Below, piece after piece: positions 1-49,368 of a DNA stretch of 49,368 nucleotides. The translations under genes were made by a program, and so were the position numbers. The DNA lies in the NCBI GenBank assembly GCA_022775005.1, contig JALFJR010000100.1:1-49368 (forward strand), given 5' to 3'. Below the pieces are notes generated by a model that made no database searches, was not told where the DNA came from, and was given only the letters and a program-made list of their open reading frames with translations. Numbering within the stretch: position 1 is the stretch's first letter; each line of letters starts with the position of its first letter. The DNA comes from Parabacteroides sp. (lineage in GTDB: Bacteria > Bacteroidota > Bacteroidia > Bacteroidales > Tannerellaceae).

Positions 1-327
1 GCCATCCACGAACAGCCGCTGGAAGAGATTCCTTCCGATATAGCCTTTGTCCGCGATCAATTTGCCATAGATGAGCCCGATGAATTTCTCGTATTCCAAA
101 GGTTTCCTGTCATCCACGTCACCTGGGAAATGTTTCAGGCAGCGGTAGCCTGAGTCATGGAACAGTATCATGATGAGCATGACTTCTGCCTTGCAAAGGG
201 TTGAGTCGCGGTGGTAACGCCGCTTCTTGGCTGATCTCAACGTATATTTCGCCATCATGGCGTCAAAAAACCGGCAAAAATCATCTGCCATACAAAACAA
301 TTCCGTAATTTTGTCTTCGGTGATCAT
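1..327 (-). pseudogene. IS982-family transposase, internally deleted and cut by the window edge
   Basis: Translating the minus strand from the ATG at 327 gives the typical N-terminus of Bacteroides IS982-family transposases (MITEDKITELFCMADDFCRF, then HDSGYRCLKHF). Directly after LKHF the reading frame continues with PGDVDDRKPLEYEKF and ADKGYIG, which in full-length relatives lie roughly 100 residues further on. The frame is kept, so this looks like an in-frame internal deletion with its junction near base 126/127. The missing part should include the first catalytic aspartate of the DDE site (in an xDSTPLRVC-like motif), so the product is almost certainly inactive. The C-terminal end lies outside the window. 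Family assignment is confident; the size of the loss is estimated from memory of relatives, not from an alignment. Confidence 0.8.
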
Positions 328-434
328 AGCGATTGTTGCTTATAATGCTTTGTAATAGAACACTATAAAGTTGCAACAATTCTCGCTAATCATCAACTTT
401 TCAATCAATTATAATTCGTCGAACTCACGTTAAA
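1..434. mobile_element. Remnant of an IS982-family insertion sequence, one end
   Basis: The transposase remnant is followed by about 100 bases of non-coding AT-rich DNA (328 to about 434) before a terminator of the neighbouring gene. The stretch around 411-433 (ttcgtcgaactcacgtt) is the probable outer end of the element, but the partner inverted repeat is outside the window, so the exact boundary and any target duplication cannot be fixed. Confidence 0.45.
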
Positions 435-440
435 TATATA

Positions 441-479
441 TGGGGCTGCTCAAACCGGTGTTGAACAGCCCCATTTTTT
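441..479. terminator. Hairpin terminator beyond the MFS gene
   Basis: Perfect 8-base stem tggggctg (441-448) / cagcccca (466-473), with further tcaa/ttga pairing inside, followed on the plus strand by a run of T. It lies 14 bases beyond the stop of the minus-strand MFS gene, where the following sequence is AT-rich but not a clean T run. It may act in both directions. Confidence 0.7.
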
Positions 480-493
480 GTCAATCCTTGCTA

Positions 494-1858
494 TTACGCT
501 TTTTGCGCAAATTTCTTTTCTTTCACTACAGAAACCGCCAATGCAGCGAAGAAGAGGAAGATACCTCCTGTCAGTAACGCATAAACGGCATGGCCCTGAT
601 AGAACTCTCGAACAATCCAGCCGTGTACTAATCCGTTGGTAATTTGAGGGATAGTGATGAAGAAATTGAAGATCCCCATGTAGGTTCCCATCTTATCTGC
701 GGGAAGGCTATCTGACAAGATGGCGTAGGGCATCGCTAAGATGCTGGCCCAAGCTATACCGATACCGATCATCGAACCATACATGGCTGTTGTGTTATCC
801 AAGAAATAGAGTGAAACCAATCCTATACCACCTAAGCTGAGGCAGAGTGCATGCGTTAGCTTGCGTCCTATCTTTTTTGCGATCGGTATTAAGAGCAAGG
901 CAAAGAGCATCGCCACGAAGTTATAGACACTGAATAGTTGGCCTACTTCGTCTCCTGCTAAGGCGTAATCAGCGGAAGCCGGGTCCGTTGCGCCATAGAC
1001 ATGCTCTGCTACGGCCGGGGTAGAATAGACCCACATGGAATAAAGAGCAAACCAAGCGAAGAATTGGCAAAGTCCCAATTGTAGCATAATTTTCGGCATG
1101 TGCAGAATATCATGCAGAATCTCCATGAATCCATTGCTGGTATTCCGTTTCTCGATCATTTCTCCACCGGAAAGTCGGAACTCGGCCATCTCCTCTGGAG
1201 AGTACTCCTTGGTCTTGCAGATTGTCCATAGCACACTGCAAAGCAAGATTCCTGCACCGGTATAAAATGCATATTTCACATTATCTGCGACTTCTCCTAC
1301 CAAAGCCGTGTTGCTGAATCCAAAAATGTTGTGCATGATGCTGGGGAGTAAAGAGCCAACTACCGCACCAATACCAATCAGAAAAGTCTGAATGGAGAAT
1401 CCTGTCGTGTGCTGTTCATCGGGCAACATATCACCGACCAAAGCACGGAAAGGTTCCATGGTGATGTTGATAGAAGCATCCATGATCATCAGCATACCCG
1501 CTCCAATCAATACAGGAGAGAGAATGGCTACTTCCTGACCAGGGGAGAGGAAAAGACCGGCATTGGGCATTAAGATCAAGGCAATGGTAGTCAAGATAGC
1601 ACCCACTAAGAAGAAGGGGCGTCTGCGACCTAACTTACACCAGGTTTGATCGGAATAGTGGCCAATGATCGGCTGGATAATCATACCTGTTAGCGGAGCG
1701 GCCAACCAAAAGAGAGATAACTGCTCAACATCCGCACCATAAATTTGCAGGATACGGCTTGAGTTTGCGTTTTGCAGGGCAAAGCCAAACTGGATGCCCA
1801 AAAAGCCGAATGTCAGATTCCAAATCTGCCAAAAGCTTAAGAAGGGTTTTGTCTTCAT
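494..1858 (-). CDS. MFS permease, SLC45/GPH-like sugar transporter
   Basis: A 454-residue inner-membrane protein with about 12 hydrophobic segments. The loop after the second segment carries the MFS signature (GHYSDQTWCKLGRRRPFFL, residues about 65-85), and the RxRRP-type motif is typical of SLC45/GPH sugar-cation symporters related to maltose and sucrose carriers. The likely role is uptake of a mono- or disaccharide; the substrate cannot be read from sequence. It is transcribed away from an AraC regulator (start 2032), which is the obvious candidate controller. A -7 box lies at 1907-1900, 42 bases before the ATG. There is no clear ribosome binding site, as is common in Bacteroidetes. Confidence 0.85.
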   Translation of the reverse strand: MKTKPFLSFWQIWNLTFGFLGIQFGFALQNANSSRILQIYGADVEQLSLFWLAAPLTGMIIQPIIGHYSDQTWCKLGRRRPFFLVGAILTTIALILMPNAGLFLSPGQEVAILSPVLIGAGMLMIMDASINITMEPFRALVGDMLPDEQHTTGFSIQTFLIGIGAVVGSLLPSIMHNIFGFSNTALVGEVADNVKYAFYTGAGILLCSVLWTICKTKEYSPEEMAEFRLSGGEMIEKRNTSNGFMEILHDILHMPKIMLQLGLCQFFAWFALYSMWVYSTPAVAEHVYGATDPASADYALAGDEVGQLFSVYNFVAMLFALLLIPIAKKIGRKLTHALCLSLGGIGLVSLYFLDNTTAMYGSMIGIGIAWASILAMPYAILSDSLPADKMGTYMGIFNFFITIPQITNGLVHGWIVREFYQGHAVYALLTGGIFLFFAALAVSVVKEKKFAQKA

Positions 1859-1899
1859 ATGAACAATTTTTAATAAATGGTATTAGTTGTTTTTTGTGA

Positions 1900-1907
1900 C
1901 AAATATA
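1900..1907 (-). promoter_or_regulatory. Bacteroidetes -7 box for the MFS gene
   Basis: Minus-strand TATATTTG matches TAnnTTTG exactly. A TTTG lies at 1937-1934, but the 26-base gap is longer than the usual 19-21, so the -33 part is weak. The predicted transcript would start near 1893, giving a leader of about 35 bases. Confidence 0.45.
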
Positions 1908-2002
1908 CAGACTTTTTCTGAAATTTGCATAGGCAAACTCTCTATTCCTTTGTTTCTATGTTCTATTTTTATCAGATTGAGTATTAATATTTTGATAATA
2001 TC

Positions 2003-2010
2003 TATATTTG
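2003..2010 (+). promoter_or_regulatory. Bacteroidetes -7 box for the AraC gene
   Basis: TATATTTG matches TAnnTTTG exactly. The nearest TTG (1977-1979) is 23 bases upstream. Transcription would begin near 2017, downstream of the possible TTG start at 2008, which favours the ATG at 2032 as the true start of the regulator. Confidence 0.45.
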
Positions 2011-2031
2011 AATGCTCGATTGGCTAAATTT

Positions 2032-2895
2032 ATGAAAAGTGAAGAGATGACATTTGAGTTTATAAGCGATTTCGCAGTTAGTGATAGTATCACGAAGGAA
2101 CGTTTGAGTAAATACGGAAGATTGCCATACAAGGTGAAATCCGGTTTGTTCATACTTTGTGTGCGTGGATCGGTGAAGCTGTCTATTAACCTGACCTCAT
2201 ACACTATACAATCGCATGATTTCTTGACACTTGTCCCGAATACATTTATCCAGTTCGATGCTATTTCTGATGATGTGCTTTTTTATATGGCTGGTTTTTC
2301 TGCGGCGTTTATGAACGATGTGAATTTCATCAAATCGACAATGAATGTGCTACCCATGATTACCGATCGTCCCGTCATCCACCTGGATGAGACGATGGCA
2401 CAACTTTATTTGGATGGCTATCATTTGCTTGTGCGTGCGTCTCGTCTTTCTTCTCAAGGAGCTGTCAATAAGAATTTGGTGATTGCTTATATGACGATTT
2501 TCATGCAGAGTACAGCCGAATTATACAAACGAGATGTGCATTGGGATGATGATTCGCATACCCGTAAGTATGAAATATACCGTCGTTTTGTGCAATTGGT
2601 AGTTGAAAATTACACGAAACAACACAGTGTTTCTTTTTATGCTGAACAGCTATCGCTCTCTTTGCCTCATTTTTGCACAACAATAAAGAAGGCAATAGGT
2701 TTGACTCCTTTAGAGATCATTTCCTCAATATTGATCATGGATGCGAAAGCCCAACTGCGTGAGACCACCTTGAGTGTGAAAGAAATCGCCTATTCTCTGG
2801 GTTTTACAAATCTCTCTTTCTTCAATAAATATTTCCGTCAGCATACAGGTATGACCCCGCGTGAGTATAGGCTAACAGGCAAAGCCGTTTCTTGA
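2032..2895 (+). CDS. AraC-family transcriptional regulator
   Basis: A 287-residue protein. The N-terminal ~150 residues look like a cupin-type ligand domain (strand-rich, with RGSVKLSINL and SHDFLTLVP). The C-terminal ~100 residues hold the two AraC helix-turn-helix units, including VKEIAYSLGFTNLSFFNKYF and the closing GMTPREYR motif. The frame is open back to a TTG at 2008, but the promoter at 2003-2010 makes the ATG at 2032 the better start. It is divergent from the MFS sugar permease across a 170-base gap and probably senses a related sugar or its breakdown product. The target is inferred from position only. Confidence 0.85.
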   Translation: MKSEEMTFEFISDFAVSDSITKERLSKYGRLPYKVKSGLFILCVRGSVKLSINLTSYTIQSHDFLTLVPNTFIQFDAISDDVLFYMAGFSAAFMNDVNFIKSTMNVLPMITDRPVIHLDETMAQLYLDGYHLLVRASRLSSQGAVNKNLVIAYMTIFMQSTAELYKRDVHWDDDSHTRKYEIYRRFVQLVVENYTKQHSVSFYAEQLSLSLPHFCTTIKKAIGLTPLEIISSILIMDAKAQLRETTLSVKEIAYSLGFTNLSFFNKYFRQHTGMTPREYRLTGKAVS

Positions 2896-2965
2896 TTGAA
2901 TTTCTTTTGTAGGTGAAAGCATGTGCTTTTTCATAGGAAGACCTGTGGAAATGAGAAATATTACG

Positions 2966-2973
2966 TACTTTTG
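2966..2973 (+). promoter_or_regulatory. Bacteroidetes -7 box for the cyclophilin-MATE operon
   Basis: TACTTTTG matches TAnnTTTG exactly. The transcript would start near 2980, 22 bases before the ATG at 3002. This supports that start over the longer frame open from 2921. No convincing -33 was seen. Confidence 0.5.
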
Positions 2974-3001
2974 CTACCTAATTCAAAAGAGCAGATCGAA
3001 T

Positions 3002-3673
3002 ATGAGACGACTACTTTCGATAGGGGCAATGTGGCTATTACTGTTGTCACTTTTCCCTATGCACGCACAGGAGAAAGAAACCTTGGTGCTGATAGAGACA
3101 GATAAGGGGAAAATCAAGGTGAAACTGTTTGACGAGACTCCTAAGCATCGGGACAACTTTATTAAGCATGTGAAGGAGCATCTCTATGATGGGTTGCTGT
3201 TCCATCGAGTGATCAAGCAATTCATGATCCAAGGTGGTGACATCAACTCTAAAGATGCCCCCATGGATAAACATTTAGGTGATGGTGAATTAGATTACAC
3301 CCTGCCTGCAGAATTCGTCTATCCTCAGTATTTTCATCGCCGGGGAGCGTTATGCGCTGCCCGTATGCCAGATGATGAAAATCCAGAGAAGGCCTCTTCG
3401 CCCAATCAATTCTATATTGTCACTGGTAAATATTATACAGAAATGGAGTTGAACAAGATGGAAGCAGAGAAGGGCATTACACTTACTGAGGAGCAGCGGA
3501 AAGCCTATATGTTGGAGGGTGGGGCGCCCCATTTGGATGGGAACTATACCGTCTTTGGTCAGGTGATTGAAGGCATGAAGGTGGTTGACAAAATTCAATT
3601 TGTGGATACCAACGAGGAGGATCGCCCGACCAAGAATATTGCGATCAAGACGATGAAAATCATTGAGAAATAA
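3002..3673 (+). CDS. Secreted cyclophilin-type peptidyl-prolyl isomerase
   Basis: A 223-residue protein that opens with a signal peptide (MRRLLSIGAMWLLLLSLFPM then HAQ, cleavage near residue 22). The cyclophilin fold follows: VLIETDKGKIKVKLF, the LFHRVIKQFMIQGGD core carrying the catalytic Arg/Phe/Gln region, ALCAARM, and NQFYIVTG. It should catalyse cis-trans isomerisation of prolyl bonds during folding of periplasmic or outer-membrane proteins. A second cyclophilin without signal peptide starts 23 bases downstream and a MATE exporter follows, so the three genes are probably one operon. Confidence 0.88.
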   Translation: MRRLLSIGAMWLLLLSLFPMHAQEKETLVLIETDKGKIKVKLFDETPKHRDNFIKHVKEHLYDGLLFHRVIKQFMIQGGDINSKDAPMDKHLGDGELDYTLPAEFVYPQYFHRRGALCAARMPDDENPEKASSPNQFYIVTGKYYTEMELNKMEAEKGITLTEEQRKAYMLEGGAPHLDGNYTVFGQVIEGMKVVDKIQFVDTNEEDRPTKNIAIKTMKIIEK

Positions 3674-3696
3674 AGCTAATAAATTGAAGAGAAACA

Positions 3697-4458
3697 ATGG
3701 ATAATCAAGCAGAGGTTCGTGTGATCATGCACACGAACAAAGGTGATATCAAGTTGAGATTGTATAATGACACGCCCTTGCATCGGGATAATTTTCTTAA
3801 GCTGGTGTGTGAGGGACAGTATGACGGCCTGTTGTTTCATCGGGTCATCAAGGATTTTATGATTCAAGGTGGCGATGTGACCTCGAAGAATGCCCCTATG
3901 AACAAATCATTGGGTGCCGGAGATCTGGGGTATACAGTGCCTGCGGAGTTCCGCTATCCTCGTTATTTCCATAAGAAGGGGGCACTCTGTGCCGCTCGTA
4001 CGGGTGACGAGGTGAATCCAGAAAAAGCTTCTTCTGCTTCTCAGTTTTATATTGTGACGGGTAAAAAATACAAAGAGCAAGAATTGAACCAGATGGAAAA
4101 GCAGTTGGAGCGTCGGTTAGCGCAAGAGATCTTCAACCGGTTGCAGCAGGAACACAAACCAGAGATCATGCGTCTCTATCGTAATGGAGAGAAGGAGGAG
4201 CTGGCCATCTTGCGTGATACCTTGATCGGTAAGACTGAATTGGAGGTGGAGCAGCGCAAAGAGGAGGTGAAACTGCCTAAGGAGCTTAGGGAGGCTTACC
4301 AGACCGTGGGTGGTGTGCCCTTCTTGGATAACCAATATACGGTATATGGTGAGGTAGAAGAGGGACTGGAGGTGATTGATGCCATTCAGTCGGTGAAGAC
4401 GAATAAGCAGGATCGTCCTTTGGAGAATATAGTGATTCAGCGCATAGAGATTGTATAA
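3697..4458 (+). CDS. Cytoplasmic cyclophilin-type peptidyl-prolyl isomerase with helical insert
   Basis: A 253-residue cyclophilin without a signal peptide: MHTNKGDIKLRLYNDTPLHR, LFHRVIKDFMIQGGDV, ALCAARTGDE and SASQFYIVTG. It is close to its upstream neighbour and probably a tandem duplicate with a different location (cytoplasm). Residues about 127-205 are a charged, mostly helical insertion (rich in Glu, Lys, Arg and Gln) before the final YTVYGEV strand; the secreted copy has only a short version. It lies between the secreted cyclophilin (23-base gap) and the MATE gene (2-base gap), so co-translation with the latter is likely. Confidence 0.87.
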   Translation: MDNQAEVRVIMHTNKGDIKLRLYNDTPLHRDNFLKLVCEGQYDGLLFHRVIKDFMIQGGDVTSKNAPMNKSLGAGDLGYTVPAEFRYPRYFHKKGALCAARTGDEVNPEKASSASQFYIVTGKKYKEQELNQMEKQLERRLAQEIFNRLQQEHKPEIMRLYRNGEKEELAILRDTLIGKTELEVEQRKEEVKLPKELREAYQTVGGVPFLDNQYTVYGEVEEGLEVIDAIQSVKTNKQDRPLENIVIQRIEIV

Positions 4459-4460
4459 GG

Positions 4461-5801
4461 ATGTCTCGGATAGCAGCTTATCAACTCCACTACAAAAAGA
4501 TTATCCACTTAGGAATCCCCATCATGCTCGGGCAGTTGGGGATTATTATTGTGGGGTTTGCTGATAACATCATGATGGGGCACCATAGCTCTATCGAGTT
4601 AGCGGCTGCCTCTTTTGTTAATAATTTCTTCAATCTGACTTTCCTGTTTGGTCTGGGATTCAGTTATGGATTAACCCCAATTATCGGTGGTTTGTTTGCA
4701 GAGAAACAACTGCAAAAAGCGGGTGAGGTATTGAAAAACAGCCTATTTATCAATGGGGCCATGGGCCTCGTGTTGAGCTTGATTATGCTGTTACTCCTTT
4801 GTAATCTGGAGCAATTGCATCAGCCGGAGGAGTTGATACCTTACATTGTGCCCTATTATATCTTGCAGCTTTTCTCGGTGTTCATCACGATGGAGTTCAA
4901 TGCATTCAAGCAGTTCAGCGATGGTACGACCGATACGTTGACCCCTATGTGGATTATGCTGAGTACCAATGTGCTGAATATTTTGGGTAATTATGTGTTG
5001 ATCTATGGCCATTGGGGTGCGCCGGAGTGGGGATTGGTGGGCGCTGGTGTCTCAACTTTGTTGAGTAGAACAGTGGCGCTGGTTGCTTTTATAGGCCTGT
5101 TTATGTTTAAGCCGAAGTATGCGGCTTATCGAGTGGGATTTGTTGCGGGAAGGGTTAATCGTGCGAACCTTCGAAAACTGCTTCATTTTGGATTACCTGT
5201 TGGGTTTCAAATGGGCGTAGAAAGTGGCTCTTTTAATCTGAGTGTCATTATGATGGGATGGATCGGTAGTGCAGCTTTAGCGGCTCATCAAGTGGTTGGG
5301 GTGATTACCACCTTGGGGTTCATGATCTACTATGGTATAGCGGCAGCTGTAACCATACGAGTGAGCCAGTTTCGGCAATGGAATGATCTGCTAAATGTAC
5401 GTCGAGCTACGTTTGCTGGCTTCCATTTGATCTTGGCTGTCGCGGTGGTGGTGATGTTTTCGATCTTTCTCTTTCGGGAGCGGATAGGATACTTGTTCAC
5501 CAATGAGGAAGAGGTGGTGCATTTGGTGGCCTTGCTCTGTTGGTCGGTCATCCTCTATCAGGTAGGAGATGGTTTGCAGATTGTTTTTGCGAATGCGCTT
5601 CGTGGTTTATCCGATGTGAACTATATGGCTTGGATGGCTTTTCTCTGTCATTTTGGAATGGCTTTACCTATTGCTTATATCTGTGGCTTTGTATTGGGCT
5701 GGGGACCGATTGGCATTTGGAGTGGTTTCCCGCTTAGTTTGACCCTATTAGGACTCTTGCTCTACGGACGTTTCCACAAACTAACGAAAAACCCCGATTA
5801 G
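4461..5801 (+). CDS. MATE-family multidrug/metabolite exporter
   Basis: A 446-residue integral membrane protein with about 12 hydrophobic segments in two related halves. The N-terminal half has LGIPIMLGQLGIIIVGFADN and the second half LLHFGLPVGFQMGVESGSF, the usual repeat of the MATE fold. It would export cationic drugs or metabolites using a sodium or proton gradient; the substrate is unknown. The start is 2 bases after the stop of the cytoplasmic cyclophilin, making it the last gene of that operon. A strong bidirectional terminator follows at 5811-5857. Confidence 0.88.
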   Translation: MSRIAAYQLHYKKIIHLGIPIMLGQLGIIIVGFADNIMMGHHSSIELAAASFVNNFFNLTFLFGLGFSYGLTPIIGGLFAEKQLQKAGEVLKNSLFINGAMGLVLSLIMLLLLCNLEQLHQPEELIPYIVPYYILQLFSVFITMEFNAFKQFSDGTTDTLTPMWIMLSTNVLNILGNYVLIYGHWGAPEWGLVGAGVSTLLSRTVALVAFIGLFMFKPKYAAYRVGFVAGRVNRANLRKLLHFGLPVGFQMGVESGSFNLSVIMMGWIGSAALAAHQVVGVITTLGFMIYYGIAAAVTIRVSQFRQWNDLLNVRRATFAGFHLILAVAVVVMFSIFLFRERIGYLFTNEEEVVHLVALLCWSVILYQVGDGLQIVFANALRGLSDVNYMAWMAFLCHFGMALPIAYICGFVLGWGPIGIWSGFPLSLTLLGLLLYGRFHKLTKNPD

Positions 5802-5810
5802 GGGCAAGCT

Positions 5811-5857
5811 AAAAGGCGGTGTGTCATAACGCAATGGTATACGACACACCGCCTTTT
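5811..5857. terminator. Bidirectional terminator between convergent genes
   Basis: A perfect 15-base stem, aaaaggcggtgtgtc (5811-5825) / gacacaccgcctttt (5843-5857), with a 17-base loop. It separates the plus-strand MATE gene from the minus-strand DUF5686 gene and ends in TTTT on both strands. Confidence 0.9.
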
Positions 5858-5883
5858 AGGATTTCCTCTATGAACACTTTCCT

Positions 5884-8445
5884 TTAGAAGGTCAGCTTCA
5901 TCATGAAACGGACACCACGGGTCTGAATGCTGGGATGATCTTTGTAGGTCAGACGCCAAACGTAATCCAGACGCAGGAACTTGAAGATGTTCTCGATACC
6001 GACACCCACCTCCATATAGGGATTCTTTGGATCCATCAAATAGGTGCCCACCGGGAAGGCATATAGCCCTTTGCCTTGGTTCTCCTCTAAGAAGGGATTA
6101 TTCTTGTCTGACAGATCACCAAACAGACCTCGGAAGGAGAAGACCTCACGCCATTTCAGTTTCTTGATCAGCGGCAGACGATTCAGTAAGGCTCCATTCA
6201 TGAAATAGGTGACATCCCATGAGGCATACTGGTCGTTGATGAACTCCAATGCGTTCATGTTGGTGTAAGACTCCGGTTGCACCAAGTAGGAGAGGTTGGC
6301 GTTGGGCAGGATCAGCAAGGGGTAGGGAACCTGAGTCCATACCTTGCCGGCTTTCGCCAAAATATCTACATAACCGTATGCGGAGAACCAGAAACGTTTC
6401 TGAATACCAAACTCGGTCTTTTGGTAATTGTAAGAGCTACCCAACGCATCTTTGAACGCCATGGTGTGGTTCAACGTGAAGACTGGCGCATCCAAGGTGA
6501 TGGGATAACGGTAGTTACGTGTCTGATAGAATTTCTCGTTGGGGGCGAAACGGAGTTTCCATTCCACTGAGGTCATCTTGTAGTTGTCTTGCGGGCTAAG
6601 TGAGCCATCAGCTTCAATGCGGTCAAAAGCCGCATAACCAGTGCTGTATTCCTTGTAATTACGCAAAACGGCACCATAGGCCCAACCGTTGTAATGCTCT
6701 CGGTAATAGGTCAGTTCCAAGTTGCGCAAGTAAGTGGCACGGGTATCTTTCTGACGCTTAAATGCCAAGAACATGTTATCCTTGTTGGTGTACATGTATT
6801 GCTGACCGATCTGGTTGATGTCATACATATACTCTAAACGAACTGAATGAACGGGGAACTCCTTGCGGTAATCCTTCTTATCGATGAAGGAGTATTCCAC
6901 CAATCCGTCATATTTCAGCTTACGGTCTTTGGTTCCGTACGCCATATAACCATCCAGGAAAAGGCGCTTGTTGAAAGCGGTTGTCGTGGTTCCACCTACA
7001 CGGAAGCGGGCACCCTCGATGGCATTACCACTGATATAGGTGTTCATCGGACCAAACTCAAACTTGCTCAGATCTTTCTCCTTATTGGTCTGCACATAGC
7101 CAGAGGTCAAGATCGTCACGATTTTCTCTGTGATATAAAAGATGGGGACGGAGCGCAGTTTCTCCATCAACATCTCCACCGTATTTTTCTTGCGCTCTCC
7201 AGCTCCATCCGGTCGGTTCGCTGCCCAATACTCCTCCGAACGTCGGTAAGCTGAATCCGGAATGAGTACAGGGTTGCTTTCCTCAAAGACCGCCATGTTT
7301 TGTGGTTGGTCAAAAGTGTGGTTGGAGTAGATATTTAAGCGACGCGCATACATACCCTTTGACTTCTCGTTCAGCTTGAAATCCACGTGAATATCATCCT
7401 TGGTGATGATACGTGTACCATCTGGAGCGCGATTGAAAGTCTGTTCGATGGTCATGCCACCTACGAAGTTGAGGTTGATCTTCTTGGGTACGTTCAGCTT
7501 CACCCGTTGTACGAAGAAGGTGGAGTCGAGCGTGATGAACAGGTGTCCTGTAAAACCAAAAGTCTCTGGGGTAAACGGTGCGAAACCTAAATCCACACAC
7601 TGGGTACCCGCTACCTCCACGGTGTCCAACAGATAATACTTATAGAAGTTGGGACCCATCGTGGACATCGGACTCACGAACCGGTTGAGGAAGAGCGGAA
7701 TGTCATTCTGAAAAATATCTACTTCCCGGAACACCTCGTTGAGCAATTGAGAAATGCCCTCTCGGGAGAAGATCTCATCCACACCGGCAGCCTTTGTCGC
7801 TGCTACCACCCGACGTTCGGTCTTGGGATCTTTGCGGTAGTAAACCGTTTGCAACTTCTCCCGTTCAGAAACCGGTAAGATCGTCTTTCCAATCTCCAAT
7901 GTATCAACGAAGTCATTCAAGAACTCAAACTTGCTGGGCTTGCCATTTTTACTGGGTTTCGCCTCATAGTCGTTCATGGCAAAAACCATTTTCTCATATT
8001 GGTCGTATTGGAAATAATCGTGATTCTTCGGATCGTTGCTTTCCCGTCGTTCAATGGCATTCTTGATGAAGATGACGGCCGGATTATCTTTTTTCTTATA
8101 CTTTTCTTTACCCGGTTTGATCACCACTTCCTCTAAGGCGATGCTGGTGGGTGCTAACTGTACCTTCAAATTGCTGGCTTTTCCCGGCGTGAAGTTGACC
8201 TCTTTCTCGGTATAGCCTAAGTAGGAAATCTGGATCGTACGTACCTTGGAGGAAGTTGAGATAGTGAAATTTCCATCTATATCTGTTGTCCCACCGATGG
8301 TGGTTCCTTTTAGTAACACTGCTACATAAGGCAAGGGTTCTCCTGTGATGGAGTCAGTCACCGTCCCTTTAATAGTATAATTCTGGCCTCTCGCTACCAA
8401 AGCGATGACCGAAAAAAACATGAAAAATAAGACTCTCTTAGCCAT
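5884..8445 (-). CDS. DUF5686 outer-membrane protein with carboxypeptidase-like regulatory domain
   Basis: An 853-residue protein. Residues 1-20 form a signal peptide ending in ARGQ. Residues about 22-105 are a CarboxypepD_reg-like beta domain (YTIKGTVTDSITGEPLPYVA, then GGTTDIDGNFTI and ISYLGYTEKEV), as at the N-terminus of SusC proteins. The rest matches the DUF5686 family: a soluble part, then many alternating strands with aromatic girdles ending in MMKLTF. A C-terminal phenylalanine is usual for outer-membrane beta-barrels. There is no TonB plug domain, so it is not a SusC transporter; the function of the family is not established. It is probably transcribed alone from the -7 box at 8483-8476. 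Confidence 0.85.
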   Translation of the reverse strand: MAKRVLFFMFFSVIALVARGQNYTIKGTVTDSITGEPLPYVAVLLKGTTIGGTTDIDGNFTISTSSKVRTIQISYLGYTEKEVNFTPGKASNLKVQLAPTSIALEEVVIKPGKEKYKKKDNPAVIFIKNAIERRESNDPKNHDYFQYDQYEKMVFAMNDYEAKPSKNGKPSKFEFLNDFVDTLEIGKTILPVSEREKLQTVYYRKDPKTERRVVAATKAAGVDEIFSREGISQLLNEVFREVDIFQNDIPLFLNRFVSPMSTMGPNFYKYYLLDTVEVAGTQCVDLGFAPFTPETFGFTGHLFITLDSTFFVQRVKLNVPKKINLNFVGGMTIEQTFNRAPDGTRIITKDDIHVDFKLNEKSKGMYARRLNIYSNHTFDQPQNMAVFEESNPVLIPDSAYRRSEEYWAANRPDGAGERKKNTVEMLMEKLRSVPIFYITEKIVTILTSGYVQTNKEKDLSKFEFGPMNTYISGNAIEGARFRVGGTTTTAFNKRLFLDGYMAYGTKDRKLKYDGLVEYSFIDKKDYRKEFPVHSVRLEYMYDINQIGQQYMYTNKDNMFLAFKRQKDTRATYLRNLELTYYREHYNGWAYGAVLRNYKEYSTGYAAFDRIEADGSLSPQDNYKMTSVEWKLRFAPNEKFYQTRNYRYPITLDAPVFTLNHTMAFKDALGSSYNYQKTEFGIQKRFWFSAYGYVDILAKAGKVWTQVPYPLLILPNANLSYLVQPESYTNMNALEFINDQYASWDVTYFMNGALLNRLPLIKKLKWREVFSFRGLFGDLSDKNNPFLEENQGKGLYAFPVGTYLMDPKNPYMEVGVGIENIFKFLRLDYVWRLTYKDHPSIQTRGVRFMMKLTF

Positions 8446-8475
8446 TCAATCTTTTTTCCTCAAAAATTAACTTTG

Positions 8476-8483
8476 CAAAAATA
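8476..8483 (-). promoter_or_regulatory. Bacteroidetes -7 box for the DUF5686 gene
   Basis: Minus-strand TATTTTTG matches TAnnTTTG exactly, about 30 bases before the ATG. A TTTG at 8513-8510 is 26 bases upstream, longer than usual. Confidence 0.45.
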
Positions 8484-8526
8484 CAACAACTCTTTGAAAC
8501 GAAATGTTCCAAATCACATAGATAAT

Positions 8527-8551
8527 GTACCAATTAACAACTAATTGGTAC
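8527..8551. terminator. Perfect 10-base inverted repeat after fkp
   Basis: GTACCAATTA (8527-8536), a 5-base loop, then TAATTGGTAC (8542-8551). It begins 20 bases past the fkp stop codon in the minus direction and could end that transcript, but the T run (TTTTTG, 8552-8557) lies on the plus-strand side, the wrong side for fkp. It may instead be an operator in front of the DUF5686 promoter. Role uncertain. Confidence 0.4.
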
Positions 8552-8571
8552 TTTTTGACCTTTTAGATGGA

Positions 8572-11409
8572 TTAGGATCGGCTGATTTGCAATCCCTGTC
8601 CAGACAGTCCCATTTCTACAAAACGTGCGTTTGCGTTGGGTGGGGTGGCAGTCAATAGCTGGCGAATGCGTGCGGCTGCTTCTGGATCTTTAGCTACGAT
8701 ATACAGATAACCTCCTCCTCCTGCACCCGGTAGCTTATAGCCTAAAGCATAGGGGTGAATTAAGCGAATGATCTGTTCGATGGCGGGTGGATTCGTGCCC
8801 GCATCGAGGGCTTTGTTCTGTGCCCATGTCTTTCCAACCAACTTTCCGTAGGTCTCAAAATCACCTTGTTGAATCGTCTCGAATAGATCCAGTGCATGCG
8901 ACTTCATCTCACTGAGCAGGTGAAGGTGCGATCCGCTGTTGAGGAACATGCCTCGTACGATCTCGGCCAAGATACCTTTGGCGGTACGGGTAATACCCGT
9001 ATAATAAAGTAGGTGACAGGCTTTGTAGGCAGGATCGGTAAACAGGTATTCAGGTAACCAACGTACCACAGGACTTTGATTGAAACCTTCACTGGTTTGC
9101 AGCAATTTCAGCCCGTGCAACACTCCTCCATATTGGTCTTGCCAGCCACCGCCGGTAGTGAGTAATTGTTCCAAAATTAAGGTCCGGTTGCCAATCTCAT
9201 TTTTGTCCCAAGCTAATCCACAGAAATCAGATATAGCTCCTAATACAGTCGCTGCTAAAATGGAGCTGGTGCCTAATCCTGAGCCTGTTGGAATAGCCGC
9301 CAAGAGGGTGACTTCCAAGCCACAGCCGAAGGCTTTGAGTTGAGCTTCTAATGAGGTGAAACGTTCGGCTGCGAACTCAGGCAAAAAACCGGCTAATGCT
9401 AAAGCTGCTTTCGGAATCGAGAAAGGAGAGCCTACCTTATTATATTGGCGCAACTCTTCCCAGGTCTGGATGACCTCCATTGCGCCCAAGTCAATGGAGC
9501 GAAGAATAATCTGTGGTGTGTGAGAAGGTTTCACATAGACTTGTAAAGGCGGTTGCCCATTCAGCTCAATCGCTATGTTTACCACATTACCACCTGCATA
9601 GAGGCAATAGGGGGGGGTGTCGGTCCAACCTCCGGCTAAGTCTATACGAACCGGACTGCGTCCCCAAACGATCTGATCCGGATAGACATTCAGGTGCAGA
9701 GCTTGTTTATCTGCCACGATGGAGGCGACTAATCCCTCTCGCAGTAGAGAGAAGGCAGTCTGTTCTTCCCATTCGTATGGCTGATGTTGTAGCTTCATCA
9801 CTTGTGCTCGGAACATGTGATTGTGAATCCGTTTCAGCAGGGGTTGTGTCTCACTTAATGCAGGGGGTAGCGGGATCTCAGCTTGGGCAAATGCGGTAGC
9901 TGCATCGGCTAAGTCCAACTGATAGAATACGCTCTTCTCCTGGTTTTGGGCTAATAATGTCCAATCAGCCTGTCGGAAAGCCTCTCGTTGTGCTACCAAG
10001 CGTTGGAGATTGGCTCGGTCGGAAATCTCATTAGCAGATACCTTCTCAGCTTGGAGCCATAAGGCTTTTCCTTCCGTGAGGTTAGGCTCGCTGATCATCC
10101 AACGTAAGACTGTGCCTAACGCCTCTACCGTTTGACAAACCGGGAATAGGGGGGCGTTCTGAATATCAGCAGATGCAGGAAGCGTTATGTCTCGGTCGGT
10201 TGCCCATGCTTGGATAGATTGCCCCATAAAGCGGGTGGCATGATCTTGCAGTGCCCCTTTGAAAAGATCGTTGAACCCATAGGGACGGGCTACCCATGCC
10301 TGCTCTTCCCAAGGCACGACATCCACACAAACCCCTTCCGGTAGGGAAAGTGCCCAATCATTTTGGGGTACGCCAGTGATGATCTGCTTGTTGCGTAATA
10401 TCCAATGTGCTCCGATATAGCTGTTTTCGATCCATATCTCAGAGTTGTCTGCCGTAAGTTTATACTGAGACAAGGCGTTTTGCACGAACATGGCCGGATG
10501 CGGTTTCACTTTGCGTTGCATGATGGCTCGTTGATCACGCACCAAGTTCTGTACGGCTAACGTAGAGGAAAGTAACTCTCGGCTGGTACCATAATGGTAG
10601 AATTCTCCACCAGGAAGAGGTAGGATTGCTACTCGCAAGCTGTTTAATTCCGGATCCTCCAAGGTTGGATGTGTACCCAACGCCAATCCAAATTCGCCAT
10701 AGAGGTCATAACAACGTAGTTGTTGTCCGTCTGCGGTATAGGAACGCTTGCGTAATAGAGACACTGCTCGGTCGCTCAATAGCCAGATACCGATGTCCAT
10801 CAAGAAGAGATGGCTTCCCGACAGTTCGCTCAACCGCTCTAATGAGGGTTTTTGCAGCATGAAATCCAATTGATCGGGATGAAGGCTGGAGGAGACAAAT
10901 ACACCATGATTGCATGCCAATGAGGGATCGACCCATAATCCGTAGCAGACAACATCCACTTCTGGGATTTCCTGTAAAGGCTCTGTGGCGCGGATGAAGA
11001 CATCTCCACTTGCGATTAATGTATGTAGGTGTTCAGGAGCTTTTTGCATGATGTGCTCGTAGAGTGGCAATTGGAGGGAGAGCAGGTTCTGCGAGAGGCG
11101 TTGGCCCCGCGCCCAACGAAAGACAGGAATAGGTGTCAAGATCTTTCCTGAAGGGGCGTAAGCGGGCAACCGCCGACTTTGTCCACCGGCATGAAGCAGG
11201 ATGCGCTTCTCTTTACAAAGCCATTCGTCAAAATCCATGACTGTTGTTTCTTCTTGACAGGCAGCCTCTAACAACCAAGTCGTACCGCCTCCTGAGCCCA
11301 ATCGAGCCCCGATTGGGTCTGCGGTGCAAAACCATTCCGAACGATCAACTTTCTCTATATTGTGGAAGCAATCCACCAGATTGGGTGGTAATGACAGTAA
11401 TTTTCTCAT
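8572..11409 (-). CDS. fkp: Bifunctional fucokinase / L-fucose-1-phosphate guanylyltransferase
   Basis: A 945-residue protein closely resembling Fkp of Bacteroides fragilis (about 949 residues). The N-terminal half is the GDP-L-fucose pyrophosphorylase with LGSGGGTTWLL (residues 37-47) and HAGGQSRRLPAYAPSGK (73-89). The C-terminal half is a GHMP kinase with WGRSPVRIDLAGGWTDTPPY and the ATP loop PTGSGLGTSS (707-716). It turns scavenged L-fucose plus ATP and GTP into GDP-fucose, which feeds fucosylation of capsule and surface glycoproteins. The frame is open to an ATG at 11451, but the promoter (11460-11429) has its predicted start near 11422, so the ATG at 11409 is chosen. Confidence 0.95.
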   Translation of the reverse strand: MRKLLSLPPNLVDCFHNIEKVDRSEWFCTADPIGARLGSGGGTTWLLEAACQEETTVMDFDEWLCKEKRILLHAGGQSRRLPAYAPSGKILTPIPVFRWARGQRLSQNLLSLQLPLYEHIMQKAPEHLHTLIASGDVFIRATEPLQEIPEVDVVCYGLWVDPSLACNHGVFVSSSLHPDQLDFMLQKPSLERLSELSGSHLFLMDIGIWLLSDRAVSLLRKRSYTADGQQLRCYDLYGEFGLALGTHPTLEDPELNSLRVAILPLPGGEFYHYGTSRELLSSTLAVQNLVRDQRAIMQRKVKPHPAMFVQNALSQYKLTADNSEIWIENSYIGAHWILRNKQIITGVPQNDWALSLPEGVCVDVVPWEEQAWVARPYGFNDLFKGALQDHATRFMGQSIQAWATDRDITLPASADIQNAPLFPVCQTVEALGTVLRWMISEPNLTEGKALWLQAEKVSANEISDRANLQRLVAQREAFRQADWTLLAQNQEKSVFYQLDLADAATAFAQAEIPLPPALSETQPLLKRIHNHMFRAQVMKLQHQPYEWEEQTAFSLLREGLVASIVADKQALHLNVYPDQIVWGRSPVRIDLAGGWTDTPPYCLYAGGNVVNIAIELNGQPPLQVYVKPSHTPQIILRSIDLGAMEVIQTWEELRQYNKVGSPFSIPKAALALAGFLPEFAAERFTSLEAQLKAFGCGLEVTLLAAIPTGSGLGTSSILAATVLGAISDFCGLAWDKNEIGNRTLILEQLLTTGGGWQDQYGGVLHGLKLLQTSEGFNQSPVVRWLPEYLFTDPAYKACHLLYYTGITRTAKGILAEIVRGMFLNSGSHLHLLSEMKSHALDLFETIQQGDFETYGKLVGKTWAQNKALDAGTNPPAIEQIIRLIHPYALGYKLPGAGGGGYLYIVAKDPEAAARIRQLLTATPPNANARFVEMGLSGQGLQISRS

Positions 11410-11428
11410 CTTTTTCACTATTGTGCTG

Positions 11429-11460
11429 TAAAAGTAGTTTGTTTTGGGCAAACGACCAAG
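11429..11460 (-). promoter_or_regulatory. Promoter of fkp
   Basis: On the minus strand CTTG (11460-11457), a 20-base spacer, then TACTTTTA (11436-11429), one base off the TAnnTTTG consensus. Predicted transcription start is about 13 bases before the ATG at 11409. Confidence 0.6.
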
Positions 11461-11498
11461 TTTTCGTCGAATGAATAGCGAAATTAGAGAATACCTGC

Positions 11499-11506
11499 TA
11501 TCTTTG
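11499..11506 (+). promoter_or_regulatory. Bacteroidetes -7 box for the DUF4494 operon
   Basis: TATCTTTG matches TAnnTTTG exactly. No -33 element is obvious. Predicted leader about 38 bases to the ATG at 11552. Confidence 0.5.
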
Positions 11507-11551
11507 CTCGTTATTAAACAGACGTAAAGTAATAATTAAAGGACAAAACAA

Positions 11552-12061
11552 ATGCACAACTGGTTTGAATGTAAGGTTTCTTACGAGAAGATGCTGGAGA
11601 ATGGCATGCAGAAGAAGGTGACCGAACCCTATCTGGTGGATGCCCTCTCCTTCACGGAGGCAGAGGCGCGTATCATCGAGGAGATTCGTCCGTTTATCAC
11701 GGGTGAGTTTACCGTGACAGACATCAAGCGTGCTCGTCTCTCGGAGTTGTTTTTCAATGAGAATGGTGATCGTTTCTATAAAATAAAGGTCTATTTCATC
11801 ACGCTCGACGAGAAGAGTGGAGCGGAGAAAAAAACGGCTGCGCAGATGTTGGCGCAAGCCAGTACGCTGAAAGAGGCGATCGAGGTGCTCGACGAAGGCA
11901 TGAAGGGCACGTTGGCCGACTATACGATTGCTTCTGTCGCTGAGACACAGCTGATGGATGTCTTTCCTTTCGATGCGAATCGCATCCCTGAGGAGAAGAA
12001 AAGCGATGAGGAGTTGCTTGCCGAGCAAAGAGCGCAAGCGGAAAAAGGGAGTGAAGCATGA
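11552..12061 (+). CDS. DUF4494 family protein
   Basis: A 169-residue soluble protein recognised as DUF4494 from its opening MHNWFECKVSYEKMLENGMQ and the conserved VTEPYLVDALSFTEAEARII and FTVTDIKRA segments. The family is widespread in Bacteroidetes and has no established function. The C-terminal ~35 residues are a charged tail rich in Glu and Lys. Its stop overlaps the start of the YggS-type gene (ATGA at 12058), so the two are probably translationally coupled. Confidence 0.85.
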   Translation: MHNWFECKVSYEKMLENGMQKKVTEPYLVDALSFTEAEARIIEEIRPFITGEFTVTDIKRARLSELFFNENGDRFYKIKVYFITLDEKSGAEKKTAAQMLAQASTLKEAIEVLDEGMKGTLADYTIASVAETQLMDVFPFDANRIPEEKKSDEELLAEQRAQAEKGSEA

Positions 12062-12726
12062 GTATTGCACAGCGTATTCAAGAACTGAAGCAATCCTTGC
12101 CATCGGATGTGACACTGGTGGCTGTCTCTAAGTTTCATCCGGTCGAGGCTTTGCAAGCTGCCTATGATGCGGGACAGCGTGTGTTTGGCGAGAGTCGGGC
12201 ACAGGAGTTGGTCGCAAAGCAACGGCAGTTGCCGGCTGACATTGAGTGGCATTTCATCGGGACGTTACAAACCAATAAGGTGAAGGAGATAGTCCCCTTT
12301 ATCAGCTTGATCCATAGCGTGGACTCTTTTCGTCTTTTGCAAGAGATCGAGAAGCAGGCGGCCAAGGTGGATCGGGTGATTAGGGTACTTTTGGAGATTC
12401 ATGTGGCCCAAGAGGAGACCAAGCATGGCTTGACTCCAGAGGCCTGTAGGCAGCTCCTTGCGGATGAGGCTGTGACTCACTTGCCTCACGTACGGATCTG
12501 TGGGTTGATGGGTATGGCATCTAATACGGATGATGAGGCACAGGTCAAGGCTGAGTTTCATCAAATTCATGCCCTCTTCAGTGAATTGAAGGATGGTATA
12601 TGCCGGTCTAATCCAGATTTTACGTGGCTTTCGATGGGCATGAGCCACGACTATCCGTTGGCGATTGCTGAAGGAAGTAACCTGATCCGGATAGGTACTT
12701 ATATTTTTGGCGAACGAGTCTATTGA
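12058..12726 (+). CDS. YggS/PROSC-type pyridoxal phosphate homeostasis protein
   Basis: A 222-residue single-domain PLP-binding protein with the alanine-racemase-like fold. The PLP lysine is in TLVAVSKFH (Lys25). Further hallmarks are FGESRAQELVAKQ, EWHFIGTLQTNKVK, LEIHVAQEETKHG, LMGMAS, and the C-terminal LSMGMSHDYPLAIAEGSNLIRIGT phosphate-binding region. The family buffers free PLP and affects amino-acid and coenzyme A metabolism; no enzymatic activity is firmly assigned. Its start overlaps the DUF4494 stop by 4 bases, and the dihydroorotate dehydrogenase-like gene follows after 38 bases. Confidence 0.93.
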   Translation: MSIAQRIQELKQSLPSDVTLVAVSKFHPVEALQAAYDAGQRVFGESRAQELVAKQRQLPADIEWHFIGTLQTNKVKEIVPFISLIHSVDSFRLLQEIEKQAAKVDRVIRVLLEIHVAQEETKHGLTPEACRQLLADEAVTHLPHVRICGLMGMASNTDDEAQVKAEFHQIHALFSELKDGICRSNPDFTWLSMGMSHDYPLAIAEGSNLIRIGTYIFGERVY

Positions 12727-12764
12727 GTTTGGAAATAAATTGTGAAATCTAAAAGATAAATGAC

Positions 12765-13742
12765 ATGATTGACATGAAAACTTCCTATGCGGGACTAACG
12801 CTCCGCAATCCGATTATTATCGGTAGTTCTGGCTTGACGAACAAGGCGGAACGCAACCAGGAATTTGAGAAAGCAGGTGCGGGTGCGATTGTTTTGAAAT
12901 CGCTTTTCGAGGAGCAGATTGAGATGCAGAGCGCCTCTATGCTTCAAGAAAATGATTATCCAGAGGCAGCCGACTACATCCGTAGCTATGTGGAGGCGAA
13001 TCAGGTGAACGATTACTTGGAGTTGATTCGCAAGAGCAAGGAGCTGTGCGCGATTCCCATCATTGCCAGCATCAATTGCTATAAGGCGGCTGCTTGGACG
13101 AACTTTGCGCAACAGATTGCGCAGGCAGGTGCTGACGCTTTGGAGCTGAATGTTTTCTTTATGGAGACCGATTTGCACGACAATGCCGAAGCCGTAAAGG
13201 ATACCTATGTGAATATTTTGCGCCAAGTGAAAGAAGCGATTCAGATTCCGGTAATTATGAAGATTGGCAAGCAATATAGCAATATTCCGGCATTGGTGCA
13301 TGCGTTGAAAGCGAATGGCGCAGATGGCGTGGTGCTTTTCAATCGTTTCTACCAACCTGATATTGATATTAACACGATGCAGTTAGTGTCTGGCCATGTA
13401 TTCAGCAGTCCGGCGGATCTGAGCGATACGTTACGTTGGACGGCTATTGTGTCTGGCAAGGTGCCTGGCATCAGTGTAGCGGCTTCAACCGGTGTGCATG
13501 ATTGGGAAGGCGTAGTGAAATGCCTGTTGGCTGGCGCTTCGGGTGTGCAGCTTTGTAGTGCGCTCTACACGCATGGGGCGGCGATCGTTTCTCAGATCTT
13601 GACGTGCATGGAGGAGTGGATGAATCAAATGCATTATGAGTCCGTCAACCAGTTCCGTGGTCGGTTGAACTATGCGAACATCCCGAATCCGGCTCAGTAT
13701 GAGCGTGCGCAATTCATGAAGTATTTTGCGAATAGAGACTGA
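12765..13742 (+). CDS. Dihydroorotate dehydrogenase-like flavoprotein
   Basis: A 325-residue TIM-barrel protein similar to class 1 dihydroorotate dehydrogenases: LTLRNPIIIGSSGLT at the N-terminus, IIASINCYKAAAW, GADALELNVFF, VIMKIGKQYSNI, and the FMN-phosphate loops ISVAASTGVHDWEGVVKCLL and GASGVQLCSALYTHG. The usual ELNxSCPN segment is replaced by ELNVFFMET, so pyrimidine synthesis is not certain. Such proteins are commonly annotated as dihydroorotate dehydrogenase-like in Bacteroidetes, and the substrate is unknown. ATGs at 12765 and 12774 are both possible starts. It is the last gene before a strong terminator. Confidence 0.82.
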   Translation: MIDMKTSYAGLTLRNPIIIGSSGLTNKAERNQEFEKAGAGAIVLKSLFEEQIEMQSASMLQENDYPEAADYIRSYVEANQVNDYLELIRKSKELCAIPIIASINCYKAAAWTNFAQQIAQAGADALELNVFFMETDLHDNAEAVKDTYVNILRQVKEAIQIPVIMKIGKQYSNIPALVHALKANGADGVVLFNRFYQPDIDINTMQLVSGHVFSSPADLSDTLRWTAIVSGKVPGISVAASTGVHDWEGVVKCLLAGASGVQLCSALYTHGAAIVSQILTCMEEWMNQMHYESVNQFRGRLNYANIPNPAQYERAQFMKYFANRD

Positions 13743-13762
13743 TTCGACAGTTAGCAGTTAAG

Positions 13763-13809
13763 AATTAGGAATGAGGATTTATTCGGTAAATACTCATTCC
13801 TAATTTTTT
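13763..13809 (+). terminator. Rho-independent terminator
   Basis: A perfect 13-base stem, aattaggaatgag (13763-13775) / ctcattcctaatt (13793-13805), followed by TTTT. It closes the DUF4494 operon and lies between convergent transcripts. Confidence 0.9.
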
Positions 13810-13844
13810 ATTTATGGTAAAGCTCTGCATTTTTCTCCTATGCG

Positions 13845-14690
13845 TTATCGGGGTTCTTGCAGGGTAAGATAGAGTGTTTTTAGATCGTCCGCTCCCACTA
13901 AATCAACCCCTTCTTGCAAGAAGAAACGTTTGAATTGCTCCGTGTCGGGGGCACCCCACCACCGGAACAGCTTGCCCTCTTTGTGAACGGAGGCAATGAG
14001 CTCACGCATCCTTCGCAACTCTTCGGCAGGCATTTCGCCTTCGCCTTTCCATTTGAAAAAAGCGGAATAATTATCGCTGACCACGGGTGCTAAGGTGGCG
14101 GGAATCCCTTGACCTACCTCCTTGATCTTGCCATCGAGAAAGGTGAAACGGGTGGTTTCCAGGGGCAAGGATTGCATCGGGCGATCGCCGGAGAGGAAGA
14201 ACAGGATTGCGCCCTCTCGGTAAGTGCCGTTCTCCACGGTGCAGAAGTATTGTTTGTAAGGTTCAATCTGTTGTTTGAGCAGCGTGTAGATCTCTTCCCC
14301 CTTTTCCTTGCAATCAACCATCAGGTAGAAGGGGCGGTCGCTTTGTGGATAGACCTTGCCTTCATTTTGCTGGATACGTGCTACTAAGGGTTTCAGATAG
14401 AGTCGCTCGAACGTGATCGCCGGATCGGCTGTCGGACGTTCGTGCGACACATAGAGTTCGCCGTCGATGGGCCAGAGATCCGCCTCCACGCAGTTGAACC
14501 CGTAAGAGAGGGCATCATGCAACGGATGCTCCCGCCAATAATCATTGTGCGAGAAAGCGTTGTAGAGCACCTTGTTAGCAGCCGAAGAGGCTACCTGTGG
14601 CTCGTCGGCCACTACCTCTGTTGGGGCTTGTTGGCTGCCTCCTGTGCAGGCCAGTAATAGACTCAGTAATAAAAAGGAACACTGTTTCAT
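13845..14690 (-). CDS. Lipoprotein, PI-PLC/glycerophosphodiesterase-like
   Basis: A 281-residue protein with a lipoprotein signal (LLLSLLLAC, lipid-anchored Cys15). The catalytic-type motifs of the PI-PLC/GDPD superfamily follow: FSHNDY, NCVEADLWPIDGELYVSHE, and near the end LFRWWGAP and GVDLVGADDL. The His and Glu-x-Asp residues are those used by glycerophosphodiesterases, but the protein fits better with the AIM6-like branch. It is probably a periplasmic or surface phosphodiesterase acting on lipid or teichoic-type head groups; the substrate is unknown. It is the last gene of a three-gene minus-strand set, 19 bases after the radical SAM gene. Confidence 0.78.
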   Translation of the reverse strand: MKQCSFLLLSLLLACTGGSQQAPTEVVADEPQVASSAANKVLYNAFSHNDYWREHPLHDALSYGFNCVEADLWPIDGELYVSHERPTADPAITFERLYLKPLVARIQQNEGKVYPQSDRPFYLMVDCKEKGEEIYTLLKQQIEPYKQYFCTVENGTYREGAILFFLSGDRPMQSLPLETTRFTFLDGKIKEVGQGIPATLAPVVSDNYSAFFKWKGEGEMPAEELRRMRELIASVHKEGKLFRWWGAPDTEQFKRFFLQEGVDLVGADDLKTLYLTLQEPR

Positions 14691-14709
14691 GCTGTGATAT
14701 TTTAAATAG

Positions 14710-15645
14710 TTAGTTGTGTGCGACGAAAAGACGCCCTTGGTAGGTGTCTCGTTCGGCTAAGCGCTGATCCACCTTGGCCGTGAACGCATAATTCTTCAAT
14801 CCCCAATCCGGTTGGATCAATAAATCTTTCGGCGATTGGGAGACGAAACGTTCCAACACGATGCGTTGGGACAAACGTTCGATGAAGTCAATGGCCAGGT
14901 CGATATACTCATCCACCGTGAAGAAATGGAAGTCTTCGGGGCTTGTTGCATACTCCTTGGCCATCCGTGTATGACGGATCAGCTGTAGCTGATGCAGCTT
15001 GAGTGTGGTCAAAGGCAAACGGCTCATTACTTCCGCATGATGCAACATATCCGCTCGGCTCTCCCCGGGCAAGCCCAAGATCAGATGGGCACCAGTGTAG
15101 ATACCTCGTGCGGCGGTACGTCGGATAGCCTCTTCCGATTCAGCGGCGGTGTGCCCTCGGTTGATCCGTTCGAGCGTACGATCCAATGTGCTTTCCACGC
15201 CATACTCGATCAAGACAAAGCGCTTGCGGCTCAAAGCCTCAAAATAGGCCAACAACGCATCGGGCATGCAATCGGGACGTGTGCCTACGATCAACCCTTC
15301 AACACCGGGATAAGCCAAGGCCTCCTCATACAGACGAATCAATCGTTCGGGTGTGTCATAGGTGTTTGTATAGGATTGGAAATAGGCTAAATAACGCATC
15401 GCTGGATACTTTCGGGCGAAAAAACGGATCCCTCGCTCCAATTGCTCGCTGACGCTTTCTGTCGGTTGGCAATAGTCAGGACTGAAGGTCTGGTTATTAC
15501 AATAGGTACACCCTCCCCAGCCTTTCGTGCCGTCTCGATTAGGGCAGGTGAATCCTGCGTTGATCGAGATTTTCTGGACCTTGAAGCGGGGAAACACCTG
15601 ATGAAAGAAATCGGCCAACTCGTGGTATCGTTTCTCGAGTTTCAT
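14710..15645 (-). CDS. TIGR01212-family (YhcC-like) radical SAM protein
   Basis: A 311-residue radical SAM enzyme. The cluster-binding cysteines are Cys34, Cys46 and Cys49 in FTCPNRDGTKGWGGCTYCNN, a C-x11-C-x2-C spacing typical of TIGR01212. Other conserved parts are YLAYFQSYTNTY, IVGTRPDCMPDALL and LILGLPGESRADML. The reaction of the family is not established; a role in RNA modification has been suggested because of its Elp3-like relatedness. It follows the glutaredoxin-like gene by 9 bases and precedes the phosphodiesterase lipoprotein by 19 bases. Confidence 0.9.
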   Translation of the reverse strand: MKLEKRYHELADFFHQVFPRFKVQKISINAGFTCPNRDGTKGWGGCTYCNNQTFSPDYCQPTESVSEQLERGIRFFARKYPAMRYLAYFQSYTNTYDTPERLIRLYEEALAYPGVEGLIVGTRPDCMPDALLAYFEALSRKRFVLIEYGVESTLDRTLERINRGHTAAESEEAIRRTAARGIYTGAHLILGLPGESRADMLHHAEVMSRLPLTTLKLHQLQLIRHTRMAKEYATSPEDFHFFTVDEYIDLAIDFIERLSQRIVLERFVSQSPKDLLIQPDWGLKNYAFTAKVDQRLAERDTYQGRLFVAHN

Positions 15646-15654
15646 AGACAGCTA

Positions 15655-15918
15655 TCAAGCTTCTAAGGCTTTGCGCAATAGAGCTTCCACCTCGTTCTTG
15701 AAGATGCCCGCCTCGTGCTCCTTCACCTCATCTATATAAAAGGTGGGCACATAGTAGTAGTCGTATTGATTCGCTACCTCTGGCTTTTTCGATTCCTCGA
15801 TGGTCTCGATCTCAACGGCCTTTAGTTCCGGATGCTCCTCTTGTAATTCCTGAATATATTGGAAAGCCTTCTTGCAGAAAGGGCATTTCTCTAAATAAAA
15901 TAGTTTGATTGGCTTCAT
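15655..15918 (-). CDS. Glutaredoxin/thioredoxin-like small redox protein
   Basis: An 87-residue protein with a CxxC site, LEKCPFCKKAF (Cys12 and Cys15), and the cis-proline strand YYVPTFYI, together giving a glutaredoxin-like thioredoxin fold. It probably reduces disulfides or delivers electrons in the cytoplasm. The frame stays open upstream to 16182, which would add 88 residues, but that extension is a translation of a promoter and of 22-bp tandem repeats, and the family begins at MKPIKLFYLEK, so the ATG at 15918 is chosen. First gene of a minus-strand operon with the radical SAM and phosphodiesterase genes. Confidence 0.85.
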   Translation of the reverse strand: MKPIKLFYLEKCPFCKKAFQYIQELQEEHPELKAVEIETIEESKKPEVANQYDYYYVPTFYIDEVKEHEAGIFKNEVEALLRKALEA

Positions 15919-16004
15919 CGCTTTCTCTATTAAATACTTGTTAATTAGTTGACTTTCTTCGTTTTTGTGACCTACGTAAAAGGTCGTTGCGAAGTCTGTT
16001 CGTG

Positions 16005-16012
16005 CAAAGTTA
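16005..16012 (-). promoter_or_regulatory. Bacteroidetes -7 box for the glutaredoxin-like operon
   Basis: Minus-strand TAACTTTG matches TAnnTTTG exactly. The predicted start near 15998 gives an 80-base leader. The tandem repeat array begins about 33 bases upstream, where regulators would bind. Confidence 0.45.
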
Positions 16013-16044
16013 GCAAACTTGCGTGAAGAGGCAATCAAAACATC

Positions 16045-16198
16045 GTCCATCGTCTTGAAAAAACATGGGCAACGGACGAAAAAATTACGGGCAACATTTT
16101 CAAAAACCATGGGCAACATTTTCCAAAACGACGGGCAACGTTTTTGAAAACGATGGGCAATGTTTTTTGAGGATACGGGCAACGTTTTTGGGGCGTAG
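16045..16198. repeat. 22-bp tandem repeat array, six clear copies plus one degenerate
   Basis: Six head-to-tail units of exactly 22 bases start at 16067, 16089, 16111, 16133, 16155 and 16177, each opening with GGGCAAC or GGGCAAT. A degenerate seventh unit occupies 16045-16066. The best-preserved unit (16133) contains the palindrome CGTTTTTGAAAACG. Units differ at several positions and there are no spacers, so it is not CRISPR. The array lies in the 365-base gap between the divergent glutaredoxin-like and DPP IV promoters. Two minus-strand frames are open across it, but the translation resembles no known protein. It may be a protein-binding array or a minisatellite. Confidence 0.9.
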
Positions 16199-16222
16199 CA
16201 AGAGAGTCTAATTTTTTATTGC

Positions 16223-16230
16223 TACTTTTG
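16223..16230 (+). promoter_or_regulatory. Bacteroidetes -7 box for the DPP IV-lipA operon
   Basis: TACTTTTG matches TAnnTTTG exactly, with a predicted leader of about 47 bases. No -33 element is clear at the usual distance; the 22-bp repeat array ends 24 bases upstream. Confidence 0.5.
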
Positions 16231-16283
16231 TTGCTCAATCAGTGTGACTGTAGATTTTGTAATCAATTTAGACAACGAAAATA

Positions 16284-18461
16284 ATGAAGAAATTAGGCAT
16301 GGGCTTGTTACTCTCTTTGCTTGTGGTAGGAGGTGTAACGGCACAGAATGGCAACAAACGTGTAGAACTAAAAGAGATAACAGACGGGAAGTTCCGTCAG
16401 GTAACGGCAATTGGCGAGATGCGCTCCCTGCCCGATGGAGAGCATTACACGGCGATGAATGCGGAGCGAGATATGATCATCAAGTATGCGTATCGCACCG
16501 GTAATCCAGTGGATACACTTTTCAACGCACGGAAGGCTCGGGAGTGTAACTTTACCAATTTCGATGGCTATGAAATCAGTAGCACAGGACATCATATTCT
16601 GGTGTGGCGGGAAACGGAGTCTATTTATCGTCGCTCTCGCAAAGCGGTTGTGTATGACTATGACGTGCGTCGTAACTACGTGAAACCGATCTCTGACACG
16701 GGTGGCAAGCAGATGATTCCTACCTTCTCTCCCGATGGTCGCATGGTGGCCTATGTGAAGGATAACAACATCTGGATCCGTAAGTTTGACTACGATACGG
16801 AGGTGCAGGTGACGAAAGACGGCGAGCGCAATAAGATCATGAATGGCATTACCGATTGGGTGTACGAGGAGGAGTTTGCGGTGACAAACTTGATGGCTTG
16901 GTCGCCGGATAGCGAATACCTGACCTTCGTTCGTTCGGACGAGAGTGAGGTGCCCGAATATTCCATGCAGATGTATAGTGGCAATGGGCTTTATCCCACC
17001 TATTATACCTATAAATATCCGAAAGCTGGCGAAAAGAACTCAAAGGTGACTGTGCATTCTTATTGCGTGGCGACGAGAGACACAAAAGAACTGAAATTGC
17101 CGATGGAGGGTGAGTATTATATTCCTCGTATCACTTTTACAGCACATTCGGATCAGTTGGCGGTTATGACCCTGAATCGTCAGCAAAATCTGTTTAGCAT
17201 GTATTATGCCAACCCGAAGAGCGGGGTCTTTCGGTTGATCTTGCGGGAGGAGAACAAGTGTTATGTGGATTCCGATTGGTTGAAGTCGATCCATTTCATG
17301 GACAATGGCTTTACCTACGTCAGTGAGCAGGATGGCTATGCGCATGTCTATCTTTATTCGCCGACGGGTGTGATGCAACGCCAGATCACGCAGGGCAACT
17401 GGGACGTGACCGCTTTCTTGGGTTTCGACGAGGCCACAAAGACCTGCTACTATGAGTCGGCTGAGGAGAGTCCGATTCGCCGGGCGATCTATAAGATCGA
17501 TGCCAAGGGCGTAAAGACCAAGTTGACCGATGGTGTGGGTACGAATCATGCGGATTTCAGCCGTAATTTCGCTTATTTCGTGAATACCTATTCCAATGCC
17601 AATACTCCGGCTCGCATCACGGTGAATGAGACGAAAACGAAAAAAGAGTTACGTGTCTTGCAAGATAACGCGCCGCTGCGTAACAAACTGGCGCAATATG
17701 CTTTCGCTAAGAAAGAGTTTACGAAAGTCACCACGGCCTCTGGCTATGAGTTGAATGCCTGGATGGTGAAGCCGGTTGATTTTGATCCCTCTAAGCGTTA
17801 TCCGGTGATGATGACGCAATACAGCGGTCCCAACTCACAGCAGGTGCTGGATCAATATGGCTTTGACTGGGAACAATACCTGGCCGCTAACGGCATCATC
17901 GTGGTGTGTGTGGATGGTCGGGGAACCGGTGCGAGGGGTGAGGCTTTCCGAAAATGCACCTACCTGCGTATGGGCGAGTTGGAGTCACGAGATCAGATAG
18001 AGGCAGCTCGGGCATTGGGTGAGTTGCCCTATATCGACAAGGATCGAATCGCCATTTGGGGTTGGAGCTTCGGCGGCTACAACACGCTGATGGCGTTGAG
18101 CACAGGCAATGGTACCTTTAAGGTTGGTATTGCTGTGGCTCCTCCTACGGATTGGCGCTATTACGACACGATCTATACCGAACGTTTCATGCGCACACCG
18201 CAGGAGAACTTCGAGGGGTATAAGGCCACAGCTCCCTTGAATTTGGTGAAGAACCTGCAAGGTAAGTTGCTCTTGGTGCATGGCACGGCTGACGACAATG
18301 TCCATTTCATGCAGAGCTTGGATTATGCCGAGGCATTGGTACAAGCAGGAAAGCAGTTTGATATGCACGTCTATAAAGATCGCAATCACAGCATTTACGG
18401 TGGCAACACCCGTTACCACCTCTATACCAAGATGGCGAACTACCTGTTTGAAAACCTATAA
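16284..18461 (+). CDS. Dipeptidyl peptidase IV (S9 family)
   Basis: A 725-residue exopeptidase with a signal peptide (MKKLGMGLLLSLLVVGGVTA, cleavage near AQ). An eight-bladed propeller carries the substrate N-terminus binding motif DWVYEEEF (Glu195-197). The alpha/beta-hydrolase domain has the nucleophile GWSFGGY (Ser595), the acid in GTADDNV (Asp670/671) and the base in DRNHSI (His702). It removes X-Pro or X-Ala dipeptides from peptide N-termini, probably in the periplasm, and suits a peptide-using organism. Its length is the usual one for bacterial DPP IV. lipA starts 4 bases after its stop. Confidence 0.94.
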   Translation: MKKLGMGLLLSLLVVGGVTAQNGNKRVELKEITDGKFRQVTAIGEMRSLPDGEHYTAMNAERDMIIKYAYRTGNPVDTLFNARKARECNFTNFDGYEISSTGHHILVWRETESIYRRSRKAVVYDYDVRRNYVKPISDTGGKQMIPTFSPDGRMVAYVKDNNIWIRKFDYDTEVQVTKDGERNKIMNGITDWVYEEEFAVTNLMAWSPDSEYLTFVRSDESEVPEYSMQMYSGNGLYPTYYTYKYPKAGEKNSKVTVHSYCVATRDTKELKLPMEGEYYIPRITFTAHSDQLAVMTLNRQQNLFSMYYANPKSGVFRLILREENKCYVDSDWLKSIHFMDNGFTYVSEQDGYAHVYLYSPTGVMQRQITQGNWDVTAFLGFDEATKTCYYESAEESPIRRAIYKIDAKGVKTKLTDGVGTNHADFSRNFAYFVNTYSNANTPARITVNETKTKKELRVLQDNAPLRNKLAQYAFAKKEFTKVTTASGYELNAWMVKPVDFDPSKRYPVMMTQYSGPNSQQVLDQYGFDWEQYLAANGIIVVCVDGRGTGARGEAFRKCTYLRMGELESRDQIEAARALGELPYIDKDRIAIWGWSFGGYNTLMALSTGNGTFKVGIAVAPPTDWRYYDTIYTERFMRTPQENFEGYKATAPLNLVKNLQGKLLLVHGTADDNVHFMQSLDYAEALVQAGKQFDMHVYKDRNHSIYGGNTRYHLYTKMANYLFENL

Positions 18462-18465
18462 GCGT

Positions 18466-19311
18466 ATGGCAGAGCATTTGAGAAAACCGGATTGGTTGAA
18501 AATCCGTTTGGGCGGGAACGAGCAGTTTACCCGCACGAAAACGATCGTTGAGTCGCATTGCTTGCATACGATCTGCACCAGTGGCAAGTGTCCGAACATG
18601 GGCGAGTGTTGGAGTAGGGGAACCGCTACGTTCATGATTGGTGGAGAGATCTGTACTCGCTCCTGCAAGTTTTGTAATACACTGACGGGTAAGCCGCTGC
18701 CGCTCGACCCAAAAGAGCCGGCTAATGTGGCGGAAAGCATTCGGTTGATGAAGCTGAAACATGCGGTCATTACCTCTGTCGATCGGGATGACCTGCCCGA
18801 CTTAGGGGCGGCCCATTGGGCAGAGACCATTCGTACCATCAAGGTGGTCAATCCCGAAACGACGGTTGAGGTGCTGATCCCCGACTTCCAAGGGCGCTTG
18901 GAACTGGTCGATCAGGTGGTTGAGGCCGCTCCGGAGATTATCTCTCACAATATGGAGACGGTCAGACGTTTAACTCCCGAAGTGCGCAGTGCGGCGAAAT
19001 ACGAGGTGAGCCTCTCTGTGCTCCGCCGTATCGCAGAGCGGGGAGTAGTCGCAAAGACCGGTATCATGGTCGGTTTGGGAGAGACCGACGAGGAGATCCG
19101 GGCCTTGATGGATGATGTCTTGGCGGTAGGTGTCTCCGTCTTGACAATCGGTCAGTATCTGCAACCCTCTCGCAAGAACATTCCGGTGAAGGCCTATATC
19201 ACGCCGGAACATTTTGCGGAATATAAGGTATGGGCTTTGGCGAAAGGTTTCAAGAAGGTGGAGAGCGCGCCACTCGTGCGCTCCTCTTATCATGCAGAGC
19301 GGCACGTCTGA
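18466..19311 (+). CDS. lipA: Lipoyl synthase
   Basis: A 281-residue radical SAM enzyme that inserts two sulfurs into octanoyl groups to make lipoyl cofactor. The auxiliary cluster motif is CTSGKCPNMGEC (Cys37, Cys42, Cys48) and the radical SAM cluster is CTRSCKFC (Cys63, Cys67, Cys70). SVDRDDLPDLGA, NMETVRRLTPEVR, MVGLGETDEEI and the C-terminal RSSYHAE serine motif are also present. A longer frame reaches back to 18280 inside the DPP IV gene, but the family N-terminus and the 4-base gap favour the ATG at 18466. No lipB is seen in the window. Confidence 0.95.
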   Translation: MAEHLRKPDWLKIRLGGNEQFTRTKTIVESHCLHTICTSGKCPNMGECWSRGTATFMIGGEICTRSCKFCNTLTGKPLPLDPKEPANVAESIRLMKLKHAVITSVDRDDLPDLGAAHWAETIRTIKVVNPETTVEVLIPDFQGRLELVDQVVEAAPEIISHNMETVRRLTPEVRSAAKYEVSLSVLRRIAERGVVAKTGIMVGLGETDEEIRALMDDVLAVGVSVLTIGQYLQPSRKNIPVKAYITPEHFAEYKVWALAKGFKKVESAPLVRSSYHAERHV

Positions 19312-19333
19312 AGTCAACGTAAGCTCGGAAAGT

Positions 19334-19373
19334 AAAGATGGGGGTGTGCCGGAATGGTTATCCCCATTTTTTT
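19334..19373 (+). terminator. Terminator after lipA
   Basis: The gatgggg / tccccat stem (about 19337-19367) is followed by seven T. Confidence 0.75.
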
Positions 19374-19445
19374 GTGTAAAAAAGTACATTTGATAACGTT
19401 TCCTCTAAACAAAATAACATTTTGGGCTGTTTTACTGTCAACTAA

Positions 19446-20642
19446 ATGATGAATGAGCAAAGTGTAAACGCTATGAATAAGGTCAAACGAAATCTGGATA
19501 ATCAGGTGATCGGCTTGTTGCCGTTGATATTGTTCATGTTCCTGGACAATTACTTCTCTTACCTGTTTTCGTTTTTCATTGCGATCTCATTCTGCATGTT
19601 CTGTGTTTTTATCTATTGGCGTTTAAAGGAGAAGAACGTGTTTCAGTTTATGTTCCTCCCCACGATCTTAACGTTTTTGCTCTATACCTGCTTCTTCTTA
19701 TTCCGGGTGCGTACGACGTTGTTTGGCCATTCGCCTTTGATCATAGAGGTGCTCTTGGTGGTTTCGTTGGCCCTGTTTAGTTTCAGTAAACGTGCCGTGT
19801 TGCACTATGTACGTCATTCGAATAACCCCACTTATAAACGGATGTATGTACGTGCCACCTTAAATGAGTTCTTCTTTTTGGCGCAATTGGCACAAAGTAT
19901 TTACACGTTGCATCTGTTCGCTATATTAATATATGGTATATTGCCTATGGAGATGCACCGCAACCCAGCGGCAGAACGGTTGCTTTATCGGGAGATGCCT
20001 TGGTTCTTGGGTATCTCATTACTGATCTATGAGCAGATCCGTGTCTTTTGGATGAGTGGCAGTTTGGAAAAGGAGATGTGGCTCCCTGTGCTGAATGATG
20101 AGGGGAAAGTGGTGGGCTGTATGGCTCGCTCGGTCAGCCGTGCCTTGCCCAAGAAGTATTACCATCCGGTCATTCGTGTGGCTGTCTTGTACCGAGGGTT
20201 GATTTACTTGGTGAAACGTTCGTCAGAGGATTTCGTCTCGTCTAATACATTGGATCACCCGCTCCATGGCTATATGCTGTTTCGTCATTCCCATGAGGAC
20301 ACTTTACGTGCGATTTTAGGCACATTGGCTGACGATCCACTCATCGAGCCCCATTGCCTGATTCGTTATACGTTTGAGTCGCATCGGGTAAAGCACCTCG
20401 TTTTTCTCTATACCATTCGTTTGGAGACAGTGGAGCAGTTAGCAGAGGTGAAGCAACCGGGCGGTAAGCTATGGACCGCCAAGCAAATCAAGGAGAATAT
20501 CGGGAAGCATGTTTTCAGTGGCTATTTTGAGCAGGAATACCCTTATTTGCAGAATACGGTGATGCTGGCCGACATTGAAAAACCAATCAATCGACAGAAA
20601 TGTCATTTTCCCTGTAACGATTCGCTGAGGCGCATGGAATGA
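19446..20642 (+). CDS. Membrane protein with C-terminal Nudix-like domain
   Basis: A 398-residue protein, not recognised as a named family. Residues about 18-205 hold five or six hydrophobic segments (for example QVIGLLPLILFMFLDNYF and LFAILIYGILPM). From about 212 the protein is soluble and resembles the start of a Nudix hydrolase: LPVLNDEGKVVGCMARS, then HPVIRVAVLYRGLIYLVKR, then a helical region. The Nudix box (GX5EX7REUXEEXGU) is not recognisable, so catalysis is doubtful. It may be a nucleotide-sensing membrane protein. It precedes the peptide-export operon by 312 bases, but that operon has its own promoter, so linkage is uncertain. ATG 19446 and ATG 19449 are both possible. Confidence 0.6.
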   Translation: MMNEQSVNAMNKVKRNLDNQVIGLLPLILFMFLDNYFSYLFSFFIAISFCMFCVFIYWRLKEKNVFQFMFLPTILTFLLYTCFFLFRVRTTLFGHSPLIIEVLLVVSLALFSFSKRAVLHYVRHSNNPTYKRMYVRATLNEFFFLAQLAQSIYTLHLFAILIYGILPMEMHRNPAAERLLYREMPWFLGISLLIYEQIRVFWMSGSLEKEMWLPVLNDEGKVVGCMARSVSRALPKKYYHPVIRVAVLYRGLIYLVKRSSEDFVSSNTLDHPLHGYMLFRHSHEDTLRAILGTLADDPLIEPHCLIRYTFESHRVKHLVFLYTIRLETVEQLAEVKQPGGKLWTAKQIKENIGKHVFSGYFEQEYPYLQNTVMLADIEKPINRQKCHFPCNDSLRRME

Positions 20643-20954
20643 AAGCGCAGGTGAACCGCTGGGCAGCACGTGGAGTCTGAACGGAAAGCTTCGAGATGCT
20701 TTCGAGATACGTTCGAGAGCAGTTGCGGTAGGATTGGGAGATGGCTGAGTAGAGCGAACAGTTGCCGAACAACCTGCCTCCCTTTCCGGAAGTGATCGAG
20801 CAGCGATCATACGGCAAGCAATGGGAACCGTTGTTCGAGGCTCAGCCTTCATGAATGAATGGCTGCGAAGCTCATTGAGCCAATGGAAAACATCGGTCTA
20901 TCCGTTGTTCGAAAGAAAAGAAATGTGTATGTTTGCCGAACATTTAGATAGACC
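20643..20954. promoter_or_regulatory. Intergenic region before the export operon, with repeated short motifs
   Basis: A 312-base gap rich in short repeats. TTCGAGA occurs three times at an exact 11-base spacing (20690, 20701, 20712). GTTGTTCG occurs at 20830-20837 and 20904-20911 and inverted at 20773-20766. CCGTTGTTCGA is a longer direct repeat (20828, 20902), and TTGCCGAACA occurs at 20762 and 20933. The last copies overlap the -33 and -7 boxes of the operon promoter. A 6-base hairpin TGATCG/CGATCA lies near 20793-20809. A 45-codon frame (20821-20958) ends in an ATGA overlap with the next gene but resembles nothing known. No GG-type leader peptide was found here. Confidence 0.5.
20905..20935 (+). 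promoter_or_regulatory. Promoter of the peptide-export operon
   Basis: TTG (20905-20907), a 20-base spacer, then TATGTTTG (20928-20935), an exact -7 match at canonical spacing. Transcription should start near 20942, 13 bases before the ATG at 20955, so the C39-like/VKOR gene is the first gene of the operon. Confidence 0.7.
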
Positions 20955-22388
20955 ATGAATCCTTTTCTTGATATTATGAACGGGTTAGGCATACGTTGCA
21001 ATGAATCGTATGCAAAAGACCTTTTTTATGCGCAAGGCATGGGATTTACGCTGTTGGGCATCAAGCGCATGCTGGAGCACTACGGGGTGAAAGTGCAAGC
21101 CGTGCATGCGGAAAAGAACACGTTGGATGGTCTTCCTTTTCCTTTGGTGTGTGAATGGGATGGGCTGGTGAGGCTCTTCACTGCTCCTCCTGCTGATCTT
21201 GACGCCTTTTATGCGCAGTGGAACGGCTATGCGTTGTTGTGTGATGCTTCCGATGCGCAAGAACCTCATTATTGGTCTCATTTTTTCTGTGAGAAAGGGT
21301 TGATCGCCATTTCGTGGGCGGTCAAGGTGCTGGGTGTGCTGACGCTGCTTGGCTTTTTGGTTGCGGATTTTGCTTGGGAGCGGGTGGCGTTGGTGCTGTT
21401 CAATTCGATTGGTCTCTATTTTAGTTATCGGTCAGTCATGCAGGAGTGTTCGGGTAGTTGCCATACGGTTACCGCATCAGCCGGTGGCAAACTCTTGGGA
21501 CGCTTTAGCTTAGGTGTCGTGGGTATGGCTTATTTCGGGGTATCGTTGTTGCCTACGCTGTTTGTGCCTGCTTGGCTCCCCCTTTGGCGTTGGATAGCCC
21601 TGATTGCTTTGGTCATGCCGCTTTGGAGCGTTTGCTATCAGGCATTTGTGGTCAAGGCGTGGTGTAAGAATTGCCTCATTGTGCAAGCACAAGTATGCGC
21701 TTCTGCCCTTGTCGTGGGGGTGGCAGGAGGCGACTGGAAAAGTATGGATTCTCTCGTTTGGGTGGCATTGCCAGCGATTTATCTGGGGGCTTTGCTGTTG
21801 TTAGATCGGGTGGTTTGGCTTTATCAGCAAGTGGCGCATCCGAAAACACCGGATGCTTGGTTAGCTTTGATGGCTGATCCTCAGCTTCGGCAACGCATCT
21901 TGACCGCAGGGCAGACGGTTGACACCTCGGACATGGTTGATTTGCTGACGCTGCATCCGGATGGTAAGGAGGAACTCTGCGTGGCACTCAGCTTGACTTG
22001 TTCCTATTGTAAAACCCATTTTCAAAGATTGTTGGAGCATGTGCGTCGGGGTGAGTTAGCTAACTACCGTATTCGCATTGCAATCAGTCCAGATGCACCC
22101 AGGTTAGCCGTTGTGCGTGAGTCGATTGCAGCCAGCGCTTTGCAGGAAGGCGCTTTAGCGGCTTGCCTGCATTTGTCAGCCTGGTATGCGTCTGAACGGG
22201 TGAAGCGGTTTCTGCGTACCCTTCCTGAGATCTTGGATTTAGCTGCAGTGAGAGCCCCGTTGGCTGCGCAGGCAGAAGCGGTCGCACGGTGGCAACTGCG
22301 TAGCTTACCCGCTTTTGTGCTGAATGGGCATGTCGTGGCACAGGAGGTGTTTTGGACCGTAATAGAAAGAACGAATCAATCGAAATAA
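20955..22388 (+). CDS. C39-like / vitamin K epoxide reductase / thioredoxin fusion protein
   Basis: A 477-residue three-part protein. Residues 1-110 resemble the inactive C39-like domain found at the front of Bacteroidetes VKOR proteins (FTLLGIKRMLEHYGVKVQAV, then LPFPLVCEWDG) and have no catalytic Cys-His pair. Residues about 115-300 are a VKOR-type membrane bundle with loop cysteines Cys165/Cys169 (ECSGSC) and the active CxxC WCKNC (Cys237/Cys240). Residues about 330-477 are a thioredoxin-like domain with CSYC (Cys349-Cys352) and a cis-Pro at LPAFVL. It should pass electrons from periplasmic thiols to quinone, making disulfides. The HlyD gene follows after 7 bases, suggesting that it oxidises exported peptides. 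Confidence 0.85.
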   Translation: MNPFLDIMNGLGIRCNESYAKDLFYAQGMGFTLLGIKRMLEHYGVKVQAVHAEKNTLDGLPFPLVCEWDGLVRLFTAPPADLDAFYAQWNGYALLCDASDAQEPHYWSHFFCEKGLIAISWAVKVLGVLTLLGFLVADFAWERVALVLFNSIGLYFSYRSVMQECSGSCHTVTASAGGKLLGRFSLGVVGMAYFGVSLLPTLFVPAWLPLWRWIALIALVMPLWSVCYQAFVVKAWCKNCLIVQAQVCASALVVGVAGGDWKSMDSLVWVALPAIYLGALLLLDRVVWLYQQVAHPKTPDAWLALMADPQLRQRILTAGQTVDTSDMVDLLTLHPDGKEELCVALSLTCSYCKTHFQRLLEHVRRGELANYRIRIAISPDAPRLAVVRESIAASALQEGALAACLHLSAWYASERVKRFLRTLPEILDLAAVRAPLAAQAEAVARWQLRSLPAFVLNGHVVAQEVFWTVIERTNQSK

Positions 22389-22395
22389 AAAGAAT

Positions 22396-23220
22396 ATGGC
22401 AAATAAACTTTTTCGCCAACAGGCAATAGATACGGTCGATTCGCCGGATAAGATCAATGACTACATCCGGGTGACGGCTCCCTCATTCTATTTGTGGCTG
22501 CTTACGTTGCTGATCGGTGTGCTTTCGGCTGCCGTTTGGGCGTTCAACAGCACGGTGAGTGATTTTGTGAAGATTCAAGGGGTCACCTTCCCTCATCAAG
22601 GCATTCAGGAGGTAAGTGCCCCGTTTGGTGGGCGGATCACGGAGCTTTTCGTGCATAAGGGTCAGCTGGTGAAGCCGGGCGATCTGCTGTTTCGCTACAT
22701 GGACGACCAGGCTATCCGGGAGTTGCTCAGTCGCCAATCGGGGGTGGTGATGGGGCAAAAGCCTCCACAGACCACCTTCAGCGCTTATGAGCCGACTATT
22801 TTCCTCATTCCTGAGGGACAGGAGGATCACATGCGGGAGATGATCGCTTTCGTGACCTATGCCGATTTGCGGAAATTGAAAGTAGGCATGAGCGTGCAGG
22901 CTACCCCTTCCGATTTGAAGCGGGAGGAGTATGGCTACATGTATGGACGCATCACAGACATCGATCGCCTCCCCACTTCGAAAGAGGAGATCGAGCAACT
23001 GTTTAAGTTGAGTGAGTTTAGTGGCTCGATCGTTCCTTCGGAAACGGCTTTCATGGTGAAGATCCTGTTGGATGCTGACCCGAACAGTTCGGATGGTATC
23101 CGCTGGTCGCAACGGTCGAGTCGCCAGGTGCGTGTGCCAATCGGTACCTTCTGCCAACTACAAATCGTGACTCGTACCCGTCCTGTATTTGACTTGTTAT
23201 TTAAAAAAGACGCTAAATAA
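22396..23220 (+). CDS. HlyD-type membrane fusion protein, NHLM export family
   Basis: A 274-residue adaptor. The N-terminus (LFRQQAIDTVDSPDKINDYI then RVTAPSFYLWL) follows the pattern of NHLM bacteriocin system secretion proteins (TIGR03794). One membrane segment spans about residues 32-54. A biotinyl-lipoyl-like hairpin follows (VSAPFGGRITELFVHKGQLV then KPGDLLF), and the C-terminal beta part has VGMSVQATPSDLKREEYGYM and IGTFCQLQI. It lacks the long coiled-coil hairpin of TolC-contacting HlyD proteins, so how it reaches the outer membrane is unclear. It lies 7 bases after the VKOR gene and 12 bases before the peptidase ABC gene. Confidence 0.85.
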   Translation: MANKLFRQQAIDTVDSPDKINDYIRVTAPSFYLWLLTLLIGVLSAAVWAFNSTVSDFVKIQGVTFPHQGIQEVSAPFGGRITELFVHKGQLVKPGDLLFRYMDDQAIRELLSRQSGVVMGQKPPQTTFSAYEPTIFLIPEGQEDHMREMIAFVTYADLRKLKVGMSVQATPSDLKREEYGYMYGRITDIDRLPTSKEEIEQLFKLSEFSGSIVPSETAFMVKILLDADPNSSDGIRWSQRSSRQVRVPIGTFCQLQIVTRTRPVFDLLFKKDAK

Positions 23221-23232
23221 GCGAACGTGACC

Positions 23233-25368
23233 ATGGGAAAGGTGAAGAAGGTGCCAATGGTGATGCAGATGGAGATGGTGGAGTGTGGTGCCGCCTCTTT
23301 AGGCATGGTGTTGGCGTATCACAAGAAATGGTTGCCCTTGGAGCAGCTCCGCAAGGATTGTGGCGTGTCGAGAGATGGATGCTCAGCCAAGCAGTTGCTG
23401 CAAGCAGGACGCTCCTACGGTATGAAAGCCTCCGCTTATCGGTTGGAACCGAATGACTTAGATGGGCTGGCTCCTGCCATTATCCATTGGAATTTTAACC
23501 ATTTCGTGGTTTATTGTGGTCATCGGGGTGATACCTTTTATATCAATGATCCAGCACGTGGCAAGTGTCAGATACCTCGGGAAGACTTCTGCAAGTCGTT
23601 CACGGGGATTGCCTTGGCCTTTGAGCCGACGGCTGATTTTCACCCGAGTGGACAACGTGCTTCGGTATTAGGTTTCATTCGTCGAAGAATGCGCAACACG
23701 GGTGCTGCCCTGTTCTACTTCTTTGTAATCGGTTTTTTGACCGCTTTGGTGGGATTGACCACACCGCTCTTCTCTCAGCTCTTCATGGACGATATCCTCA
23801 GTGGAAAGAATCCGGATTGGTTGAAACCTTTCATGGCTGCCTTCGGGGCGGTCATCGTCGTACAGTTCATTATCGGTTGGTTGAGTGGCGTTTACAGTCG
23901 GAAGTTTCAGGCATCTATGGCTATAGAGTCTAATGTGAACTTCTTTTGGCATGTGCTTCGCTTACCAATGGACTTCTTCTCACAGCGTTATATAGGTGAT
24001 TTGCTCTTCCGACAGCGCTCTAACCAAGAGATTACTTCTACGTTGGTGCAAAAGCTGGCACCTTTAGCGGTTCAGTTGATGCTCTTGGTCATCTATTTGC
24101 TGTGCATGTGGAGTTATAGTGTCTCACTTACGGTAATTGGTTTGGGGTCAATGTTGCTAAATATACTTCTTGCCCGATACATTGCGCAGCGACGGGTGGA
24201 TTTGACCCGTATCTCGGAGCGGGATGCCGGTAAATACTATGGTGTGACGATGTCGTGTCTCGACAATATGGAGACAATCAAGGCCGCCGGAGCAGAAAGT
24301 GGATTCTTTGGTCATTGGGTAGGATACTTTACCAATATGCACAATGCTGAGATGCGTACCAGCTTCAGCAACTTGGTTTTTGGCATTTTCCCACAGGTGC
24401 TGCAAACGCTTACCAGCAACCTGATCTTGTTTGTCGGTGTCTCTTTGATTATGGATGGAGAGTTCACGATCGGTATGTTGATGGCTTTTCAAGGTTTCTT
24501 GAGCGGCTTTATGAATCCGGTTAGCAGCTTGATGTCGGCAGGTGAGATGATGATCGAGATGCGTACACAGATGGAACGGGTAGAAGATGTAATGCGTTAT
24601 CCGACAGAGCAACGCACGCAGCAAGTGCGTATGGATAGCTCCGGCAAACTGAGTGGCAGGTTGGAATTGCGCCATGTGACTTTTGGCTATAACAAGTATT
24701 CCGCACCACAGATCAAGGATTTCTCTGTTTCGCTGAAACCCGGACAAAGCGTAGCGTTGGTTGGCTCCTCGGGTTGTGGCAAGAGTACCTTGGCCAAATT
24801 GGTGACAGGGCTCTATCGTCCATGGGAGGGAGAAATTCTGTTCGATGGCAAACCGGTAGATCAGATTGATGCGGATGAGTTTTCCAATTCTGTGGCATTG
24901 ATTGATCAGCATGTGGTGATGTTTGACGATACGATCACTGCCAACATTAAGATGTGGGATTCCTCCATTGAGGATTTTGCCATGGTATTAGCTTGCCGGG
25001 ATGCGCATATCCGGGAGGAAATCATCGCACGTCCGGAAGGATATAACACCCGGTTGGTGAAGGGCGGAAAAAATTTCTCGGGCGGACAGTTGCAGCGGAT
25101 GGAGATCGCTACGGCGTTGGCGCGCGAACCAATGATCTTGATCATGGATGAGGCGACCAGTGCCCTCGACGCTACCACCGAGCAGCGCATCATGCAAGCG
25201 GTGAAACGGGCAGGGTGTACTTTGATCGTCATCGCCCATCGACTTTCAACCATTCGAGATTGTGATGAGATTATCGTCTTGGACAAAGGCGATGTAGTGG
25301 AGCGAGGGACGCATGATACGTTGCTGGCGCAAGGTGGTGTATATGCCCGACTGATGGAAAGTGATTAA
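23233..25368 (+). CDS. Peptidase-containing ABC exporter (C39), NHLM type
   Basis: A 711-residue PCAT. The N-terminal C39 peptidase has the oxyanion Gln12, the nucleophile Cys18 in MEMVECGAASLGM, His90 in WNFNHFVVY and Asp106 in INDPARG, so it looks active and should cut leaders at a double-glycine-type site during export. A six-helix ABC membrane domain spans about 150-440. The ATPase has Walker A GSSGCGKST (511-519), signature FSGGQLQRME, Walker B ILIMDEATSALD and the switch His in IAHRLS. It matches TIGR03796 in architecture and context. A GTG at 23227 would add two residues; the ATG at 23233 is preferred. Confidence 0.9.
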   Translation: MGKVKKVPMVMQMEMVECGAASLGMVLAYHKKWLPLEQLRKDCGVSRDGCSAKQLLQAGRSYGMKASAYRLEPNDLDGLAPAIIHWNFNHFVVYCGHRGDTFYINDPARGKCQIPREDFCKSFTGIALAFEPTADFHPSGQRASVLGFIRRRMRNTGAALFYFFVIGFLTALVGLTTPLFSQLFMDDILSGKNPDWLKPFMAAFGAVIVVQFIIGWLSGVYSRKFQASMAIESNVNFFWHVLRLPMDFFSQRYIGDLLFRQRSNQEITSTLVQKLAPLAVQLMLLVIYLLCMWSYSVSLTVIGLGSMLLNILLARYIAQRRVDLTRISERDAGKYYGVTMSCLDNMETIKAAGAESGFFGHWVGYFTNMHNAEMRTSFSNLVFGIFPQVLQTLTSNLILFVGVSLIMDGEFTIGMLMAFQGFLSGFMNPVSSLMSAGEMMIEMRTQMERVEDVMRYPTEQRTQQVRMDSSGKLSGRLELRHVTFGYNKYSAPQIKDFSVSLKPGQSVALVGSSGCGKSTLAKLVTGLYRPWEGEILFDGKPVDQIDADEFSNSVALIDQHVVMFDDTITANIKMWDSSIEDFAMVLACRDAHIREEIIARPEGYNTRLVKGGKNFSGGQLQRMEIATALAREPMILIMDEATSALDATTEQRIMQAVKRAGCTLIVIAHRLSTIRDCDEIIVLDKGDVVERGTHDTLLAQGGVYARLMESD

Positions 25369-25391
25369 CTGAGACAAACAGACGAGGAATC

Positions 25392-27569
25392 ATGTTGCTA
25401 TTCAAGGAACAGATAGATAAACGAGAGGAAAAAGAGAAACAGCATCTGCAAGAGGCGGTGGAACAACTGGTCGGCGAATCTGGGTTACACAGCCGACAGA
25501 TGAGGCAAGCATTTTCTCAGGGGCAAGCTATCCAGTGCATCTTGGAGGCGCTGGGTGTGCCTGGGCCAATCGAGTTGGATGAGGAGGAGACCTTCCTCTC
25601 TTTGGAAGAGCAGATCGAGCAGAAGCTTGCGCCCTTAGGCATCATGCATCGAACTGTGGAACTGAAAGGGCAGTGGTGGCGATCATCGGTTGGGCCTTTA
25701 CTGGGCAAGAACAGGCAGGGACAGTATGTCGCTTTGCTACCGAAGCGTTTCGGTCAAGGCTATACCTATGTGGGTGTGACTGGTAAGCAAATGTCAGTCA
25801 ATCGCCAGCGGATGAGTGAGGAGCTGATCGAGGAGGCCATCTGTTTCTTCCCCGCATTACCGCAACGTTCGGTCAAACTTACTGACCTGCTTCTCTTCAT
25901 GGCAGGAGCTTTCCATTGGAATGACCTATTGAATCTGCTCTTGATCTCGTTGCTTATTACAGGCATCGGTATGTTAGGCCCTTTTGCCAACAAGATGCTG
26001 TTCGACAGTGTGATTCCGAATGGCACAAAGCAGGATTTGATACCGATCGCCTCGCTTTTGATCGGAACGGCTATCAGTGGTTTGCTTTTTGGGTTGATCC
26101 GTAGTTGGACTTTGCAGCGGCTGAAGTTCTTGGTCAGTGTTCGTGTGGAACCTGCGGTGATGGCTCGTACCTTTCTCTTGAAGGCGAAGTTCTTCATGGA
26201 ATATACCTCGGGTGAGTTGCATGAGCGCATCATGAGTATCAGCCGCCTTTGTGACTTGGCCAATGACATATTGGTGAGCAGTGCGCTCACGGTGCTTTTC
26301 TCTTTTGTCAATCTCTTCCAGATGACGCACTATGCAGCCGCCCTGTTGATGCCTTCGTTGGCCGTGATAGGTGGGCAATTTGTGTTGACCTTGGCGCTCT
26401 TTTGGTTTCAACAGCGACAAGAGGCACAGATAGTGAAGAGTTCAGCCAAGTTGAGTGCTTTGCTGTTCGACCTGTTGAGCGGTGTGCAAAAGATCAAGAC
26501 TTCCGGCTCGGAAAAAAGGGCTTTTACGCGCTGGATGCAGACCTATAAGGAGAATGCTCGGTTGACCTATAATCCCCCCTTGCCTCTAAAACTATCTGAG
26601 GCAGTGATGGGATTGATCAACTTAGGCGGCATGGCCGTTATCTATTTCATGGCTGTCAGCAGCAAGGTTTCCCCCTCCGATTTCATTGCCTTCAATACCT
26701 CTTATGGGTTAGTGGCTGGTGCCTTTTCGGCGTTGATAGGTATTGTGCCTCAGATTGGTCAGATGCGTCCGTTGTTGCGTCAGGCGAAACCCATTATGGA
26801 GGCAGAGCCAGAGAGTATGGAGAATGCTAAGCAGGTCACTCATTTAAGTGGAGCCATTGATGTGAATCATCTCTCTTTCCGTTATGATGAGGAGACACCT
26901 TGGGTGTTGAATGATTTGAGTTTACACATTCATTCAGGTGAGTATGTCGGTGTTGTGGGACGTTCAGGTTGTGGAAAGAGCACGCTTCTCCGTCTGTTAC
27001 TGGGTTTTGAGACCCCCCAGTTTGGGAATATTCTGTATGACGATTATGAACTCTCAGAGGTGAATAAGAGCAGTTTGCGTCGGCAGATCGGAACCTGCTT
27101 GCAAAGCGGAAGCCTTTTTCCGGGCGATGTGTTTAGTAACATCACGATCACAGCACCTTGGAGTAGTAAGGAGGATGCCTGGGAGGCTGCTCGGTTAGCG
27201 GGTATTGCGGATGACATCAAGGCGTTGCCTATGGGCATGAACACGTTGATCAGCGAAGGGGGAGGTGGCTTCAGTGGTGGACAGAAGCAACGGCTGTTGA
27301 TAGCACGTGCCTTGGTCAATCGGCCGGCCATTCTTTTCTTTGACGAGGCAACCAGCGCTTTGGATAACGTGAGCCAAAAGCAGGTGTCGGAGAACCTGGA
27401 TCGTATGGGATGTACCCGTATCATCATTGCGCATCGCCTGTCAACGATCCGTCATTGCGACCGGATCATCGTGCTCGACAAAGGAGTTATCGTCGAGGAG
27501 GGAACCTTTGATGAATTGCGAGAGAAGGGAGGCCTATTTGCGGACCTGATGAAACGGCAGACGCTGTAG
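25392..27569 (+). CDS. Second ABC exporter of the NHLM system
   Basis: A 725-residue ABC half-transporter without a peptidase. The N-terminal ~160 residues form a soluble domain (GQWWRSSVGPLLGKNRQGQY, then VALLPKRFGQGYTYV) like that of NHLM ABC proteins of TIGR03797. Membrane helices lie at about 175-450. The ATPase has Walker A GRSGCGKST (523-531), signature FSGGQKQR, Walker B AILFFDEATSALD and IAHRLST. It probably pairs with the C39-containing protein 23 bases upstream as a heterodimer. It ends 5 bases before the convergent phosphoesterase gene, so no further gene of the operon can follow. Confidence 0.88.
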   Translation: MLLFKEQIDKREEKEKQHLQEAVEQLVGESGLHSRQMRQAFSQGQAIQCILEALGVPGPIELDEEETFLSLEEQIEQKLAPLGIMHRTVELKGQWWRSSVGPLLGKNRQGQYVALLPKRFGQGYTYVGVTGKQMSVNRQRMSEELIEEAICFFPALPQRSVKLTDLLLFMAGAFHWNDLLNLLLISLLITGIGMLGPFANKMLFDSVIPNGTKQDLIPIASLLIGTAISGLLFGLIRSWTLQRLKFLVSVRVEPAVMARTFLLKAKFFMEYTSGELHERIMSISRLCDLANDILVSSALTVLFSFVNLFQMTHYAAALLMPSLAVIGGQFVLTLALFWFQQRQEAQIVKSSAKLSALLFDLLSGVQKIKTSGSEKRAFTRWMQTYKENARLTYNPPLPLKLSEAVMGLINLGGMAVIYFMAVSSKVSPSDFIAFNTSYGLVAGAFSALIGIVPQIGQMRPLLRQAKPIMEAEPESMENAKQVTHLSGAIDVNHLSFRYDEETPWVLNDLSLHIHSGEYVGVVGRSGCGKSTLLRLLLGFETPQFGNILYDDYELSEVNKSSLRRQIGTCLQSGSLFPGDVFSNITITAPWSSKEDAWEAARLAGIADDIKALPMGMNTLISEGGGGFSGGQKQRLLIARALVNRPAILFFDEATSALDNVSQKQVSENLDRMGCTRIIIAHRLSTIRHCDRIIVLDKGVIVEEGTFDELREKGGLFADLMKRQTL

Positions 27570-27574
27570 TCGCC

Positions 27575-28075
27575 TCAGCAGTGGCGATTTCCCAACTCGA
27601 TCACCTCTAAATCTTTGATCTCTTTTCCGTCAATGGTGAAGCGCATGAGGGTGCGTACTTGGTGGAAGCCGCTGATACCTGCCGCTCCGGGGTTCAGGTG
27701 AAGACAGTTCAGGCTTCGGTCGAACTGAGCCTTTAGGATGTGGGAGTGGCCGGCGATGAACAGCTGGGGGCGAACGGCATACAACAGCGGACGGATCTCC
27801 GGGTTGTAGCGTCCCGGATAACCACCGATATGCGTCATCACTACCTCCACCTCTTCCACCTTGAACTGTGCTACCTTGCCGTATTGCAACCGAATGGGCT
27901 GTCCATCGGTATTGCCATAGACCGCTCGGAATGGTTTCAGCGCTGCCAAACGCTCGGCTAATTCTGGAGAACCAATGTCTCCTGCATGCCATATCTCATC
28001 GCATTCGTTGAAATAGAGGGCGTATTTTTCATCCCAAAAACCATGCGTGTCTGAAAGTAATCCAACTTTAACCAT
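27575..28075 (-). CDS. YfcE/MJ0936-like metallophosphoesterase
   Basis: A 166-residue calcineurin-like phosphodiesterase with all metal-binding motifs: LLSDTHG (residues 6-12), HAGDIG, VYGNTDG, VMTHIGGYPG and AGHSHILK. It hydrolyses phosphodiesters in vitro in characterised relatives; the physiological substrate is unknown. It converges on the second ABC gene with only 5 bases between the stops and no visible terminator, so the two transcripts probably overlap. Its start is 57 bases from the divergent polyphosphate kinase gene. Confidence 0.9.
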   Translation of the reverse strand: MVKVGLLSDTHGFWDEKYALYFNECDEIWHAGDIGSPELAERLAALKPFRAVYGNTDGQPIRLQYGKVAQFKVEEVEVVMTHIGGYPGRYNPEIRPLLYAVRPQLFIAGHSHILKAQFDRSLNCLHLNPGAAGISGFHQVRTLMRFTIDGKEIKDLEVIELGNRHC

Positions 28076-28079
28076 AATC

Positions 28080-28127
28080 TTGCGCTTTATTGAGCGAAAG
28101 TAGTTATTTTTACGCGTCGAAGAACAA
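28080..28127. promoter_or_regulatory. Overlapping divergent promoters, phosphoesterase and ppk1
   Basis: Plus strand: TTG (28080-28082), 22 bases, TATTTTTA (28105-28112) before ppk1. Minus strand: TTG (28127-28125), 22 bases, TACTTTCG (28102-28095) before the phosphoesterase. Both are one base off the -7 consensus. They interleave within the 57-base gap, so the two polymerases should compete. Confidence 0.35.
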
Positions 28128-28132
28128 TTATC

Positions 28133-30211
28133 ATGGAAAACGTTTACCGATATTTCAAAAGAGATGTTAGTTGGCTATCATTCAACTATCGTGTATTGTT
28201 GGAGGCGGAAGATGCTTCGCTCCCTATTTATGAACGCATCAAATTCCTCTCTATCTATTCATCCAACTTGGAGGAGTTCTATGAGATTCGGGTGGCAGAG
28301 CACCGGGGCGTGATCATGCAGAAGAATTTTGTGGAGGAAAGTGCGGATGAGGCGGAGGAGACCTTGGCGGCCATTACGCATGAGGTGAATCGGCAGCAGC
28401 GAGAATATTATCGTATTTTTTACGAACAGATCCTTCCGGAGCTGAATCGTCAGCATATTTTCTTGTATCAAGATGAGCATCCGCAACCATTCCATGAGGA
28501 GTTTGTGCGTGACTTCTTCAACGAGGAGGTTTTCCCTTTCCTTTCGCCTGTCATGATCCAAGCGGGAGAGATCCGCACCTTCATCCGTGATCGACGGCTT
28601 TATTTGGTCATTCGTATGGTGAAGAAGGGTAGGCCTTTGGAAGATCCGGGGGATGTTCCGACTTATCATTATGCCTTGATGAAGATTCCTTTTTCCAAAG
28701 TTCCTCGGTTCATCGAGTTGCCACCGCATGAGGGGAAATACTACATCATGTTTATCGACGATATTATCCGGGCCAACCTGCAAAGTGTCTTTCCCGGTTA
28801 TGAGATCGACAGCTGTTATAGTATTAAGATATCGCGCGATGCGGATATTTACTTGGAAGATGAGGGGAAGGGAAGTATCTTGGAAAAGATCCGCAAGAAG
28901 GTGAAAAAAAGAAAGATTGGTGCGTTGAGTCGTTTCATGTATGACCAGGCGATGCCCGCTGATTTCTTGGCTTTCATCTGCGAGGCGTTTGGTATTCTAC
29001 CGGATGATTTGGTGGTGGGAGGCCGTTATAATAACTTGCAAGACCTGAGTAAATTACCTAATCCCGCAGGCAAGCAATTGGAGCAGCATCCATCCTTGCC
29101 AATGCGTATTCGATCTTTGGATGAGGTGGGTTCAATATTTAAGGTGATAAAAAAGCGGGATGTGATGCTACATTTTCCCTATGAGTCGTTTGACTACTTG
29201 ATTCGTTTCTTGATGGAGGCGGCTTTTGACCCGAAGGTTGATGAGATTAAGATTACGCAATACAGGGTGGCAGAGAACTCTGCAGTCATCAATACGCTGA
29301 TTAGTGCGGCGCAGAATGGCAAGAAGGTGACCGTTTTCGTCGAGCTGAAAGCGCGCTTTGACGAGGAGAACAATATGCGTACGGCAGCGCGTATGGAGCA
29401 GGCTGGAATCAAGATCATATACAGTATCCCCGGTTTGAAGGTGCATGCGAAGGTGGCGGTTATCTTGCGTAAAGACAATGCGCAAGGGGTGAAGCGCCGG
29501 GATTTCGCCTACCTCAGTACAGGTAATTTTAATGAGAAGACAGCGAAGATTTATGCTGACATGGCGCTGTTGACCTGTCAGGAGGAGATTATCGCCGATA
29601 TTAATAAGGTCTTTGCCGTGTTGGAGGGACGCTTGCAGGCACCTACTTTCCACCACTTGTTGGTGGCTCGTTTCAACATGGTGCCTGAGTTGCGGCGCAT
29701 GATACAATGCGAGATTGACCATGTACAAGCTGGAGGTAAGGGGTATATCATCTTGAAGATGAATGGCCTGCATGATCAGCAAATGATTGATATGCTTTAT
29801 CGAGCCAGTGAGGCGGGCGTAAAGATTGATTTGATTGTGAGAGGAATCTGTTGCTTGGTTCCTGATCAGCCTTACAGTCAGAATATCCGGGTAACTCGCA
29901 TCGTTGATATGTTCTTGGAACATGCTCGTATCTGGTATTTCTATAACGAAGGACAAGAGGTGCTTTTCTTGACCTCTGCTGACTGGATGCGTCGCAACCT
30001 CAATCGACGGATCGAGACTGCATTCCCGATCTTGGATCCAGAGATCAAGCAAGAGGTGATTGACATCTTGCATATTCAGTTGCGAGACAATGTGAAAGCT
30101 TGCCGCTTAGATAGTGAGTTGCGCAACTGCTTTAAGCGGGAGAGTGACATGCGGGAACCGGTGCGTGCGCAACAGGCAATCTATGACTATTTGAAACAGA
30201 AAAATCAGTAG
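28133..30211 (+). CDS. ppk1: Polyphosphate kinase 1
   Basis: A 692-residue PPK1 that reversibly makes polyphosphate from ATP. The N domain has RDVSWLSFNYRVL and SIYSSNLEEFYEIRV. The catalytic histidines lie in GLKVHAKVAVIL (His438, the autophosphorylated residue) and LEHARIWYF (His597). Also present are YLSTGNFNEKTAKIY and GICCLVP. Its length is normal for the family. The membrane-anchored HTH-like gene starts 5 bases after its stop and is probably in the same operon, which hints at regulation connected with polyphosphate or stress. No ppx gene is in the window. Confidence 0.95.
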   Translation: MENVYRYFKRDVSWLSFNYRVLLEAEDASLPIYERIKFLSIYSSNLEEFYEIRVAEHRGVIMQKNFVEESADEAEETLAAITHEVNRQQREYYRIFYEQILPELNRQHIFLYQDEHPQPFHEEFVRDFFNEEVFPFLSPVMIQAGEIRTFIRDRRLYLVIRMVKKGRPLEDPGDVPTYHYALMKIPFSKVPRFIELPPHEGKYYIMFIDDIIRANLQSVFPGYEIDSCYSIKISRDADIYLEDEGKGSILEKIRKKVKKRKIGALSRFMYDQAMPADFLAFICEAFGILPDDLVVGGRYNNLQDLSKLPNPAGKQLEQHPSLPMRIRSLDEVGSIFKVIKKRDVMLHFPYESFDYLIRFLMEAAFDPKVDEIKITQYRVAENSAVINTLISAAQNGKKVTVFVELKARFDEENNMRTAARMEQAGIKIIYSIPGLKVHAKVAVILRKDNAQGVKRRDFAYLSTGNFNEKTAKIYADMALLTCQEEIIADINKVFAVLEGRLQAPTFHHLLVARFNMVPELRRMIQCEIDHVQAGGKGYIILKMNGLHDQQMIDMLYRASEAGVKIDLIVRGICCLVPDQPYSQNIRVTRIVDMFLEHARIWYFYNEGQEVLFLTSADWMRRNLNRRIETAFPILDPEIKQEVIDILHIQLRDNVKACRLDSELRNCFKRESDMREPVRAQQAIYDYLKQKNQ

Positions 30212-30216
30212 CCGTG

Positions 30217-30885
30217 ATGGAGATGTTTTGGATGGATTTCGGTTTTTTCGGGCTCTGCTTGTTGCTTCTTGGCGTAGCCGTGATGGCCTACCTGTTGGGA
30301 CGTCAATCAGGGAGCCTCAAGGAACGCAATCGGCAGGCCCGGGCACGCTGGTTGAACTACAAGTCAGAGCGTTATGAGCTGAAGAAGAGCGTGCGGATCC
30401 ACCGAGAGATGATCGAGGATATGACGGAAGAGTTGAAAGGCTATGCGCAGCAATCAAAGGACTATGAGGAGACGCAGGAGGAGTTGACCTACTACCGTCA
30501 AGAGGTGGAGCGCTTGGAGCGACAATTGCGCTTGAAGCCGGAGGAGCCTTCTCTGGAATCCACCTTTCGGAACAGCTCCTTTGATTTGATCAATGCTATG
30601 CATGAGGATCCGCTGCACGTTAACTTGACCCGTAAGGATTGGGAAGAGCTCTTTAGTGGTATGGATCGGCTTTTTCCCTCCTTCATGTCACAATTACGGG
30701 TGCTGAAAGTGACTCGTCATGAATTGGAAATCTGCTGTCTGATCCGACTCCATTTCGAGCGGGCAGAGATGTTGCAGTTGTTCCATTGCACCTTCGAGGC
30801 ACTGACAAAATCCCGGAATCGCTTAAAGAAGCGGTTGGCGTTGGTCGAAGGACAGAGTCTGGAGGACTATTTGCTGCATTTATAG
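30217..30885 (+). CDS. Membrane-anchored coiled-coil protein with HTH-like C-terminus
   Basis: A 222-residue protein without a named family. Residues about 5-28 are one membrane segment (FGFFGLCLLLLGVAVMAYLL). Residues about 35-110 are highly charged and should form a coiled coil (EMIEDMTEELK, QEELTYYRQEVERLERQLRL). The C-terminal ~80 residues (FPSFMSQLRVLKVTRHELEI, then LIRLHFERAEML and SRNRLKKRL) resemble the LuxR-like helix-turn-helix that ends many Bacteroidetes TPR regulators. It could be a membrane-tethered transcription factor. A GTG at 30214 is an alternative start. Co-transcription with ppk1 is likely. Confidence 0.6.
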   Translation: MEMFWMDFGFFGLCLLLLGVAVMAYLLGRQSGSLKERNRQARARWLNYKSERYELKKSVRIHREMIEDMTEELKGYAQQSKDYEETQEELTYYRQEVERLERQLRLKPEEPSLESTFRNSSFDLINAMHEDPLHVNLTRKDWEELFSGMDRLFPSFMSQLRVLKVTRHELEICCLIRLHFERAEMLQLFHCTFEALTKSRNRLKKRLALVEGQSLEDYLLHL

Positions 30886-31021
30886 GGGCTTGGCAGGATT
30901 AGATTGTCCACCTGAAAGCCATATTTGAGGCTATGATTTGTTGTAAAATGTTGAAATATAGCAGTTAATCCTCCGGCCTATTTGTCCGGTCACATTCTTA
31001 GGTTGTTTCTTCGCAAAGCTC

Positions 31022-31029
31022 TACTTTTG
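31022..31029 (+). promoter_or_regulatory. Bacteroidetes -7 box for the DUF4837 gene
   Basis: TACTTTTG matches TAnnTTTG exactly, about 43 bases before the ATG at 31072. A TTG at 31003-31005 has only a 16-base spacer. Confidence 0.5.
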
Positions 31030-31071
31030 CGCAGTGTTTAGTTTTTAAAGAATAACCTAAAATCAACATTT

Positions 31072-32070
31072 ATGAAAACATGTTCACTTTGGAGCCTCTG
31101 TCTTTTGTTTCTTTTGGGGTTCATGGCTTGTGACAGGGTCCTCTCACTCTCCTCCACCTTGCGTCGGGCTACGGGTTGGCCCTTCGAGGTGGTGGTGGTG
31201 ATGGACAAAGTGGCTTGGCACAATGAGTCGGGTGAATTGTTGCGAGCGCAACTGCAAGTACCCGTGCCCTCGTTACCGCAGGCGGAACCCTCTATGCGCA
31301 TCACCTATATAGAGCCAGCGCAGTTCAATGGCCTATTCAAAACTATGCGAAATGTCTTGTGGGTTTCGCTTGACTCTGCTCGATATACACAAGTGAACTT
31401 TTCTGTGGAGGAGAATCGGTGGGCGAAAGGGCAATGCCTCCTCATGCTTCATGCACCTAACGAGCAGCAGTTGGCAGCATACCTTTTACAGCACAACGAG
31501 ACTTTGGTCGAGCGATTCAGTCTGCTGGAACGTAAGCGTTGGATCCAAGCATTGAATGAGAATTTTAGTCTTTCGGTCAAGGATTCCCTGCTCAGCCGCT
31601 TTGGTTGCTCACTTCATGTGCCGAAGGAGATTCGTGTCGGCAAAGTGTCAGATCAGTTTCTCTGGGCTTCTAACCAAGCCAACCGAGGACGCATGGACTT
31701 GATTGCCTATACTTTCCCCTATACGACGCCGGAGGCTTTTAGCGAGACCTACTTGGTAGCCAAGCGTGACTCCGTGTTGCGGCAGCAGATCCCTGGCTCT
31801 TTTCCTGGCTCCTATATGCAGACAGAGCGACGATTCGGACTATGCTATACACCCATGCTGTGGCAGGATACCTATTGTGGCATGCTCCGAGGGCTTTGGC
31901 GGGTCGAGGGTGACATGATGGGAGGGCCCTTCGTCAGTTTGGCCAGATTAGATCCCTCTGGAAAGCGTGTGATTGTGGTAGAAGGTTTTGTCTATGCGCC
32001 AGAGTCGAAAAAAGCGAATTTGATTCGTCGGATGGAAGCAGCACTCTTTACGTTGAGCCTAAATAATTAG
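31072..32070 (+). CDS. DUF4837 family lipoprotein
   Basis: A 332-residue protein with a lipoprotein signal peptide (LLFLLGFMAC, anchored Cys20). The mature part fits DUF4837: RATGWPFEVVVVMDK near the start, a central region with NFSLSVKDSLLSRFGCSL, and the conserved ending with FGLCYTPMLWQDTYCGMLRG and GPFVSLARLD. The family is confined to Bacteroidetes and its function is unknown. A separate promoter precedes it, so it begins a new transcription unit after the ppk1 operon; the broken propeller gene follows after 96 bases. Confidence 0.82.
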   Translation: MKTCSLWSLCLLFLLGFMACDRVLSLSSTLRRATGWPFEVVVVMDKVAWHNESGELLRAQLQVPVPSLPQAEPSMRITYIEPAQFNGLFKTMRNVLWVSLDSARYTQVNFSVEENRWAKGQCLLMLHAPNEQQLAAYLLQHNETLVERFSLLERKRWIQALNENFSLSVKDSLLSRFGCSLHVPKEIRVGKVSDQFLWASNQANRGRMDLIAYTFPYTTPEAFSETYLVAKRDSVLRQQIPGSFPGSYMQTERRFGLCYTPMLWQDTYCGMLRGLWRVEGDMMGGPFVSLARLDPSGKRVIVVEGFVYAPESKKANLIRRMEAALFTLSLNN

Positions 32071-32166
32071 GAAATGGTTTTTACATTGCTTGTTAAGCGT
32101 TTTTCCATCTAATCGGTGGCAATAAAAACAGCAGAATGTCGTTTTTTAGTACAAATCAAGATAAAG

Positions 32167-33164
32167 ATGAAACAGACATTCATAGGACTGGTGTTGCTGG
32201 TATTGCTGATGAACATAGGTCAGGTATGTAAACTGTTGCGAGAGAACGAACTACCCATCGCATGGCAGTGTGGGAGTTTGGCAGATATTGCAAAAGAGGT
32301 GATCGCTATTCCGTTGCAGGACTCGGGGATGCGACAGATCACCGAAGCGGTATCCGTGCGTTTGGAGGGTGATAATTTGTTCTTGATCAGCGAGGAAACC
32401 CTCTATCGCTTTACACGGAAAGGAAAATTTGTCTGTGTCATTACCCGTCCGGAAGAGATGCGGGTAGCAGGCTATGTAATCGATCCCATGCAGCGGCAAC
32501 TGATAGTTTTTGGCAATGTCGATGACATCTTTTATTATACATTCGATGGGGAGTTGCTGCGACGTAAGAAGCTGACCTCTGATTTTGGCGATAAGCGTCA
32601 AGTCTATGCGGCAACTTATCACAAGGGGCATATACTGACTGTAGAGGGGCAGAAGCTAATTGAGTATGACACGGCTTTTCATCGCCTTGATGCACGGACG
32701 ATTCAGCCGTTGCCATTAGCTCGTACTGATGAGCCCATAGGCTTTTTGCCTCCCATAGTAGCAATTGATTCATCGACGGAACAGCCATATGCGTATGCTC
32801 CCTCGTTGCAGCCGTATCATCTATTGACACACTTTTTATTTGGCAGAAAAGGCAACAATCGCTTTCAGCGTTTGGAGTAGGGGAGGACAACTGTCCGTTG
32901 TTGCCTGTTCGGATGGGGCGGCGCTTTTGGATCGCTTCTTATCAATCTTTTTCCGAGAGCGAACAGGGCTATACTTTTTGCTACGATACGTTCAGTGGAC
33001 ATTATTGGCTGAGCAAGGTGGGGTTGGAGGATGACTTTTATTGCACAGGTAAAGTTTGTGCCTTGGAGGCTATGGATTCCTATAGCGATCGTTATTACTT
33101 CACTTGCCCTGCGAAAAAAATGAAACAGCCCCTTTCTGAGAAAAGTGATTTAGTGCTTTTCTAG
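32167..33164 (+). pseudogene. 6-bladed beta-propeller protein, frameshifted
   Basis: The first part (32167-32880, 237 residues) opens with a hydrophobic anchor (MKQTFIGLVLLVLLM) and has propeller-like repeats (AVSVRLEGDNLFLISEETLY, LIVFGNVDDIFYYTFDGELL). It stops at a TAG at 32878. The other half of the family's usual sequence continues in a different frame to 33164: LPVRMGRRFWIASYQSFSES, then EQGYTFCYDTFSGHYWLSK. Adding one T to the ttt run near 32871 would join NRFQR to FGVGEDN and restore a protein of about 330 residues. This is either a real one-base loss or a sequencing error. The family (DUF5128-like, often lipoproteins) has no firm function. Confidence 0.72.
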
Positions 33165-33180
33165 GTGACAATGAAAGGAT

Positions 33181-33210
33181 AAAAAAAGCCTCCCGGAAAT
33201 AGGAGGCTTT
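33181..33210 (-). terminator. Terminator of the M3 peptidase gene
   Basis: On the minus strand the stem AAAGCCTCC / GGAGGCTTT (33210-33185) is followed by seven T (33187-33181). It lies 11 bases past the stop of the minus-strand gene and could also stop the plus-strand transcript of the propeller gene. Confidence 0.85.
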
Positions 33211-33220
33211 GACAGGAGGT

Positions 33221-35323
33221 TTATCGTTTGATGCCGTTGCGAATCAGAAGAGCATCGATGGTTGGCTTTTTTCCTCGGAACTGCTCATAGAGCAATGCCG
33301 GATCTTCTGTACCGCCCTTCGAGAGGATATTCTCTCGGAAAGAGTGAGCAACTTCCTTATTAAAGATACCTTTTTCTTTGAAGAGCGAGAAAGCATCGGC
33401 ATCTAACACCTCGGCCCATTTATACCCATAATATCCTGCGGCATAACCTCCAGAGAAGATATGGCCAAACTGTGTGCCCATTAAAGCTCCTTCAACCTCA
33501 GGAACGATTACGCTCGGGGCCCAAGCTTTCTTTTCGAAAGCTGCTACCTCTCCCTCAAAGGGTTGCTCCAGAGTGTGCCAAGCCATGTCGAGCATACCGA
33601 AGCTGAGCTGGCGACAGCAGGCGTAACCCGCATTGAAGTTAGCGGCATCAATCAACTTTTGGATTAACTCGGAAGGTATTTTTTCGCCTGTCTGGTAGTG
33701 GATTGCGATTTGATCCAAGAATTCTTTTTCAGTCAACCAGTTTTCCATGATCTGTGAGGGTAATTCCACGAAATCACGATAGACGTTAGTACCTGATAGG
33801 CTAGCGTAATGGCCTTGTGCTAACATACCGTGAATGGAGTGACCAAATTCATGTAACAAGGTCTCAACCTCATCAAAGGTGAGGAGGGAAGGTTTAGTTT
33901 CCGTCGGACGAGTGAAATTCATCACGATAATAATCTGTGGGCGGTTGTCTATCCCTTGTTTATCAATGTATTGAGACTTGATATTGTTCATCCATGCTCC
34001 TGATTGTTTTCCATCGCGCGGGAAGAAATCAGTGTAAAGGACGGCTAAGAAGCGGCCGTTGGCATCATATACCTCATAGGGGGTCACCTCAGGATGGTAG
34101 ACTGGAATTTTTTTGTTTTCTTTGAAGGTGATGCCATATAGTTGAGTGGCGAGGTTGAATACAGATTGCTTCACATGATCTAACTCGAAATAGGGGCGGG
34201 TCATCTCGTCGTTGATTTGAAAGCGGATATTGCGCAACTTCTCTGAATAATAGCTCCAATCCCAAGGCATGACTTTGATGTCTTGCTGCTCTTTACCGAT
34301 GGCAAAGCCTTGTACTTGGTTGTATTCGTTGATGGCGACCGGTTTGTAAGCATCGAGTAGTTGATTGAGTAATTGATACACATTGGCAGGATTCTTAGCC
34401 ATGGTGTGTACCAAATTATACTCTGCGTAGTTCTTGTAGCCCATCAAGTGCGCAATCTCCAAACGGTCGTTGACGATCTTTCGGATGATCTCTTTGTTGT
34501 CGTACTCATCTCCTTTATTACCTATATTCATATAGGCTCGGTACAATTGCTCACGCAAATCCCTGCGGTCAGCGTAACGCATGAAAGGCACATAACTTGG
34601 GGCAGATAGGTTAAAGAGCCAGCCACTCTTTCCCTTGCTTTTGGCACGCAAGGCTGCCGCTTCACGTGCGCTCTCCGGAAGGCCAGATAATTCCTTCTCA
34701 TCTGTGATCAACAAATCGAAACGATTCTTGTCTTTTAAGGCATTTTGATCGAATTGCAGGGTCAATTGGCTCAACTCCATACTGAGCTTACGATATTTAG
34801 CCTTGTCGGCTTCTTCTAAGGTTGCTCCCTGTACCTTGAATGCCTCATAAGTCTCCTCCAGTAATTTGGCATCCTCTGTAGAGAGCCCTAATTGCTGGCG
34901 TTGGTCATAGACTGCTTTCACTCGGGCGAACAGCGCCTCATTGAGATAGATGTTGTTGGAACACTCGGATAGTTTGGGAGATACCCGTTGCGAGATCTCC
35001 ATCATCTCGTCGTTCGCCTCTGCGCTGAGTACGTTGAAGAAGACGGAAGAGACGGTGTTTAATAACTCTCCCGCACGCTCCAGTGCGACAATCGTATTGG
35101 CGAAGGTGGCCGGTTGTGGATTGTCGGCGATGGCCTTTACCTCAGTTCCCATGCGACGAATACCTTCGTTGAAAGCGGGTTCGTAATGCTCTGTCCGGAT
35201 TTTATCGAAGGGCGGAGTCTCGAACGGTGTCTTGAATTTCCCGAAAAACGGGTTGCTTGCAGCTTGTGTCATTTGCATTACACTTACTAAAATTACTACA
35301 TTTAACAATAGATTTCGTATCAT
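33221..35323 (-). CDS. dcp: Secreted M3-family peptidyl-dipeptidase
   Basis: A 700-residue zinc peptidase with a signal peptide (MIRNLLLNVVILVSVMQMTQ, cleavage near AA). The zinc site is HEFGHSIH (His491, Glu492, His495), and the downstream segment ELPSQIMENW carries the third zinc ligand region. RDGKQSGAW, YEVYDANG and FGHIFSGGYAAGYYGYKWAEV are typical of the Dcp/oligopeptidase A group. It should cut dipeptides from the C-terminus of peptides in the periplasm, complementing the N-terminal action of DPP IV. Single gene with its own -7 box (35355-35348) and terminator. Confidence 0.92.
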   Translation of the reverse strand: MIRNLLLNVVILVSVMQMTQAASNPFFGKFKTPFETPPFDKIRTEHYEPAFNEGIRRMGTEVKAIADNPQPATFANTIVALERAGELLNTVSSVFFNVLSAEANDEMMEISQRVSPKLSECSNNIYLNEALFARVKAVYDQRQQLGLSTEDAKLLEETYEAFKVQGATLEEADKAKYRKLSMELSQLTLQFDQNALKDKNRFDLLITDEKELSGLPESAREAAALRAKSKGKSGWLFNLSAPSYVPFMRYADRRDLREQLYRAYMNIGNKGDEYDNKEIIRKIVNDRLEIAHLMGYKNYAEYNLVHTMAKNPANVYQLLNQLLDAYKPVAINEYNQVQGFAIGKEQQDIKVMPWDWSYYSEKLRNIRFQINDEMTRPYFELDHVKQSVFNLATQLYGITFKENKKIPVYHPEVTPYEVYDANGRFLAVLYTDFFPRDGKQSGAWMNNIKSQYIDKQGIDNRPQIIIVMNFTRPTETKPSLLTFDEVETLLHEFGHSIHGMLAQGHYASLSGTNVYRDFVELPSQIMENWLTEKEFLDQIAIHYQTGEKIPSELIQKLIDAANFNAGYACCRQLSFGMLDMAWHTLEQPFEGEVAAFEKKAWAPSVIVPEVEGALMGTQFGHIFSGGYAAGYYGYKWAEVLDADAFSLFKEKGIFNKEVAHSFRENILSKGGTEDPALLYEQFRGKKPTIDALLIRNGIKR

Positions 35324-35347
35324 GTCTGTTTTTTAATGATTTGGGTC

Positions 35348-35355
35348 CAAAGATA
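35348..35355 (-). promoter_or_regulatory. Bacteroidetes -7 box for dcp
   Basis: Minus-strand TATCTTTG matches TAnnTTTG exactly, 24 bases before the ATG at 35323. The position of a -33 carries only CTG (35376-35374 region). Confidence 0.45.
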
Positions 35356-35504
35356 GTTATTCTGATACAGATAGCAGGTGAGTAAATAGAACAAATATAT
35401 GTTTGATAACACACCTTTTGAACATCATTTTTTGTTAATCACTTGATTTATAAAAAGCTTTGTAAATAAGCGAAGGAGATTTTTTTAATAAATCTAATGA
35501 GCGG

Positions 35505-35536
35505 TTTGCTTATTTACGGATTAAACTCTACTTTTG
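35505..35536 (+). promoter_or_regulatory. Promoter of the glycogen-type operon
   Basis: TTTG (35505-35508), exactly 20 bases, TACTTTTG (35529-35536): the best match to the Bacteroidetes consensus in the window. Predicted start near 35543 leaves a 69-base AT-rich leader before the ATG at 35612. Confidence 0.75.
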
Positions 35537-35611
35537 AATCGTTGAAACTGACTTAACTGTTTCAGATAGTAAGATATTAGCAGCAAAAAACTTAAAACCC
35601 AAATATAAAAT

Positions 35612-37546
35612 ATGAGTTATCTTAGATTTGACAAGACAGTAATGATAAACCTGGAAGAGTCGTTGACTCGTGAGGTGCTTCGGACGAATCGGTTAGGAGC
35701 CTATCACTGCACTACTGTTGTTGATTGTAATACCAGGAAATATCACGGACTTCTTGTGATGCCTGTGCCCGCTATTGATGACGACAATCATGTGTTACTG
35801 TCCTCGTTCGACGAGACTGTGATTCAACATGGAGCCGAATTCAATTTGGGATTGCACAAATATGCGGGCGACAATTTCAGCCCTAAAGGTCATAAGTATA
35901 TTCGTGAATACAGCTCGGAAACGGTGCCACGCACGCTTTATCGTGTGGGGGGTGTGATTTTCTCAAAAGAGAAGGTCTTCTCCATGTATGAGAACCGTAT
36001 ATTGATTAAATATACATTGGAGGATTGTCACTCTGCTACGACGTTGCGTTTCCGTCCCTTCTTAGCGTTCCGTAGTGTGAAAGAATTGACCCATGCCAAT
36101 GGGAATGCTAATCAAGCATATCAAGAGGTGACTAACGGTATTAAGACCTGTATGTATCCAGGCTATCCGGAGCTGTTTATGCAGTTTAATAAAAAAGTGA
36201 AATTTGTTTATGAGCCCTATTGGTATAATGGTATTGAGTATCCGAAAGAGCAGGAGCGTGGTTATCCTTATCAAGAGGATCTGTATGTGCCGGGTTACTT
36301 CGAGGTACCTATCAAGAAGGGTGAGAGCATTATTTTCAGTGCAGGTGATACCGCAGTGGCGACTACCCGCTTGAAATCACTTTATGAGTCTGAGGTAGCT
36401 GCTCGTACGCCTCGAACCAGTTTCTTCAATTGCTTGAAGAATTCCGCTCAGCAGGTGTACTACCGTCCGAAAGAGGATGATGCGTATCTGTTGGCTGGTT
36501 ATCCTTGGTTTAAGGTACGTGCGCGAGACCTCTTCATCGGTTTGCCGGGTTGTACGCTCTCTATCGATGATCCGGTTCGCTTCGAGAAGATCATGCACAC
36601 GGCTATTCCTGCTATCCGCACCTATATGCAAGATGGTGTCGGAGATCGGGTGATCCAGGAGATTGAGCATCCTGATGTATTCTTATGGGCTATTTGGGCT
36701 ATCCAACAATATACTAAGCAGGAGGGATTGGAGAAATCTCGCGTGATGTATGCGCATATTGTGAGGGAGATCATTGATTATATCCGTGAGCAGAAACATC
36801 CGGATATGAAGCTGATGGAAAATGGCTTGCTCTTCGCTAACGGTCGTGACAAGGCGATCACTTGGATGAACTCCACCGTGAACGGGAAACCTGTTGTGCC
36901 TCGCTCAGGCTATATCGTAGAGTTCAACGCCTTGTGGTATAACGCCCTCTGTTTCTATACAGAATTGATGGGAGGAGCTCCGATTGAGGAGTTAGATTTG
37001 ATTATCAAGAAGATTGAGAAATCGTTCCCGGATACTTTTGTCAATGGTTATAACTACCTGTTCGATTCTGTAAATGGTTCGACCGTGGATTGGAGTGTTC
37101 GTCCTAATATGATTTTTGCTGTGGCATTGCCTTATTCGCCATTGACTCGTTTGCAAAAACGTGCTGTGGTAGATATTGTGACGAAGGAGTTGTTGACTCC
37201 GAAGGGCTTGCGTTCATTGAGCCCGAAGAGCGAAGGTTATCGTCCCTATTATGTTGGTCCGCAGTATGAGCGTGACTTAGCCTACCATCAGGGAACGGCT
37301 TGGCCTTGGTTGTTAGGAGCCTATTTGGAGGCTTACCTGCGTGTGTTTGGTAAGGGAGGCGTTGCTTTTGCCGAGCGTATGTTGATAAGCATGGAGGAAG
37401 AGATGTCATTGCACTGCATTGGCACGATCCCAGAACTGTTTGATGGCAACCCGCCATTCACCGGTCGTGGCGCTGTTTCATTCACGATGAACGTGGCCGC
37501 TATCCTCCGCATTGTGGATTTGTTGAAGAAGTATAACGCCGAATAA
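35612..37546 (+). CDS. Glycogen debranching enzyme, archaeal type (GH133-like)
   Basis: A 644-residue protein. The N-terminal domain (residues about 20-250) is the glycogen debranching N-terminal fold: TREVLRTNRLGAYHCTTVVD, then TRKYHGLLVMP. The C-terminal part is an (alpha/alpha)6 amylo-alpha-1,6-glucosidase domain with AGYPWFKVRARDLFIGLPG, SGYIVEFNALWYNAL, SVRPNMIFAVALPYSPL and YHQGTAWPWLLGAYLEAY. It removes alpha-1,6 branches from glycogen or imported maltodextrins in the cytoplasm. It is the first gene of a three-gene operon; the glycosyltransferase follows after 15 bases. Confidence 0.92.
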   Translation: MSYLRFDKTVMINLEESLTREVLRTNRLGAYHCTTVVDCNTRKYHGLLVMPVPAIDDDNHVLLSSFDETVIQHGAEFNLGLHKYAGDNFSPKGHKYIREYSSETVPRTLYRVGGVIFSKEKVFSMYENRILIKYTLEDCHSATTLRFRPFLAFRSVKELTHANGNANQAYQEVTNGIKTCMYPGYPELFMQFNKKVKFVYEPYWYNGIEYPKEQERGYPYQEDLYVPGYFEVPIKKGESIIFSAGDTAVATTRLKSLYESEVAARTPRTSFFNCLKNSAQQVYYRPKEDDAYLLAGYPWFKVRARDLFIGLPGCTLSIDDPVRFEKIMHTAIPAIRTYMQDGVGDRVIQEIEHPDVFLWAIWAIQQYTKQEGLEKSRVMYAHIVREIIDYIREQKHPDMKLMENGLLFANGRDKAITWMNSTVNGKPVVPRSGYIVEFNALWYNALCFYTELMGGAPIEELDLIIKKIEKSFPDTFVNGYNYLFDSVNGSTVDWSVRPNMIFAVALPYSPLTRLQKRAVVDIVTKELLTPKGLRSLSPKSEGYRPYYVGPQYERDLAYHQGTAWPWLLGAYLEAYLRVFGKGGVAFAERMLISMEEEMSLHCIGTIPELFDGNPPFTGRGAVSFTMNVAAILRIVDLLKKYNAE

Positions 37547-37561
37547 AACGAAAGAGCCTGT

Positions 37562-38833
37562 ATGAAAGCATTGATGTTTGGATGGGAGTTCCCTCCTCAT
37601 ATCTTGGGTGGTTTAGGAACAGCCAGCTTCGGTTTGACACGAGGTATGGCGATGCAGCCCGATATGGATATTACCTTTTGTATTCCGAAACCCTGGGGCG
37701 ATGAGGACCAGAGTTTCTTAAAGATCGTGGGTGTCAACCACGTGCCTGTCGTTTGGAAAGATGTTGACTCCAGCTATGTGGAGAAGCAGATGGTGAAGGC
37801 GGGTATGAATGCCGAGCAATATTATCGGTATCGCGATCATATTTATGCGGACTTTAGTTACCGTCATGTCGATGACTTGGGTTGCATGGAGTTTTCTGGT
37901 CGTTATCCCGACAACTTATTGGAGGAGATCAACAACTACTCCATTGTAGCTGGTGTGATTGCACGTGCTGAGCAGTATGACATTATCCATGCGCATGACT
38001 GGTTAACCTATCCGGCTGGTATTCATGCTAAGAACGTGAGTGGAAAGCCTTTGGTAATCCACGTACACGCAACGGACTATGACCGTAGCCGTGGCAATGT
38101 CAACCCGGATGTGTATGCCATCGAGAAGAATGGTATGGACAATGCCGATCACATCATCACCGTGTCTAACTTGACCCGTCAGACGGTAATTGAGAAGTAT
38201 CACCAGGATCCGGCGAAGGTGACAACGGTGCACAATGCTGTGGAGCCGTTGAGCCCGGAGATTTTAGCTATCCAAGACAAGAAGGGAGTGAAAGACAAGG
38301 TGATTACCTTCTTGGGGCGTATCACTATGCAGAAAGGTCCGGAGTACTTCGTGGAGGCTGCGGCCAAGGTGTTGGCGAAAGCACCTCATGCGCGCTTTGT
38401 GATGGCTGGTAGCGGTGATATGATGAACCAGATGATTCGTTTGGCTGCCTCACGTCATATTTCCGATCGTTTCCACTTCACTGGTTTCATGAAGGGTAAA
38501 CAGGTTTATGAAGTGTTGAAGGCCAGTGATGTCTATGTGATGCCGTCTGTTTCTGAGCCGTTCGGTATCTCTCCGTTGGAGGCTATGCAGTGTGGTGTCC
38601 CTTCCATTATTTCTAAGCAGTCCGGTTGTGCAGAAATCTTAGATTATGCTGTAAAGGTGGATTATTGGGATATTGAGGCATTGGCTGATGCTATGTATTC
38701 AATTATTACATACCCTGCTATGCACGAATTCTTGAAGGTAGAGGGCAAGAAAGAAGTGGATAACATCAAATGGGAGTATGCAGGCCAGAAGGTGCGTCGC
38801 ATTTACGACATGGTGATAGAAAGTAAAAAGTAA
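37562..38833 (+). CDS. GT4/GT5-like glycosyltransferase, probable glycogen synthase
   Basis: A 423-residue GT-B enzyme. It opens with ALMFGWEFPPHILGGLGTAS, the glycine-rich acceptor/donor loop typical of starch and glycogen synthases. It contains DIIHAHDWLTYPAG, TVSNLTRQTVI, TFLGRITMQKGPEYFVEAA and the E-x7-E donor motif SEPFGISPLEAMQCGVPS. The neighbours (debranching enzyme upstream, GH57-like protein downstream) support chain elongation of alpha-1,4-glucan. Whether it uses ADP- or UDP-glucose cannot be read from sequence. Bacteroidetes usually carry this trio instead of the GlgA/GlgX set. Confidence 0.88.
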   Translation: MKALMFGWEFPPHILGGLGTASFGLTRGMAMQPDMDITFCIPKPWGDEDQSFLKIVGVNHVPVVWKDVDSSYVEKQMVKAGMNAEQYYRYRDHIYADFSYRHVDDLGCMEFSGRYPDNLLEEINNYSIVAGVIARAEQYDIIHAHDWLTYPAGIHAKNVSGKPLVIHVHATDYDRSRGNVNPDVYAIEKNGMDNADHIITVSNLTRQTVIEKYHQDPAKVTTVHNAVEPLSPEILAIQDKKGVKDKVITFLGRITMQKGPEYFVEAAAKVLAKAPHARFVMAGSGDMMNQMIRLAASRHISDRFHFTGFMKGKQVYEVLKASDVYVMPSVSEPFGISPLEAMQCGVPSIISKQSGCAEILDYAVKVDYWDIEALADAMYSIITYPAMHEFLKVEGKKEVDNIKWEYAGQKVRRIYDMVIESKK

Positions 38834-38869
38834 TATTAACGACAAGACAAGAATAAAACTAACAAGAAT

Positions 38870-40174
38870 ATGAAAACGATCTGTTTCTATTTTCAGATAC
38901 ATCAACCGTTCCGTTTAAAGAGATACCGTTTCTTTGATATTGGCAACGATCACTACTATTATGATGATTTCCAAAATGAGGAGATCATCCGCCGTATTGC
39001 TGAGCAGTGCTATCTGCCGGCTAACCGCACGATCATGGAGATGATCAAGATCAGCGGAGGCAAGTTTAAGGTAGCCTTCTCTATCTCTGGAGTTGCGTTG
39101 GAGCAGATGGAGATCTATACGCCGGAGGTTATCGATAGCTTTAAGGAGCTGGCTGCGACAGGCAATGTAGAGTTTCTTTCAGAGACCTATGCGCACTCAC
39201 TCTCTTCATTGGGCGATCCCGATGAGTTCAAGCATCAGATTGAGAAGCAAGAGGATAAGATTAAGACGCTCTTTGGAGTGAAGCCGAAAGTGTTCCGCAA
39301 TACGGAGTTGATCTATTCGGATGATATTTCTGCATTGGTAGCTGAGATGGGTTATAAGGGTATGTTGACCGAGGGTGCTAAGCATATCTTGGGTTGGAAG
39401 AGTCCGAACTACATGTATAGCTCTTGCGTGGCACCGAAATTGCATCTGTTGTTGAAGAACGACCGTTTCAGTGAGGATTTGTCTTCTCGCTTTAGCGATT
39501 GCAGTTGGAATGAGTATCCGTTGACTGCCGAAAAGTTCATCTCTTGGATTGCTGAAACTCCGGAGTCTGAGCAGGTGATTAACCTCTTCATGAATTATGA
39601 GGTGTTGGGTTCATTGCATCCCGCTTCAACAGGTATCTTTGATTTCTTCAAGGCGCTGCCTCGTTTTGCGGCAGAGAAGGGTATTAGCTTCTCTACGCCG
39701 TCAGAGGTATTCACTTTGATGAAACCGGTAGATTCTATCTCTGTTCCCTATCCAATGTCTTGGGTAGATGAGGAGAGAGACTGCAGCTCATGGTTAGGTA
39801 ATGTCCTCCAGCAAGAGGCATTCCGTACGATCAATGAGATTGGCGCTCGTGTAAGATTGTCACAGACTCGTCGTATTCGTCAGGATTGGTACTATCTGCA
39901 GAGCAGTGACCATTTCTATTACATGAGCACGAAACACATGGGTCATGCAGGTTTTAGCCCCTATGATAACCCTTATGATGCATTTAATAACTATATGAAT
40001 GTATTGTCTGATTTTATTGTGCGGGTGAACGCTGAGTTCCCGGAGAGTATCGAGAATGAGGAATTGAACGCATTGCTTTCTACGATCAAGAACCAAGGTG
40101 AGGAGATTGAGCAGTTGCAGAAAGAGTTGGACAAGTGTAAGAAAAAGACAACAAAGAAAAAAGCTACAGAATAA
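38870..40174 (+). CDS. GH57 alpha-amylase-like protein with altered active site
   Basis: A 434-residue member of GH57: FQIHQPFRLKRY at the N-terminus, SISGVALEQM, FLSETYAHSL, and the nucleophile segment VFRNTELIYSDD (Glu146). The fourth conserved region, normally with a catalytic Asp in a DYExFG-type motif, reads LFMNYEVLGSLH here, so Asn242 (codon AAT, 39593-39595) replaces the general acid/base. Hydrolytic activity is doubtful; it may bind glucan or regulate its operon partners. GH57 alpha-amylase-like homologues lacking catalytic residues are known in Bacteroidetes. The C-terminal ~40 residues are a lysine-rich coiled coil. Third gene of the glycogen operon, with a terminator after it. Confidence 0.85.
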   Translation: MKTICFYFQIHQPFRLKRYRFFDIGNDHYYYDDFQNEEIIRRIAEQCYLPANRTIMEMIKISGGKFKVAFSISGVALEQMEIYTPEVIDSFKELAATGNVEFLSETYAHSLSSLGDPDEFKHQIEKQEDKIKTLFGVKPKVFRNTELIYSDDISALVAEMGYKGMLTEGAKHILGWKSPNYMYSSCVAPKLHLLLKNDRFSEDLSSRFSDCSWNEYPLTAEKFISWIAETPESEQVINLFMNYEVLGSLHPASTGIFDFFKALPRFAAEKGISFSTPSEVFTLMKPVDSISVPYPMSWVDEERDCSSWLGNVLQQEAFRTINEIGARVRLSQTRRIRQDWYYLQSSDHFYYMSTKHMGHAGFSPYDNPYDAFNNYMNVLSDFIVRVNAEFPESIENEELNALLSTIKNQGEEIEQLQKELDKCKKKTTKKKATE

Positions 40175-40202
40175 TCATAGCTTTCCAAAGGTTAGTAGAA
40201 AA

Positions 40203-40240
40203 GAGGAGGGTGATTCTGAAAAGAATCATCCTCCTCGATT
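40203..40240 (+). terminator. Terminator of the glycogen-type operon
   Basis: A 15-base stem, gaggagggtgattct (40203-40217) / agaatcatcctcctc (40222-40236), with a GAAA loop and one G-T pair. The T run after it is short (gattt). Confidence 0.75.
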
Positions 40241-40625
40241 TGCATATACGCTGGCAGAAGTAGCATTAATTTATCTGTTACTCCCCTTTTTGAGGCAAAT
40301 CGTAACGAATTATGCTGTAATAATGACATATATTTTTGGTATTTGCATTATTTAACCCCAATATGTTTTGTAATCTCGATTAAAAAACTTTCATTTGCAT
40401 ACAAGAAAATACAAAAGATAGTGACAGAATGTATATGCTGACAACATTGTTTGATAAATATTCAAAACAGGCACTCACGGAGCTTCATCGCTATCGGGGT
40501 GTGATGTTCAGTCCGACTTGCTAAAACCACGTGCTTTGCATGACGGGGTATACTATGTCATGTAGAAGCTATCCCCCTTCTTTGTTTTTTCGATTTGTAG
40601 ATTGTAAACCACTTTATCATACATC
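40241..40625. other. Intergenic region before the M64-RagAB locus
   Basis: A 385-base AT-rich gap. It contains a -7-like TATTTTTG (40331-40338), far from any recognised start, and a short frame 40429-40524 (31 codons, starting MYMLTTLFDKYSK) with no recognised relatives. No convincing promoter is seen directly before the ATG at 40626. A long leader or an upstream small RNA or peptide is possible but not shown. Confidence 0.4.
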
Positions 40626-41909
40626 ATGAGGACTAAATTATTATTTTTACTCATAGGGCTTGCTGTATCTGTAGGCCTGCGAGGGCAACAATTCAGTGAT
40701 TATTTCGCTGAGAAGACTTTGCGTTTGGATTATCTCTTTGTCGGGAATACTGAGTGTCAAGAGATTACCCTTAGGGAACTTTCCTGCGTGTCTGGTTGGT
40801 CAGGTAGGCGGCACCATCTTGCTGAACTTCCGTTGAAAGGCGATGGGCAGATCCACGTGCGTGATAAGTCCTCTGGCGTGGAGATTTACAGTCATTCTTT
40901 TTCCTCCCTGTTTCAGGAATGGTTAGATACGGATGAGGCGAAGGGCTCGACGAAAGGTTTTGAGAATGCGTTCTTGGTGCCTTTCCCATTACGTCCGGTT
41001 GAGATTGAGGCTCTGCTTTTCGATGCGCATGGCAAGGTAACCGCTCGTTTTGTGCATACGGTGGATCCTGCGGACATCTTGATTCATGTCAAAGGAACGG
41101 GAGAGATCCTTCCGCATAAATATATATGGAAGGGGGGAGATGTGGAGCAGTGCATAGACATCGCTATTCTGGCGGAAGGTTATACGGAGGAGGAGATGGA
41201 ACGTTTCTATCTGGATGCCGAGATAGCAACGGAGAGCCTTTTCAATCATGAGCCTTTCCGGTCGATGAAGGAGCGTTTCAATATTGTGGCTGTGGCCAGT
41301 CCTTCTATTGATAAGGGGTTGAGTGTGCCTCGTTTAGGTGAATGGAGACACACGGCTTTTAGCTCCCATTTCAGTACCTTCTATTCGGATCGCTATTTGA
41401 CGACGAGTAATGTTTTTGCGATTCACGATGCGCTGGCAGGCATCCCCTATGAACATATCATCATTTTGGCTAACACGGATGAATACGGGGGTGGGGGTAT
41501 CTACAATGCCTATACGTTGACGACGGCGCACCATAAAGATTTCCGTCCGGTGGTGGTGCATGAGTTTGGACATAGCTTTGGCGGATTAGCCGACGAGTAT
41601 TTCTATGAGAACGATACGATGACCGATACCACTCCCTTGGATGTGGAGCCTTGGGAACAAAACATCACTACGCGGGTGGACTTCGGTTCGAAATGGCAAG
41701 ATATGTTGGTCAAAGGAACACCGATTCCGACCCCGGTGGCAGAGAGCAAGCGTTATCCGGTAGGTGTGTATGAGGGAGGTGGCTATTCCACGAAAGGAGT
41801 CTATCGCCCGGCGGATTATTGCCGGATGCGGGTCAACGAATGGCCTGAGTTTTGCCCGGTGTGCCAACGAGCGCTCCGTCGTTTGATTGATTTTTATACT
41901 CAACCATAA
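40626..41909 (+). CDS. M64-family metallopeptidase
   Basis: A 427-residue secreted zinc peptidase. The signal peptide ends near LRGQQ (about residue 21). The N-terminal domain is beta-rich. The catalytic domain has DIAILAEGYTEEEMERFYLD and the zinc motif VHEFGHSFGGLADEY (His312, Glu313, His316, then the Asp ligand), as in the IgA-peptidase (M64) family, which has solved Bacteroides members. C-terminal CRMRVNEWPEFCPVCQ supplies likely disulfides. True IgA cleavage is not implied by homology. The SusC/RagA gene starts 15 bases downstream, so the peptidase probably generates peptides for that transporter. Confidence 0.9.
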   Translation: MRTKLLFLLIGLAVSVGLRGQQFSDYFAEKTLRLDYLFVGNTECQEITLRELSCVSGWSGRRHHLAELPLKGDGQIHVRDKSSGVEIYSHSFSSLFQEWLDTDEAKGSTKGFENAFLVPFPLRPVEIEALLFDAHGKVTARFVHTVDPADILIHVKGTGEILPHKYIWKGGDVEQCIDIAILAEGYTEEEMERFYLDAEIATESLFNHEPFRSMKERFNIVAVASPSIDKGLSVPRLGEWRHTAFSSHFSTFYSDRYLTTSNVFAIHDALAGIPYEHIIILANTDEYGGGGIYNAYTLTTAHHKDFRPVVVHEFGHSFGGLADEYFYENDTMTDTTPLDVEPWEQNITTRVDFGSKWQDMLVKGTPIPTPVAESKRYPVGVYEGGGYSTKGVYRPADYCRMRVNEWPEFCPVCQRALRRLIDFYTQP

Positions 41910-41924
41910 AATACATTTTTTCTC

Positions 41925-44900
41925 ATGAAGCACAAAGACATGAAAATTAAGTTAGGTTTGCTTCTTTTCCTCCTCTGTGTGACGCTCTGTCCCGCATGGG
42001 CGCAGTCCTTCAGCGTGACGGGTACAGTGGTGGATGAGCAGTCAGAACCTGTGATCGGTGCTTCTATTTTGGTGAAAGGAACCAATAGAGGAATGATTAC
42101 CGACATGGATGGTAAATTCCACTTGAATGATGTGCGCGCTTCTGACGTGCTGGTCGTCTCTTTCGTCGGTTTGCAGACGCAAGAGGTGAAGGCGAAAGAA
42201 CGGATGCGCATCGTGTTAACATCCACTTCCGAGGAATTGGATGAAGTGATTGTAACGGCCTTTGGTACGGCCAAGAAATCGGCGTTCACTGGTTCGGCCA
42301 CCGTATTGAATAAGGCAACTATCGAGAAGAAGCAGGTAACCAATGTGTTACAGACCTTGGCCGGTGAGGTCCCGGGTTTGCAGATGGCTCCTTCTACAGC
42401 CCCTGGATCTACCTCATCCATCTTGATTCGAGGAGAGGGATCTATCAATGCTGGAACTGCCCCGCTGATCGTATTAGACGGCATGATCTATGAGGGTGGT
42501 TGGAACAACATTAACCCACAAGATGTGGAGAGCATCACGGTTTTGAAAGATGCGGCCTCCAATGCGCTGTATGGTGCGCGGGGTGCGAATGGTGTGATCA
42601 TCATTACGACAAAGAAGGGGGAAGCCGGTAAAGGCTTGATCACGGTAGATGCGAAATGGGGTGGCAACTCACGAGGACTGCCCGACTATGATCGCATCAC
42701 GAATCCGGGTGAATACTATGAGATGTATTACCAGGCGCTTTACGACAACTATGTGAGTAAAGGGTCGAGTGCGCTTGCCGCTCACCAGAAAGCCAATGAG
42801 AATCTGTTTGGTGACGCTTCGGTAGGAGGTTTGGGCTACAATATCTATACGGTGCCCGATGGCGAGTATTTGATTGGTTCAAACGGCAAACTCAACCCGA
42901 ATGCGACGTTAGGTCGTCGTATCTACCAAAATGGGCAGGTTTATACGCTTTATCCCGATGATTGGACGGATGAGGCTTATGGGGTCGGCTTACGTCAGGA
43001 GTATAACCTGAGTATCTCCGGAGGTAGCAACAATGCGCAACTTTATAGTTCGTTTGGTTATTTGAAAGATGAGGGTATTGTTGACGCTTCTGATTATGAG
43101 CGTTTCACGGCTCGTCTGCGTGCCAATTACCAGGCAAAGCCCTGGTTGCTCTTCGGGGCGAACGTCAGCTATACCCGTGGACAGACCCACAACGTGTATA
43201 ACGATGGTTCCTATAATAATAGCAGTGTCTTCACACAGGTATCCAACACGGCACCGATCTATCCGATGTATGTACGCGATGGGGAGGGGAATATCATGTC
43301 CGATAATAACGGTATCTTGTATGATTGGGGTAATGGTGTTTATAATGAGAATAGTATCATCCGTCCCTTCTGTAACAATGTGAACAATGTCAACAGCCTT
43401 TTGATTGATTATTCGGGTTCAAAGAGCAACGCTGTGAATACGGATGCGTTTGTCGATATCTCCTTCTTGAAAGATTTTAAGTTTTCGTTTAAGGTGGGTA
43501 CATCGTTGTTGGAAGAGCGTGCGAGCAGTACGACGAACCCCTTCTATGGCTATTATGCGCAGCAGGGTGGTACCAGCTACGTGAGCCATGTGCGAACCAT
43601 GACGTTGAACCTGCAACAGGTGTTGAACTGGACCAAGGCGTTTGGTCATCATCACCTCAATTTGATGGTCGGTCATGAGAGCTACAATTACGATTTCGAG
43701 TCGTTGGATGCGACGAAGGCGGGCGCCGTGGATTACTTCGGCAACTTGGAGTTGAATGGTTACTTGAACTCCTACGGCATCCCCTCCTCGTATGCGGAGG
43801 ACTACAACACGGAGGGCTATCTGTTCCGAGGCATGTATGATTACAATGAGCGTTACTTTGCGCAATTCTCTTATCGGCGCGATGCCTCCTCCATGTTCCA
43901 TCCCGACAACCGCTGGGGTAACTTCTGGTCGTTAGGTGGTGCTTGGATCATCAGTAAGGAGGAGTGGTTCAATGCGGATTGGATCAACACCTTGAAACTG
44001 AAGGCCTCTTATGGAGAGCAGGGTAATCACAACATTGGTTATTTCCGTTATGTCAATACCTACACGACTAATAGTGTGAATGGCGACCTTTCGTTAGACT
44101 TCAATAGCAAGGGTAACAAAGAGATCACGTGGGAAAAGAATGGCAATCTCAACGTGGGTGTGGAGTTTGAGTTGTTCAAGCATCGCCTGAATGGTGGCGT
44201 GGAGTTCTACAACCGTACGACGCGCGACATGTTGATGTGGTTCAGCACACCGACGACCTTGGGTTATAGTGGTTACTACCAGAATGTAGGTGACATGCGT
44301 AATCGTGGTTTGGAGCTGACCTTGTCAGGAACCCCCATCCGTACACGTCAGTTTGAATGGAGCTTGAACTTGAACCTCACCTATAATCACCAACGGGTGA
44401 CCCACCTCGATGAGGCGAATAAGAGCATGACGGTGGATGGCTATAACGGCTTCCAGCAGGGTAACGACTATTTTATTGGAGAGGGCTTGCCTTTGAACAC
44501 CTTCTATATTTTGAAATATGCCGGTCCGTCAGAGGAGGGTGCTTCACAGTGGTACAAGACCGACGAGAATGGCAATGAGGTGAAGACCACGAACTATAGC
44601 GAGGGAACCTATCATTTGATTAAGGGACAATCTCCCGTCTATGGTGGTTTCGGTACGACTATCAGTGCTTTCGGTTTCGACCTCTCCGCACAGTTCACCT
44701 ATAACCTCGGTGGTAAGGGTTACGATGCGCAATATGCTTATTTGATGAGTAGTCCCTATTCGGGTGTGACCGGAAGTGCGATCCATGCGGATTTGCGTGA
44801 TGCGTGGAGCGTAGATAACACCGATTCCAACATCCCGCGTTTCCAGTTTGGCGATGAATATACCGGCATCATTTCGGATCGCTATTTGATCAGCAAGACT

Positions 44901-45110
44901 TACTTGAACCTGCAAAACATGCAGTTGGGCTATACGGTGCCTGCAGTGTTCACGGCGAAGTTAGGTTTGAGCAAGTTGCGTCTTTATGTGACTGGCGATA
45001 ACCTTTACCTTTGGTCTAAACGCAAAGGGTATGACCCACGTACCAGCTCCGGCTATGGTGTATATAGCCCGATGCGAACGATCTCAGGTGGTGTAAATCT
45101 TCAGTTCTAA
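41925..45110 (+). CDS. SusC/RagA-family TonB-dependent outer-membrane transporter
   Basis: A 1061-residue protein. Signal peptide to about residue 26 (ending PAWA). A CarboxypepD_reg-like domain follows (FSVTGTVVDEQSEPVIGASI, DMDGKFHLNDV). The TonB box/plug signature is ELDEVIVTAFGTAKKSAFTG, then VPGLQM, IRGEGSINAGTAPLIVLDG and NPQDVESITVLKDAASNALY with GARGANGVIIITTKKG. A beta-barrel of about 800 residues ends in SGGVNLQF with the C-terminal Phe. With the SusD partner 10 bases downstream it should form the lidded importer; peptide cargo is inferred from the M64 neighbour. An ATG at 41940 is an alternative start. Confidence 0.95.
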   Translation: MKHKDMKIKLGLLLFLLCVTLCPAWAQSFSVTGTVVDEQSEPVIGASILVKGTNRGMITDMDGKFHLNDVRASDVLVVSFVGLQTQEVKAKERMRIVLTSTSEELDEVIVTAFGTAKKSAFTGSATVLNKATIEKKQVTNVLQTLAGEVPGLQMAPSTAPGSTSSILIRGEGSINAGTAPLIVLDGMIYEGGWNNINPQDVESITVLKDAASNALYGARGANGVIIITTKKGEAGKGLITVDAKWGGNSRGLPDYDRITNPGEYYEMYYQALYDNYVSKGSSALAAHQKANENLFGDASVGGLGYNIYTVPDGEYLIGSNGKLNPNATLGRRIYQNGQVYTLYPDDWTDEAYGVGLRQEYNLSISGGSNNAQLYSSFGYLKDEGIVDASDYERFTARLRANYQAKPWLLFGANVSYTRGQTHNVYNDGSYNNSSVFTQVSNTAPIYPMYVRDGEGNIMSDNNGILYDWGNGVYNENSIIRPFCNNVNNVNSLLIDYSGSKSNAVNTDAFVDISFLKDFKFSFKVGTSLLEERASSTTNPFYGYYAQQGGTSYVSHVRTMTLNLQQVLNWTKAFGHHHLNLMVGHESYNYDFESLDATKAGAVDYFGNLELNGYLNSYGIPSSYAEDYNTEGYLFRGMYDYNERYFAQFSYRRDASSMFHPDNRWGNFWSLGGAWIISKEEWFNADWINTLKLKASYGEQGNHNIGYFRYVNTYTTNSVNGDLSLDFNSKGNKEITWEKNGNLNVGVEFELFKHRLNGGVEFYNRTTRDMLMWFSTPTTLGYSGYYQNVGDMRNRGLELTLSGTPIRTRQFEWSLNLNLTYNHQRVTHLDEANKSMTVDGYNGFQQGNDYFIGEGLPLNTFYILKYAGPSEEGASQWYKTDENGNEVKTTNYSEGTYHLIKGQSPVYGGFGTTISAFGFDLSAQFTYNLGGKGYDAQYAYLMSSPYSGVTGSAIHADLRDAWSVDNTDSNIPRFQFGDEYTGIISDRYLISKTYLNLQNMQLGYTVPAVFTAKLGLSKLRLYVTGDNLYLWSKRKGYDPRTSSGYGVYSPMRTISGGVNLQF

Positions 45111-45120
45111 CCAAATTAAA

Positions 45121-46866
45121 ATGAATGAAATGAAAAAGGTTATTCTAAATATAGCTATGTTGGCCACTATGGGTATTGCATGCAGTGGCTGCATTGACGA
45201 GAGTTTCCCGAATGATGATTATGTGACGGAGGACCAGGTGGATCAGATGGCATCAGGTATGGATGGACTGGTGAATGCCATTGCGGGCCATTTGGGTATG
45301 AGCGAGACCTACGGCTCGTATGAGTTTGACCTGGGATATGCGGGTCTGGGCATGATCCGTGATGTGCTGGTGACCGATGTGACGATCTATTCGCCGGGTT
45401 ATGACTATTTCTACTACTGGGCCAGCGATACCTATCTCGGTGGTAACTATTCGACCGCTTATTTCCCTTGGGGCTATTATTACAAATGGATCGAGAAGAG
45501 CAACATCATCTTGCGCAAGGAGTTCAAGGAGAGCAACAAGATCTATTTTGGCGTGGCGCATTTCTATCGGGCATGGGCCTATTTCGATTTAGTGCGCATG
45601 TACGAGTTCAAGAAGACGGGCGTGAGCAGTCTCGATCAACAGGCGGAGGCGAACGGCATCTATGGGCAGACCGTGCCTATCATCCGTGAGAACACCACGG
45701 AGGCGGAGGCTCGCAACACGCCGCGTGCGATGTTCTATGACATGTATCGTTTCATCCTCGATGACTTGACCCAGGCGGAGGCGTATTTGGCCGATTATCG
45801 GGAGAGCGATCGCAAGGCACACAATATCCCCGACATCAGCGTAGTGCATGGTTTGATGGCTCGTTTCTACTTGGAGCTGGGCACTCGTTTTGAGTTGGCT
45901 CCGGCTGATCTATCTACCTATCAGTCCTCGGGCGTGGACTTGGGTGTCGCATCGGCGAAGGATGCCTATGCAAAGGCAGCTTCCTATGCGGAGCGTGCGA
46001 TTGCCGCCTCCTCTTCCACACCGCTCAACGAGGATCGCTGGTTTGGTGGTAGCGGGTATAGCAATGGCTTTAACAGTGCCTCCGACTGGATGTTGGGCGC
46101 TTTGGTCAGTAAGGAGATCATGAGTACCTCTGAGTGGCGCAACTTTATTGGTCACATGTCGCCTGAGCAATATTACGGGGTGGGTGGTATCTCTTTTGAG
46201 AGTGCGACCAATACCTATACCAATGCCTATGGCGCGCAGCGCATCATCGACCGTTCGTTGTATGACCAAATCTCCGATACGGACTGGCGAAAGCTGACTT
46301 GGTTGAATCCGGCGGATGAGGGAAAGAGTAACGGAGGCAAGTACAAAACCTCTGTGACGGATGGCCATTTCAAGATGATCCCGGCGTATGCCAGCTTCAA
46401 GTTCCGCCCGAAAGAGAATGAGCGGAGTGATTACAGTGTCAGTGCGGCGGTGGATTATCCGTTGATGCGTATTGAAGAGATGTTTTTCATCCAAGCCGAG
46501 GCGTTAGCGGCCAGTCAAGGCGTGGCAGCCGGTGAGGCAGTCTTAGAAACACTCATGGCTACCCGTGATGCGAATTACACATGCAACGCCACCTCTTTGG
46601 CCACTTTCCGCAAGGAGTTGATGTTGCAGAAACGCATTGAGTTTTGGGGTGAGGGCATCCTCTATTGGGACTACAAACGGTTGAACTTGCAAGTGATGCG
46701 TGGTTACATAGGCACCAATTCTCCTACAAGCTATCGTTTGAACAGTATCGATGGCTATTGCGCACCTTGGTTCAATTTCTTTATCCCCATCAAGGAGTAT
46801 GGTATGAATACGGCGATGAAGGCTAATCCCGATCCGTCCGGTTCAATTGACCCATGGGAGGAATAA
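45121..46866 (+). CDS. SusD/RagB-family outer-membrane lipoprotein
   Basis: A 581-residue lipoprotein. The signal peptide (MKKVILNIAMLATMGIAC) offers two possible lipid cysteines, GIAC or CSGC, just before IDESFPNDDYVT. Typical SusD features are present: YYKWIEKSNIILRKE, FYRAWAYFDLVRMYEF, AEARNTPRAMFYDMYRFILD, VHGLMARFYLELG, PLMRIEEMFFIQAEALA and the C-terminal ELMLQKRIEFWGEGILYWDY. It acts as the hinged lid that binds the ligand above the RagA barrel. No glycoside hydrolase is in the operon, unlike a normal polysaccharide locus. An ATG at 45130 is an alternative start. Confidence 0.94.
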   Translation: MNEMKKVILNIAMLATMGIACSGCIDESFPNDDYVTEDQVDQMASGMDGLVNAIAGHLGMSETYGSYEFDLGYAGLGMIRDVLVTDVTIYSPGYDYFYYWASDTYLGGNYSTAYFPWGYYYKWIEKSNIILRKEFKESNKIYFGVAHFYRAWAYFDLVRMYEFKKTGVSSLDQQAEANGIYGQTVPIIRENTTEAEARNTPRAMFYDMYRFILDDLTQAEAYLADYRESDRKAHNIPDISVVHGLMARFYLELGTRFELAPADLSTYQSSGVDLGVASAKDAYAKAASYAERAIAASSSTPLNEDRWFGGSGYSNGFNSASDWMLGALVSKEIMSTSEWRNFIGHMSPEQYYGVGGISFESATNTYTNAYGAQRIIDRSLYDQISDTDWRKLTWLNPADEGKSNGGKYKTSVTDGHFKMIPAYASFKFRPKENERSDYSVSAAVDYPLMRIEEMFFIQAEALAASQGVAAGEAVLETLMATRDANYTCNATSLATFRKELMLQKRIEFWGEGILYWDYKRLNLQVMRGYIGTNSPTSYRLNSIDGYCAPWFNFFIPIKEYGMNTAMKANPDPSGSIDPWEE

Positions 46867-46899
46867 TTCAGAGTAATGAACGGTTAAACAAATGAGATT

Positions 46900-47784
46900 A
46901 TGATTTGCAATACATATTTTCGATTCTTGCCGCTACTCAGCATCTTGCTCTTGGGGGTTGTGGCTTGCGATAACAACGATGAGGATTGGGCAGCCGGTCC
47001 GGCCGTGAAGGGAACGGTTTCCGTCTATTTCTCCAGCGAGAATGAGACTGCGATTATTTCGACACCGGAAGAGTTTGCCACCGATCCGACCTTCACTTTG
47101 ACGCTGAAGCGTAGTGACGCGATGGGTTCGCTCACTGTGCCTATCGAGGTAGAGACGAATGAGGGTAATTTCCAAGTACCCAATCAGGCCGAGTTCGCGG
47201 AAGGGGTAGCCGAGACCTCGTTGACCATCAATTTTGGTCAGATAGAGAGCTTCAAGACCTGCGCATTGAAGCTGCGGGTGGGTGAGGAGTATGCCAATCC
47301 CTATGCACAACAAGATGGTTTGGACTATTACGACGGAACGGTGTTGGTTTCCCAATGGACCAAGATCGTGGAGAACGCCTCTTTTGCTTTCTCCAGCCTT
47401 TACCCCGTGGTGCAATCTCCGATCTACCATTTGGAGGGCGTGAATCGTTTTCGTATCGAGAACTTCTTGGGCTCGTCTTATGATTTGGTGTTCCGTTTGG
47501 AAGGCGCAAAAGTACAAGCGGACGATCCCGCTACTTGGGAAGGGGAACTCTATCCGCTCTCGAATGCGGAATGGGATGAGTATGGCTATTGGTGGTTGCT
47601 GAATAATGCAGGGGATGACTATGCGACGTGGGCGATCTCCGGGCAACCGATTGCATATATTGAGTTCTATTACGGAACGGGTTACAGCACCTTCTCAAAT
47701 GCCAATAAGATGCTCAAGTTGACACCTTATGTCTATCAAGATGAGGCCAATGGCGGATGGAATTATATCACCGCTACCTGGTAA
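46900..47784 (+). CDS. Surface-type lipoprotein after RagAB, Calx-beta-like
   Basis: A 294-residue lipoprotein (lipobox LLLGVVAC, Cys23) with an acidic stretch DNNDED directly after the cysteine, which in Bacteroidetes favours surface export. Residues about 40-145 resemble a Calx-beta-like strand domain (VSVYFSSENETAIISTPEEF, FTLTLKRSDAMGSLTVPIEV). The C-terminal ~150 residues are aromatic-rich (EYGYWWLLNN, YIEFYYGTGYSTF) and could bind ligand. Not recognised beyond this; similar lipoproteins often follow SusD genes and act as surface glycan- or peptide-binding proteins. 33 bases after the RagB gene. Confidence 0.7.
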   Translation: MICNTYFRFLPLLSILLLGVVACDNNDEDWAAGPAVKGTVSVYFSSENETAIISTPEEFATDPTFTLTLKRSDAMGSLTVPIEVETNEGNFQVPNQAEFAEGVAETSLTINFGQIESFKTCALKLRVGEEYANPYAQQDGLDYYDGTVLVSQWTKIVENASFAFSSLYPVVQSPIYHLEGVNRFRIENFLGSSYDLVFRLEGAKVQADDPATWEGELYPLSNAEWDEYGYWWLLNNAGDDYATWAISGQPIAYIEFYYGTGYSTFSNANKMLKLTPYVYQDEANGGWNYITATW

Positions 47785-47821
47785 TGAGAATCAGTATGAA
47801 TCCATTTAAAAAGGAATGACA

Positions 47822-49198
47822 ATGAATCGAATAATGCAATATTTCAAGCAGCTGGTTTTGATAGCCGGATGCTGTCTCGTCGGTTTATTCACGGCGTGTG
47901 AAGAGGACGAGTTGGTGACTACGCCGTTGGATACTCCCTCAATCAGTGCGGGTGCGGCAACAGTCTCTACGTTGACCTTCTCTTGGGACAAGGTGGCCAA
48001 TGTGTCGCAATATGCCTATGAGTTGAAAGATCCGGAGGGTGAGTTAGTGAAGGGAGATGTGATCACGACAAACACAGTCTCTTTCAATGGGTTGAAGGCA
48101 AAGACAACTTACACGCTTGATGTGTGGGCCTATGGAGCTATGAACAGCACCTACGGAACCTCTCCGGTAGCCTCTCTGACAGCCTCTACGACTGATTATA
48201 TCGGCTTGGAGAAGCCCAATCCCATCGTTGAGGTCAGTGGTGGTACTGTGACGATCACTTGGGACCCCGTGCCTCATGCTGATTATTACATTTATTATTA
48301 TACGAATGAGCAGGGTGAAGAGTCTGAACTGTTTAAGACTTCAGATACCTCTGTGAGCCTGGGTCTGGAAAGCGGTACGTATGAACTTTGCATGTCCGCC
48401 CATTCGAATGATGTGAATTATGTGACCAATCAGGAGGCTAAGCTCTCTATCACGGTGACAAAGAGAGAACAGTATCGTGCGCAAGGAACCTTCACCTATG
48501 GTGAGAACAGTTGGGAATCGACGATTGTCTCCTATGGCAACGGCGAGTATTCGATCCTGAATTGGCACGGTACGGAGGGCTATGACATGGACTTCACGTT
48601 GGCTGAGGATGGCACGGCTGAGTTCTCTTCAGCGTATGAGTCGGATGACTGGTATTTTTATATCCCGATGGATGCCGATTATGTGGCTTATCCTTATAAA
48701 GGCTATAGTTCTTGGGAGAAAGAGGGCGACAACATGACCTTCTATTTCTACGAGTATTATGTGGGTGACTATTGCTCATTCACTTGGACGGAGTCTCAGC
48801 AATCCGCATTGACCGTGGATCAGCTGGTAGGTAGCTATAAAGAGGTGGCTTCCGGCTATGATTACAACATCTGGGGATGGGGAACCACAGACTACTCTTT
48901 CGCTTACGATGACAACACCGTGACGATCTCGAAGGTGGATGAGACAACCGTGAAGTTGTTGGGCTTCTACTGGTGCTCAGAAGAATTAGTAGGTACGGTA
49001 GATGTGATGGCGCGCACCATTACTTTCCAGCCGCAAACCTTGGGCACCTACTATACATTTGCACAAGAGACGGATGAACAGGCTCCCGTGGTGGCTACTA
49101 TCGCTGAGGATGGCACCATCCAGATCAAGGGCTGGGGTGCTTGGTATGGCGGTTATACCTATATCGAAGGAGCGCAGACCCAATTAAGTAAACAATAA
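47822..49198 (+). CDS. Fibronectin type III lipoprotein
   Basis: A 458-residue lipoprotein with lipobox VGLFTAC (Cys26), followed by EEDE, a likely surface-export signal. Two fibronectin type III-like domains lie at about residues 38-125 (STLTFSWDKVANVSQYAYEL) and 133-215 (VTITWDPVPHADYYIYYYTN). Two later beta-rich parts (about 225-330 and 335-456) are rich in Tyr and Trp. An AAGGA at 47811-47815 sits 6 bases before the ATG at 47822 but abuts the ATG at 47816, so 47822 is chosen. Probably a surface binding protein of the RagAB locus; ligand unknown. Confidence 0.75.
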   Translation: MNRIMQYFKQLVLIAGCCLVGLFTACEEDELVTTPLDTPSISAGAATVSTLTFSWDKVANVSQYAYELKDPEGELVKGDVITTNTVSFNGLKAKTTYTLDVWAYGAMNSTYGTSPVASLTASTTDYIGLEKPNPIVEVSGGTVTITWDPVPHADYYIYYYTNEQGEESELFKTSDTSVSLGLESGTYELCMSAHSNDVNYVTNQEAKLSITVTKREQYRAQGTFTYGENSWESTIVSYGNGEYSILNWHGTEGYDMDFTLAEDGTAEFSSAYESDDWYFYIPMDADYVAYPYKGYSSWEKEGDNMTFYFYEYYVGDYCSFTWTESQQSALTVDQLVGSYKEVASGYDYNIWGWGTTDYSFAYDDNTVTISKVDETTVKLLGFYWCSEELVGTVDVMARTITFQPQTLGTYYTFAQETDEQAPVVATIAEDGTIQIKGWGAWYGGYTYIEGAQTQLSKQ

Positions 49199-49256
49199 CG
49201 TAATATATAAGTACAGAACAATTCAATTATTAATCATTCATTAAATTATTATCACT

Positions 49257-49368
49257 ATGGATAACGCGATTTTTAGATTCCCGAAGCCGGCGAATGAGCC
49301 GGTGAAAGCCTATGCACCGGGTTCACCCGAGAAAGCTGCTTTGAAGCAAGCCTTGGAGCAGTTGAGTG
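49257..49368 (+). CDS. pruA: 1-pyrroline-5-carboxylate dehydrogenase, start only
   Basis: The first 37 codons before the window edge: MDNAIFRFPKPANEPVKAYA, then PGSPEKAALKQALEQLS. This is the characteristic N-terminus of Bacteroidetes L-glutamate-gamma-semialdehyde dehydrogenases, which carry out the second step of proline breakdown to glutamate. It follows the RagAB lipoproteins by 58 AT-rich bases without a visible terminator or -7 box. The assignment rests on a short segment. Confidence 0.7.
   Translation, partial: MDNAIFRFPKPANEPVKAYAPGSPEKAALKQALEQLS

Follow-up and report, generated by a model that had tools for sequence, protein, structure and literature searches.

The window, a stretch of 49,368 nucleotides of Parabacteroides sp. 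DNA, contains a four-gene operon on the plus strand, whose ORF coordinates and domains were verified by ORF positions and profile searches. The features of the locus are:

20639..20854, plus strand: GNAT remnant with an internal deletion and stops (blastn and alignment against the comparison loci L037 and L038)
20910..20960, plus strand: conserved upstream block, possible operon promoter (51 of 51 bases identical in the window, L037 and L038)
20955..22388, plus strand: oxidase consisting of a C39-like segment, VKOR and a thioredoxin-like part, 477 aa (profile search)
22396..23220, plus strand: HlyD-like short adaptor, 274 aa (TIGR03794 best model)
23227..25368, plus strand: C39 peptidase-containing ABC exporter (TIGR03796, Peptidase_C39)
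25392..27569, plus strand: second ABC exporter, 725 aa, without peptidase match (TIGR03797 best model)

The genes are as tightly packed as originally predicted, with intergenic gaps of 7, 12 and 23 bases, the second of which applies to an ATG start of the C39-ABC gene at 23233 (711 aa) and shrinks to 6 bases if the GTG at 23227 (713 aa) is used. Profile searches likewise agree with the predicted order of VKOR/thioredoxin fusion, HlyD-like adaptor, C39-ABC exporter and second ABC exporter. All four genes are open and show dN/dS values of 0.054-0.131, three of them inside the range of five neighbouring genes and VKOR slightly above it; these pairwise values do not isolate the period after the deletion described below. 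The strong promoter that had been placed at 20905-20935 is unsupported, because a sigma-70-type scan of 20600-28200, which returned 7 promoter-like sites against 7.0 expected, found none at this position. The conserved block at 20910-20960 does contain a TAnnTTTG box (20928-20935), which we take to be the Bacteroidetes promoter element.

The C39-ABC protein reaches 897.0 bits with TIGR03796 and thus passes the cut-off of 853.3 by 44 bits. Both the second ABC protein (681.4 bits with TIGR03797, cut-off 709.4) and the adaptor (130.7 bits with TIGR03794, cut-off 156.2) stay below their thresholds, yet these are their best models, and for all three transport proteins the NHLM models far outscore type 1 and drug-exporter models. 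Hence, of the NHLM hallmarks ascribed to all three proteins in the original prediction, those of the C39-ABC protein hold by the curated cut-off, while those of the other two hold as best matches below it; sub-cut-off scores combined with better ordinary-exporter matches, which had been named as evidence against the assignment, were not observed. Since one component passes and two are best-matched below cut-off, the operon is, as judged by its profile matches, a divergent NHLM-type exporter, found here in Parabacteroides. A reading as a defence system was dropped, as PADLOC matches of the ABC proteins (two models) are confined to their ABC ATPase parts.

The peptidase domain of the C39-ABC protein scores 115.2 bits with Peptidase_C39 (cut-off 22), and the predicted catalytic residues Cys18, His90 and Asp106 are present by motif position, counted from the ATG (C20, H92 and D108 from the GTG). 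In a PDB search, residues 5-708 match 4ry2, a C39-containing bacteriocin transporter (presumably PCAT1), which ranks below many drug-transporter chains, those matching by their ABC parts only. The C39-ABC protein is the sole protein of the assembly with a TIGR03796 match across both C39 and ABC parts, a truncated C39 fragment being found on contig C22. Similarly, in two relatives the matches at E <= 1e-60 are the two operon ABC proteins only (29 candidates scored per genome). As the window's assembly comprises 109 contigs and is 97.86% complete, a further exporter or cargo could be missed. Relatives of the adaptor occur in 6 other genomes of 393 in the order, at 20-30% identity.

The VKOR fusion carries three cysteine pairs (Cys165/169, 237/240 and 349/352). 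The CXXC and loop cysteines expected of a VKOR oxidase are found in the first two of these, together with a PF07884 match that lies barely over its threshold (27.7 bits, cut-off 27.5). Its N-terminus resembles a C39 domain (29.3 bits, cut-off 22); this segment spans profile positions 21-84 of 133 only and lacks the catalytic part. No PDB entry matched the fusion at E <= 0.1. Among 78 genomes searched, the window's own included, VKOR is present at 94-100% identity in three only, and matches of 20-33% identity in nine other genomes lie in different kinds of loci. A regular expression recovered small GG-leader multi-cysteine ORFs in 8 of the 11 stretches read.

As originally noted, no cargo gene adjoins the operon. 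An ORF scan of the window (35-130 aa, a GG/AG/SG leader motif followed by two or more cysteines, not inside a larger ORF) gave one result, antisense within the GNAT remnant, and the peptide profiles match nothing in the window, so that the idea of a hidden cargo gene there was dropped. Comparison with the two relatives, which share 94-97% identity with the window in their operon proteins, largely explains this absence. Both share the order peptide gene, GNAT, VKOR, HlyD, ABC1, ABC2, where the linked peptide has 53-54 residues, a double-glycine leader and four cysteines, and the GNAT gene of one relative, An897, encodes 306 aa. For the peptide gene (L038:8776-8940) and the 5' part of GNAT, blastn finds nothing corresponding in the window. 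By this alignment, deletions in the window's lineage took out the peptide gene and left the GNAT remnant.

Paralogues of the four-cysteine peptide lie at unlinked sites in all three operon-bearing genomes, in agreement with the original view that the cargo is probably encoded elsewhere. The window's genome has two copies on contig C33, of which one is intact and the other frameshifted. A first search of this genome, for which only the linked peptide served as query, did not get beyond E 0.043. By a profile built from three peptides, one of them the window genome's own C33 copy, the family is detected with E < 1e-6 in three of the 38 genomes of the genus, the same three that have VKOR at 94-100%; since these genomes look like near kin, this co-occurrence should not be counted as three independent events. 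At E <= 1 the profile matches 14 of the 38, the best outside the three having E 0.069. Small GG-leader cysteine ORFs that accompany the operon, which the original prediction had proposed to look for, are represented by this family, and the disulfide-bonded product predicted from the VKOR partner is consistent with the candidate peptides, as four cysteines are conserved in all six members aligned, a fifth occurs in three, and four show the spacing C-x8-C-x5-C-x8-C. Their leaders of 20-24 residues match double-glycine bacteriocin models weakly (TIGR01847 in four of six, best E 0.0033). Positions -4/-7/-12, which are bound by the C39 protease LahT150 according to PMC6363468, are V/L/V in 4/6 members; the two operon-linked leaders keep L at -7 and V at -12, with T or A at -4, and the same source reports that LahT150 still processed a V-4T mutant.

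Neither Pfam nor NCBIfam holds a model that matches the family with confidence, and its profile finds nothing below E 1 in the PDB. A phage origin (An897 linked peptide, best E 6) and a plasmid origin (C33 peptide, best E 1) were dropped, as was a wider family in the order, since among 393 genomes drawn from a larger group the window's genome matched strongly and four weakly (E 8.7e-4 to 0.0091, with internal stops in three). As a contrast, the NHLM exporter of genome G009 is 57% identical; this genome has no VKOR match, and its two exporter-linked Nif11-like precursors are both without cysteine.

Taken together, we consider it likely that the operon encodes a divergent exporter of the NHLM type that brings its own disulfide oxidase and would act, most probably in trans, on scattered four-cysteine double-glycine peptides. 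That these peptides are cleaved, exported and oxidised, and any biological activity they may have, we infer here from sequence. In this scheme, the first ABC protein would use its C39 domain to remove the leader behind GG as the peptide is exported, its partner ABC protein and the adaptor would make up the rest of the export machine, and the VKOR-thioredoxin protein would form the disulfides, perhaps gripping the leader via its N-terminal C39-like segment. After loss of the linked copy, the intact unlinked one would remain as cargo in the window's genome, and an unlinked azole-type cluster may provide a second cargo in the form of its NHLP-leader peptides. The system may be decaying, because one C33 copy is frameshifted and an enzyme of the azole cluster is broken.

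A modifying system, none of which was seen next to the operon, does exist in this genome in a partly decayed state, since a different contig, C59, carries an azole-type RiPP cluster that includes NHLP leaders. This contig holds two TIGR03793 (NHLP leader) matches above cut-off, one with an internal stop, so that NHLP or Nif11 leaders in the same genome, a mark of NHLM systems, are represented. SagB and cyclodehydratase genes are present. The YcaO cyclodehydratase is broken (best TIGR03604 76 versus 219.25 bits, at a single place in the genome), leaving C59 without the intact YcaO expected of an azole-type (TOMM) cluster. In An897 the cluster genes are intact, including an open 719-aa cyclodehydratase ORF.

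It could be argued that these NHLP-leader peptides are the true cargo, as they are in the NHLM systems first described, the four-cysteine peptides being secondary or using another exit route. Of 38 genomes, two have NHLP leaders that exceed the curated cut-off, the window's (2 genes) and G028 (7 genes), and both carry the operon. C59 has no TIGR03796 match, and no ABC exporter stood out in the cluster stretches read, though a transporter gene lies near, which we take to be MATE-like. Moreover, phylogenetic profiling ties NHLP leaders to the three NHLM transport families, according to PMC2887384. We nevertheless regard this as unlikely: a third genome, 84% complete, has the operon and four-cysteine peptides with no NHLP match, the expected GG site reads AA in 6/7 An897 and 2/2 window-genome precursors, the preceding residues fit the -4/-7/-12 pattern poorly by inspection, a candidate membrane protease (below model cut-offs) belongs to the cluster itself, and the window's genome has a broken cyclodehydratase and one broken NHLP gene. 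The same breakage, along with the deleted peptide gene, degraded GNAT, frameshifted C33 copy and C22 fragment, would suit an operon left over after loss of its cargo, the exporter not having decayed yet. Four long open genes with the dN/dS values given above, and the persistence of one intact four-cysteine and one intact NHLP gene, make this still less probable. A drug or type 1 exporter of the ordinary kind, with no relation to peptide cargo, to which the sub-cut-off scores of adaptor and second ABC protein might point, is very improbable given the C39-ABC score and the best models of all three proteins.

The preferred reading, a trans-acting exporter of four-cysteine peptides, can be widened into a doubtful but possible scheme, in which one exporter with its own oxidase would serve two cargo classes in trans, namely dispersed, duplicating four-cysteine peptides (partly on cassettes of ~290 bases) and azole-modified NHLP peptides, and the oxidase's C39-like segment without catalytic part would be a leader receptor directing disulfide formation. 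The locus is a worked example in which the cargo of an exporter has to be looked for across the whole genome; it brings a little-known four-cysteine peptide family of Parabacteroides to notice, and suggests, as a testable point, that the cysteine content of a cargo is linked to a VKOR gene in the operon. In the open-licence literature we found nothing on NHLM with Nif11 or on VKOR and C39 with precursor peptides in Bacteroidetes-type bacteria, nothing on Parabacteroides with YcaO and thiazole, and no VKOR mention in work on NHLP, bacteriocins and disulfides.

Compared to the NHLM/NHLP exporters (TIGR03794, TIGR03796, TIGR03797), as described in PMC2887384, the operon likewise combines adaptor, C39-ABC and ABC proteins and shares its genome with NHLP leaders. 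It differs in the VKOR gene, in the sub-cut-off adaptor and second ABC protein, the latter having 725 aa versus 918-971 aa in four other operons of the order that were read, and in the relatives' linked cargo candidate, whose short GG leader is neither NHLP nor Nif11. TOMM clusters with NHLP leaders resemble those of C59 and An897 in leaders, SagB dehydrogenase and cyclodehydratase; unlike them, the C59 cluster has no adjoining NHLM exporter, and its cyclodehydratase is broken. The phaeornamide pathway, given as NHLP, GNAT and PhaT1-3 in PMC9505594, parallels the relatives' operon in its GNAT gene, leader peptide and three-part exporter, whereas here the four-cysteine peptide has no NHLP match, GNAT is a remnant in the window, and no lanthionine synthetase, arginase or hydroxylase gene was noticed beside the operon. 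Bacteroidetocin loci of Bacteroidetes, by the description in PMC6671954, share the double-glycine leader, the four cysteines, found in the mature peptide of all six aligned members, a thiol oxidoreductase gene and a C39-ABC protein; the gene for a five-TM protein that belongs to such loci was not noticed beside the operon. Bacteroidetocin leaders have 15-16 residues rather than 20-24, and our system differs further in its two ABC proteins with adaptor and in several peptide genes unlinked to the exporter.

The operon as a whole stands as originally predicted and comprises four genes:

20955-22388, +, VKOR gene (C39-like segment, VKOR domain and thioredoxin-like CSYC motif)
22396-23220, +, adaptor gene
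23227 (or ATG 23233)-25368, +, C39 ABC exporter gene
25392-27569, +, second ABC exporter gene

Its assignment to the NHLM three-component type stood for the C39 exporter, which passes the TIGR03796 cut-off (897.0 vs 853.3), whereas the adaptor (TIGR03794, 130.7 vs 156.2) and the second ABC protein (TIGR03797, 681.4 vs 709.4) score below theirs, these still being their best models. By these profiles, the operon encodes an NHLM-type exporter that is divergent, only one of its components being a formal member. In the VKOR-gene product, the C39-like segment scores 29.3 bits (cut-off 22) and the VKOR domain 27.7 (cut-off 27.5). The C39 match of this protein is restricted to profile positions 21-84 of 133, whereas that of the exporter spans positions 2-132, with the catalytic Cys near the start and His and Asp near the end, from which we infer that the segment of the oxidase lacks all three residues. 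It may act as a leader binder.

A scan of genome contigs yielded two relatives carrying the operon, an uncultured Parabacteroides MAG (G034, contig L037) and Parabacteroides distasonis An897 (G028, contig L038), with 95% and 94% VKOR identity to the window, which is the entire contig C91 of a 3.14-Mb assembly (G000; 109 contigs, 97.86% complete). The absence of a linked cargo gene from the window was confirmed, and to this we add that both relatives possess one:

L038 8776-8940, 54-aa peptide ORF, followed by the GNAT gene
L038 8980-9900, GNAT gene (306 aa), followed by the VKOR gene at L038 10001
window 20639-20854, degraded GNAT remnant

The same order, peptide-GNAT-VKOR, is found in L037 (peptide of 53 aa), and in both relatives the linked peptide carries four cysteines and a leader that ends in GG. 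In blastn, the alignment of the window with L038 jumps from 20604/8660 to 20639/9412, followed by another gap of about 270 bases. Comparison with these two relatives, which agree, points most readily to a deletion in the lineage of the window; the present absence of a linked cargo gene is probably a loss. Beside the deletion, the 19446-20642 protein, which has no match in Pfam or NCBIfam, carries a C-terminus 16 residues longer than that of its An897 orthologue (382 aa).

Pairwise dN/dS against the two relatives is 0.131 and 0.115 for the VKOR gene, 0.069 and 0.061 for the adaptor, 0.056 and 0.054 for the C39 exporter and 0.056 and 0.055 for the second ABC gene. Flanking genes gave 0.016-0.084 against L038 (five genes) and 0.047-0.051 against L037 (two genes; L037 does not reach DPP4, lipA and the 19446-20642 gene, for which non-homologous ORFs had been paired, so these L037 rows are left out). 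The operon values show constraint across the whole separation from the relatives, not specifically since the deletion. A block of 51 bases (20910-20960) is identical in the window, L037 and L038, compatible with a kept promoter. The VKOR gene has a dS of 0.22-0.24, against 0.45-0.49 for the two ABC genes (about twice as much) and 0.83-0.87 for the 16284-18461 and 28133-30211 genes (about four times as much), which may reflect recombination affecting the operon's 5' part.

The prediction that the cargo is encoded elsewhere agrees with candidate four-cysteine genes at unlinked sites, including contig C33 of the own genome. With the An897 peptide as sole query, a search of G000 returned four matches, all weak, of which that on C33 scored best (E 0.043). 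Read from an internal ATG, this ORF encodes 64 residues with the leader end SDEELQQVSGG and the cysteine spacing of the An897 peptide, plus a fifth cysteine. A profile of three peptides was run on 38 genomes of the genus; it includes the C33 copy, whose score is hence not independent. Ten matches with E < 1e-6 came from three genomes and fall on nine places. G000 has two of these places (one matched in two frames) and G034 three; G028 has four, one of which (C14:30767-30907, -) contains an internal stop. The remaining matches, from 11 further genomes, all had E >= 0.069. G028 and G034 share the C11/C194 peptide type, of which no copy was found in G000. Among 393 genomes of the order, strong matches came from G000 only, the matches listed not including G028 and G034. 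Four copies, two from G000 and one from each of G028 and G034, have about 290 bases in common, beginning about 55-60 bases ahead of the start codon and running about 35 past the stop. These units occur in three different settings (L087, L088, L089, L092), as if gene and flanks had spread together as one cassette. Of the seven copies with enough upstream sequence, three are preceded by a TAnnTTTG box. TIGR01847 is matched weakly by four of six members (best E 0.0033), as are the Pfam families Lactococcin-like (best E 0.0014) and PSI (best E 0.0024), none of which is a confident family assignment.

The three peptide carriers are also the only genomes with a VKOR at 94-100% identity among 78 searched, the own included; this co-occurrence is weak evidence on its own because the three look like near kin. 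In nine other genomes, VKOR matches of 20-33% identity lie in other kinds of loci. G000 has a single TIGR03796 match covering C39 and ABC parts together, its only other match starting in the C39 part being a short piece on C22 (54797-55087, -). This lone 96-aa ORF, an apparent fragment, resembles the C39 domain of another exporter type at its start but not further on. At E <= 1e-60, G028 and G034 yielded no match besides the two operon ABC proteins (29 candidates per genome); other genus genomes hold further C39-ABC proteins of 26-30% identity. The double-glycine-leader peptides of all three therefore have one evident exporter. At leader positions -4, -7 and -12, bound by the C39 protease LahT150, four of six members carry V, L and V; the two operon-linked leaders deviate only at -4, where they have T or A. 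A V-4T mutant was still processed by LahT150 (PMC6363468). Most likely, the operon products would export the dispersed four-cysteine peptides and oxidise them, all functional steps being inferred.

The NHLP-leader peptides of an azole-type cluster are a second possible cargo. Two NHLP leaders over the TIGR03793 cut-off, one with an internal TGA, lie on C59 of G000 beside:

SagB dehydrogenase (126.1 vs cut-off 78.4)
TIGR03882 protein (41.1 vs cut-off 36.9)
C-terminal YcaO piece

In An897, seven NHLP genes belong to the cluster, and TIGR03882 and YcaO parts are joined in one open ORF of 719 aa. The counterpart of this ORF is broken in G000, and no YcaO over cut-off was found anywhere in the G000 assembly. 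The window's genome does encode modifying enzymes, some of them broken. Of 38 genomes, two have NHLP leaders, and both carry the operon; none was found in G034 (84% complete). C59 has no TIGR03796 match, and a gene near the cluster is presumably MATE-like. Processing of NHLP precursors by the exporter of the window seems less certain, because AA replaces the expected GG in most of them and the neighbouring genes include one for a possible membrane protease (below model cut-offs).

At greater distance, C39 exporters of this type are not rare: of 395 genomes of the phylum, 29 others have one with 40-44% identity (E <= 1e-130), and the best ten matches among plasmid records reach 40-42%. Eight loci of the same bacterial family (L025, L027-L030, L032-L034) contain small multi-cysteine ORFs with GG leaders, of another peptide type, together with more distant fusions of the C39-like/VKOR kind. 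In a PDB search, the C39-containing transporter 4ry2 matched residues 5-708 of the C39 exporter, ranking below numerous drug transporters whose match is confined to the ABC parts. In contrast to the window, genome G009 of the same genus (n=1, no statistic) has an NHLM exporter of 57% identity, no VKOR match and two linked cysteine-free Nif11-like precursors in tandem, of which one was scanned (24.6 bits, below the 32.3 cut-off):

L136:14550-15017, -, Nif11-like precursor
L136:8354-9247, -, Nif11-like precursor

A second gene for an HlyD-like adaptor is present in G009 as well. In G005, an NHLM exporter is likewise present with no VKOR match; its contig of 8.8 kb yielded no Nif11-like precursor. 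For the GNAT of the relatives' operon, a maturation role may be one possibility, since the NHLP-derived peptide phaeornamide is acylated by a GNAT enzyme (PMC9505594).
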